A stretch of DNA of 43,577 nt from an uncultured Puniceicoccaceae bacterium (GTDB taxonomy: Bacteria; Verrucomicrobiota; Verrucomicrobiia; Opitutales; Coraliomargaritaceae). The notes under the pieces were generated by a model. The model saw nothing but the letters and a program-made list of their open reading frames with translations, ran no database searches and was not told the DNA's origin. Of the stretch, positions 1 to 43,577 are shown piece after piece. The position numbers and the translations under genes are program-made. How positions within the stretch are numbered: the stretch's first letter is position 1; every line of letters starts with the position of its first letter. Location of the stretch: positions 1-43,577 of the forward strand of contig CAJQOS010000004.1 of assembly GCA_905479975.1 (NCBI GenBank). The letters run 5' to 3'.

Positions 1-44
1 TTCTCAGTGGTGAGTTCGGTGGTGAATTGTTTGAGTGTTTTCAT
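1..44 (-). CDS. N-terminal fragment of probable HigA-type antitoxin (runs off window)
   Basis: An ATG lies directly after the stop codon of the HigB-like toxin gene, with no bases between them. It opens a frame reading MKTLKQFTTELTTE before the window edge. A zero-gap downstream partner is the usual layout for toxin-first HigBA modules, so I infer an HTH-type antitoxin. The 14 visible residues cannot confirm the fold. The gene would be co-transcribed from the promoter upstream of the toxin and would bind the palindrome at 413-428. Confidence 0.45.
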   Translation of the reverse strand, partial: MKTLKQFTTELTTE

Positions 45-398
45 TTATGTATCCTTTCGCTTTAGGTAGTCGGCTTTGCGCTTCTCGGCGGTATCGATCT
101 CTTTGCGTGGGGTCTTCTGTGTTTTCTTTTGGAAGGCGTGAGTCAGGATGATGATTTGCTCGCCGTCGAAGAAGCAGAGTAGGCGGTAGATGTTGGTGTC
201 GTGTTTGACGCGGACTTCCCACAAGTCGCGGGTGCCGGTCATTTTTTGAAAGATATGGTGTGGTGGTCGGTCGGTTTCTTCGAGGAACTGAAGTGTGGCG
301 AGTATCTTGGCTTGGGTTTGTTGATTCTGTGATCGGATGAATTTCTCAACCGGGCTGTTGCCACTGGTTGTTTCGTAGAGGCGGATTTCTTTGCCCAT
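45..398 (-). CDS. HigB/RelE-superfamily toxin (phage Gp49-like family)
   Basis: This 117-aa protein has the layout of Gp49/HigB-like mRNA interferases. An N-terminal PVEKF segment is followed by a helical region with repeated Q residues and the core KMTGTRDLWEVRV, then NIYRLLCFF and a C-terminal ILTHAFQKKTQKTP. The L-W-E-[VL]-R and F-x-K-K-T-Q-K-T-P blocks are the family hallmarks. The length is normal and the lysine-rich tail is typical. Family members cleave mRNA on the ribosome and are neutralised by a HigA antitoxin encoded next door; here that would be the gene starting at 44. The gene sits just inside an integrase-bounded element, where such modules often stabilise the element. Confidence 0.8.
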   Translation of the reverse strand: MGKEIRLYETTSGNSPVEKFIRSQNQQTQAKILATLQFLEETDRPPHHIFQKMTGTRDLWEVRVKHDTNIYRLLCFFDGEQIIILTHAFQKKTQKTPRKEIDTAEKRKADYLKRKDT

Positions 399-412
399 AG
401 TGTATGATTAAT

Positions 413-428
413 GTAAGTTATAACTTAC
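413..428. promoter_or_regulatory. Perfect 16-bp palindrome, probable autoregulatory operator of the HigBA pair
   Basis: GTAAGTTATAACTTAC is a perfect inverted repeat. It lies between the stop of the integrase gene and the start of the toxin gene, 14 bp upstream of the toxin ATG. HigA-type antitoxins commonly repress their own promoter through such a palindrome. The binding protein is inferred, not shown. Confidence 0.6.
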
Positions 429-431
429 CCT

Positions 432-1688
432 CTAGGCAAGTTGTTTGTTGGCATTCTTCTCTTGGGGGAAGTTGGCGACCTGACCGCCATCGAGGGTGTC
501 GGGAGTGATGGACCAGAAGAGGGTCGCCTCCGAGCTGGTCGCTGCGCCTTCGTAGTGAGCTTTGATGATGGCCGGAGAGTTCCCCGCTGCAGTGGCAGTC
601 TTGTAGATGTCACCGCACTCACGGACATAGTAAGTGATGTAGGTGTGGCGTGTGATATCAGCGATCCATGTTTTACGGCCTGGCTGATCGTCGATCTTGC
701 GTAGCTTCTTTGAGTCTCTGACGCCGCCTTTGTAGCCTGCAGCACGTTTAATGGCTGCAAAGTTACGCTGGAAGTTCCCGGGAGGGCAGATCGGTTTGCG
801 ACGGTCGCACTTGCTGAGGAAGGCCATGAGATTTGCCGATGCTTTCACTGTGCGAGCGACGCCGGTTTTACCCTTGGGCACTTGGATCTCGTTGTCCTCG
901 AAGTTGACGCCACGCCAAGTGAGCTTTTTCAGTTCCGAATCAGGGCGTAGGCCGGCGAAGAGTGCGATCGCGACATATGCCAGGTAGTCGCCTTCTTTGG
1001 TGTCGCGTGCCGCTCTGAGGAGTTCTTTGACTGCCTCGGGGTCCAGAAATTCCGGATCACGATCCACATCCTCGCGATGGATCGTAGCCACCGGATTGCC
1101 AGAGCAGAGGCTTTCAGCGTCCGCCCATTTGAAGAAGCTGAAGAGCTTGCTCCGGTAGTTGTTGTAGCTTTGGCCGCCGTATTGCTTGAGGAACAACTCT
1201 ACGTCTTGCTGTAGCACCTCATCGACAGGTTTATTCTCAACGAACGTGGCGAATGCCCCGCAGCGATTCTTGATCTCATAGATCGTGCGCTCGCTGCGTT
1301 TACGTTTCTCTTTGTATCCAGCATATTGGATGATTGCGTCCTGGATTGGGAGGCCACTGGTATGCCGATAGTTGTCTTTGTAGAACGAAGCTGCAGCCAG
1401 GAGGGTGCCGGTATCTCCGAGAATATGAAGCGCGGCCTGGGCATCCGCCAATTGCTCCTCTGTGAGTTTGGTGGCAACCGTGCGAAGGTCGCCGTCGGCC
1501 GTTTGCAAGGAGAGGGCATGTGCCTCGGCTATGGCCTCACGTTCTGTCTTGAATCGAGAGCGAATGCGATCACCGTTTAGCTTGTAACCGAAGACTTCCC
1601 AGGAGCTGCCTCGACTACGTTTGAGCTCACGAACGATGAATCGTTCGGTCTGTCGTTTCGTTGCTTCTTTGCGGACTTTGTTTGCCAT
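432..1688 (-). CDS. Tyrosine recombinase/integrase of an integrative element
   Basis: This site-specific recombinase has an N-terminal SAM-like core-binding region (roughly residues 80-190) and a C-terminal catalytic domain. Visible catalytic blocks are the first arginine region ALFAGLRPDSELKKLTW, the second box ITRHTYITYY (H-x-x-[HR] type), and a late GNSPAIIKAHYEGA with the probable nucleophile tyrosine. I take the ATG at 1688 (418 aa); an in-frame TTG at 1718 would add ten residues. The gene starts about 50 bp from a tRNA-Arg 3' fragment and reads away from it, as expected for an integrase next to its own attachment site. It probably catalyses insertion into and excision from the tRNA gene. 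The HigBA pair downstream belongs to the same element. Confidence 0.88.
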   Translation of the reverse strand: MANKVRKEATKRQTERFIVRELKRSRGSSWEVFGYKLNGDRIRSRFKTEREAIAEAHALSLQTADGDLRTVATKLTEEQLADAQAALHILGDTGTLLAAASFYKDNYRHTSGLPIQDAIIQYAGYKEKRKRSERTIYEIKNRCGAFATFVENKPVDEVLQQDVELFLKQYGGQSYNNYRSKLFSFFKWADAESLCSGNPVATIHREDVDRDPEFLDPEAVKELLRAARDTKEGDYLAYVAIALFAGLRPDSELKKLTWRGVNFEDNEIQVPKGKTGVARTVKASANLMAFLSKCDRRKPICPPGNFQRNFAAIKRAAGYKGGVRDSKKLRKIDDQPGRKTWIADITRHTYITYYVRECGDIYKTATAAGNSPAIIKAHYEGAATSSEATLFWSITPDTLDGGQVANFPQEKNANKQLA

Positions 1689-1742
1689 TTGGGCAAACTT
1701 TTGGACAAAGCACGCCAAGTGTCAATGTTTAAGCCTGCCTTT

Positions 1743-1788
1743 GCGGTCTCCGGAGCCGCAAATGGCAGTTCGAATCTGCCCGGGAGTA
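1743..1788 (+). other. 3' part of a tRNA-Arg(CCG) gene, probable attachment site (att) of the integrative element
   Basis: An anticodon stem GCGGT/GCCGC (1743-1747 with 1755-1759, including one wobble pair) encloses the loop CTCCGGA with anticodon CCG at 1750-1752. A short variable region and a perfect T arm follow: GGCAG, loop TTCGAAT, CTGCC at 1764-1780. Then comes a seven-base acceptor strand CGGGAGT with discriminator A at 1788. No D arm or complementary 5' acceptor strand (ACTCCCG) lies upstream, so this is only a 3' fragment. Integrases of this class recombine in the 3' half of tRNA genes and leave such a copy at the far end. The intact gene should lie beyond the left window edge. Confidence 0.75.
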
Positions 1789-1833
1789 AGGTTTCTAAGT
1801 CGATTCTGGTGAATCGAATTGTGGTATGAAAAG

Positions 1834-1850
1834 CCCAATCAGCGATTGGG
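1834..1850 (-). terminator. Possible hairpin terminator on the minus strand
   Basis: A perfect seven-base inverted repeat (CCCAATC, loop AGC, GATTGGG) is followed on the minus strand by CTTTT. It lies between the tRNA fragment and the PIN-domain remnant. It may have ended the toxin-antitoxin transcript now decayed there. The short T run keeps confidence low. Confidence 0.35.
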
Positions 1851-1859
1851 GTTACTGAT

Positions 1860-2032
1860 TTCCTGCCCCAACCGAGTTTTTCGACATGCGTGCGTCGAAC
1901 CTCGTCCAGAATCATTTCAGAGAAGACGGGTGTATCGATCCGAGGTCGTTCCGCGAGTCTGAGGAGTCAGTCGCGGACTGCATAATTCGCCAGCACACAG
2001 GCATCGATACAGACTCTGTAGTCGGCTAACAT
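1860..2032 (-). pseudogene. Remnant of a PIN-domain (VapC-like) toxin gene
   Basis: The ATG at 2032 opens MLADYRVCIDACVLANYAVRD and then hits a TGA at 1969-1967. The same frame continues as LLRLAERPR...TPVFSEMILDEVRRTHVEKLGW. The D-A-C-V-L block and the LLLRLAE...ILDEV block match the start of PIN-fold ribonucleases of the kind paired with excisionase-like antitoxins. The frame has an internal stop, and recognisable similarity ends after about 55 residues near the att fragment, so most of the domain is missing. The left boundary is approximate. The gene begins 2 bp after the antitoxin remnant, as in a two-gene operon. Confidence 0.6.
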
Positions 2033-2034
2033 AA

Positions 2035-2208
2035 TCAGCCAGTGTCGTCGGCGCTGTCCAGGCCGGCAGCCTTCACCTTGTCGGCGAGTGCATCAAGCTT
2101 AGCTCGGGGCTGTGAGTCGCGCTTGGCTTCAAAAGCCTTTAAGTCCTTCATGTCGATTCGACGGTGCGTGCCTACATGGTGGAAGTCGATTTCACCACTT
2201 TCAGTGCC
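2035..2208 (-). pseudogene. Remnant of an excisionase/MerR-type HTH antitoxin gene
   Basis: The open frame reads SGEIDFHHVGTHRRIDMKDL, then a charged tail ending ...AAGLDSADDTG. The F-H-x-V-G-T-H-R-R-I block is the wing of excisionase-family (Xis-like) DNA-binding domains used as antitoxins. An in-frame TGA at 2211-2209 and the absence of a recognisable recognition helix upstream indicate that the 5' half is lost or frameshifted. It ends just before the PIN remnant, which supports a decayed toxin-antitoxin pair. The region from 2209 to 2280 contains nothing else that I recognise. Confidence 0.55.
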
Positions 2209-2280
2209 TCATCTTTATATTTTGCGTTCGACCCCCTCGCTTTGCCCTAGTATAGGGTCTCGTCTTTATTCAGATCACGA

Positions 2281-3153
2281 TTAAAACTCCGAGAGCTCGG
2301 CGAGGACTTGTTGCTTGGATTGCTGTAAGCTTGGTTGGGCGATCGTCTTTGCTAGCTCTTTGGCTTCGGCGGTGCGGCCTAGTTTGCCTAGGACGCGGGT
2401 CTTATGGAGATCAATGATTTGGGCGCGCAGTGTGTCGTCTTCGGATGTGGCTTTGCGGACTTTGTCCCAATGCAACAAGGCGGCTTTCCAGTCGGGGCTG
2501 GCGAGGTCGTAATAGGCTTCGCCGAGGCGCATCTGTGAGTCGAAGTTATCTGGCTGTAGGCGCACGGTGGTTTGAAAGGCTTTGAGCATTTCGCGGTCGA
2601 GCGCGTCGCGGGTGAAGATGGCTTCTTCGAGGAATTGGCCGCGAAAGGTGTAGAGGATCTCGCCGAGGGCGTAGTGGTAGGCGGGCGCTTCGGAGTCGAG
2701 CTCGATGGCGTTGAGGGTGAAGGTGAGGGCGGCTTTGCCTTTGCCGGTCTCGGCGAAGTGATTGCCGATTTGCTGTTTCACGACGGCGATTTTTGGGTCG
2801 AGTTCGTCGGCTTTTAGAAAGGCTTTAAAGGCTTCGTCGTTCTTGCTGACGCGGCGCATGAGTTTGCCGTAAAGGATGAGTGCGCTCACATCTTCGGGGT
2901 TTTCCGATAGATAGCTGCTGTAGGAAATGATGAGTTCGTTGACATGACGCTCCAGATCGTCGGCGGAATAAAATTCGGGATCAGTAGCGATTTTTTGGTA
3001 GATTTTTTGCTCACGCTTGCTGATGTCGAGTAGGCGCTGAGTGTCGAGGTCGGATTGCTTCGTGTCAGCTGCGAGCTGGGTGGTGACTCCAATGGTGCTG
3101 AGGAGGAGGAGGAGGAGGAGGAGGAGGAGGAGGAGTGTGCGTAGGGAATGCAT
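2281..3153 (-). CDS. Secreted tetratricopeptide-repeat protein with poly-leucine signal peptide
   Basis: This 290-aa protein starts MHSLRT, followed by an uninterrupted run of twelve leucines and then STIGV. The whole forms a signal peptide or N-terminal anchor. The mature part is helical and TPR-like, with repeats such as DVSALILYGKLMRRV.KNDEAFKAFLKADELDP, then a GKAALTFTLNAIELD unit and a LQPDNFDSQMRLGEAYYDLA unit. It is probably periplasmic or membrane-attached and used for protein-protein contacts. The leucine run is encoded by a pure GAG/CTC triplet repeat, and a hexamer repeat lies 3 bp upstream of the start codon. A tetR gene ends 45 bp upstream, possibly in the same transcript. The specific role is unknown. 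Confidence 0.75.
   Translation of the reverse strand: MHSLRTLLLLLLLLLLLLSTIGVTTQLAADTKQSDLDTQRLLDISKREQKIYQKIATDPEFYSADDLERHVNELIISYSSYLSENPEDVSALILYGKLMRRVSKNDEAFKAFLKADELDPKIAVVKQQIGNHFAETGKGKAALTFTLNAIELDSEAPAYHYALGEILYTFRGQFLEEAIFTRDALDREMLKAFQTTVRLQPDNFDSQMRLGEAYYDLASPDWKAALLHWDKVRKATSEDDTLRAQIIDLHKTRVLGKLGRTAEAKELAKTIAQPSLQQSKQQVLAELSEF
3100..3135. repeat. Triplet microsatellite (GAG)12 encoding twelve leucines
   Basis: Twelve perfect GAG units (CTC on the coding strand) form the hydrophobic core of the signal peptide of the TPR protein. Unit gain or loss keeps the frame and changes the length of the hydrophobic segment. Confidence 0.95.
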
Positions 3154-3156
3154 CTG

Positions 3157-3194
<38 letters not shown>

Positions 3195-3198
3195 CGGA

Positions 3199-3849
3199 TT
3201 AACGTTGAATGTATCCGGCGACGGTGAAGGTGGTCAGCTCGTCGACGAGGGTGCCGAAGTCGGTAGGGTCGAGTGTGCCTTCAGATAGGTTTTCGAGTAG
3301 GACTTGTTCGATAATCGTGCCGATCATGGTGCTGATGGCGAAGAAAAAGCGGTAGTGGTGTGCGGTCGCTGAAATATGGGGACAGCTGCGTTGGAGCTCG
3401 GTCATGAAACGCAGTGAGAGCTCGGTGAATAGTTCTTTGTGTATGGTGCTAATGAAGTCTGCTGGCTCGGTGATGGCGCGGCCGATCATTTGCATGAGGC
3501 CATAGTCCACTCCAGTCTCGGTGCTGGCACTTTCAAACAGTGGGCGGAACAGTGCGTCGAAGATCGCATGCACTGGTAGTGGCGCGGGGGCATGCTCGGC
3601 GATGAGGGCGTCGAGTTGCTTCAGGCGCTCGACGTTGATCGGTTCGAAGCGATTGCGGATCACGGCGAGCATGAGTTTCTGTTTGGATCCGAAGTGGTAG
3701 TTGACCGCTGCGAGGTTGACCTGCGCCTCGCGGGTCACGTCGCGCAGTGTCATGGCGCGAAAGCCTTTTTCGGCGAATAGCTGTTCGGCGGCGCGCATGA
3801 TGTCGCTGCGGGTTTTATCTGCCTTGGGTTGGTCGGAAGCGGTGGGCAT
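3199..3849 (-). CDS. TetR/AcrR-family transcriptional regulator
   Basis: The N-terminal HTH is clear: DIMRAAEQLFAEKGFRAMTLRDVTREAQVNLAAVNYHFGSKQKLMLAV, with the F-x-x-x-T-[LM]-R-D-[IV] and Y-x-H-F-x-S-K blocks of the TetR_N domain at about residues 15-60. The rest is an all-helical ligand and dimerisation domain without recognisable specificity. The length (216 aa) is normal. It lies immediately upstream of the TPR gene on the same strand and may regulate itself and that gene. A run of short A/T-rich sequence upstream (3850-3905) could hold the promoter, but I see no clear palindromic operator there. Confidence 0.88.
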   Translation of the reverse strand: MPTASDQPKADKTRSDIMRAAEQLFAEKGFRAMTLRDVTREAQVNLAAVNYHFGSKQKLMLAVIRNRFEPINVERLKQLDALIAEHAPAPLPVHAIFDALFRPLFESASTETGVDYGLMQMIGRAITEPADFISTIHKELFTELSLRFMTELQRSCPHISATAHHYRFFFAISTMIGTIIEQVLLENLSEGTLDPTDFGTLVDELTTFTVAGYIQR

Positions 3850-3952
3850 GTTCTAGGGTTTTTGAGTGGGTTTTATGCTTTAGTTTTAAACATTTGTTTA
3901 ATGGGCGCTCGGAGTCAACGCGGCAGAGTTGTGGATGAGTATCATTTTAACT

Positions 3953-3978
3953 GCAGATGCACGCAGATAAACGCAGAT
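3953..3978. repeat. Three GCAGAT units at 10-bp spacing
   Basis: GCAGAT occurs at 3953, 3963 and 3973 in the intergenic region between tetR and ptsH, each followed by a variable four-base spacer. Exact 10-bp periodicity places the units on one face of the helix. Confidence 0.7.
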
Positions 3979-4003
3979 TTCGAATGAATTGAGGCACAAA
4001 AAA

Positions 4004-4035
4004 GCCCCGTCAATTCATTGAGCGGGGCGGTTTTT
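4004..4035. terminator. Bidirectional Rho-independent terminator after the HPr gene
   Basis: The stem GCCCCG (4004-4009) pairs with CGGGGC (4023-4028). It is followed by GG and five T on the plus strand, and by six T on the minus strand (six A at 3998-4003). It lies 22 bp past the stop of the minus-strand HPr gene and probably ends that transcript. Confidence 0.85.
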
Positions 4036-4057
4036 CGGTGCTTGAACGCTTGGGGAG

Positions 4058-4363
4058 CTATGCTTCTTCGAAACGTCGAGTAAAGAGATCTTCGAGGTCG
4101 AGGAGCATTTTTTCGGCTGCTTCGACGGGGCCTTCGGTGCGAATGGTCAGTTTCGAGCCTTTGCCAGCTGCGAGCATCATGAGCCCCATGATGCTTTTTC
4201 CGTTCACTTGCTCATCATCTTTATCGACCCACACTTCGCCGGAATAGGTGTTGGCAATGCGCACGATCATCGCTGCAGGGCGGGCGTGGATGCCCATCTT
4301 GTTCTGAACGACAAGTTCTTTGCTAAGTGTTTCGTTGGAATCGCTGGTTTCTTGTGTGGTCAT
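4058..4363 (-). CDS. ptsH: HPr-like phosphocarrier protein
   Basis: This 101-aa protein carries the HPr fold. The active-site block GIHARPAAM places the phosphorylated histidine at residue 26, and the regulatory serine block VNGKSIMGLMML has Ser57. The 31-residue spacing equals that of His15 and Ser46 in classical HPr. A 13-residue N-terminal extension (MTTQETSDSNETL) precedes the usual start. HPr passes phosphate from enzyme I to sugar-specific EII components and, through the serine, takes part in HPr-kinase regulation. No EI, EII or HPr kinase gene is in the window, so a purely regulatory role is possible. The neighbouring ABC exporter upstream is 146 bp away on the same strand. Confidence 0.92.
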   Translation of the reverse strand: MTTQETSDSNETLSKELVVQNKMGIHARPAAMIVRIANTYSGEVWVDKDDEQVNGKSIMGLMMLAAGKGSKLTIRTEGPVEAAEKMLLDLEDLFTRRFEEA

Positions 4364-4509
4364 GGATGAATGTCGGCAAAAAAGATGTCAGCAGGCATGA
4401 TAGCAAGTGGTAATCCAATTTTTTGGTAAAAAATCTGAGGAACCTTCTAGGCGAATGCGAAATAGTGTCGCTGAGGAAAAACAGCGTCAAGGGGGAAAAG
4501 TCAGCTGTG

Positions 4510-6276
4510 TTAGCTGTGTTCGGGGATCAAATCGCTTTGGTGGTGCCACAGCTTTGCGTAGTGTCCGCCTTGGGCGAGCAGGGTGTCGTGGCTGCCGGAT
4601 TCGATGATTTGGCCGGCTTCGAGGACGACGATTTTGTCTGCGCGGCGCACGGTGGAGAGGCGGTGTGCGATGACGAGCACGGTGCGTTCTTCGACCAAGT
4701 GGTCGAGTGCGAGCTGGATCTTTCGCTCAGTGATGGTATCGACGCTGGCGGTGGCTTCGTCGAGGATGACGAAGGGTGGATTCTTGAGTAGCACGCGGGC
4801 GATGGTCAGGCGTTGCTTCTCGCCTTGGCTCAGGCGGATGCCTTTTTCGCCGATGTTGGTGTCGAGCCCTTCGGGGAGGGCATCGACAAATTCGCGTGCG
4901 CAGGCTTGCTCCAGTGCGTGGGCGATTGCAACTTCGGTGGCGTCGGGCTTGGCGAGTAGAAGGTTGTCGCGCACAGTGCCTTCGAACAGGAAGGGGTCTT
5001 GGGCGACGTGGCCGACTTTGTCGTGCAGCTCGGCTAGGGAAATGTTGCGGATGTCTTCGCCGGTGAGTTTGACGGTGCCTTGGGTGACGTCGTAGGTGCG
5101 CATCGCGAGGTTGGCGACGGTGGATTTACCTGCGCCAGTGTGGCCGACAAGGGCGGTGACTTTGTTCGCTTCGAGTGTGAGATTCAGCGCGCTGAGCACT
5201 GCGGGGCGGCCGGGATATTCGAATTGCACATTCTCGAAGGCGACTTCGATCGGGCCTGCTGGCAGTGGTTTGGGCTCGGTGGGCTCATCGACTTCGACGA
5301 CGGCATCGAGCACTTCGAACACGCGCTCGCCAGAGGCGCGGCCTGCGGCGATGAGGTGGTTGAGGCCGTGCAGTTGCGAGATCGGCAGGTAGAGCATGTT
5401 GGCGTAGAGAAAGAACGCGAGGAGCTTGCCCATTGTGAAGCCGCTGGCGTCTTGCAGGACGAGGTAGCCACCGACGGCGACAATGCTGAGAAACCCGAGT
5501 TTGGTGGCGAGGGTGGTGGCCGGATTGTAAATTGACCAGCGAAACATGGCCTTGAGTGTCTTGGACTTTAGATCTTCGGCACGTTGCTCGAAGCGGACGG
5601 ATTCGCGCTTTTGGAGGCCAAAGGTCTGGATCAGACGGTTGCCTTGGATGTCTTCGACGAGGAGGCTATTTAAATCGGCGGAGCTTTCGCGCACGCCTTT
5701 CCACACATGGCGGGAGCGCTTGGAGTAAAGAATGCCGCAGATGAGCAGGAGTGGCACGGGGAGGAAGACGCACCATGCGAGGGCAGGCTGCATCGCAAAC
5801 AGCACGGCGGTAATGCCGACGATTCGGAGGATGGCGCCAGTGCCTTGCTCGGTGCCGTCGAGGAGTGCGCGTTCGACGGCGGCGACGTCTTCGATCACGC
5901 GGGAAGAGATTTCGCCGCTTTTGCGCTGGTCGTAGAAGGAAACCGGCAGGCGCAGTAGCTTGGTGTGCAGGTCGCGCCGCATTTCGAGTAGCACTTGCTG
6001 CTCAAGGGTGTTGTTTACACGGATGCGCAGGCTGTTGAAGATCTCACTGCCAATATATAGGCAGGCAATGATGCCGACACCCCAGAGGAGTCCGGCGATG
6101 GCGCCAGTGCTGGCGATGTCGTCTAGGATGACTTTGATCGCGTAGGGCACGGCGATTTCCATCAAGGTCATGCCTGCGGCCAGCCCGATGGTGAGCCAGA
6201 ATAGGCGCTTGTAGCGGAATAAATAGGCAGAGACCCGAAGGATCGTGTTTTGTTTGTTTGTCTTGGTTGAGTTCAC
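4510..6276 (-). CDS. ABC-type exporter, fused membrane and ATPase domains (MsbA/MDR-like)
   Basis: This 588-aa half-transporter has an N-terminal type I exporter membrane domain (about residues 15-310) containing the conserved SFYDQRKSGEISSRVIEDV loop. The C-terminal nucleotide-binding domain has Walker A GHTGAGKS near residue 376, a Q-loop region VAQDPFLFEGTVRDNLL, the signature LSQGEKQR near residue 480, Walker B FVILDEATASVD, and the switch histidine in VIAHRLSTV. It should act as a homodimer or heterodimer exporting lipids, peptides or drugs. The substrate is not evident. LSQGEKQR is a usual variant of LSGGQ. Confidence 0.92.
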   Translation of the reverse strand: MNSTKTNKQNTILRVSAYLFRYKRLFWLTIGLAAGMTLMEIAVPYAIKVILDDIASTGAIAGLLWGVGIIACLYIGSEIFNSLRIRVNNTLEQQVLLEMRRDLHTKLLRLPVSFYDQRKSGEISSRVIEDVAAVERALLDGTEQGTGAILRIVGITAVLFAMQPALAWCVFLPVPLLLICGILYSKRSRHVWKGVRESSADLNSLLVEDIQGNRLIQTFGLQKRESVRFEQRAEDLKSKTLKAMFRWSIYNPATTLATKLGFLSIVAVGGYLVLQDASGFTMGKLLAFFLYANMLYLPISQLHGLNHLIAAGRASGERVFEVLDAVVEVDEPTEPKPLPAGPIEVAFENVQFEYPGRPAVLSALNLTLEANKVTALVGHTGAGKSTVANLAMRTYDVTQGTVKLTGEDIRNISLAELHDKVGHVAQDPFLFEGTVRDNLLLAKPDATEVAIAHALEQACAREFVDALPEGLDTNIGEKGIRLSQGEKQRLTIARVLLKNPPFVILDEATASVDTITERKIQLALDHLVEERTVLVIAHRLSTVRRADKIVVLEAGQIIESGSHDTLLAQGGHYAKLWHHQSDLIPEHS

Positions 6277-6443
6277 GGGGAAATGGGAAAAGAAGTGACA
6301 GAATCCTTGGCCGCTGGGTTTAGCAAATCTGAATCGGTTTTAAATTATGGTTGTGTCTTGCGCCAGTTGCGCGCTTTTTCAATCGGTATTCGGGGATAAC
6401 CCAATATACAACTGCAACTTATAACGCTTAATTTTACAAAACC

Positions 6444-6716
6444 ATGTCCATTCGACTTTACATAGGAAATCTTTCTTTCGATGCCACCGGTGATGATCTT
6501 CGTGAGATCTTCTCAAACTGCGGTGCGGTGGAAGAAGCAATCATCGTAACTCGCCCAGGTGGCGGCCGCCCTCGTGGTTTTGGTTTCGTTACCATGGAAG
6601 ACTCAGAAGGCGCGGACGAAGCGATTCGTCAATTGGACGGTCAGGAGTTTGCAGGCCGCAAGTTGACGGTCAACGTCGCTAAAGAGCGCGAGCAGTCGCG
6701 GGATTCGGAGGACTAG
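6444..6716 (+). CDS. RRM-domain RNA-binding protein
   Basis: This 90-aa single-domain protein contains RNP2 (LYIGNL, residues 5-10) and RNP1 (RGFGFVTM, about residues 44-51). It matches the small glycine-poor RRM proteins of cyanobacteria, Verrucomicrobiota and other bacteria. The C-terminal tail (AKEREQSRDSED) is short and charged. Such proteins bind single-stranded RNA and are often induced by cold. The 167-bp leader upstream is A/T-rich near the start with no clear Shine-Dalgarno; the ATG follows a TTTTACAAAACC stretch. It is convergent with tmk, with a repeat element between them. Confidence 0.92.
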   Translation: MSIRLYIGNLSFDATGDDLREIFSNCGAVEEAIIVTRPGGGRPRGFGFVTMEDSEGADEAIRQLDGQEFAGRKLTVNVAKEREQSRDSED

Positions 6717-6760
6717 GTCGTCGATTCGTGGGGTGCGTGCTGGTGTCATGCCCTTGGGAG

Positions 6761-6845
6761 CACGTCACCAGCAGTGCATGAGTCGCTGCCAGCACGACGA
6801 GGTCATCCGCAAAAGCGGAGACCCCACTTTATGACGCGTCGTGCG
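6761..6845 (+). repeat. Intergenic repeat family 1, copy A
   Basis: This 85-bp block recurs inverted at 13001-13100 with near identity over most of its length. It holds an inverted repeat GCACGACG...CGTCGTGC with an inner CCGC-AAAA-GCGG hairpin. It lies between the convergent RRM and tmk genes and ends 2 bp from the tmk stop codon. Confidence 0.85.
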
Positions 6846-6846
6846 C

Positions 6847-7476
6847 TTACACCAGTCGAGGCTGCACTGCCTCCCAGATCTGTTGCTCCAGCGATTCGAC
6901 CGAGTCGCTGCCATCGAGCACTAGAAAGCGTTGTGGCTCAGACTCTGCGAGTTTGAGATAGCCTGCGCGCACGGCTTGGAAAAATTCGATGGCTTCTTGT
7001 TCCATGCGGTCGAGCTGACCGTCGCTGCGGGCGCGCACCCGTGCCATGCCGACTTCGGGTGAGAGGTCGATCAGGATGGTGAGATCCGGGCGCGCTTCGC
7101 CGACGGCAAAACGGTTGATCGTAGCGACGGCTTCGGAGTCGATCTGACGTGCGACGCCTTGATAGACCGTAGTCGAGTCCATGAATCGGTCGCAGAGCAC
7201 GATCTCGCCTTGGGCGATCGCGGGCAGGATGCGTTCACGGGTCAGCTGTGCACGGCTCGCGGTGAAGAGGAGTAGCTCCGCTTCGGGCGACATACCTTCG
7301 CCGGCTTTGTCGTGCTGGAGCAGGTTGCGCACGGCTTCGCCCAGCGGCGTGCCGCCGGGTTCGCGTGTTTGCAGCACTTGCTTGCCTTCGCTTTGTAGGC
7401 GAGCGCAGAGGGCTTTGATTTGGGTTGATTTTCCGCAGCCTTCAGTGCCCTCGAATGTGATAAATAGTCCGGCCAC
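6847..7476 (-). CDS. tmk: Thymidylate kinase (dTMP kinase)
   Basis: It phosphorylates dTMP to dTDP in the cytoplasm. The P-loop FEGTEGCGKST, the REPGGTPLGEAVR block, the DRFMDSTTVYQG motif (DR[YFH]-type) and the LID arginine segment ARARSDGQLDRME are all present. I choose a GTG at 7476, which gives MAGLFITFEGTEG and 209 aa, the normal family length. The open frame extends further upstream, but only by overlapping the sugar kinase gene. The start lies 4 bp after the stop of the PfkB kinase gene, so the two are probably translationally coupled. The stop abuts a repeat element. Confidence 0.93.
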   Translation of the reverse strand: MAGLFITFEGTEGCGKSTQIKALCARLQSEGKQVLQTREPGGTPLGEAVRNLLQHDKAGEGMSPEAELLLFTASRAQLTRERILPAIAQGEIVLCDRFMDSTTVYQGVARQIDSEAVATINRFAVGEARPDLTILIDLSPEVGMARVRARSDGQLDRMEQEAIEFFQAVRAGYLKLAESEPQRFLVLDGSDSVESLEQQIWEAVQPRLV

Positions 7477-7480
7477 GAGT

Positions 7481-8590
7481 TTACCAAGTGCCGATGAACT
7501 CTGCGAGTTCATCGAGGGACGGGCTGACCGCAGTGCGGACGTAGAAGCCAGAAGTTGCGACTGCGACGGTGAGTGCGGCGGCTGGCGAGAGTCCGATGAG
7601 ACGTGCGGTGACGAATCCGGAGTTGAAGTGATCGCCTGCACCGGTGGTGATTTTGGGCTTTTCGCAGTAGGGGCCTTTGACGTAGGCCGTGCCTTCTGCG
7701 GTCGCGCATGCCGCGTCGTGCGTCGGGTGAATGACCAAGGTGTCGAGCTTAAGCGCTTCACGGATGCGGGCGGCCATGACTTGTAGGTTCTCTGGCGTGT
7801 TGTCGATCGCGTCGAAGCCTAGGAGTTCATCCACTTGCTCAGCTTCACGGAGATTGAGCCCGAGGATAACTTTTCCGTAGGCTTCGAATTTGCCGAAAAT
7901 ATCCAAGACTTCGAGCAGGTCTTCTTTGGAGCGTTTTTCAGGGTCGGCGAGATCGAAGAAGAAAATACGATCTGGATTCTCTGGTAGATGTGGTAGCAGG
8001 CGCTCTAAGAAGTCGTTGAAGACTTCGGAGAGGTAGGGGATCATCGTCCAGTTCACCATCGCGAGGAGGTCGGCCTCGCCGAAGCTTTTGCTTAGCTCAT
8101 CTGCGCCCATAGCGCTGACGATGTGCTCGTAATTGATGTCGTCGAGGCTGGCCATCGAGCCGAGCATGATCTTGCCATCTGAGAATTCCGCCGCGTGGGT
8201 GATGCCTGGATCTGTGATCGATACGGCGCTGGTTTTCTTGGCGAATTCAGTGAATACAGGATGGATGTTTTCTTTGCCCAGCGCGCCGATGTAGCGAACT
8301 TGGATGCCGTGCGCGCATTGTGCGTTGGCCATGATCGGGCCGTTTCCCCCTAGTTTTTCGACGACTGGGGCGAGCTCGATGTTCGCGCTTTTACCTGCTG
8401 CGGAACTGATGCGTGCGCCGAATTCGGCGATGGTAGAGATGGGGGTAAATTGGTCGCCTGGGCCAGTGCGTTGATCGACGGGGTGCACGATCTTATCGAC
8501 GAAACCATCGATGCCTACGATGGCTTTTTTCGAGCTCGCAGTGTGGGCGTTTGCTTTGAGTTCTTGTAGCGTCTGTGTTTTGTATTCCAT
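7481..8590 (-). CDS. PfkB-family carbohydrate kinase
   Basis: This 369-aa protein has the ribokinase/PfkB fold. The N-terminal IVGIDGFVDKIVHPV strand precedes the KLGGNGPIMANAQ glycine-rich substrate block, and the C-terminal TTGAGDHFNSGFV motif holds the catalytic aspartate (PfkB signature 2). Between them lies LDTLVIHPTHDA. Members phosphorylate sugars, nucleosides or fructose-6-phosphate, and the exact substrate is not readable here. It is the first gene of a two-gene unit with tmk. An uncertain promoter lies in 8591-8776, between divergent genes. Confidence 0.85.
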   Translation of the reverse strand: MEYKTQTLQELKANAHTASSKKAIVGIDGFVDKIVHPVDQRTGPGDQFTPISTIAEFGARISSAAGKSANIELAPVVEKLGGNGPIMANAQCAHGIQVRYIGALGKENIHPVFTEFAKKTSAVSITDPGITHAAEFSDGKIMLGSMASLDDINYEHIVSAMGADELSKSFGEADLLAMVNWTMIPYLSEVFNDFLERLLPHLPENPDRIFFFDLADPEKRSKEDLLEVLDIFGKFEAYGKVILGLNLREAEQVDELLGFDAIDNTPENLQVMAARIREALKLDTLVIHPTHDAACATAEGTAYVKGPYCEKPKITTGAGDHFNSGFVTARLIGLSPAAALTVAVATSGFYVRTAVSPSLDELAEFIGTW

Positions 8591-8748
8591 GTCTGTGATA
8601 GGGAGTTGAATCGTTTGTGTTCAATGTGTAGGTAGCTCTCTGGTTTCGGGCAAACCAAATTCGCGGTGAACCGTTGAAAGGTTTTTCTTGCTAATTTGGT
8701 TTTATGCTGGCGAGGATTTGAACGTCAGTTGTTAATAGGAGTCTATCA

Positions 8749-8799
8749 ATGATATACCTTTTTGCACTTCTAGAAAATGAGCTTAACCACCGTATTTGA
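8749..8799 (+). CDS. Possible 16-residue upstream ORF overlapping tolQ
   Basis: The sequence AGGAG at 8737-8741 precedes ATG at 8749 by 7 bp and opens MIYLFALLENELNHRI. The TGA ends at 8799, 20 bp inside the tolQ/exbB gene in another frame. The tolQ start at 8777 lacks a comparable ribosome site. It could couple translation into the operon, or the strong site may simply serve tolQ through reinitiation. Confidence 0.35.
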   Translation: MIYLFALLENELNHRI

Positions 8800-9511
8800 T
8801 TCACTTCTTTTTCAGGCCGCCGGCGGCCCCAATGTCTTCACTTATTTCGGGCAGTCTAATTTTGCCGGCAAGATCGTGGTCATGGTGCTCATCGTGTGTA
8901 GCGTGCTCGCATGGTCGGTGCTGTTTGGTAAGTATATGGATCTCTCTCGCTTACGTTCTCAAAATAAGCGCTACGAGCGTCTCTTAGGTAAAGAGGCGCA
9001 CCTTTTGGATTTGCCGCCGGAGCGTCCGGGCAAGGGGACTGGCCCTTATTACAATATTGTGCGCGATGCCTTGGCGGCGTTCTTTCGCTATGGTGGCAAT
9101 CTCGTCGATGCTGATACGCATCGTGCCACGCTCCGAATGGGGCATGTCGAGAACGCGATTCAACGTGCACTTGCTGAGCAAATTATCCGTTACGAAACAA
9201 AAATGGTGCTACTCGGCTCCATCGTGACCGGTGCGCCCTTTCTTGGATTGCTTGGCACGGTATGGGGGGTGATGGATGCCTTTGGTGGTATGGCAGGTGC
9301 CGGTTCGGCTAGCTTGCAGAGTCTTGCGCCGGGTGTTTCCGGTGCGTTGCTGACCACGGTAGCCGGTCTACTCGTCGCTATTCCTTCCGTGTTTGGTTAT
9401 AACTATTTGCTCCAGAATACCAAAATATCGGTTGTCGAGCTGGAGAATTTCGCCAGCACCGTGGCCGACCGCATTGAACTCGAAGCGCAAGCCGCTGCGA
9501 CGAACGCGTAG
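8777..9511 (+). CDS. MotA/TolQ/ExbB-family proton channel subunit
   Basis: This 244-aa inner-membrane protein has a first TM helix (about residues 30-50, KIVVMVLIVCSVLAWSVLF), a cytoplasmic region, and then two TM helices. These include the family hallmark APFLGLLGTVWGVMDAFGGM and the VSGALLTTVAGLLVAIPSVFGYN segment. With its ExbD/TolR partner it forms the proton channel that powers TonB or the Tol-Pal system across the envelope. It is the first gene of a three-gene operon with exbD/tolR-like and tonB/tolA-like genes. No tolB or pal follows, so TolQ versus ExbB cannot be settled. Confidence 0.9.
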   Translation: MSLTTVFDSLLFQAAGGPNVFTYFGQSNFAGKIVVMVLIVCSVLAWSVLFGKYMDLSRLRSQNKRYERLLGKEAHLLDLPPERPGKGTGPYYNIVRDALAAFFRYGGNLVDADTHRATLRMGHVENAIQRALAEQIIRYETKMVLLGSIVTGAPFLGLLGTVWGVMDAFGGMAGAGSASLQSLAPGVSGALLTTVAGLLVAIPSVFGYNYLLQNTKISVVELENFASTVADRIELEAQAAATNA

Positions 9512-9527
9512 TCACTTCACTATTCCT

Positions 9528-9551
9528 AATTCGTAATTCCTAACTCGTAAT
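9528..9551. repeat. Short A/T-rich tandem repeat between tolQ and tolR
   Basis: The gap contains two near-identical 14-bp units (CCTAATTCGTAATT and CCTAACTCGTAATT) from 9525. The AATTCNNAATTCC motif at 9528-9540 matches the ends of the MITE-like element at 31808-31906. Confidence 0.5.
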
Positions 9552-9560
9552 TCTCAAGTC

Positions 9561-9974
9561 GTGGCTCGTAACTTCCATCGCAAAGATCGCATGTCCGCCC
9601 TCACGGAGATCAACGTGACGCCGTTGATCGACCTCGCGTTCGCCTTGCTCATCATTTTCATGGTCACGACTCCGCTGCTGGAGCAGACTATCGATGTGAA
9701 CCTCCCCGTAGAGGCCTCGAAGTCGCAACCCGACGATCGCGAAGAGTTTCAGGCGGTCTCGGTCGATAAGTCTGGCGACTATTACTGGGGAGAAGATGAA
9801 GTGTCGCTGCTGCAACTCGGCGACTTGCTTGATACCATGGCAATGGACCCCGCGCCGCCAGTGTTGAGCATCCGCGCGGACGCAACTCTGCCGTATCAAA
9901 AAGTCATTACCGTGATTGATATGATCAAGCAGCGGAAGCTCTCGAAAATTAGTCTAGATACGAAGGTTAAATAG
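9561..9974 (+). CDS. ExbD/TolR-family proton channel subunit
   Basis: This 137-aa protein starts at a GTG (MARNFHRKDRMSALTEINVTPLIDLAFALLIIFMV in pattern). It has a short basic cytoplasmic start, a single TM helix carrying the conserved aspartate (PLIDLAF) that carries protons, and a periplasmic domain ending VITVIDMIKQRKLSKISLDTK. The GTG start fits the usual M-A-R-x-F-x-R-K beginning of this family; an ATG at 9591 is the alternative. It pairs with the upstream TolQ/ExbB and ends 6 bp before the TonB/TolA gene. Confidence 0.9.
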   Translation: MARNFHRKDRMSALTEINVTPLIDLAFALLIIFMVTTPLLEQTIDVNLPVEASKSQPDDREEFQAVSVDKSGDYYWGEDEVSLLQLGDLLDTMAMDPAPPVLSIRADATLPYQKVITVIDMIKQRKLSKISLDTKVK

Positions 9975-9980
9975 CACGAC

Positions 9981-10784
9981 ATGAAGGTAAGTAAGAATCA
10001 GGCATTGTGGGCGTCTGGCATTTTGCATGTCGCCCTGCTGGTATGCTTGTTCTTGACGACGATCGTGGAGGCCTTTTTGCCGAAGGAGAAGCCGCACGTC
10101 TTCGAGATGATCAGCGAGCCGAGTCCGCAACTGCCTTCAACGTCGACCGCTGCTGCGCCGATGGAAACGCCACCAGACTTAGAGATGCCAGATCTTAAGC
10201 CGCTGGACATTTCTGATCCGGTGATGCCAGAGCCTGCGCCAGTTGAACCGCGTCCAGCGCCGACGCCGATGAGGCCTAAGCCGCCGAAGCCTGAGCCAGC
10301 AAAAGTGACGCCGAAGCCGGAGCCGTTGATGTCGCTCGATGATTTTCGAGAGAAGAATCCGCTGAAAAAACCGAAACCGCGTAAGCCTGCGCCGACTCGG
10401 CCGACGTATCAGGCACCGACAATTAATACTTCACGTATTAATAGCCAATTGCAGAACAATTTACCGACGACGGTGCACAACCCATCTGGTAGTCTGACTG
10501 CCGCCGAGCGCACTGCGCTGCAACGCTACGGCGATCAATTGAACCGTCGCCTCAACGGTGCGTGGATTAAGCCAGCAAACCTTGCGGGCGTCGGGTTGAC
10601 CGTAACCGTGGTATTTGATGTGAGCAGTTCCGGACGAATTTCAAGCATTCGCATGCGCCCAGCATCCGGTAACGCCTCCTTTGATGCGTCCGTAAAGGCG
10701 GCATTTAGTCGAGTCGGATCCGGTGGCGTCACGCCAACGGGGCAGGGGCATAGTTTTACGATGTCCTTTAAGATGGTGGATTAG
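9981..10784 (+). CDS. TonB/TolA-like energy-transducing protein
   Basis: This 267-aa protein has one N-terminal TM anchor (ALWASGILHVALLVCLFLTTIVEAF). A long proline-rich and charged spacer follows (repeated P-x-P, KP and EP units, residues about 45-140) that can span the periplasm. The C-terminal domain has NRRLNGAWIKPA, then a VTVVFDVSSSGRISSIRMRPASGNASFDASV core of TonB/TolA_C type. It transmits proton-motive force from the TolQ/TolR-like pair to outer-membrane partners. The gene arrangement QR-A without TolB/Pal leaves TonB or TolA as equal readings. Confidence 0.85.
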   Translation: MKVSKNQALWASGILHVALLVCLFLTTIVEAFLPKEKPHVFEMISEPSPQLPSTSTAAAPMETPPDLEMPDLKPLDISDPVMPEPAPVEPRPAPTPMRPKPPKPEPAKVTPKPEPLMSLDDFREKNPLKKPKPRKPAPTRPTYQAPTINTSRINSQLQNNLPTTVHNPSGSLTAAERTALQRYGDQLNRRLNGAWIKPANLAGVGLTVTVVFDVSSSGRISSIRMRPASGNASFDASVKAAFSRVGSGGVTPTGQGHSFTMSFKMVD

Positions 10785-10839
10785 TTGACGAGGTCGCGGT
10801 TCACTTATTTTCGGGGAGTCGTGAGCAGTGACGCAGGCA

Positions 10840-10915
10840 AAAAGCTGCTCAGGCTCTGCGGAGAGCCCTTCCGTCTCGCTTCGCGATCCACCTTCCCCTC
10901 GGGAAGTGAAAAGTA
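10840..10915. other. Stem-loop-rich intergenic segment after the Tol/TonB operon
   Basis: Three inverted repeats follow one another: GAGCAG...CTGCTC, GGCTCT-GCGG-AGAGCC, and CTTCCC-CTC-GGGAAG. The last two, with the CGCTTCGCG between them, resemble degenerate REP-like elements. No T run follows, so it is not a canonical terminator. Confidence 0.35.
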
Positions 10916-10918
10916 TAA

Positions 10919-10948
10919 CTTGACATCAAGTCAATTGGGCAGGATAAA
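10919..10948 (+). promoter_or_regulatory. marR promoter with overlapping palindromic operator
   Basis: The -35 box TTGACA (10920-10925) and the -10 box GATAAA (10943-10948) are 17 bp apart. The palindrome CTTGA-CA-TCAAG (10919-10930) covers the -35 box, and the same 12-mer recurs in reverse complement at 11424-11435. This fits autorepression by the MarR protein encoded 9 bp further on. Confidence 0.7.
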
Positions 10949-10956
10949 CCTTTCTC

Positions 10957-11400
10957 ATGGCAAAGATTTATCAGAATTCCGGACCGCACCTGTTCCTTTT
11001 ACTTTGGAAGGCCTCGCATGCGGTCAACGCGTATAGTCACAAGAGTATTCATTCGGCTGGACTGGGGTCACTGAGTGACTTTGCAGTGTTGGAGCTGTTG
11101 CTCCATTTGGGCGCGCAGCCGGTGAATGTTATTGGTGAGAAGATCTTGTTGACTAGCGGCTCGATCACGACGGCGGTGCAACGTTTGGAAAAACGCGGCC
11201 TAGTCACTCGTGAACGTAGCACCGACGATGCGCGTGTGGTTTTGGTGCACTTGACCGACCTTGGGCGTGAGCTGATTGAGCCTAGCTTTGAGGCACATGC
11301 CAAAGACTTAAATAAGCTGTTTGATGTATTGGATGAGGGTGAGCGCACGCAGTTTGCCAATCTCATGCGCAAGGTTGGGCAGCGCGCTGAGCAGCTTTAA
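10957..11400 (+). CDS. MarR-family transcriptional regulator
   Basis: This 147-aa winged-helix protein has the HTH INVIGEKILLTSGSITTAVQRLEKRGLV (NVIG in the sequence) at about residues 60-85. The wing TRERSTDDARVVLVHLTDLGREL follows, with the D-x-R block typical of MarR. Flanking helices AKIYQNSGPHLFLLLWKASHAV and LNKLFDVLDEGERTQFANLM form the dimer interface. Family members usually respond to phenolics, oxidants or other small ligands. Identical 12-bp palindromes upstream and downstream of the gene suggest it represses itself and a downstream promoter. Confidence 0.9.
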   Translation: MAKIYQNSGPHLFLLLWKASHAVNAYSHKSIHSAGLGSLSDFAVLELLLHLGAQPVNVIGEKILLTSGSITTAVQRLEKRGLVTRERSTDDARVVLVHLTDLGRELIEPSFEAHAKDLNKLFDVLDEGERTQFANLMRKVGQRAEQL

Positions 11401-11423
11401 GCCGCTCTTTTTTGTCTATAAAT

Positions 11424-11470
11424 CTTGATGTCAAGGTTTTTGGCGAAGTGAAAATAAATAATAGAAAGGA
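11424..11470 (+). promoter_or_regulatory. Second MarR-type palindrome with A/T-rich promoter region and ribosome site
   Basis: CTTGATGTCAAG (11424-11435) is the exact reverse complement of the palindrome at 10919-10930. An A/T-rich stretch aaaataaataata follows at 11451-11463. AAAGGA at 11465-11470 stands 7 bp before an ATG at 11478. The layout is that of a MarR-regulated gene start. Confidence 0.55.
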
Positions 11471-11477
11471 CTGAAGT

Positions 11478-11582
11478 ATGAATGAATTTACAACAACAGT
11501 AACTGGATCAAGCGAGCGGTGGTGTTATCTGTGCGAGTTTGCGCGTAGATTGATTAAGTGCCCGTTGCTCAGCTCGATCTGA
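11478..11582 (+). CDS. Orphan 34-codon ORF behind a MarR-type operator (truncated gene or small protein)
   Basis: It begins MNEFTTTVTGSSERWCYLCE and ends after 34 codons (...CPLLSSI). It has one of the better ribosome-binding sites in the window and a preceding MarR-type palindrome. Its 3' part overlaps the end of the oppositely oriented gene at 11525-11911. I recognise no family. It may be the 5' stub of a MarR-controlled gene whose body was deleted, or a real small protein. Confidence 0.35.
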   Translation: MNEFTTTVTGSSERWCYLCEFARRLIKCPLLSSI

Positions 11583-11911
11583 CTTTTTGAGGTAGATTTG
11601 CGTAGGCTTGATTTGAAAAATTTAAAGCGGATCGTCCGTTTAGGCTTTGTATTGAGGTCGTATTGCAGGGGGAGCTCGGGCTCGATCTGCAGGGGACGCA
11701 GGTGCTTACGTCGTCGGAAATTCTTGAAGCTGTTTTTGAGGATATCGAGTGAGATGCCGATCATCAGCAGGGTGCAGGCAGTGAAAACCTTGTAGTAGAT
11801 CGAGGCAGTCTGCTCGTATAGATTGATCGAGGCGATGAAGGCAGTGAGCGATAATAGCAGAAAAATCAGCCCCGTTTGCCAGCGAATGGAGTAGTAGTCG
11901 TATGTGGTCAT
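11525..11911 (-). CDS. Small two-helix membrane protein of unknown function
   Basis: I take the ATG at 11911 (MTTYDYYS..., 128 aa); an in-frame ATG at 11962 would add 17 residues without resemblance to a signal. Two TM helices (WQTGLIFLLLSLTAFIASI and VFTACTLLMIGISLDIL) are followed by a long basic cytoplasmic tail rich in K, R and S. A TATAAT box ends only 6 bp upstream of the ATG at 11911. A transcript from it would start at or next to the ATG and be leaderless. No family is recognised. Confidence 0.6.
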   Translation of the reverse strand: MTTYDYYSIRWQTGLIFLLLSLTAFIASINLYEQTASIYYKVFTACTLLMIGISLDILKNSFKNFRRRKHLRPLQIEPELPLQYDLNTKPKRTIRFKFFKSSLRKSTSKSQIELSNGHLINLRANSHR

Positions 11912-12162
11912 GCGACTATTATAGCAGCTTTGGCAATACGCTTCGAAGCTGAGACGTGCCATAGTCCATATTCCTTAGTTAGGGAATTTTAACTGCTCAG
12001 TTAGGAGTCAGCCTTGATTCATGGCGCCTCGGTTGAAAGCACGCAGGAGTCGCCGTTGTGATGGCTGTTCCTAGTGATTGCTCCGGGTGTCGCATAAGGT
12101 CGATTCAAGGTGAATTGTCGGAAGTGGCAGTGGTTTGATTCGCTTTTTTACTTAAAGTCGAG

Positions 12163-12972
12163 ATGCTACGGGCTATGACATTCCGATTCCGAACCACTGT
12201 TATTGCGTCGCTGCTCATCGCTTCGATCTTGTCTCCATTCTCTGTGCTGCATGCCGAAGGCGGTTGGGGGAGTCGGGCGTTGTCGTTATTTAAGAGTGCG
12301 TCCAGTTCGGATGCCGCGGCCGAGGCATTTGGCAGTGCGGACGAACTGGCCAAGGCGTTGCGTGAGGCGCTGGCGGTTTCGGCTGAGCGTGCCTTAACGG
12401 AGCTCGGGCAAAAAGGCGGGTTCGCGGATTCGGATTTATTTCGCGTGCCGCTGCCAAAGTCGGTGGAGAGCTTTCGCAAGCCGCTGGCGCTGGTCGGGCA
12501 GGATTACCGGCTCGACGATTTTCAGGCGACGATGAATCGTGCGGCAGAAGAGGGCGTGGCAGCTTCACCGGCCATTGTTAAGAAAGCGATTCAAGGCCTG
12601 ACCATGGACGATTTGAATAAACTGTGGAAGGGGAAGGACGATGCGATTACCCGCTTTTTAGAGAAGAACTCGCGCGAGGAGCTGTCCGAGAAGATGCTGC
12701 CTTTAATCGCAGCGGCGACGGATTCGACCGGTGCGACGCGTAGTTATAAGAAAATGGAAGATGCGTTGCCGGAAGCGGGGGGTGGGCTGTTTTCGAAACT
12801 TCAATCTTTGACTGGGCGGGGCGATAAAGACGCGTTTGACCTCGATCAGTATGTCAACGAGCAGGCACTCGATAGCTTGTTTAGCGCCATGGCGTTGGAA
12901 GAAAAAGCGATCCGCGAAGATCCGCTCGCGCGCTCGACGGATTTATTGAAACAGCTTTTTGGCAGTGAGTAA
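12163..12972 (+). CDS. DUF4197 family secreted protein
   Basis: This 269-aa protein has an N-terminal signal peptide (TTVIASLLIASILSPFSVLHA). Its mature part matches DUF4197 in order: a LREALAVSAERALTELGQKGGF block, VPLPKSVE, a FQATMNRAAEEGV block, IVKKAIQGLTMDDLNKLWKG, then YVNEQALDSLFSAMALEEKAIREDP and ARSTDLLKQLFG. The function of the family is unknown; it is exported and mostly helical. The start could instead be the ATG at 12175. It is convergent with the gene at 13114-13977, with a repeat element between them. The 200 bp upstream (11963-12162) shows no feature I can name beyond a weak inverted repeat ATTCC...GGGAAT. Confidence 0.85.
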   Translation: MLRAMTFRFRTTVIASLLIASILSPFSVLHAEGGWGSRALSLFKSASSSDAAAEAFGSADELAKALREALAVSAERALTELGQKGGFADSDLFRVPLPKSVESFRKPLALVGQDYRLDDFQATMNRAAEEGVAASPAIVKKAIQGLTMDDLNKLWKGKDDAITRFLEKNSREELSEKMLPLIAAATDSTGATRSYKKMEDALPEAGGGLFSKLQSLTGRGDKDAFDLDQYVNEQALDSLFSAMALEEKAIREDPLARSTDLLKQLFGSE

Positions 12973-13000
12973 GTCGTTGTGTTCTGGCGGCTGAATCATC

Positions 13001-13100
13001 CGCACGACGCGTCATACGTGGGGTCTCCTTGCGGATGGCCTCGTCGTGCTGGCAGCGATGTCATTGCGCAATGAATCGCTCATGCACTGCTGGTGACGCG
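13001..13100 (-). repeat. Intergenic repeat family 1, copy B (inverted relative to copy A)
   Basis: The reverse complement aligns with 6761-6845 nearly base for base, including the conserved GCACGACG...CGTCGTGC inverted repeat. It carries about 20 extra bases (13065-13084 region) that include the palindrome ATTGCGCAAT and lacks four bases of the inner hairpin. It lies between convergent genes. Confidence 0.85.
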
Positions 13101-13113
13101 CACTCCACGTTTT

Positions 13114-13977
13114 TCAGTCCGCGATTGGCTCCAGCCCGAGTTGCTTGCGCTTGTCGCGGTCGCTCAGTTGGTGCTCCGACCAATAGGCGCTGTTCATGAT
13201 GCGGTGGGTCAGTTTTGCTGTGGTGGTGCCCGTTTTCGATGTTTCTTCCCATGCGCGGATGATGTGCGGGAACTCGGAATCGAAGTGTATGTGTAGGGCA
13301 CGTTGCAGTTCGGGATAGTTGATGCTGTAAGTGATCTGCGACTTGGTGGTGATGAGTTTAGCTCTGGCTTGCTGTGGCTTGATCGGTAGATGAGCGAAGC
13401 GCGTGGTGAGCGCTCCAGGGACGATGCTGATGAGGCCGGTTGGTAGTTCTTGGGGATCGAGGCGCACGAGTAGCCAGAGTTCGTCTTCGAGCCAGGTTTC
13501 GCCCAGCTCGGTGTCTTGATCGCCTTCTTTTTCGAAGTAGGATCGTAGCTCGGCGTTCCAGCCGGTTTCAGTGCGGTTGATTTGCTGAAAGCCGTGTCCG
13601 CACCAGTCTTGCACGGAGGAGGTGGTTTTAAGCGCGTGCGGATAGGCAAGTAAGTCGATGGGGCGGAAGGTGCTGGTCATCGTTCGATAGGAGTAGATGC
13701 CAGTGTTGAAGGTGCGCAGTGCATTGAGTTTTAGCACATCGGTCGATGAGTGGATGCCACGTTCGTCTTTGACTTGCTGCTGCGTTAGGAATGGCTCGGT
13801 GACAAAGATGAACTCCGCATGGCCGGGATGTTGTTCACCGTAGCGGGTTTGGGAGAGTTCGTAGCGATTGATCTCTGCGCCGTTGAACCAGAAGTCGCGC
13901 ACCGCATCGCCAGCCAGGAGGCTGAAGTGAGGGAGTGTTGTCATCATCATGATGGAGATGAGCTGTCTGATGTGCAT
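13114..13977 (-). CDS. Secreted protein of an uncharacterised family (often labelled Maf in Bacteroidota)
   Basis: This 287-aa protein has an N-terminal signal peptide (IRQLISIMMMTTLPHFSLLAG). The mature region has FWFNGAEINRYELSQTRYGE, HAEFIFVTEPF, QQQVK, VLKLNALRTFNTGIYSYRTMTS and VQDWCGHGFQQINR. I recall the same blocks in Bacteroidota proteins annotated 'septum formation inhibitor Maf'. They lack the nucleotide-pyrophosphatase motifs of true Maf, so that name is probably wrong. Function is unknown, and an envelope location is expected. It is convergent with the DUF4197 gene. Confidence 0.7.
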   Translation of the reverse strand: MHIRQLISIMMMTTLPHFSLLAGDAVRDFWFNGAEINRYELSQTRYGEQHPGHAEFIFVTEPFLTQQQVKDERGIHSSTDVLKLNALRTFNTGIYSYRTMTSTFRPIDLLAYPHALKTTSSVQDWCGHGFQQINRTETGWNAELRSYFEKEGDQDTELGETWLEDELWLLVRLDPQELPTGLISIVPGALTTRFAHLPIKPQQARAKLITTKSQITYSINYPELQRALHIHFDSEFPHIIRAWEETSKTGTTTAKLTHRIMNSAYWSEHQLSDRDKRKQLGLEPIAD

Positions 13978-14146
13978 GGTTTATCAGTGAATTCGCATTT
14001 GGTGCTCATTCAAACGTAATAACGATAAAACTGCTGTCGGGCACCGTAAGGGCGCCTGCCAGAACAAGGGTTAATTCGACGAAAGCTTGAACGCTCGGGG
14101 CCAGTTTTAGGGGCAACTGTTTTCAGTCGGCGATCATCCGGTCTTC

Positions 14147-14160
14147 TTGATGCAAATCAT
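14147..14160 (+). promoter_or_regulatory. FNR/CRP-type binding site upstream of hemN
   Basis: TTGAT-GCAA-ATCAT matches nine of ten specified bases of the FNR consensus (TTGAT-N4-ATCAA). It lies about 100 bp before the chosen hemN start. Oxygen-independent coproporphyrinogen oxidase genes are commonly controlled by FNR-type regulators. No convincing -10 box was found, so the site rests on the motif and gene identity. Confidence 0.5.
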
Positions 14161-14259
14161 TTAAATGGAGGAAAGATGGTTCGGGGGGCTTCTTCCGTCT
14201 TGGCAAGGTGCTGGTCGGGTGCTTTGCTCGTTTCTCATTTTTTAACAGGACTCCTACCG

Positions 14260-15624
14260 ATGCGCATTACAGCCGAAGATCTTCAACTTATTGATAAGTA
14301 TAACCGCCCGGGGCCTCGCTATACCAGCTATCCGCCGGCGAATCATTTTCGCGATTACGAAAATTCTGCACCTTTGTTGAAGTCCGTGGAAGAGGGCGAT
14401 GCGCCGCTATCGTTGTATTTTCACCTGCCGTTTTGTGAGACTTTGTGCTGGTTCTGTGGCTGCCATACCATCACGACATTGAACCATGATAAGGCAGATC
14501 ATTATTTGGATTTGCTGGAGAAGGAGCTGGAGATTTTCTGCAAACACTTGAGTCCGAATCGCAAGGCGGTGCAGTTGCATTTCGGTGGTGGCACGCCGAA
14601 TTTCTTCCGTCCGGAGCAGATCGATCGATTGGCGGCGATGATTGATCGCCATTTTACATTTACCGAGGATGCAGAGAAATCCGTGGAGCTCGACCCGCGT
14701 CGCTTGACGCTGGAGCACATTCAAGCCTTTGCCCGCATGGGCGTGACGCGTGCGTCGTATGGTGTGCAGGATTGCGATCCCGATGTGCAAAAAGCGATCC
14801 ACCGCATCCAGCCCCACGAGTTGAATATCGAGACGATGAAAAACCTGCGCGACTCCGGTTTTGATTCGGTCAACATGGATTTAATCTATGGCTTACCATT
14901 GCAAACACCGGAGAGTTTTTCGCGCACGCTGGACCTGGTGTTGGAATTGAAGCCCGCTCGTTTTGCGATTTTCAATTATGCGCATGTGCCTTGGATGCGT
15001 CCCGCGCAAAAGCTGCTGGAGCGCCACGGCCTGCCATCTGCGGAAACCAAGTTGGAGCTGCTGCAGCTCTGTATCGAGCGTCTGACCGAGGCAGGCTATG
15101 TCTATATCGGGATGGATCACTTTGCGTTGCCGACGGATGAGTTGGTCAAGGCGCAGCGTGAGCAATCGCTGCAACGCAACTTCCAGGGCTACAGCACACG
15201 TGCCGGCGTTGAGATCTGCGGTTTCGGCATTTCCAGTATCTCGCAGGGAGCCAATGGCTTTCGTCAGAACAACAAGGATATCATCTCCTATGAGGCTTCA
15301 CTCGAAGCTGGGAAGCTGCCGATCACCAAAGGCTATGAGCAGACCGATGAGGACAAAATGCGCTCGGATATTATTATGCGCCTGATGTGTGACTTATTTT
15401 TAGATTTCGGTGCAATGTCGGAAAAATGGGACATTGATTTCCGCACGCATTTTGCCGACGCGATTGAGCAGTTGGAAGAGCCGCTGAGTGATGGCTTGAT
15501 CGTTTGGACAGATAAGGGCTTTGCGGTAACGGAGCGCGGGCGCTTATTCGTGCGTAATCTCGCGATGTGTTTCGACGCGTATCTCGATCCGACTGCGACG
15601 GGACGTTATTCGAAGACGATTTAG
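14260..15624 (+). CDS. hemN: Oxygen-independent coproporphyrinogen III oxidase (radical SAM)
   Basis: It converts coproporphyrinogen III to protoporphyrinogen IX without oxygen, for heme synthesis. The radical-SAM iron-sulfur motif [10 protein letters not shown] (C-x3-C-x2-C) and upstream [13 protein letters not shown] are diagnostic, followed by HFGGGTPNF, a DPRRLT segment and [15 protein letters not shown] choose the ATG at 14260, which follows AGGA by 9 bp and aligns with the family's normal start (454 aa). An in-frame ATG at 14176 with a strong GGAGG would add 28 residues that resemble nothing in the family. It has an FNR-like box upstream and is followed after 13 bp by the SNF2 gene. Confidence 0.94.
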
Positions 15625-15637
15625 AGATGACTCCACC

Positions 15638-18600
15638 TTGACATCCGCTCTCGAAGCGCAAGCGTGCTCGGCTCCTATGGTAACACCTTCCAAAGCGCCC
15701 CCGACCTTCGACCGCAGCTTTCTTCTCGAACTCTCGGGAGGGCTCGTCTTTAAGCAGGCCGAGCGACTGTTTGAAACGGGCGCAGTCACTTCGGTCGCGT
15801 GGGAGAGCCCAATTCTGACTGGCACGGTTAAAGGCATTGATGCTACTTATGAGCCGAAGCTGAATCTTCGTTCGACGGTGTTTGCGGTGAACCATTGCAA
15901 CTGCATCGAAGGTCGCCGCCGCAAGGTCTGTGCACATGCGATTGCGATCGCGCTGCATTATGAGGCGCTCAAGCGGGAAGCGGCAAATGCCGCGCAGCCG
16001 CATCCAGATTTTGTTCCCGAGCCCGAACCTGAACCCGAAGCACCCAAACCACGCGGTGTGCGTTCGATCAAGCTCGCGCCCGATGGCGATACGCTCCGCA
16101 TGCTGGTCTTTTTGCCGCCCAATCTCGAAGCGGCGGGGGAGCGCGATGCCATCGTCGTAAAGCTCGAAGCTGCCGCGGGTCGCCAAATCGTGCCGCTCAA
16201 TCAGCTTAGTCCCACTGGCAGCTATAATGCCTCGGAGCCGCAACAAGCTGCGCTCGTTTTGGTGGAATCTTGGTGCGGTGGCAAGTTGGCGAGTCTCTTA
16301 CAACTGACTGGCGGTCGCTTGCGCCGCTTACTGACCGCGCTCGCTGGCGAGCCGGCTGTGTATTGGGTGAAAAAGCCAAATGCCCCGATTGAGTGGCAAG
16401 ACGGCACGCTGCCTGGAGTGCATGAATTTCTGAAAGAGGCCGACCCGAGCGAAGACGCTGAGGACGAGGCAGAGGTGATCGCGGTGGCTGAGGAGCCGCA
16501 GCGCCCGAGCTTTAAGCGCAATATCAGTCTGCGCGAAAAGTCGAAGCCCAACCCGCGCCGCATTGCCGAAGCACGGATGCAGGGCACTTTTAAAGCGAAG
16601 CCCGGCGATTATCCCGTCGCTAAAGCCGTGGCTGATTCGATGGAGAAATATTCGACCAACCGAGTGGTCGTGGATGGATCGCCCAACTTTTTGGCCATTC
16701 GACTACCAGCGGGACGGGATGATGATTCCATTAAACCGTTACGTAGCATATTAAAGATAGAGGGCTTCATGCTCGAACCTTCGAACCGCAAGTGGTGGCT
16801 ACGCGATCGGCATAAGACGCTTAATTTCCTCGCGGCGCATTGGAAGGCGCTGCGGGAGCAATGGCGCGCGCAGTTTACGGATGGTTTCGAAGAGAAGCTC
16901 GCACATGTGGAGCTCTCGGAGCTGAACATTGAGACCAAGGAAGAGGATGGGCGCTTTGCGCTGGATGTGACACTTAACAAGGAGGGCGATGAGGCAGACC
17001 TGCGCCGTGCGATTGCTACGGGGCGTAGTTACGTTGAGGACGAGGGCGTTGGCGCGAAGATTACGCTGTTGGATAAGGCCTCGGTCGAGCGTTTGCATCA
17101 GATCGAACGCTCAGTTAGCGGGCAGGCAGATCGTCCGTTTACGCCGACTTTTTCGAAGAACTTGGACACGCAGGAGCTGGTGGATGTGGAAGATTTACTC
17201 GATGAATTGGTCGAAGGCTGGCAGCCGCCGCAGGCATGGCAGTCGCGCAGTCGCGCACTCAAGCAAGTTGGCGCGCTCGAAGCGGCGCCGATTCGTCCGG
17301 CCTTTGATACGATTCTACGCACCTATCAACGCATCGGTGTGGCGTGGCTGTGGCATCTGTATCGTCACGATCTCGGTGGTATTCTTGCCGACGAAATGGG
17401 TTTAGGTAAGACGCTTCAAGCGCTGGCCTTGATCGAGTGTATCCGCACGACCAATACCGAGTCGATGCCGGCGTTGGTGGTGTGCCCCGCGAGTTTGGTG
17501 GAGAACTGGATACGTGAAGCCGGGCGCTTTGTGCCCGGTCTCAAGGTGGCGAAGCACCATGGCACGAAGCGGGCAAAGGAGCCCGTCGTGCTCGAAGAGG
17601 TGGACATCGTAGTCACCTCTTACGGCACACTGCGCCAAGACATCGATATGATGTCGACCATGGATTGGTCGGTGGTGGTGGGCGATGAGGCGCAGCACAT
17701 TAAGAATCGCCGCTCGCAGAATGCCAAGTCGCTCACGCGCTTGCACAGTCAGGGGCGCTTCCTGCTCACCGGCACGCCGGTGGAGAACTCGTTGGATGAT
17801 TTGCTCTCGCTGTTCTCCTTCCTGATGCCCGGCTATTTGACTAAGGCCACGGGCAAACTCTCGCAGGAAGACCGTGCCTGGCACTCCCGCCGACAGAGCC
17901 AACGCGCTGCGGCTTATATCTTACGCCGCACGAAGAAGGAGGTCGCTCCGGAGTTGCCGGATAAGATTGAGAAAACCTTTTTCTGCGAACTCGGCTCGAA
18001 GCAAATGGGCTTCTACAACGATACGCTCGAAAGGACGCGGCGTGAAATTTTCAATATGGAGATGGCCGGAGCCAATGCCGGACGTGTGCAGTTTGCCGCG
18101 TTTACGGAGCTGCTGCGCTTACGTCAGGCCTGCGTCGATCCGCGAATTATTGACGAAGAATATCCTGCCGCCGATTCGGCCAAACTCGCGGCCTTTGATG
18201 AAGTGCTCGACGAGTGTATCGATGCAGGGAGCCGCATCTTGGTGTTTTCCTCCTTTGTCACCGCGCTTAAATTGCTCTCGCAGCATTTGACCGAGAAAGG
18301 CCATAAGTTCTGCTATCTCGATGGGCAGACCAAGAACCGACTCGCGATGTGTGACACTTTCAACCAGGACGAGAGCATTCCGGTGTTTTTGATCTCACTC
18401 AAAGCGGGCGGCACCGGTCTGAATCTCACCGGAGCGGACACCGTGGTGCACTACGATCCGTGGTGGAATCCCGCCGCCGAGGCGCAGGCGACCGACCGGG
18501 CGCACCGTATCGGGCAGGAGAAGGTGGTGACCAGTATCAAACTGATTGCCGCCAACACGGTGGAAGAGAAGGTGCTGGAGTTGCAGGCCAAGAAGGCGGA

Positions 18601-18682
18601 AATCCTCAAAGAACTGTTTGAGGAGAGCGAGGCCGCCAATGCCAAGGTCAGTTTGGACGATATCAAGGGGCTGCTGGCGTGA
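15638..18682 (+). CDS. SWIM zinc-finger SNF2-family helicase/ATPase
   Basis: This large DNA-dependent ATPase of about 1000 aa begins with a SWIM zinc finger near residues 86-104 ([15 protein letters not shown]). A long middle region follows, then a complete SNF2 motor: motif I DEMGLGKT near residue 585, motif II DEAQ near 681, [37 protein letters not shown], and the motif VI region [10 protein letters not shown]. Bacterial SWIM-SNF2 proteins resemble RapA and chromatin remodelers in mechanism; their targets are mostly unknown. The start is a TTG at 15638 or the ATG at 15677 (1001 aa). It may share a transcript with hemN. An acidic P/E-rich linker lies near residue 125. Confidence 0.92.
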
Positions 18683-18876
18683 GGTGATTTAACCTAACGT
18701 CCACTCTTGACTTGCAAAAGCGCATGATCGCCATTCCATGTCCGAAGTCTCAACGCGTGGAACCATCCTTATCCCTTATCTCACGCGAGTTAACCATCAT
18801 TAGCTCGTGTGCTGCACGGAGAGTGCTCACTCGATCGGCTTTTTAGCCTTAATCACTCAAAACAAAAATACACCCT

Positions 18877-20853
18877 ATGGACATATTAGAAGTCTCATTA
18901 TTTATCATCGCTGTGGTTGGCGTCATTGGTCTCGGCATCTGGAAGAGCCGGGACGAAGATCTTTCCGGAGAGAAAGGCGCATCCGATTACTTCCTTGCGG
19001 GGCGTGGCCTCACTTGGTGGCTGGTCGGCTTCTCGCTGATTGCCGCGAATATCTCGACGGAGCAATTCGTCGGTATGTCAGGCTCTTCGGCTAATTGGCT
19101 GGGCATGGCGATCGCCTCTTACGAATGGATGGCCGCAGTGACGTTGATCTTTGTCGCGTTCTGGTTCTTGCCGAAATTCCTCAAGGCGGGGCTCTATACG
19201 ATTCCTGAATTCTTGCAGTATCGTTTCGACGGTGTGGCTCGTCTGGCCATGGCGATTCCGGCGATTGTTACACTCGTTTTCGTTACGACTTCATCGGTTA
19301 TTTTCTCCGGTGGTAAGTTCGTCTCCGAATATTATAATGAAGTGCCAATCCTGAATAATCTGACCTATGTCTGCTGGATGATCGCGATTTTCGCGGCGGT
19401 CTATGTGTTTGTCGGTGGTTTAAAAGCCTGTGCGTGGACTGACTTGATCTGGGGCGCGGCTCTGATCGTCGGTGGTGCCATTGTGATGTTCCTTGCGTTT
19501 AACGTGCTGGCCGAGAAGCCCGCTGAAGAGCTCTTTCTCACTAAGGTGGCGAACTCGGATGCCACGGTGGAGCAAATCGAAGCGGCGGGCTCATGGGAGC
19601 GCTTTATGTTATTGAATGACGGTGTCGACGGCGAAGCCGTTGTCATGAATGGGCCGAATGGCAGCGGTGGTAAGGTGCACATGGTGCGTCCTAAGGAAGA
19701 CACTGATATCCCTTGGACAGCATTGCTGATCGGTCTTTGGATTCCTAATTTCTTCTACTGGGGGCTGAACCAATACATCGTGCAGCGCACCTTGGGTTCC
19801 AAGTCGCTGGCTGAAGGTCAAAAGGGTATCGTTTTTGCGGCGACTTTGAAGTTGCTGATTCCGTTCTTAGTGGTGATTCCGGGTATTCTCGCCTTTAATC
19901 TCTTTAGTGGTGATTTGCACACAAACGCTGCAAATAAGAACATCGCGATTGTTGAAGCTGCTGAAGTTGCGGATTCGAATACTGTTGTTTCTGTTGAGGC
20001 AGCTGTTGTCGGACTACAGCCTGAACTCGCAGCTCGTGTATTGGCGCAGAATATCTCGGTTGTCGGTGCTGAAGCGACACTCGCAGTAGGCGCTAGCGGC
20101 GATGACCTTGCGAATCGTATCAACGAGCTCGCTCAATCCGGTGTTGATGGCGGCAAGACGCTCTCGACTCTGAAGGCATACGACTATGACTCGGCGTTTC
20201 CGGTTCTGGTTCGTAATCTGATCAAGCCGATGCCGTTGATTTCCTGGTTCGTGCTCGCAGCACTCTGTGGCGCGGTGATCAGCTCGCTGGCATCCATGCT
20301 CAACTCTGCTTCGACGATTGCGACGATGGATTTGTATTCCAAGTTCACTGGCCAAAAAGACCCCGCTACCTTGGTTAAGGTCGGTCGTGGCTTCGTGGTG
20401 CTCTTCGTGCTAATGGCTGCCTTCGTGGCTCCGAAGCTCGATAACTTCGAGAGTATCTTCGCTTACATCCAAGAGTTCCAAGGCTTCATCTCGCCAGGTA
20501 TCTTGGCGGTGTTCATCTTCGGCTTCTTCTCGCCTAAGACGCCTCGCTACTTCGGTGCGGTTGGTATCGGCCTGAACGTCGTTTCTTACGGCTCGTTCAA
20601 GATGTTCCTCGGTGACTGGGTTGTCTCCAAGGGCTGGTGGTATGCGGATCAAATCGCATTCCTCGACCGTATGGCTATCTGCTTCTTCATCGTGCTCTTG
20701 GCTGGTATTATCCTGACCTTGGTGAAGCCAATGAAGAACCCAGTTGTGCTTCCGGTTAATGACCAAATCGAACTTGAAAGCTCCAAGGGGGCGAAGATCG
20801 TCGGTATGGGCGTCGTCCTAGCCACCATCGCGCTTTACGCAGTCTTCTGGTAA
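18877..20853 (+). CDS. Sodium/solute symporter (SSS family, SGLT-like)
   Basis: This 658-aa polytopic membrane protein has SSS hallmarks: SDYFLAGRGLTWWLVGFSLIAANISTEQFVGMSG, a LYTIPEFLQYRF segment, the FYWGLNQYIVQRTLGSKS block, and AALCGAVISSLASMLNSASTIATMDLY, which contains the sodium-site serine region. It takes up a sugar or other small solute with sodium. Two soluble insertions sit between TM helices: residues about 220-272 and 345-435. Both are unusually long and hydrophilic; the second is rich in A, V and E. The 194 bp upstream has A/C-rich sequence (AAAACAAAAATACACCCT) before ATG and no clear Shine-Dalgarno. Confidence 0.9.
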   Translation: MDILEVSLFIIAVVGVIGLGIWKSRDEDLSGEKGASDYFLAGRGLTWWLVGFSLIAANISTEQFVGMSGSSANWLGMAIASYEWMAAVTLIFVAFWFLPKFLKAGLYTIPEFLQYRFDGVARLAMAIPAIVTLVFVTTSSVIFSGGKFVSEYYNEVPILNNLTYVCWMIAIFAAVYVFVGGLKACAWTDLIWGAALIVGGAIVMFLAFNVLAEKPAEELFLTKVANSDATVEQIEAAGSWERFMLLNDGVDGEAVVMNGPNGSGGKVHMVRPKEDTDIPWTALLIGLWIPNFFYWGLNQYIVQRTLGSKSLAEGQKGIVFAATLKLLIPFLVVIPGILAFNLFSGDLHTNAANKNIAIVEAAEVADSNTVVSVEAAVVGLQPELAARVLAQNISVVGAEATLAVGASGDDLANRINELAQSGVDGGKTLSTLKAYDYDSAFPVLVRNLIKPMPLISWFVLAALCGAVISSLASMLNSASTIATMDLYSKFTGQKDPATLVKVGRGFVVLFVLMAAFVAPKLDNFESIFAYIQEFQGFISPGILAVFIFGFFSPKTPRYFGAVGIGLNVVSYGSFKMFLGDWVVSKGWWYADQIAFLDRMAICFFIVLLAGIILTLVKPMKNPVVLPVNDQIELESSKGAKIVGMGVVLATIALYAVFW

Positions 20854-20880
20854 GCCTCGCCTGAGTCTTTGATTCTTACA

Positions 20881-20913
20881 GCGGTCGCCTCTTCATGGGG
20901 CGGCCGCTTTTTT
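20881..20913 (+). terminator. Rho-independent terminator of the SSS transporter
   Basis: The stem GCGGTCGCC (20881-20889) pairs with GGCGGCCGC (20899-20907, one T-G pair) and is followed by six T. It lies 28 bp past the transporter stop codon. Confidence 0.85.
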
Positions 20914-20989
20914 GTGCGTCGTGAATGTTCTGGCCTTTCGAGCCTGTCAGATCGATTGACGTTTGGTGTGTCAGCTAGTAAATGGATTG

Positions 20990-21077
20990 AACAAGCGAAT
21001 CTTGCCCTGGTCAACTCCGAGGCACTTGACGACCATTTCGTCACAAAGCTTGCAGATGTCTTCGGTCTTGTTGACGA
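20990..21077 (-). pseudogene. Duplicated fragment of the pnp 3' region (S1-domain coding)
   Basis: About 82 bases (20996-21077) match 21713-21794 within the pnp gene at roughly 90 percent, with one 25-base and one 24-base stretch identical. The minus-strand frame reads [19 protein letters not shown] then [10 protein letters not shown], then diverges and stops. It lies in frame, just after the stop of the ATPase remnant. It has no start of its own and is a non-functional copy. Confidence 0.85.
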
Positions 21078-21084
21078 AGAAGGC

Positions 21085-21459
21085 TTATTGAATTGTGATG
21101 CGTTCACATTCACTGAAGTGAGTGGCTTCGGTGGAATCGCTGAGTTGATGCGAGCCGGTGACGACAAACCTTCCGCATGTGGAGTCTTCGTCGACGATTG
21201 CTTGTATATAGCTGAGGAGCTCCGGCACCCGTTGGATCTCATCAATGATGACGTTTCCTTTGAATTGAGAGAGATAGGCTTTGGGATCCTCCTGGGCGAT
21301 TAGGCGTGTTTCCGGGATTTCCAGATTTGAATAGTGGTAGTCGGGCAGTGTTTCTCGAGCCAATGTCGTTTTGCCAGCCTAGCGGGGCCCCGGTAGTGTC
21401 ACTACGGGATACTCTGTCAGCAGAGTTAGTAGTTCGGTGCTGATTTTTCGAACGATCAT
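21085..21459 (-). pseudogene. Broken AAA-type ATPase gene (AAA_14/DUF4143-like family), amber codon in the P-loop
   Basis: The ATG at 21459 opens MIVRKISTELLTLLTEY, then PVVTLPGPR, and then a TAG (21381-21379) where the family has glutamine, before AGKTTLARETLPDY. The rest reads NLEIPETRLIAQEDP, NVIIDEIQRVPELLSYIQAIVDE and GRFVVTGSHQLS. These are Walker A, Walker B and sensor-like blocks of the family. The frame ends at about 115 codons where intact members have some 380-400. A single C-to-T change (CAG to TAG) explains the amber codon, and the missing C-terminal domain shows a second lesion. The 150 bp before it (21460-21544) holds only A/T-rich sequence and the perfect inverted repeat AGGAATT-A-AATTCCT. 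Confidence 0.82.
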
Positions 21460-21541
21460 TTTATATGATATAATAGGTGCCATTCAGGAATTAAATTCCT
21501 AAATCACACCAAATTCCTTGTGGACGACTATTGGCAAGCGC

Positions 21542-21570
21542 AAAAAAAGCGGCCACCTTTCGGTGACCGC
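21542..21570 (-). terminator. Rho-independent terminator of pnp
   Basis: On the minus strand, GCGGTCACC pairs with GGTGGCCGC across a GAAA tetraloop and is followed by seven T (A at 21542-21548). It lies 44 bp beyond the pnp stop codon. Confidence 0.9.
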
Positions 21571-21614
21571 TTGAATATGAATATATCGCGTGAGCGGCTG
21601 AGGCCGCTAATACG

Positions 21615-23786
<2,172 letters not shown>

Positions 23787-23869
23787 TCTTTTATCTATGT
23801 TTTGCTTTATGCATTCTACGATACGTCGGGGATAGGACCTTGTTTATCGCCGGCCATGATCGGCATGGC

Positions 23870-23960
23870 CTAGGATAACATCGGGCGCGGAACGACCGAT
23901 GTTGAAATTTGAGACAGGCAGGACGGAGGTCTGCCGTAGATGGCGTCGCAATGCCTGTGT
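23870..23960 (-). other. Structured intergenic and leader region of pnp
   Basis: Between rpsO and pnp there are several inverted repeats: GGCCATG-ATCGG-CATGGCC (about 23850-23870), CATCGG...CCGATG (about 23878-23902), and GACAGGCA...TGCCTGT (about 23912-23960). In E. coli the pnp leader forms a hairpin used for autoregulation with RNase III. A similar role is possible here but unproven. The GACGGAGGTCTGCCG block at 23922 also recurs at 31823. Confidence 0.4.
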
Positions 23961-23978
23961 CACTCTGGGAAAGAAAAA

Positions 23979-24008
23979 TGCCGGACTCCCGTGTGGGAAG
24001 TCCGGCAT
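23979..24008 (-). terminator. Rho-independent terminator of rpsO
   Basis: TGCCGGACT-CCC pairs with GGG-AAGTCCGGCA around a GTGT loop, a 12-bp stem with one bulged base. On the minus strand it is followed by TTTTTC. It lies 17 bp past the rpsO stop codon. Confidence 0.9.
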
Positions 24009-24024
24009 GGAAAAAGTGATTCGA

Positions 24025-24303
<279 letters not shown>

Positions 24304-24504
24304 TGTGTTGATTTTTCTTTGCACGACTGTCGGATTTCGAGTGTTCGAAACCGCTAAAACCGCAACCGAGCCGTTTTAGCCGTTATACCCGCTTATTTAA
24401 TGGGCGGGAAGTCGAGGAACAGACCTTTCGCAAGGTGCGTTCTAACGCTGAAGGGCAGGAAAATGCTGTTTTAGGGCCGTGGTGCAAGGATAAAGTGGCT
24501 TTCG

Positions 24505-25113
24505 TCACGCCGGAAAGCGGTTGTGGATCACGACTGTGCTATCGGGCAGGCGAGGGCCGCGATCCCATGCGGGCTTGGTCTTTTTGCCGACCGGAATGAG
24601 GAAGCTGATCATGTGGTCAGCAGGGAGATTGATGAGCTTTGCTACGGCGTCGGGATCGAAGCCGATCATCGGGCAGGAGTCATAGCCCATGTCGTGGGCG
24701 GCGAGCATGAGCGTCATGCCGGCGAGGGCAGATGAGCGCACGGCCTCGTCGCGGATGAGGCGATCGTTGCCTTCGTAGAACGGCTGAATCATTGGACCGA
24801 GGATATCTTGCACGGGTTGTGGTGCGTGGTTCCAGTAAGTAGCGGGGTCGGCCATGTGGGCATTCAAGTCCGCGCACATCACGAAGAGCACGCTGGCATC
24901 ACTGACATGCTCTTGGTCCCAGGCTGCGGCGCGGATCTCGGCTTGGAGTGCTTTGTCTTGCACGACGACCAGACGGTAGTTCTGCATGTTGAAGGAGGAC
25001 GGCGCTAGTTTAGTCAGGCGGATAAGCTCTGCCAGATCGGCCTCAGGCATGCTGTGCTCAGGGTCGAAGTGTTTAATGGAGCGGCGGGATTCGATGGTTT
25101 CGATGGTAGTCAT
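24505..25113 (-). CDS. Nitroreductase-family FMN oxidoreductase
   Basis: This 202-aa protein shows the nitroreductase fold: an N-terminal TIESRRSIKHFDP (R-R-S-[IV]-[KR] FMN-phosphate site), APSSFNMQNYRLVVVQD, a helical middle with SALAGMTLMLAAHDMGYDSCPMIGFDPDAV, and the C-terminal FLIPVGKK. Members use NAD(P)H to reduce nitroaromatics, quinones or enones. It is the last of five same-strand genes spaced 20-40 bp apart. The set has oxidoreductase, hydrolase and peroxidase-like members and looks like an electrophile or xenobiotic response operon. Confidence 0.9.
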   Translation of the reverse strand: MTTIETIESRRSIKHFDPEHSMPEADLAELIRLTKLAPSSFNMQNYRLVVVQDKALQAEIRAAAWDQEHVSDASVLFVMCADLNAHMADPATYWNHAPQPVQDILGPMIQPFYEGNDRLIRDEAVRSSALAGMTLMLAAHDMGYDSCPMIGFDPDAVAKLINLPADHMISFLIPVGKKTKPAWDRGPRLPDSTVVIHNRFPA

Positions 25114-25150
25114 GATGGTTTGTTTCTATTGTAGGTGGTTGAGGTGCTTA

Positions 25151-25711
25151 CTAGGAATGCGCTTTCGGTCGTTTTTCAACTTCTTCGAGCGTGTAGCGTG
25201 GTGTGATGTGCTGCTGGCAGTTCCAGTCGTAGGCTTCTATTTTGAAGGTCATCAGCCGTTCGGCTGTTGATCGATAGTTCGGATTCATTGTTTGCCCTAA
25301 CAGCTCAGGATGCTCGTCGAGCGTCAGGACTTCGGCGGTGGCCCAAACCTTCAGCCGTTGGCGAGTCGGATAATCCATTAAAATCAGCGCGGCCTTGTGG
25401 CTGGAATTAATGTTCCCCGTGCTGATGTATTGCATGTTTCCTCGGAAATCGGCCATCGCGAGGGTGGTCGCGTCGAGCACTTGGAGGAATCCTTTCGGGC
25501 CGCCGCGGTGTTGCACATAGGGCCAGCCATTCTCGCCGACCGTGCTGATGTAGAAGCTGTCGCGGCTTTGGATGAATTCGGCCTCAGCCTGAGTCAGCTC
25601 GAAGCGATCCCCTGAGTCTTCCATCCGTTGGTAGGACTGTCTCGATCCGTGTTCCGATTGCACCGCCTTGACGGAGTCGGTAAAGGCGAATTGGGTGAAG
25701 TTTCGATTCAT
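25151..25711 (-). CDS. Pyridoxamine 5'-phosphate oxidase-like flavin-binding protein
   Basis: This 186-aa protein has the split-barrel flavin fold. SRDSFYISTVGENGWPYVQHRGG is the FMN-contact block, followed by LAMADFRGNMQYISTGNI, KAALILMDYPTRQRLKVWATAEVL and a C-terminal region with NCQQHITPRY. Homologues of this group are described as general stress or pyridoxamine-oxidase-like flavoproteins with unknown substrates. It is the fourth gene of the five-gene operon, 37 bp before the nitroreductase. Confidence 0.82.
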   Translation of the reverse strand: MNRNFTQFAFTDSVKAVQSEHGSRQSYQRMEDSGDRFELTQAEAEFIQSRDSFYISTVGENGWPYVQHRGGPKGFLQVLDATTLAMADFRGNMQYISTGNINSSHKAALILMDYPTRQRLKVWATAEVLTLDEHPELLGQTMNPNYRSTAERLMTFKIEAYDWNCQQHITPRYTLEEVEKRPKAHS

Positions 25712-25729
25712 TGGATGGATTGGTTGGAT

Positions 25730-26137
25730 TTATTTGAGTCGTCGTTCGGACGCTTGGATGGGGGCGTCATTAATGCTGGCTTCGCGTCGCTGCATCAGCC
25801 CATCGGCGGCAAACTCCCAGAGTTCGTTGCCATACGAACGATGCCATTGACCCGCCGCGTCGTGCCATTCGTAGAAGAACTTTACCGCGATTCGGTTGTC
25901 GGTGAAGCTCCAGAGCTCTTTCTTTAGTTTGTAGTCGAGCTCGCGATCCCACTTCCCCACGAGGAAGGCTTCGACTGCGGCGCGGCCGTTGACGAAGACG
26001 TCGCGGTTGCGCCACACGGTGTCTTCGGTGTAGGCGAGTGCGACTTTCTTTGGATCGCGTGAGTTCCAGCCGTCTTCGGCTGCTTGGACTTTAGCGCGGG
26101 CGCTTTCTGTGGTGAAGGGGGGGAGTGGTGGTCTCAT
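25730..26137 (-). CDS. DUF1348 family SnoaL/NTF2-like protein
   Basis: This small alpha+beta protein reads [70 protein letters not shown] and [27 protein letters not shown]. These are typical of DUF1348, a nuclear-transport-factor-2-like family. I use the ATG at 26137 (MRPPLPPF, 135 aa) because the 18 residues after the alternative start at 26191 ([13 protein letters not shown]...) are not family-like. Its leader is A/C-rich with CAACCAACAAAT. It may bind a small ligand; the function is unknown. It is the third gene of the operon. Confidence 0.82.
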
Positions 26138-26214
26138 GTATTTGTTGGTTGATTGATGTTGGTTGAAAAGGCGCGTGGGCTGTGTTGGCACACGCGCCTT
26201 GTTGGATGCTGTGC

Positions 26215-26802
26215 CTAGACGCAGTCGCAGGCGACACTGGCGGTTGGTGCTGCGTTGGCTGCAAACTGCGCGTCGATCGGTGTATTATACAGATGGTTCG
26301 TGTAGTTGCTGAGTGTCTTCCAGGTTAGGAGTAGCACGGACTCGCTGAGCTGCGTGTCCGTGAAACCAGCTGCTTTGAAGGCTTCAATCGCCGCGGGTGT
26401 CGGGAACCCGCGGGTCTCTAGACTTGAGAGTAGTAGCGTGCGTAGGGCTTCGAGTCGTGCGCTTGGTAGATCCGCGCCAGTCTGCAGCGCGACGATGGTT
26501 GCGTCATCCAAGCCGACCGACTTGCCGAGCGTGCCATGTGCGGCGAGGCAGTAGGTGCAGCCATTTTTTTGACTGATAATCAACGCGCCGGCGTGTTGCT
26601 CCGCTGGAGTGAAGCTCGTCTTCGCGGCGAGAGCGGCGAGTGTGAGATACGCCTCCAGTGCTGCGGGCGATACGGCGAGCGCCGTCATCAGGTTTGGCAC
26701 AAAGCCGAACTTCTGACTGACTGCTTCGATCAGTGGCTTCGAGCCTTCCGGGATGGAATCGGCGTTGAGGAGTGTGAGTGGATTTTGATATGTTGTGTTC
26801 AT
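26215..26802 (-). CDS. Carboxymuconolactone decarboxylase/AhpD-like protein
   Basis: This 195-aa protein is all-helical and carries the redox motif [13 protein letters not shown] (C-x2-C-x3-H) of the CMD/AhpD superfamily near residue 78. [22 protein letters not shown] at the N-terminus is also typical. AhpD-like members act as alkylhydroperoxidases or supply electrons to them. It is the second gene of the five-gene operon, so a role in peroxide or electrophile defence is likely but inferred. Confidence 0.88.
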
Positions 26803-26844
26803 TGGTTTTCGGTTGGTTGATTTTTAATTATTGGTTGTGGTTTT

Positions 26845-27858
26845 TTAGCGGTTGTTGGCACGGCCCCCGCGGTGTAGGCGGCTATTGCTAGCGATCTTAG
26901 GCGATGCCGTTTCTTGAGAGAGGAAGCGTGCGATGTGAGCGGCGATGATAGTGCCGTCCTCCTCGAGGGCGAAGTGACCTGTGTCGAGTAGGTTGAAGTC
27001 GACGTTGTTTAGATCGCGCTGGTAGGGGAATGCGCCTTCGGCTGGGAAGATGTAATCGTTCTTGCCCCAGACGATGAGCGTGCGTGGTTGATGTTCGCGG
27101 AAGTAAGCCTGCCATGCGGGGTAGTGCCCTGGGTTGGTGCCGTAGTCGTAGAATAGTTGCAGCTGGATCGATGGGTTACCTTCGCGGGTGAGGTGGCGCA
27201 GATCGTTGTTCCAGTTATCCGGGCTGATCGCTTCCGGGTTGCGCACGCCATGCGTATATTGCCATTCGACACCCGCGGGTGTGATGAAGCCTGTCAGGGG
27301 TTCGGCGTTGGCGGCGGTTCGGTCGGCCCAGTAGGTCTTAATCGGATCCCAGAAGTCGAGGAGCCCTTCGTCGTAGGCATTGCCGTTTTGAATGATCAGG
27401 CTCTCAACGCGCTCCGGATGTGCGACCGCGAGGCGAAAGCCGACGGGTGCGCCGTAGTCCATGAGATAGAGGCTGTAGGAGTCGAGTTCGAGTGCTTCGG
27501 TGAACTGCTCGACCACTTTGGCTAGATTATCGAAGGTATAGTCAAATTCATCCATCGAGGGTTGCTCGCTGTTGCCAAAGCCCGGGTAGTCGGGCGCGAC
27601 GAGATGGTAGTCGTCCTTTAAGTCTTCGATCAACTCTCGGAACATGTGCGAGGAGGTGGGGAAGCCGTGCAGTAGGAGCAGGGTGGGCGCATTTGGTGAG
27701 CCCGCTTCGCGGTAGAAGATGTCCACTCCCTCGATTTCGATTGTCTTGTAGAGGACGTCGTTCTGTGCGTTGGCTGCTGTTTCAGTGCTCGCGAGTGCTA
27801 AGCTAGTGCTGGCGAGGCCTGCGATGAGTAGGGAGGAGATCTGTTGTGTGATGTTCAT
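26845..27858 (-). CDS. Secreted alpha/beta hydrolase (haloalkane dehalogenase/epoxide hydrolase-like)
   Basis: This 337-aa protein has an N-terminal signal peptide ([16 protein letters not shown]). The alpha/beta-hydrolase core has the oxyanion block [15 protein letters not shown], a [11 protein letters not shown] loop, the nucleophile elbow [13 protein letters not shown] with aspartate as nucleophile, and the catalytic histidine in [13 protein letters not shown]. An aspartate nucleophile points to dehalogenase or epoxide hydrolase activity rather than esterase. It is the first gene of the operon and the only exported product. A TetR-type operator lies 33 bp upstream of its start codon. Confidence 0.88.
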
Positions 27859-27890
27859 GGTGTTGTCTTTCTGTTTTTATTTATGTTTAA

Positions 27891-27906
27891 GCGACCGGTC
27901 GGTCGC
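27891..27906. promoter_or_regulatory. TetR-type operator at the detoxification operon promoter
   Basis: GCGACC-GGTC-GGTCGC is a perfect inverted repeat 33 bp upstream of the alpha/beta hydrolase start codon. A related site, CCGAC-CA-GTCGG, lies at 28770-28781 before the nearby tetR gene. The shared CGACC/GGTCG arms imply one regulator. Confidence 0.65.
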
Positions 27907-27993
27907 GTGTTGTGTTGAGGAAATGATCTGTGTTTTTTGAGCGTGAGGTGAGCTGGCTAATGATGCCGTTATTAGGGAAACATGATATGGAAG

Positions 27994-28150
27994 AACCACC
28001 TCGGTCGGGCAAGCCGACCACTCCTCCTTGAAAAGCATATCCTTCTACATCTCTTTGTCTTATTAAATTAACGTTATAAATGAGCAATTTAAAGCTCCTC
28101 CCCTGCCAAGGGGAGGTGGCTCGGTCTGCCGAGTCGGAGGGGTTTGCTGA
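27994..28150. repeat. Pair of REP-like palindromic elements in opposite orientation
   Basis: The unit at 28091-28150 contains CTCCCCT-GCCA-AGGGGAG followed by CTCGG-TCTG-CCGAG. The unit at 27994-28036, read on the other strand, aligns with it (AAGGAGGAGTGGTCGG... against AAGGGGAGGTGGCTCGG...). The two face each other across a 54-bp A/T-rich spacer. The layout resembles REP doublets (BIME-like). They occupy the 316-bp gap between the operon promoter and the tetR stop. Confidence 0.65.
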
Positions 28151-28174
28151 CTGTAGGATGAATGGCTGCCGAAT

Positions 28175-28750
28175 TTAGAGCAGGCTTTTTACTAGTGCTT
28201 TGACGGCTGGTAGGGAGGAGGTGTCACGTGTGTTGCGGATTTCAGTGAGTGCGCCTTCAAATAGGACAAAGATGACTTTGAAGGTGTCGCTGCGCTCCTT
28301 CTTGCTGCGTGCGGAGTGGTGATCGTCTACCAACTGACGCATCATCTCTTTGAGCTCATTTAAGTGAGCGACGATTTCGACGCGCAGTGGGCTGTCGATG
28401 GCGGGTGTTTCACTGAGGGTGTTCATGAACGCACAGCCGCGATAGTCGCACGCTTGCATCCATGTGCCTAGGAAATCAAAGGTGCCTAGGATCTTTGCTT
28501 TAGCAGTTGTTTTGCCGCTGATCGAGTCGAGCAGCCAACCGGTCCACTCTTGGTGGCGTGCCTTGAGCCAAGCACAGCCGAGGGCTTCCTTGGATTTAAA
28601 GTGTGAGTAGAAAGTGCCCTTGGCGATCCCGGCTTCCTGGATGATCTGTTGCACGCCAGTGCAGTGATAGCCCTGCTTATAAAAGAGCTTCGCGGCGACT
28701 TCGATCAGGTCGTCGCGTTTTGATTTTGGACTGCTGTTTGTTGTGGGCAT
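28175..28750 (-). CDS. TetR-family regulator, probable repressor of the adjacent detoxification operon
   Basis: The N-terminal HTH reads RDDLIEVAAKLFYKQGYHCTGVQQIIQEAGIAKGTFYSHFKSKEALG, a clean TetR_N domain. The C-terminal part (CDYRGCAFMNTLSETP) resembles the group of TetR proteins with a cysteine-containing ligand domain. I take the ATG at 28750 (191 aa); a GTG at 28759 would add three residues. A palindrome lies 20 bp upstream. An equivalent one stands before the five-gene operon, so autorepression and operon control by an electrophile are likely. Confidence 0.88.
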   Translation of the reverse strand: MPTTNSSPKSKRDDLIEVAAKLFYKQGYHCTGVQQIIQEAGIAKGTFYSHFKSKEALGCAWLKARHQEWTGWLLDSISGKTTAKAKILGTFDFLGTWMQACDYRGCAFMNTLSETPAIDSPLRVEIVAHLNELKEMMRQLVDDHHSARSKKERSDTFKVIFVLFEGALTEIRNTRDTSSLPAVKALVKSLL

Positions 28751-28766
28751 AGTTCGCACTGTAGCT

Positions 28767-28783
28767 GACCCGACCAGTCGGTC
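28767..28783. promoter_or_regulatory. TetR-type operator before its own regulator gene
   Basis: GACC-CGACCAGTCG-GTC contains the inverted repeat CCGAC-CA-GTCGG. It lies about 20 bp upstream of the tetR start and shares its arms with the operator at 27891-27906. Confidence 0.65.
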
Positions 28784-28839
28784 AAGTGTTTTTTATTCTT
28801 TTTTTTAAATAATTTGATACGGAGAGGCGCAGTGAGATG

Positions 28840-29580
28840 CTACACTATGCTCTTGTTGTAGATTACGGGCATCTGCCCCTTCCAGTTGTTCCATACTTCG
28901 TCTTCAGTGATCAGATCCGCCATGAAGTGTCCCACGTTGATTCGGCTCGTTTTGCCTGCGTCAAAGATTGCGCTTCGTATGGGTGAAGGATGCAACTCAT
29001 ACGCTGTCACTGTGTCCTCATTCGTCAGGCCATCAGGACGAACTGCAGTCCACTCGATCGCACCGTCTTTCTGGCCAATCTCGGTTCTAAGGTAATCCGC
29101 GGCATTCTCGTTGTCCACGTGCGGGGGTAGTAGTAAGCGCAGAAGTCCGATCACGCACCGCTGAGCGAATGAGACTGGCTCATTAAGGTCACGGTTGCTA
29201 TTTCCAGTCGTGTTCATCAGCACAAACTTGATCGGCGTATCTGATTCGTTTGCTTTGATTGCAACGCACAAGCGGCGAGTGGCATCAGTCACCAGCCTGT
29301 GTGGGGCACCGAAAATACCCTTAAAGCTCATGTTATGCCCTAGGCACGATGCGATCGCATCGCAGTTCTTTACGTGTTTGGCCAATTCAGTGTCGCTGAG
29401 ATTTAACACGCTAGCGTGTATCAATGATAGGTTTTCATGCTTCCTGATCGCTTCAGGGAAACGTTCCGGGGAGCGCACAATCGCCTGCACGCGGTGCCCT
29501 CGATTGAGTAGTTCCGCGACGAGTAGACTTCCCGTGGCACCGCTGGCTCCGACTACAATAATTTCTTTTTTGTTGCTCAT
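28840..29580 (-). CDS. NAD(P)-binding atypical short-chain dehydrogenase (NmrA-like)
   Basis: This 246-aa Rossmann-fold protein begins IIVVGASGATGSLLVAELLNRGHRVQAIVRSPERF, with the GxSGxTG dinucleotide-binding motif near residues 11-17. The middle has CDAIASCLGHNM and FVLMNTTGNSN. The C-terminal IEWTAVRPDGLTNEDTV is typical of NAD(P)H-binding sugar-epimerase-like or NmrA-like proteins. The substrate is unknown. It is transcribed in the same direction as the tetR gene, which begins 80 bp further, but has its own leader. Confidence 0.85.
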   Translation of the reverse strand: MSNKKEIIVVGASGATGSLLVAELLNRGHRVQAIVRSPERFPEAIRKHENLSLIHASVLNLSDTELAKHVKNCDAIASCLGHNMSFKGIFGAPHRLVTDATRRLCVAIKANESDTPIKFVLMNTTGNSNRDLNEPVSFAQRCVIGLLRLLLPPHVDNENAADYLRTEIGQKDGAIEWTAVRPDGLTNEDTVTAYELHPSPIRSAIFDAGKTSRINVGHFMADLITEDEVWNNWKGQMPVIYNKSIV

Positions 29581-29681
29581 GGATTTTTTTAGAACGTGGA
29601 GATGTATCGATAGAGTGGAGGCGGAGCCGTAACGGAATTGATACTATCGACTGGATGGCTCAGAAGTGATATTGACTCCCT

Positions 29682-29813
29682 TCAATTGATCTCATCTCCA
29701 TTTTGCTGATAAGTCAGCTCCCATGAGCAAGGAATGATCGGGGCTATTAAAAATAGACCCAGCGCTACACACAGCACAGCCGAAAGAGGGATGATGATTA
29801 GTCGCTTCTTCAT
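29682..29813 (-). CDS. 43-residue small membrane protein
   Basis: The ATG at 29813 is preceded by GGCAAAAGAA. It opens MKKRLIIIPLSAVLCVALGL then FLIAPIIPCSWELTYQQNGDEIN and a TGA stop. A basic start, one hydrophobic helix and a short polar tail indicate a small membrane or exported peptide. I see no family match. It lies in the gap between the NAD(P)-binding protein and the TPR protein, on the same strand as both. Confidence 0.5.
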   Translation of the reverse strand: MKKRLIIIPLSAVLCVALGLFLIAPIIPCSWELTYQQNGDEIN

Positions 29814-29839
29814 TTCTTTTGCCTAAAGTAATGTCTGTT

Positions 29840-31798
29840 TCACGGGGCTTTGCCAGTCTGCCACCTCGCGAATTGATACTCGGGCATGTCGGGGGTGCCG
29901 ATTTGGGTGGCGAGTTTGAGGAGTTCGGTCACTTCGGTGGCATGCTCATTGAGCCGCTCGTGCTGGGCGAGCCAGTAAGCGGCTTCGCAGAGTTGTTGTT
30001 GGGCAAGCTTCGGTGTCTCGGCGCGGCCGGCGTCGTCGAGTATGGCTTTGCGGTCGAGCTCACCTTTAATGTAGGCGAGGAAGTTTTTGAGCGGCACTGA
30101 GGCGTCGGTGGATTCGGCGCGTTGACTGAGCTTCAGTGTGGCGAGTCCTGCGTCTTGAGCAGCTCCGAGTGTGTATTCGAGGTAGAAGGCGGATTCGTTG
30201 GTGCGTTCGGGCACGAGTGTTAGGTAGCTGTCGAGTGCGGCGCGGGCTGTCTTGGGGGCGTTGATATTATAGGCCAGCAACGCGTGTAGCAGCTGAATGC
30301 CGGGATTCTCTGGCAGGAGTTGAGCAGTGAGGCCAATGGATTGCTCGGCGGCGGTGAGATCCCCCTGTTGCAGTCGAATTAGACCGAGGCTGTAGGTGAG
30401 TGCGGGATTGCCGGGGTCGAGCAGCAGGGCGCTTTCGGTATCGGCCGCGGCACCTGCGAGATCGCCGAGTTTGCGTAGCAGGGAGCCGCGCAGGGCGAGG
30501 GTTTCAGCTTGGTCGGCTTGAATGCTGAGCGACTGATTAAACGCACTGAGTGCGAGTGCCGTGGAATCGTCTGCTTGATGCGCGCGCCCTAGCATTGCCC
30601 ACGCTTCGGCGGAGGGGCTGATGCGGTTGAGTGTGATCGCTTCGAGGATGGTAATCGCGCGTTGCGTCTGTTTGGCGCGTAAGAGTGCGCGGCTTGCTAG
30701 GATCGCTTCGTCGGCCGTCTCGGGACGAAAGCCACCATCGAGCGCGTTGAGAATATCGATGTCGCCATCGGAGCTACGGCCTGTCATGTCAAAACAGACA
30801 CCGTGGTAGAATTCGATGGAGGAACGGAGCTTGCTCGATCCATCGGGTAGGAGACGCAGCGCACTTTCGAATTTCTCGCGCGCGGTGCCAGCACGGCCCT
30901 TTGCCAGTAGGGCGCGGCCTTCGAGGTAGAGGGCGATGTCTTGCAGCTCTGGATTTGCGGCGATGGGCTCGATGATGCCTTGTAGAGAATCCCAGCGCTC
31001 GGCACTTGCATAGAGCGAGGCGAGGGTGACAAAGGCTTCGAGATTGTCGGGCTGTTGGTTCGTGATGTGTTGCAGGTCTGCGATGGCTTCATCAATGCGG
31101 CCTGCTTGGGTGAGCACTCGGGAGCGCATCATGCGTAGGGCAGTGCGCTGTTTGAGGCTGACTTCGCCGGTTTGGTTTTCATGCACTTCAAGCGCTTGGG
31201 TGATGGCGTCCACGGCTGCGTTGCTATCGCCCTTGTTGAGTGCGTTGCCGGCCTTTTCGAGGTAGGCTTCGCTGGCGAGTTCGAGGCTGATCGCGGCCGT
31301 TTCGGGGTTGTCCAGATAGATCTGGTTAAAAGTCTCTGCCGCGGTATCCCAATCGCCTTCGGCCATCAGTAGTAGGCCGAGGAGTTTGCTGGCGACGCGG
31401 TAATCATCCGAATCGATGGGCGCGTCGTGCATGACTTGCTCGATCATACGGATGGCATCGTCGCGGCGGCTCATATTACCGAGCACGAGTGCTTTGAGCA
31501 ACTTGTGCTCCAGATTCTCGGGCTCAAGCGCGATGGCGCGCTCAGCGGAGGTGAGTGCGACGTCTGCCTCGCCTTGGTCGATTTTGATTCGGGTGTTGAG
31601 CGTGAGCGCGGGCACGTAGTCCGCGTCGAGTTTGAGCATTTGCTCGACGCTTTTCGCTGCACCTTTCAGGTCGCCGATCAGGTAGTTGCCTTCTGCGATG
31701 CCGTAGTAGAACTCAATGCGTGTGGTGTCTGACTTAGCGCAGAGCGAGCAGGCCACAGCTAGAAATACGGAGATGAGAATACAGAAGCGACGCGGCAC
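29840..31798 (-). CDS. Large TPR-repeat protein with N-terminal signal/anchor
   Basis: I take a GTG at 31798, which gives MPRRFCILISVFLAVACSLCAKSD, a convincing signal peptide; the open frame runs on to 31852 through sequence inside the MITE-like element. The mature region (about 630 aa) is a tetratricopeptide solenoid with many units such as YVPALTLNTRIKIDQGEADVALTSAERAIALEPEN, LKLLKAL-type helices and DPGNPALTYSLGLIRLQQGDLTAAEQ. It probably scaffolds envelope or secretion assemblies. Large TPR proteins often accompany PEP-CTERM/exosortase systems, and a PEP-CTERM gene is divergent to it here. A specific role is unknown. Confidence 0.85.
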   Translation of the reverse strand: MPRRFCILISVFLAVACSLCAKSDTTRIEFYYGIAEGNYLIGDLKGAAKSVEQMLKLDADYVPALTLNTRIKIDQGEADVALTSAERAIALEPENLEHKLLKALVLGNMSRRDDAIRMIEQVMHDAPIDSDDYRVASKLLGLLLMAEGDWDTAAETFNQIYLDNPETAAISLELASEAYLEKAGNALNKGDSNAAVDAITQALEVHENQTGEVSLKQRTALRMMRSRVLTQAGRIDEAIADLQHITNQQPDNLEAFVTLASLYASAERWDSLQGIIEPIAANPELQDIALYLEGRALLAKGRAGTAREKFESALRLLPDGSSKLRSSIEFYHGVCFDMTGRSSDGDIDILNALDGGFRPETADEAILASRALLRAKQTQRAITILEAITLNRISPSAEAWAMLGRAHQADDSTALALSAFNQSLSIQADQAETLALRGSLLRKLGDLAGAAADTESALLLDPGNPALTYSLGLIRLQQGDLTAAEQSIGLTAQLLPENPGIQLLHALLAYNINAPKTARAALDSYLTLVPERTNESAFYLEYTLGAAQDAGLATLKLSQRAESTDASVPLKNFLAYIKGELDRKAILDDAGRAETPKLAQQQLCEAAYWLAQHERLNEHATEVTELLKLATQIGTPDMPEYQFARWQTGKAP

Positions 31799-31807
31799 GG
31801 TGGATTT

Positions 31808-31906
31808 GGAATTAAGAATTGGGACGGAGGTCTGCCGGTGAGGGCGGAGCAATGAAGCTGTTCTTTCGCCTTCGTTCCTAGTCCACCATTTCTAATTCAC
31901 AATTCC
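31808..31906. repeat. MITE-like element with 13-bp terminal inverted repeats
   Basis: GGAATTAAGAATT (31808-31820) and AATTCACAATTCC (31894-31906) form terminal inverted repeats that match except for the two middle bases. The interior carries GACGGAGGTCTGCCG at 31823, also found at 23922. The element separates the divergent TPR and PEP-CTERM genes and overlaps the upstream extension of the TPR frame. Confidence 0.6.
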
Positions 31907-31911
31907 TAAAA

Positions 31912-31927
31912 TGGCAGGGGTGTTGCA
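31912..31927 (+). promoter_or_regulatory. Candidate sigma-54 promoter for the PEP-CTERM gene
   Basis: TGGCAGGGGTGTTGCA fits the -24/-12 consensus TGGCACR-N4-TTGCW except at one base, with correct spacing. It points toward the PEP-CTERM gene 300 bp downstream. The intervening 31928-32228 would be a long leader. That region holds an open frame of 101 codons with no recognisable protein, and I see no other feature there. Confidence 0.5.
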
Positions 31928-32228
31928 TGGATATTGCTTTTCGCCCTCATGGCAGTGGGCTAAGCGGCATGTCGCCGTCATCGTTCGTCGCGGGTAGTTT
32001 GTTCTCCACCTATGTGATCCTCGCGAAGTATCTCGTGTGCATGCCGCCTCGGTTGCGTGGGATTTTCTGTTCGATCCGGGTGTCGGGGCAGGTTCGAATT
32101 GGGGATATTGCCCGAGTGATGTCTTGGTTTATTCGTAGTGAGCGTGCGTATTTTTACGTATTCCTTAATCTTGATGGCTTGATGTTTGGGTTGAGAGACG
32201 TAATCATGCGCTTGATTCCAATCAAGCG

Positions 32229-33116
32229 ATGAAACACTTATTTATTACATTATTTAGCCTTATGGCGCTATGCTCGGTGAGTGAGGCGGTGATTGGTGTG
32301 GCGTCTCCTTCAAGTGAATGGGTTTCGATTTTATATTTGAATGATGCTGATCCTACCGGGGATCAGCAAACGTCGGGTTCGGGGGGAGGCACGGAAGCTG
32401 ATATTGTTGGTGATGTCGATCATGCCGCTCTGTATAAGCAATATGACGAAGCGACCGATTATTTTGCTTTCCGTATTCGTATGGGAGCCGATAGCAGTCC
32501 TGCCGGTTATGACTCTGCGACACTGATTGGTATGGATGTGGATAGTGATGGTTCGCTCGATTATTATATCGGAGTTGAGGTCGATGGTGTGGGTGCAGCG
32601 AATGCAAAATTCGACATTGGCATCTATGCTTTTGACGGGCCGGCCTCATCGCCTGCCGAGACGAAGGCCGCATTGGCTTCTCCGAGTTCACAGATTTATG
32701 GTTATCAGATGGATAGCTCTAACTTTAATTGGTCCAGTGTGGCTGCGATTGATGGTATTACCGATCTGACGAGTGTGGATGCGGATGTGGATCAGGTAGG
32801 GAACCCTGATTACTTCCTGAGTTTCTCAGTGTCGTTTAGTCACTTAGCGGCTGCCATGGGCCTCGATGACGCGAGTTTACTAACAACGCCAATCTCATTT
32901 GCGGCCATCACCTCGCAGAATTTGAACCAGATCAATAATGATTTTAATGGTGTCGATGGCACCGATCCCAATTCCACTACGACATGGACTGATTCAGGGG
33001 GTGTCTCGGAGACTTATACGCCCGAATCCGAAGTTCCGGTGCCCGAGTCTGCGACGTATGCATTACTTTTCAGTCTCGTTATGTTGGGCTGCGCGGGATC
33101 TCGCCGTCGTCGCTAG
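32229..33116 (+). CDS. PEP-CTERM sorting domain surface protein
   Basis: This 295-aa protein has an N-terminal signal peptide (LFITLFSLMALCSVSEA). A beta-rich exported domain contains aspartate-rich segments such as GMDVDSDGSLDYYIG. The C-terminal sorting tail has the motif V-P-x-P-E-S, then a hydrophobic helix (ALLFSLVMLGCAG) and a basic SRRRR end. This is the PEP-CTERM signal cleaved by an exosortase. The protein should be attached to or released from the cell surface; no exosortase gene lies in the window. The core domain is unassigned. It ends before a terminator shared with the convergent SPFH operon. Confidence 0.88.
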   Translation: MKHLFITLFSLMALCSVSEAVIGVASPSSEWVSILYLNDADPTGDQQTSGSGGGTEADIVGDVDHAALYKQYDEATDYFAFRIRMGADSSPAGYDSATLIGMDVDSDGSLDYYIGVEVDGVGAANAKFDIGIYAFDGPASSPAETKAALASPSSQIYGYQMDSSNFNWSSVAAIDGITDLTSVDADVDQVGNPDYFLSFSVSFSHLAAAMGLDDASLLTTPISFAAITSQNLNQINNDFNGVDGTDPNSTTTWTDSGGVSETYTPESEVPVPESATYALLFSLVMLGCAGSRRRR

Positions 33117-33144
33117 TTTCGATGTTTGATGTTCGGGCACAAAA

Positions 33145-33179
33145 AAAAGGCGGCAGGTCATCGAGACCAACCGCCTTTT
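33145..33179. terminator. Bidirectional Rho-independent terminator
   Basis: AAAAGGCGG (33145-33153) pairs with CCGCCTTTT (33171-33179), with an inner GGTC/GACC pairing. Eight A on the left give a T run for the minus-strand SPFH operon. The stem serves both it and the convergent PEP-CTERM gene. Confidence 0.88.
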
Positions 33180-33202
33180 GTTTGAATTAATGTGGCTCGG
33201 AA

Positions 33203-34333
33203 TTACTCGGCGCTGGCGCCGACTTTTTCGAGGACGGATTCGACGTCGAGGAAGTCGTTGCTTTGAGTGGAGACGGTGACCTCTCCGAGCTGGAGTTGCT
33301 GCACGATCTCGAAGGCGACGAAGTTTTGACCGCCCGGTGTGTTGAGCGCGGTGGCCTTGAGACTTTCGCCTTCGGCTGAGGCTTCTTTTTCGAGTAGGGT
33401 GCCTTTGGCTTTGAACTCGGCTTTGTAGAGGTCGGCATCAGCTTTGAGCTTGGCTGCGGTGAGGCGCGCGTCGGCGTTGATCTGAGCGATCTGCTTGTCG
33501 GTCTCGGCCTTAACGGTGAGCTGTTTCGCTTTCAGCTCTTCTTCGATGACGCGCACTTTGGCTTCGGTTTCGGCGGCGATACGGTTGGTCTCGCCTTTCT
33601 TCTCTTCGGCCAGGGCAAGGGACTTGTTCAGCTCCACGTCTTGGTCGGCGAGTTTCTTATCGAGGATTTTGCGCTCGTAGGCGGGGTCGAAGCTGATGTC
33701 ACGGATGAGGATTTCGATGAGTTCGATACTGTTGGAGGTGAGTTCGGTTTCGAGCAGGGTGGTGGCTTCGGTAACTTTACCTCTGCGAACATCGGGGTCG
33801 TAGAACTGCTCCGTGCGCATGGTGCCGAAGGTGCCACGGATGACTTGCTGCACTTGGTCGCGAACGATGCCTTTGTAGCGGGCTTGTGAGCCGAGTTCTT
33901 GGTAGAGCTTATGCACTTCACCTGGTTTGACGCGATATTTGACTGTGACGTCTAGGCGCACGGTGTAGCCATCCTTGGACTTGAGCTCAATTTGTCCGGG
34001 GCCGCCGACGGGCGCCGAGCTTAGGTAGCTACGCGATGCAGACGAGAGGAAGCTGTAGATTTTACGCGTTTCCTGGCGTTCCTGCTCGGTGGTGAACTCG
34101 GTGGTCTGCACGGTCGCGTCGAACACATTCCATGTGTCGAGCAGCGGGAGATTGCGGTGCCAGCCCGCGCCGAAGTCTTCCGGGACGACGCCCTTGTCGC
34201 CGAGGAAGGCGTATTGCTGAGTGCGGACGCCGGTTTTACCGAGGTCGATTTTGATGAAGAGGAACTGCGCGGCGACAAATACCCCACCGACGGCAACTAG
34301 GATGATAATTGATAAAAGTTTAATGAATTTCAT
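33203..34333 (-). CDS. SPFH/band 7 (prohibitin-like) membrane protein B
   Basis: This 376-aa protein has an N-terminal TM helix ([21 protein letters not shown]). The SPFH core includes [55 protein letters not shown] and [27 protein letters not shown] long charged coiled coil follows (about residues 225-320, [23 protein letters not shown]). Members oligomerise into large membrane rings, as HflK/HflC do around FtsH. It is the last gene of the operon, 54 bp after its paralogue, and is convergent with the PEP-CTERM gene. Confidence 0.9.
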
Positions 34334-34387
34334 AGTGAAAAATGGTAGGTTCGATGTGTTCCGTTTGATTGGATTTCGATGAACGGA

Positions 34388-35524
34388 TTAGTTCGATAGC
34401 ACTTTCTTTTTCTTAGCGACAGCCGCTTCGTCTTGGTAAGTGAGTCGTTCGGTCTTGCTCTCGATGGTGAATGGTTGCCCCGTGATCTTCATGTCCGAAA
34501 GTCTGCCTGCATAGGCGCGTTTGACGAGGTTGACGCCGCCGATGCCTTCGTAGGCTTGAGCCATGGCGGTGAGGGCCTCGCCTTCGGCTTGAGCGGTGAC
34601 GAGGATGGCTTTCGCGTTTTTGTCGCGTTGGTAGAACTCTGCATCGGCACCGAGCTCGGTGTCGATGACGTAGGCCTCGGCGTTGCGGATGTCGCGCTCG
34701 GCGTTGGCGGTGGCTTCGACGAGCAGCTTTTGCATTTCACCATCGTAGGAGGCGAGGACGACTTCCTTCTTTTTGGTGGCTTCGACTTCGCGGAAGATTT
34801 GGTTTTGGCGTGCGGCGTTGGCCTTGGAGACTTGCTCTTCGACTTCTTGGTCGGCCAGTTTTTTGGCGCGGATGCGTTCTTCGTATTCCTTGTGGAAGCT
34901 GAATTTTTCGGCAATGACGCTGGAGACTTCGATGCCGTAAGGCTTGAGCAATCCGTTGAGCTCGACCATTGCCAGTTGTGCTTTCTGGTCGCGCACGCTG
35001 GCGTCGTAAAATTCTTCGGTGGTCATTTCGCCAAAGACCGCGCGGCAAACAGAGCGGGAGTAGTCGCGCACCCATTTGTATTTGTAGGCGTCTTCGAGGC
35101 CGGAAGTCGTGACGACTGCTTCGACCATGTCGCGGCGTAGTTGATAGTTGATGGTGAGGTCGAGGAAGACGTCGCTGCCGTCGACGGTCTTGATGCGTAG
35201 GTCGTCGCGTCCGCTGCGTTGCCCGCGGCCGGTCTCGGAGACCATTTCGAGACGTTGCACCGTCATGTCGAGGAGGTGAAAGGAGTTGAGCAGCCCGTTG
35301 TAAATGTTGGTGCCGGATTCGGCGATGACGGTGATGTCGCCAGTGACGTTGTTCACCTTAATGCCGACTTCGGTGCCGGTGACGCGCTGCACGCGAAAGT
35401 TGACCATTAAGAAAATGGTGAGCGCGACGAGTGCGATGAGTAGGAGTGCGAATGAGCCTTTGAAGCGCTCGAGCGCTGCGATGATGGGAGGCTGGCTCCG
35501 CTGGTTTGGGAAATTTACGGCCAT
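34388..35524 (-). CDS. SPFH/band 7 (prohibitin-like) membrane protein A
   Basis: This 378-aa paralogue of the downstream gene has an N-terminal TM helix ([20 protein letters not shown]). The SPFH core includes [61 protein letters not shown] and [27 protein letters not shown], with an A/E/K-rich coiled coil after residue 215. Two SPFH proteins in tandem recall HflK-HflC. No FtsH-like protease is adjacent, so the partner is unknown. It is the second gene of a three-gene unit whose first gene encodes a winged-helix-like membrane protein. Confidence 0.9.
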
Positions 35525-35559
35525 GGTGTCTTTGAGTTAATCAGTTTTGAAAATGTGAA

Positions 35560-36360
35560 TTAGATGGAGGGGAGTGGTTTAGGCGGTGCGCGAAAGATTT
35601 TTAAAAAGACAATGGCTGCGCAAGCGATGCCACCGAATAGAACGAATGGAAAGGGGATCTTGGCGGTGATGGCGAGTGCGAAGCAGAGCAAGAGTATTAG
35701 TAGAGAGAACCCGAGAGCCTTTAGCAGGCGTAATTCGGTTTCTTCTTGGAGTGCGCCGGGGAACTGGCGGATGAATTGGTCGTGCCGTTTATAGGGAGGC
35801 CGTGGGTAGCGCATCGGCGGGAGCTCCCAACTGCTCTGTTTGCGGTCGCATTGGATGATGCCGCGCGTTTTGAGCTCTGCGAGGCGCTGCTCGACCTTTT
35901 TGAACGAGAGGCGCGAGTGTCCTGCTATTTTACTGGCAGTGACGGGGGCTGTCAGGTTGTTGGCCAGATAAATGAGTTCGTGCTCCCAGACTGCATTGGC
36001 CGGCCAGACATCGCCTGCCGCGAGTTCTGCGAGTTCGGCTTCAACTTGTTTTCTGATTCCAGGTGCGATGACGGTAAACTCATGCCCATCCAGTGTTTCG
36101 TTGGAATAGATGCAGTGCGTGGGGGCGAATTTGTGCGGTGCTTGATCGATGGACTCTTTAAATAAATAAGCAGTGAGCCCGTCATTGATCTGTTTGGTGA
36201 CTTGGGCGGACTCAGAAAGTTCTTCGAGTGTGGTTTCGATCAATCGTAGGCTGACAGGCAGGTAGGGCACTAGCTGCGCGGCATGCACGATGCCGCCTTG
36301 GCTCGCGGATAGCTGCTCAGCTAGGTTTTCGGTGACGACTGGCCAGATGGGTGCACTCAT
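35560..36360 (-). CDS. Unknown membrane protein with a winged-helix-like domain
   Basis: This 266-aa protein of no recognised family has two HTH-like segments: HAAQLVPYLPVSLRLIETTLEELSES near residues 26-50, and NNLTAPVTASKIAGHSRLSFKKVEQRLAELKTRGIIQCDRKQSSW near 133-178. The second has the shape of a winged helix. Two TM helices close the protein (about residues 212-230 and 235-255), the LLILLLCFALAITAKI and FVLFGGIACAAIVFLKIF segments. It starts the SPFH operon, 36 bp before SPFH protein A. A membrane-tethered regulator or ring-associated subunit is conceivable. The first 30 residues show no signal peptide, so the domain is probably cytoplasmic. Confidence 0.7.
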   Translation of the reverse strand: MSAPIWPVVTENLAEQLSASQGGIVHAAQLVPYLPVSLRLIETTLEELSESAQVTKQINDGLTAYLFKESIDQAPHKFAPTHCIYSNETLDGHEFTVIAPGIRKQVEAELAELAAGDVWPANAVWEHELIYLANNLTAPVTASKIAGHSRLSFKKVEQRLAELKTRGIIQCDRKQSSWELPPMRYPRPPYKRHDQFIRQFPGALQEETELRLLKALGFSLLILLLCFALAITAKIPFPFVLFGGIACAAIVFLKIFRAPPKPLPSI

Positions 36361-36416
36361 TATGCTATTGTTTTAGATCAACGCGGAGCGCTGTCACTTG
36401 AAATCGTGATGAATCG

Positions 36417-37493
36417 GTGTGTGCTGATGTAAGCTCGACTCGGATTGAGATGCCGCCCATATCAGCTGGAATGACACAGACTGGTTCAGCGATACGAGAG
36501 CGGTTGGAGGCAGAAGCAAAAGCGCTCGGCTTTCATTCCTTTGGTGTGGCTACAGTGCCGCTTGAGGTGCGTCGCGACTACTACACACAGTGGATCGCAG
36601 ATGGTAAGCATGGCACGATGTCGTGGATGGAACGCAATAATGATCGGCGTCTACATCCGGATCAGTTGTTACCTGAGGCGCGTAGCATCATCGTGCTGGC
36701 GCTTAATTACTATCAACCGCACCCTGAGCGTCCGTATCGAATCGCGAAATACGCGTTGGGGGATGATTACCATAATTTTATGCTACGTCGTTTGAAGCGG
36801 CTGTGCCGGATCTTGCGCGAAGAGTATGGCGGCACTCAGCGTCCTTATGTGGATACCGGGCCTCTACTTGAGAAACCCATCGCGGCTGCCGCTGGTATCG
36901 GTTGGCAAGGGAAGAGCACGATTTTAATTGAGCCGAAGCGGGGGACTTGGTCGTTTTTGGCGAACATTGTGACGGATCTCGACCTGCCTGCGGATGAGCC
37001 GGTGAAGGATCGCTGTGGGAGTTGCTCGCGCTGTATCGATGTCTGTCCGACACGCGCAATCACTGCGCCGTATCAACTCGATGCGACCAAGTGTATTTCA
37101 TATCTAACGATTGAGCATGATGGTGCGATTCCGCTCGAAGTGCGTGAGGCGATTGGAGATCGGCTCTACGGGTGCGACGAGTGTTTGGATGTGTGTCCGT
37201 GGAATAAGTGGGCGACGCCGACGATCGAGCCGAAGTTTCTACCGCGTGCATTCCCTGATTTACGTGAGCTATTGGCTTGGGATGAGGCGACATTTAGTGA
37301 ACGTATGATTGGCTCGCCGATTCGCCGCGTGAAGCTGCATCGCTTTCGTCGTAATATTTGCGTGGTGCTTGGGAATGTCGGCAACGCAGAGGATTTATCT
37401 GCCTTGCAGGTCGTGGCGTCAGAGAGTGATCCGATGGTTGCGGAGCACGCTAATTGGGCGATTGCTCAAATTGAAGGACGGGTGCTAAAATAA
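36417..37493 (+). CDS. queG: Epoxyqueuosine reductase (QueG)
   Basis: It reduces epoxyqueuosine to queuosine in tRNA, the last step of queuosine synthesis, using cobalamin and two 4Fe-4S clusters. Visible are YYQPHPERPYRIAKYALGDDYHNFMLRRL, a DTGPLLEKPIAAAAGIGWQGKST block, RCGSCSRCIDVCPTRAI and YGCDECLDVCPWNKW (two ferredoxin motifs), and a C-terminal HEAT-like segment. The gene has a GTG start at 36417; the ATG at 36471 (MTQTGSAIRERLEAEAKALGF, 341 aa) is equally plausible. It is transcribed away from the SPFH operon. Confidence 0.95.
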   Translation: MCADVSSTRIEMPPISAGMTQTGSAIRERLEAEAKALGFHSFGVATVPLEVRRDYYTQWIADGKHGTMSWMERNNDRRLHPDQLLPEARSIIVLALNYYQPHPERPYRIAKYALGDDYHNFMLRRLKRLCRILREEYGGTQRPYVDTGPLLEKPIAAAAGIGWQGKSTILIEPKRGTWSFLANIVTDLDLPADEPVKDRCGSCSRCIDVCPTRAITAPYQLDATKCISYLTIEHDGAIPLEVREAIGDRLYGCDECLDVCPWNKWATPTIEPKFLPRAFPDLRELLAWDEATFSERMIGSPIRRVKLHRFRRNICVVLGNVGNAEDLSALQVVASESDPMVAEHANWAIAQIEGRVLK

Positions 37494-37576
37494 GAGATTG
37501 TCAGAAGTAAATCGAGGATACAGCCTAGTAACGTATTTTTTACAACTAAACCTAATAACCTAACCAAACGAATATC

Positions 37577-38398
37577 ATGGAAGAACAATCAACAGTGGAC
37601 TCAATCATGGACAGCATCGGTAACTTTGGCATCAAAGTCGTTGCCGCTATTATCATATTAGTCGTCGGCCTATGGGTTGCGAAAAAAGTGAAAGCGCTCT
37701 TCGCTGACGTGCTGACTCAAAGGGAAGTGGATGCTACCTTGATCGGTTTCTTTTCCAGTATGCTTTATGGTGCGATTGTTGTTTTCGTGGCAATCGCTGC
37801 GATCAGTAAGCTCGGTGTCAATACGACTTCATTTGCTGCGGTGATCGCTGCAGCTGGCTTGGCGATCGGACTCGCGCTGCAAGGCTCGCTTTCGAACTTT
37901 GCGTCCGGTGTATTGCTTATCCTGTTTAAACCTTTCAAGGCTGGCAATGTCATCAAAGCGGGTGGCGAGATGGGAGTCGTCGTTGAAGTGGGGCTGTTGA
38001 CCACAGAGCTGAAGACTCCGGACAACATTAAGATCATCATGCCGAACTCGTCCATCATGGGCGGTTCGATCACCAACCTTTCCGCTCACCCAACACGCCG
38101 TGTCGATATGGTGGTTGGTGTCGGATATGGTGATGATCTCAACCAGGCAAAGCAGATCATGCTCGACCTGTTGGCCGCTGATGAGCGCGTGTTGAAAGAT
38201 CCTGCGGTGCAGATCGAAGTGGCTAACTTGGGTGATAGCAGCGTCGATTTCGTTGTGCGTCCTTGGGCGAACTCCGCGGATTACTGGGGTGTGAAGTTTG
38301 ACTTCACTAAAGCGGTTAAGGAGGCGTTCGACGCTCAGGGCATCAGCATCCCATACCCGCAGCAAGACGTGCATATGTTCCAAGAGAACGCGTCGTAA
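37577..38398 (+). CDS. mscS: Small-conductance mechanosensitive channel (MscS family)
   Basis: This 273-aa protein has three TM helices. The pore helix FAAVIAAAGLAIGLALQGSLSNFASGVLLILFKPFKAGNVI is the MscS hallmark. The beta domain contains IKIIMPNSSIMGGSITNLSAHPTRRVDM, and the C-terminal domain ends near the family's usual length. It opens under hypo-osmotic shock and releases small solutes. Its leader is a long A/C-rich stretch (AACCTAACCAAACGAATATC) before ATG. It is followed by a strong terminator. Confidence 0.94.
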   Translation: MEEQSTVDSIMDSIGNFGIKVVAAIIILVVGLWVAKKVKALFADVLTQREVDATLIGFFSSMLYGAIVVFVAIAAISKLGVNTTSFAAVIAAAGLAIGLALQGSLSNFASGVLLILFKPFKAGNVIKAGGEMGVVVEVGLLTTELKTPDNIKIIMPNSSIMGGSITNLSAHPTRRVDMVVGVGYGDDLNQAKQIMLDLLAADERVLKDPAVQIEVANLGDSSVDFVVRPWANSADYWGVKFDFTKAVKEAFDAQGISIPYPQQDVHMFQENAS

Positions 38399-38420
38399 GC
38401 TTTTTGCAGCTCGATTTTCA

Positions 38421-38451
38421 AAAACCGCCGGAGCGATTCGGCGGTTTTTTT
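38421..38451 (+). terminator. Rho-independent terminator of mscS
   Basis: AAAACCGCCG (38421-38430) pairs with CGGCGGTTTT (38439-38448), followed by further T to 38451. It is 22 bp past the mscS stop codon. Confidence 0.9.
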
Positions 38452-38471
38452 ATGAATTTATGGACGTAGGT

Positions 38472-38554
38472 GACTTGCTTTAGCTGGTCGTCCGCAGTGG
38501 CGAGAGGGTGCCGTTGGTTCCAGTCGGTCCGCCAGCTAACGCAAGCGGACTACG
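38472..38554. repeat. Intergenic repeat family 2, copy 1
   Basis: This 83-bp copy shares about 76 of 83 bases with 42397-42479. Its ends CTTGCTTTAGCTGG and CCAGCTAACGCAAG are inverted repeats with one mismatch. It lies between mscS and the next gene. Confidence 0.85.
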
Positions 38555-38653
38555 TTTTTAGTGAGTGCGCGTCGGTATCGTCGTCGTCGATATTAACGCC
38601 TTCGCTTGCTCCTTAGTGTTGCAGATTCCTTCGAGATGCCTACTACTTGCGGC

Positions 38654-39169
38654 ATGAAAAGTTTTGAAGAGTTTAAGGCATCCCGCGAGAAGATGGACCC
38701 GAGCACTCGGAAGATGTCGGAGCATCAATGGGGGCAGGCGTATAGCGCTTATTGCAGTGCACGGGAGCACGCGCGTGGTGGGCACTCGTCGGGATCGAAG
38801 GCCGGCGGCTCTCGCAGACGCAGTTCGACGAAATCGAGCGCTCAAGGTATGCACGCACCGTCTGCGGTTTCTGCTTCGGGCGCATTGCGCGCACGTGTCC
38901 GTGCCGAGTCTGCGTATGCAGATCAGCGTTTACTGGTGAATGTCCTCTCCTGGGTGATCTTGGGGGCGATCATGATTGTTGCGGTCTTGCAGGCGATGGT
39001 GCTCTCTGCCCCATCAGCCGCTGGAGCCATCTTACTGTTTGGTGCGATTCAAGCGTTAGTGGTTATTATTTTACGGATGATGGTGCATGTGATTATCGAT
39101 ATTCCGGATGTGGCGTTGTATTGCGCATGCGAAGCGCAGAAGTCGATTGCTGAGGAGCCGGCCGAGTAG
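38654..39169 (+). CDS. Membrane protein of unknown function with basic linker
   Basis: I take the ATG at 38654 (MKSFEEFKASREKMDPSTRKM, 171 aa); starts at 38606 and 38636 are possible, but none has a clear ribosome site. The N-terminal cytoplasmic part (residues 1-35) is followed by a serine/arginine/glycine-rich linker (SKAGGSRRRSSTKSS). A short helical region precedes two TM helices (VLSWVILGAIMIVAVLQAMVL and AGAILLFGAIQALVVIILRMMVHVII). The gene has no recognised family. It is preceded by a family 2 repeat and followed by a lipoprotein gene. Confidence 0.6.
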   Translation: MKSFEEFKASREKMDPSTRKMSEHQWGQAYSAYCSAREHARGGHSSGSKAGGSRRRSSTKSSAQGMHAPSAVSASGALRARVRAESAYADQRLLVNVLSWVILGAIMIVAVLQAMVLSAPSAAGAILLFGAIQALVVIILRMMVHVIIDIPDVALYCACEAQKSIAEEPAE

Positions 39170-39275
39170 TGCCGGGATGCCAATTGCTGCGACTTCAACG
39201 GTTTACTAATAATTGAACCTGAGTTGAATTTGCTCGCTTGTCTGCGTTCGGATTCTGGTTCATTGATCTAGGTCT

Positions 39276-40787
39276 ATGGACCATTTGCCTGCCTGTCTCC
39301 GATTTCTTCTCGCTTTCTTTTTGTTGGGACTCAGTGGGTGTTCGGCATCGGAGCGCGAGTTCACGGTGGTCGCCTATAACGTAGAGAACCTGTTCGATGT
39401 CGATGGTATCGCGATTTATAAGGACTATACGCAAGACGAGCCGGATGATCCGTTTACCTATGGGCGCCTCAAGTTACTGACGAAGCTTCAAAACACCGCT
39501 GCGGTGTTACAAACGATCAACGCAGGAGTAGGCCCCGAGGTGATTTTATTTCAAGAGTTGGAAGCGGACTTCACTCCGAAAAGCGCGGTGGAGGATCTGG
39601 CTGCATTTCTCGATCAACACCGAGAGACCAGTGTTGAGCAAATGCTGACGACGGGGTGGCGGCCCGAGTATGCGGGATTGCCTGTGCAGGCATGGTTGTT
39701 GAAAGCACTCAGCGATGTGGGACTCGTTGGCTATTCGGTGGTCGTCGCGCCTTCGAAGGGGGAAGATGTCGGCATCGCGCATACCAATGCAGTGTTTTCG
39801 CGTTTCCCGATACAGGAAGTCCTGCGCCACGAACTGGAACAGGCCCGCGATATTTTGGAGGTGACGCTCGATGTCGAAGGGCACCCGCTCACCGTCTATG
39901 TCAATCACTGGAAGTCCGGTGCCTCCAGCCCGTCTCGAGAGCCGATCCGTGCGCAAAATGCGACCGTGCTTCGTGGCTTAATCGACGCCCGTCTCGCCGC
40001 AGACCCGATGGGCGACATCATTATCGGCGGTGATCTCAACTCGCATTACAATCACTCGATTCTGTATCCAGATGTCACGACCGGCATGAATGATGTGCTC
40101 GGCTCGCAAGGAGATGAGTTGGCAATTCGCAAGCTCGGCGGAGTGGATCTGTATAATCTCTGGTTCGAATTGCCTCCGGAGCAGCGTTATTCCGAAGTTT
40201 GGCGTGGAAATCGCGGCAGCCTAATGCATCTGCTAATCACGCGTGGCCTCTACGATCAATCGGGTGTTCGTTATGTCGATGGCAGCTTTGAAGTCTTGAT
40301 GGTTCCAGGTCTGAATACGGATCTTTTAGGGCGTCCTTTAGAATGGAACTTCGCCGGAGAGACTGGTGGCGGCGCCACGGATCATTTCCCTGTTGCTGCG
40401 CGGTTCACTGTGGGATCCGGGGCTGCCGGTGAGTTTATTGAATTGGACAGCCCCAGCGCGGGCGACGATGCTTTAGACTTTGAAATGCCGCTTGGCTACA
40501 CCAGCGACATGGATTTGCAGCTAGAGGACGGTGCCTTTCTGGTCGATGTGGCAGATGCCGAACTCGGCCCGTTGGTTGGGCAACTGTATCGCATCGATGC
40601 GCAGGTGCTGAAGCTGCGGCCGATGACGCTCGAGGTCGGTGGCGTGCAGTGGGGTGCATACGCTCCCGACAAAGCGGTGTATGCTCAATTGAAAGCGCTC
40701 AAAGGAGCCGAAGCGCCGTCTACCATGGTCGTTAAGCTCGGTATCTGGAAAGGGACGCGTCAATTCGTCGTCGAGGGCCTGAAATAG
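39276..40787 (+). CDS. Lipoprotein of the endonuclease/exonuclease/phosphatase (EEP) family
   Basis: This 503-aa protein starts with a lipoprotein signal (FLLAFFLLGLSGCSAS, lipobox L-S-G-C). The EEP domain has all main metal and catalytic blocks: VVAYNVENLFDVD, LFQELE, the YVNHWKSG histidine region, IIGGDLNSHYNH (D-x-N) and GGATDHFPVAARF (D-H). A C-terminal region of about 120 residues lacks a clear family. Members cleave phosphodiester or phosphomonoester bonds; surface-exposed ones may act on extracellular DNA or phospholipids. The gene stands alone between the unknown membrane protein and metG. Confidence 0.9.
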   Translation: MDHLPACLRFLLAFFLLGLSGCSASEREFTVVAYNVENLFDVDGIAIYKDYTQDEPDDPFTYGRLKLLTKLQNTAAVLQTINAGVGPEVILFQELEADFTPKSAVEDLAAFLDQHRETSVEQMLTTGWRPEYAGLPVQAWLLKALSDVGLVGYSVVVAPSKGEDVGIAHTNAVFSRFPIQEVLRHELEQARDILEVTLDVEGHPLTVYVNHWKSGASSPSREPIRAQNATVLRGLIDARLAADPMGDIIIGGDLNSHYNHSILYPDVTTGMNDVLGSQGDELAIRKLGGVDLYNLWFELPPEQRYSEVWRGNRGSLMHLLITRGLYDQSGVRYVDGSFEVLMVPGLNTDLLGRPLEWNFAGETGGGATDHFPVAARFTVGSGAAGEFIELDSPSAGDDALDFEMPLGYTSDMDLQLEDGAFLVDVADAELGPLVGQLYRIDAQVLKLRPMTLEVGGVQWGAYAPDKAVYAQLKALKGAEAPSTMVVKLGIWKGTRQFVVEGLK

Positions 40788-40855
40788 CCTCTTGACGATC
40801 TCCTTGCCTACGGACTTGCGCCCCTGCGGGAAATCGCCCAACTTGCTCGGTTTCC

Positions 40856-42394
40856 ATGAGCAAGAACTTCTACATCACCACCGCAATCGACTACGCAAAC
40901 GGCGCGCCGCACCTTGGGCACGCCTACGAAAAAGTGCTGACGGATATCGTCGCGCGCTTCCGTCGTCTACAAGGAGACCAAGTGAAGTTTGTCACAGGTC
41001 TCGATGAGCACGGCCAAAAGGTGCAGATGTCGGCAGAAAAGCAGGACATTGAGCCGCAGGAATTCTGCGACGGTCACGCCGCGAAGTTTCAAGGTCTTTG
41101 CGAACGCCTGCAGATTACCAACGACGATTACATCCGCACCACTGAGCCACGTCACAAAAAGGTCGTCGGCGAAATTCTGCAGACACTCTTTGACCAAGGG
41201 CAGATCTACAAGGCGGACTACAACGGCTACTACAGCCAACGTCAGGAGCAGTTCGTGACCGAAAAGGAAAAGGTGGATGGCAAATGGCCTGAGATTTTCG
41301 GTGAGGTCGAAGAAGTCGTCGAAACCAACTATTTCTTCAAGCTCGCGCAGTATCAGGATTGGTTGCTCGAAACGATCGAGACCAATGAAAGCATGATCTA
41401 TCCACGCTTTCGTAGCGCCGACGTGATTCAATTCCTCAAGAAAGAGCCACTCAACGATCTGTGCATTTCCCGACCAAAGTCGCGCTTGGAGTGGGGTATT
41501 GAGCTGCCTTTCGACTCTGAATACGTGACCTACGTTTGGTTCGATGCGTTGACTAACTATATCACGGCAGCCGGCTACGGCACCGACGAATTTGAAAAGA
41601 ACTGGCCGGCTGATTATCACGTAATCGGCAAGGACATCCTAGTGCCACCGCATGCGGTCTACTGGCCGATCATGCTCAAGGCGCTCGGCCTTGAGTTGCC
41701 AAAGCACTTTCTCGTGCACGGATGGTGGCTCAGTTCCGGCGCGAAAATGTCGAAGAGCACCGGCGAAGTCGTCGATCCGCTTGATTTGATTGAGCAATTC
41801 GGCACCGATGCATTCCGCTACTTCGTGACTCGCGAGATGAATGTCGGTCAAGACAGTGAGTTCTCGATCGAGCTATTCATGAGCCGCTACAACAGCGATC
41901 TTGCGAACGATCTCGGCAACCTGGTCAGCCGTCTGCTCAACATGGGCAGTCGCTACTCCGAAGGCAAAGTGCCCGCGGCGTCAGTCGATGAGCAACCTGA
42001 GCAGGATTTGAAAGCACTGTGGGAAAAGACGCAGGGCGAATTGATTCCGCTCTACGAAGGGTTCCAATTCCACAAGGCTTTGGATCGTATCTTCACGTTT
42101 ATTTCTGGCATCAACAAATACGCCGAAACACGTGCGCCTTGGAAGCTAGCGAAGTCGGATGCGCCTGAGGATCAAGCACGTTTAGCCACATCGTTGGCGT
42201 TTATGGCAGAGGCCTTGCGCCTCGGTGTCGTGATGCTCACGCCAGTGATGCCGGAAATTTCCGACAAGGTGCGCGGTCTCGTCGGTGCAGAGGATTTTGA
42301 CAGCCTCGAAGGTCAGCTAGAGTGGGGCAACACCCTCGAAGGCAAGACACTTGGTGAGAAGACGATTCTGTTCCCACGTCCGGAAAAGAAGTAG
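40856..42394 (+). CDS. metG: Methionyl-tRNA synthetase
   Basis: This 512-aa class I synthetase carries HLGH (the HIGH motif) near residue 20 and KMSKS near residue 297. It has the family blocks LQGDQVKFVTGLDEHGQKVQ, SRPKSRLEWGIELPFDSEYVTYVWFDALTNYI and the WLSSGAKMSKSTGEVVDP segment. The connective peptide lacks zinc-binding cysteine pairs. The protein also lacks the C-terminal tRNA-binding/dimerisation domain of the longer form, matching the short MetG type. It charges tRNA-Met. It is convergent with the MOSC gene, with a family 2 repeat covering the junction. Confidence 0.96.
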   Translation: MSKNFYITTAIDYANGAPHLGHAYEKVLTDIVARFRRLQGDQVKFVTGLDEHGQKVQMSAEKQDIEPQEFCDGHAAKFQGLCERLQITNDDYIRTTEPRHKKVVGEILQTLFDQGQIYKADYNGYYSQRQEQFVTEKEKVDGKWPEIFGEVEEVVETNYFFKLAQYQDWLLETIETNESMIYPRFRSADVIQFLKKEPLNDLCISRPKSRLEWGIELPFDSEYVTYVWFDALTNYITAAGYGTDEFEKNWPADYHVIGKDILVPPHAVYWPIMLKALGLELPKHFLVHGWWLSSGAKMSKSTGEVVDPLDLIEQFGTDAFRYFVTREMNVGQDSEFSIELFMSRYNSDLANDLGNLVSRLLNMGSRYSEGKVPAASVDEQPEQDLKALWEKTQGELIPLYEGFQFHKALDRIFTFISGINKYAETRAPWKLAKSDAPEDQARLATSLAFMAEALRLGVVMLTPVMPEISDKVRGLVGAEDFDSLEGQLEWGNTLEGKTLGEKTILFPRPEKK

Positions 42395-42396
42395 GC

Positions 42397-42479
42397 GACT
42401 TGCTTTAGCTGGTTGCCCGCAGTGGGGAGAGGGAGCCGTTGGTTACAATCGGTCCGCCAGCTAAAGCAAGCGGACTACG
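42397..42479. repeat. Intergenic repeat family 2, copy 2
   Basis: Its ends CTTGCTTTAGCTGG and CCAGCTAAAGCAAG are perfect 14-bp inverted repeats. It begins 3 bp after metG and supplies the stop codon (CTA at 42475-42477 on the plus strand) of the convergent MOSC gene. Confidence 0.88.
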
Positions 42480-42942
42480 CCTTGGAACTACGCAACGCAC
42501 CATCATTCAAAATGCGTGCGCGCAAACCGCCGTGGCCTTTCAAATAGTCTTCGGCTCCGGGGGCGATGGCTTCGTCCATCCAGTAGCAGGGGCGGCATTC
42601 TTCGACGCCTTCAAATTCGATGCCTTGCACTTTGAATCGAAGGCCGATCAGGGTGTTCAGGTCGACACCGGTGGTGAGCACGTTGCGGCGGAAGAGGGCG
42701 GGATCTAAGTCCGGTAAGTTGCACTGTCTGCGGATACGGTCATACACGTCCCAATCAAAGAACGTGATCTGTCCCTTGAAGTCTTCTTGGTGATCGAGGT
42801 AGCGGTCGTTGACGATGCCGCGTCCTGCGAGGCATTCGACTGTATCCACTTTCTCTATACCATGGTCGAGTCGCCCTTTGCCGTGGCGGCCGACAAAGTC
42901 GTGGCCGCTGGAAATGTAGAGGGCTTTGATTTCTATGTTCAT
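42475..42942 (-). CDS. MOSC-domain protein
   Basis: This 155-aa single MOSC domain begins MNIEIKALYISSGHDFVGRHG. GRGIVNDRY (the G-D-R-Y-like block), TGVDLNTLIGLRFKVQGIEFEGVEECRPCYWM (the conserved cysteine region) and GHGGLRARIL are present. I use the ATG at 42942, since the upstream in-frame residues MWQKHRSHS are unlike the family. MOSC domains handle sulfur with molybdenum cofactor, and the next gene on this strand is moaE. The stop codon lies in a repeat element. Confidence 0.88.
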   Translation of the reverse strand: MNIEIKALYISSGHDFVGRHGKGRLDHGIEKVDTVECLAGRGIVNDRYLDHQEDFKGQITFFDWDVYDRIRRQCNLPDLDPALFRRNVLTTGVDLNTLIGLRFKVQGIEFEGVEECRPCYWMDEAIAPGAEDYLKGHGGLRARILNDGALRSSKA

Positions 42943-43069
42943 CGAATGGGATCTGTGTTTTTGCCACAAAGAGGCACGAAAAGTTAGTCAGTATGCGCTA
43001 GAGCGCATAGGCCTGTTGTATTTAATTTTTTTGTGATTTTTTGTAGGCTAACTACGTTCACTGTATTTT

Positions 43070-43534
43070 TTAGTGATGATCGTGGTCGTGCTCTAGATTC
43101 TTTGGATCGGTGCAGCCGCAGTGGTTGCTTTCGATCCAGGCCTCGGTGCCGTCGGTATAGACTTCCTTCTTCCATATCGGTAGGCGGTGCTTGACGTTAT
43201 CAATGATGTAGCGAGCGGCTAAAAATGTGTCGCCGCGGTGGTGCGCGGTCACGCCGACCCAGACGGCGATGTCGCCTGTCGTGAGCGGGCCGAAGCGGTG
43301 CACGATGGCCGCGTCTTCGATATGGAATTTGGCCCTGGCCTCTTCGATGATCGTTAGAGCGATGCCATCTGCCAGTTCTGCGTAGCCGTGATAGTGCAGC
43401 GCGGAGACAGGCTTGCCTTCGTTGTGGTCACGCACCCAGCCTTCGTAGCTGCAGTAGCCGCCAGCTGAAAGCGAGAGTAGTTCTTTACGCAGCGCCATCG
43501 GATCGATGGGTGTTTCGGTTAGAGAAAATTTCAT
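43070..43534 (-). CDS. moaE: Molybdopterin synthase catalytic subunit (MoaE)
   Basis: This 154-aa protein has the MoaE fold. A GGYCSYEGWVRDHNEGKPVSALHYHGYAELA block is followed by IVHRFGPLTTGDIAVWVGVTAHHRGDTFLAARYIIDNVKHRLPIWKKEVYTDGTEAWI, which contains the catalytic lysine pair. A histidine-rich tail (EHDHDHH) is added. With MoaD it inserts sulfur into cyclic pyranopterin to form molybdopterin. An octamer repeat starts 5 bp upstream of its start codon. It may share a transcript with the MOSC gene. Confidence 0.95.
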   Translation of the reverse strand: MKFSLTETPIDPMALRKELLSLSAGGYCSYEGWVRDHNEGKPVSALHYHGYAELADGIALTIIEEARAKFHIEDAAIVHRFGPLTTGDIAVWVGVTAHHRGDTFLAARYIIDNVKHRLPIWKKEVYTDGTEAWIESNHCGCTDPKNLEHDHDHH

Positions 43535-43538
43535 TTTC

Positions 43539-43577
43539 AGTAGGAAAGTAGGAAAGTAGGAAAGTAGGAAAGTAGGA
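43539..43577. repeat. Octanucleotide tandem repeat (AGTAGGAA)4.9 upstream of moaE (runs off window)
   Basis: Thirty-nine bases have a perfect 8-bp period and reach the window edge. The tract begins 5 bp before the moaE start codon. In the mRNA it is a pyrimidine-rich UUCCUACU repeat, so no Shine-Dalgarno is available there. Confidence 0.9.

Follow-up and report, generated by a model that had tools for sequence, protein, structure and literature searches.

The Actino-pnp RNA lies in pnp leaders, and in Escherichia coli the autoregulation of pnp begins with RNase III cutting a duplex in the leader, which PNPase then attacks. In outline, E. coli PNPase autocontrols its own expression via the pnp leader (Jarrige 2001). 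The Actino-pnp motif (RF01688) is summarized as a structured RNA, listed as cis-regulatory, in Actinomycetales (PMC2864571).

The locus described here combines a structured pnp leader with dispersed repeats, for which several known classes offer a comparison. MITEs have terminal inverted repeats and a target duplication. Small dispersed repeats of cyanobacteria, SDR5 included, have been described (Elhai 2008), and SDR5 is reported to insert precisely inside another short repeat, HIP1, between nucleotides 3 and 4 (PMC4390886). REPs are summarized as tagged imperfect palindromes, most with stems of 6–9 bp, and have been reported in Opitutus terrae (PMC3733652). A literature search over titles and the opening parts of abstracts of freely accessible papers gave, among the matches listed, none on a Verrucomicrobiota pnp leader RNA or on the 27-nt module described below.

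The window analyzed here is the whole stretch of 43,577 nt, which is contig 4 of the source genome (2.85 Mb in 117 contigs) of an uncultured Puniceicoccaceae bacterium. The first-pass annotation described the gap between rpsO and pnp as a hairpin-rich pnp leader that shares a block with a distant repeat, and read it as either an autoregulatory structure of pnp or a repeat recruited into the leader. Our comparisons suggest that the choice need not be made, as the gap holds a candidate regulatory structure in one part and, next to it, a dispersed repeat in another. The conserved element next to pnp is the more interesting half, the shared block appearing to be a dispersed passenger.

Layout of the rpsO–pnp gap

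On the minus strand, rpsO is followed by pnp across a gap of 238 nt (Table 1). The gap is hairpin-rich, as first described. It holds four inverted repeats (23844–23878, 23877–23903, 23910–23962, and 23978–24008), and its sense strand, taken over 229 nt including the terminator, folds at −77.5 kcal/mol compared with −55.0 ± 4.2 kcal/mol for shuffled sequences (z −5.3; 0 of 200 shuffles as low). The count of terminator-like sites in a scan is one, no excess over shuffles (mean 1.0). No sigma-70-like promoter is found between 23600 and 24500 (shuffles 0.7), a pattern that says little for this phylum.

Table 1. Features of the rpsO–pnp region and of the second module copy in the window
Feature	Position	Strand	Description
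pnp, polyribonucleotide nucleotidyltransferase	21615–23786	−	NCBIfam TIGR03591, 898.9 bits
Conserved pnp leader RNA element	23817–23851	−	Outer stem CGATA/TATCG, weak inner stem, 7-nt loop UCCUAUC
Hairpin GGCCATGCCGATCATGGCC	23852–23870	−	Directly 5' of the conserved leader element
Hairpin	23877–23903	−	Inverted repeat; fold z −5.0; no other copy at up to 3 mismatches in 12 genus genomes
Dispersed hairpin, CAGGCAG...TGCCTG type	23910–23962	.	Arms 23910–23920 and 23952–23962; 27-nt module in loop
27-nt dispersed module ACGGAGGTCTGCCGTAGATGGCGTCGC at G^AA	23923–23949	+	Copy counts; empty site in G010
rpsO terminator-like hairpin	23978–24008	−	13-bp stem and T-run behind rpsO; by eye recognizable in relatives
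rpsO, 30S ribosomal protein S15	24025–24303	−	NCBIfam TIGR00952, 121.9 bits
Second window copy of the 27-nt module	31824–31850	+	2 mismatches in 30-nt pattern

The hairpin at 23877–23903 was considered as a repeat and dropped, as a search of 12 genus genomes at up to three mismatches returned no further copy. Leaders of g3, g4, and g6 show, by eye, a hairpin at the place equivalent to that of the GGCCATGCCGATCATGGCC hairpin. Rfam gives no family at gathering score in the window. Hits under that threshold involve a model of a Rhizobiales sRNA (E 0.72), three models of miRNAs (best E 0.0057), and one of a snoRNA (E 0.93), and are taken as chance.

The 27-nt module and its host hairpin

The block GACGGAGGTCTGCCG, which had been noted to recur at 31823, is found exactly at 23922–23936 and 31823–31837, its sole exact places in the window. 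The genome count that the first-pass annotation proposed as a check returns 22 exact copies, with none for the reversed control, and a 30-nt version of the block gives 33 genome copies at up to three mismatches (control 0). The label "MITE-like" given to the second place (31799–31909) is a fair description, because its inverted arms are 75–85% complementary; the shared block sits between these arms, save its first two bases. Also in the window is an open frame of 295 amino acids (32229–33116, plus strand) that has no NCBIfam match at E up to 0.001.

The repeated unit is a 27-nt module, defined by 59 non-redundant copies among the loci collected. Its ends were recounted on named-genome copies found with an interior-only pattern (36, of which 19 are non-redundant), a restriction made because most searches had one or both ends in the pattern. 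Base −1 is G in all 19 and position −2 is mixed; the first two bases of the module are AC in 18 of 19, and the two bases after it are AA in 16 of 19. In 17 of the 19 copies the 3' end reads GCGNAGC with any base at N, the search pattern having fixed only GCG. Since the bases at both edges are conserved and position −2 is mixed, the ends are sharp. In the 59-copy consensus the ends, ACGG...GC, are not inverted repeats, and the longest stem seen by eye is 3–4 bp at most.

All 12 genus genomes contain the module, in 1 to 75 copies each (control 0). It is rare across the order, with matches at up to two mismatches in 7 of 177 genomes: five of the genus, G016 (3 copies), and G020 (1 copy). The 34 named stretches that carry the repeat are all assigned to Opitutia, Opitutae, Opitutales, Opitutaceae, Puniceicoccaceae, or, once, Verrucomicrobiota. 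A phage origin was dropped, as the 23-nt core of the module has 0 exact matches in viral_contigs.

Several copies depart from the basic form. Longer variants in L005, L009, and L021 (about 1501–1560) carry an extra internal hairpin of GTAAAAGACTTCGTCTCACGCGA type before the 3' end, and the GCGTCGCGT copies of G010 start like the longer variants of the source genome. At one similar place, the copies of L070/L076 and of L080 are set apart by about 60 nt lying between two module-like pieces, a difference that recombination might have produced. The L070 copy may lie inside an open frame (frame by eye). In L010 (1501–1527), the module falls within the last part of an open frame and precedes a tsaD-like gene (label by eye); its 27 nt are a multiple of three.

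Empty sites are seen at two places. At the pnp site, G010, a genome of the same genus, has a plain hairpin, ACAGGCATTCCTGCCTGT, where the source genome has 27 extra bases in the loop. The two genomes share the terminator region and the left flank, and their right flanks diverge 9 nt past the insertion point because each has further, different hairpins. At the second site, compared across eight relatives, G008 aligns without gaps (by eye) to the source sequence minus 27 nt and has C where the source has the G that precedes the module. G010 has a heptamer array of different length at this site, the six other relatives are more divergent, and none of the eight contains the module. At a third site, the only relative found, again G010, has a different hairpin, and the neighboring gene is unmatched in the 10 other genus genomes, several of which are incomplete. 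Neither of the two empty sites shows a target duplication.

The hairpin that hosts the module is a dispersed repeat too: CAGRCAGRAATGYCTG occurs in the genome as 30 exact empty copies (control 0), and a hairpin similar to it holds the module at 23910–23962 and in several other copies. From the empty sites, we infer that the module inserted between G and AA in the loop of this second dispersed hairpin. A genome-wide proof of the 27-nt unit through heptamer arrays was attempted and dropped. Across 59 copies, removal of 27 nt gives no significant restoration of the arrays (2 copies, compared with 0 to 2 for other lengths), leaving L018 and L133 as anecdotes. Hairpins are restored in 6 or 7 copies at any length from 25 to 30 nt, so the unit length is not fixed by this measure.

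A variable slot between terminator and leader element

In 29 loci of the same family (L087–L115), the terminator and the pnp-proximal part are recognizable by eye, and the middle of the gap ranges from next to nothing to some 300 nt of repeats. In g4, g5, g8, and L102 the gap measures just 126–171 nt; it retains the terminator and the proximal element but has hardly any slot or none. By eye, a long inverted hairpin of hexamers (CTTAATCATAATCTTAATC...GATTACGATTAGGAGTAAGATTAAG) fills the slot in L092, L098–L101, L103, L106, L108, and L111, and it is also seen in the slots of some same-genus loci.

One of the 29 gaps, that of the source genome, has the module in its slot. Because the middle is variable and the module occurs, among these gaps, in that of the source genome only, it is most simply explained as a passenger, and its placement looks like that of a recent one. 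The count of 1 in 29, together with the empty hairpin in G010, means that the repeat was not recruited as a conserved part of the pnp leader. The earlier proposal of a recruited repeat therefore stands in that the block and its hairpin are dispersed repeats, and falls as regards recruitment.

A conserved RNA element in front of pnp

The other proposal, a regulatory structure of pnp, also survives in altered form: the candidate is not the hairpin of the shared block. A separate, pnp-proximal structure at 23817–23851, supported by covariation, is the better candidate for regulation. This element aligns with 31 more leaders of the family, most of which read CGRYA ... GGUCCNAYCC ... URYCG. The loop differs in six leaders of the same genus (UCAAACU and the like), and in L116 no motif is found. 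The 7-nt loop starts 51 nt before the pnp start in the source genome and 30–57 nt before it in relatives.

In an alignment of 17 sequences, 89.7% of cells are paired, a level that none of 500 shuffles attains. The covariation score of 0.198 is likewise above all 500 shuffles (0.112 ± 0.021) and above the slid versions (0.02–0.15). Two other measures on the same sequences are reached by chance: three pairs are changed on both sides, a number reached in 123 of 500 shuffles, and for further pair types 492 of the 500 reach the observed number. The leader alignments (17 plus 6 sequences of 32) were chosen and trimmed around the stems by eye, with near-identical sequences left out, and therefore favor pairing.

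Tests of adjacent pairing and of the outer helix are less open to this bias, although some of their sites fall on the wrong loop (for example, L088). The former uses 110 leaders (32 of the family and 78 outside), in which a relaxed loop pattern gives 25 and 34 distinct sites. The letters flanking the loop pair in 65 of 75 cells within the family, where the maximum of 2000 reshuffles is 62, and in 66 of 102 cells outside it, where the maximum is 61. Of 56 sites, 29 have an outer helix of at least five pairs, where shuffling gives a mean of 15.8 and a maximum of 26. For the family alone, an outer helix of at least four pairs is not significant (60 of 400 shuffles reach the count), and one of at least six pairs is found at 1 of 24 sites, under the shuffled mean of 1.8.

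A model of the element, R1, matches the source element at 41 bits (E 4.5e-8). It matches 13 of 177 order genomes, comprising one outside the family and 12 of the 15 family genomes, the list of 15 being that of the order-wide module survey, taken as the same draw. Each family match is the only one in its genome and lies just before pnp. The match outside the family, in G073 (L197), was set aside, as its 3 kb contains no pnp or rpsO match. Three family genomes are missed. In two of them, from g5, the leader keeps GGGUCC..CCCC within a different outer stem, GACUUAG/CUAGGUC (CUAAGUC in L114); in the third, G025, the pnp match starts at the contig end.

At least three further families have the capped hairpin in their pnp leaders. 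A strict hairpin, defined as UCCNAYC on a stem of at least three pairs, is found in 15 of the 32 leaders from the family, compared with a mean of 0.17 and a maximum of 2 after shuffling, and in 3 of 18 other leaders, from families f11, f16, and f20 (shuffled mean 0.1, maximum 3). Sixty further leaders of the order yield 13 (shuffled mean 0.52, maximum 3), of which 12 come from the 15 leaders of f16 and f20, with the loop 34–47 nt before the start. The remaining one, among 45 other leaders, lies 278 nt before the start and is probably chance. Nine altered loop patterns give 0 matches in seven cases, 1 in one, and 5 when the conserved A is changed to G. The stems under the same loop vary, with GGG/CCC, ACG/CGU, GCG/CGC, and AAAG/CUUU all represented. 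In pnp leaders of other families (L229–L235, L279, and L287), a hairpin with an AAUCCG loop (GGACAATCCGGTCC) is seen by eye at the place of UCCNAYC.

Taken by itself, the leader stretch of the source genome does not fold more stably than shuffles (z 0.28, with 127 of 200 reaching as low an energy). Its inner stem has two standard pairs only, and the stretch fails the strict hairpin filter. Together with the 47 of 60 further order leaders that are without the strict hairpin, this supports an element of certain families and not, so far, of the order as a whole.

A layered model and its alternatives

Comparison of related genomes shows that the element is conserved, covaries, and keeps its place before pnp, and we infer that 23817–23851 is a cis-regulatory element of pnp. 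The account we favor, and consider reasonably likely, is that the gap has three layers. At its upstream end would stand the rpsO terminator. The hypervariable middle would be a slot that gathers dispersed repeats and that, in the source genome, received the 27-nt module between the G and AA of a hairpin loop, without a visible target duplication. Next to pnp would lie the conserved leader RNA, made of an outer stem, an internal loop, and a short stem with a 7-nt loop, usually UCCNAYC. This RNA would be transcribed with pnp and control the stability or translation of pnp mRNA, most likely as a putative binding site of PNPase itself or of another RNA-binding protein. The module would have no role in pnp control and be tolerated because it lies outside the conserved element.

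The hairpins could instead act together. The whole series, dispersed hairpins included, might form an autoregulatory RNase III/PNPase leader similar to that of E. coli; any long slot duplex would then serve, making the repeats interchangeable parts. The strong fold of the gap, terminator included, fits such a reading, as do the many same-family slots that hold a strong hairpin by eye, whether the short CAGGCA type or the long hexamer type (g3, g6, and some g1). However, the shortest gaps described above do with almost no slot while keeping terminator and proximal element, and slot content differs even inside the genus; we regard a functional hairpin series as improbable. If the proximal element acts by itself, as we favor, it may still answer to a factor other than PNPase, such as S15 from the upstream gene or a global RNA-binding protein. 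Its place between rpsO and pnp is compatible with this, and its loop is conserved above its stems, as at protein-binding sites. Yet the element precedes pnp, not rpsO, and R1 matches a family genome a single time, at pnp and nowhere else, which speaks against a global regulator; we see control by a factor other than PNPase as somewhat unlikely.

For the module, the alternative considered is a REP element mobilized by an IS200-like (Y1) transposase, or RAYT. Y1 genes occur in 12 of 12 genus genomes, and their copy number correlates with that of the module over these genomes (rho 0.74, p 0.006), but per megabase the coefficient falls to rho 0.55 (p 0.06), and genome size correlates with module number too (rho 0.69). 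Insertion is precise and without duplication, the reverse strand including the preceding G has a terminal CGTC that resembles the tag of one REP group, and the GCGNAGC 3' end noted above could, we assume, form a stable mini-hairpin. Against this, the longest stem falls short of the 6–9 bp usual in REPs, and a RAYT gene flanked by copies is not seen: among 30 Y1 loci, a module-like copy is present in 3 rows, or 2 distinct places, and in G010 a copy lies no more than 1 kb from 1 of 21 Y1 places (two of 23 rows, being second halves, were dropped). A RAYT-flanked REP was rejected on these counts, and a REP moved by a RAYT seems doubtful to us.

Comparison with known systems

Of the known systems, the module appears to most resemble the small dispersed repeats of cyanobacteria. 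It is very small, has sharp ends, and occupies many unrelated places, and the two empty sites point to mobility. The likeness to SDR5, drawn by description, lies in the very small size and the precise insertion at a fixed point of another short repeat; the hosts are unrelated, and the module is a 27-nt unit at G^AA, often in the loops of CAGRCAG hairpins. With REPs, as far as their published summary goes, it shares the size class, the many copies, and a reverse-strand end like one of two REP tags, and it differs in lacking the tagged palindrome with a 6–9 bp stem (by eye) and a steady link to Y1 genes. The 27-nt module also departs from a MITE in its non-inverted ends and in the lack of a target duplication at both empty sites. 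As a tiny, exactly placed repeat with empty sites, it offers a further case for how such units move.

The leader element resembles Actino-pnp in preceding pnp, a placement confirmed here. It differs in that the listed hosts of Actino-pnp are Actinomycetales, and neither the window leader nor 10 loci of the source and other families match RF01688 at E up to 1. Like the E. coli leader, it belongs to a structured pnp leader in rpsO–pnp order, downstream of rpsO here too. Unlike that leader, its conserved part is a short two-stem structure with a conserved loop, and no long conserved duplex is seen. The UCCNAYC loop presumably resembles a T-loop. It is conceivable, and we offer this tentatively from sequence comparison, that the element represents an undescribed class of cis-regulatory RNA in Verrucomicrobiota of the Opitutales type: a two-stem pnp operator with a T-loop-like UCCNAYC cap, independent of the E. 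coli and actinobacterial leaders. The element is short enough for reporter tests. If this reading is true, control of PNPase by leader RNA would be convergent in three distant lineages. A conserved pnp leader of a different structure in Verrucomicrobiota would point to PNPase gaining an RNA operator repeatedly.
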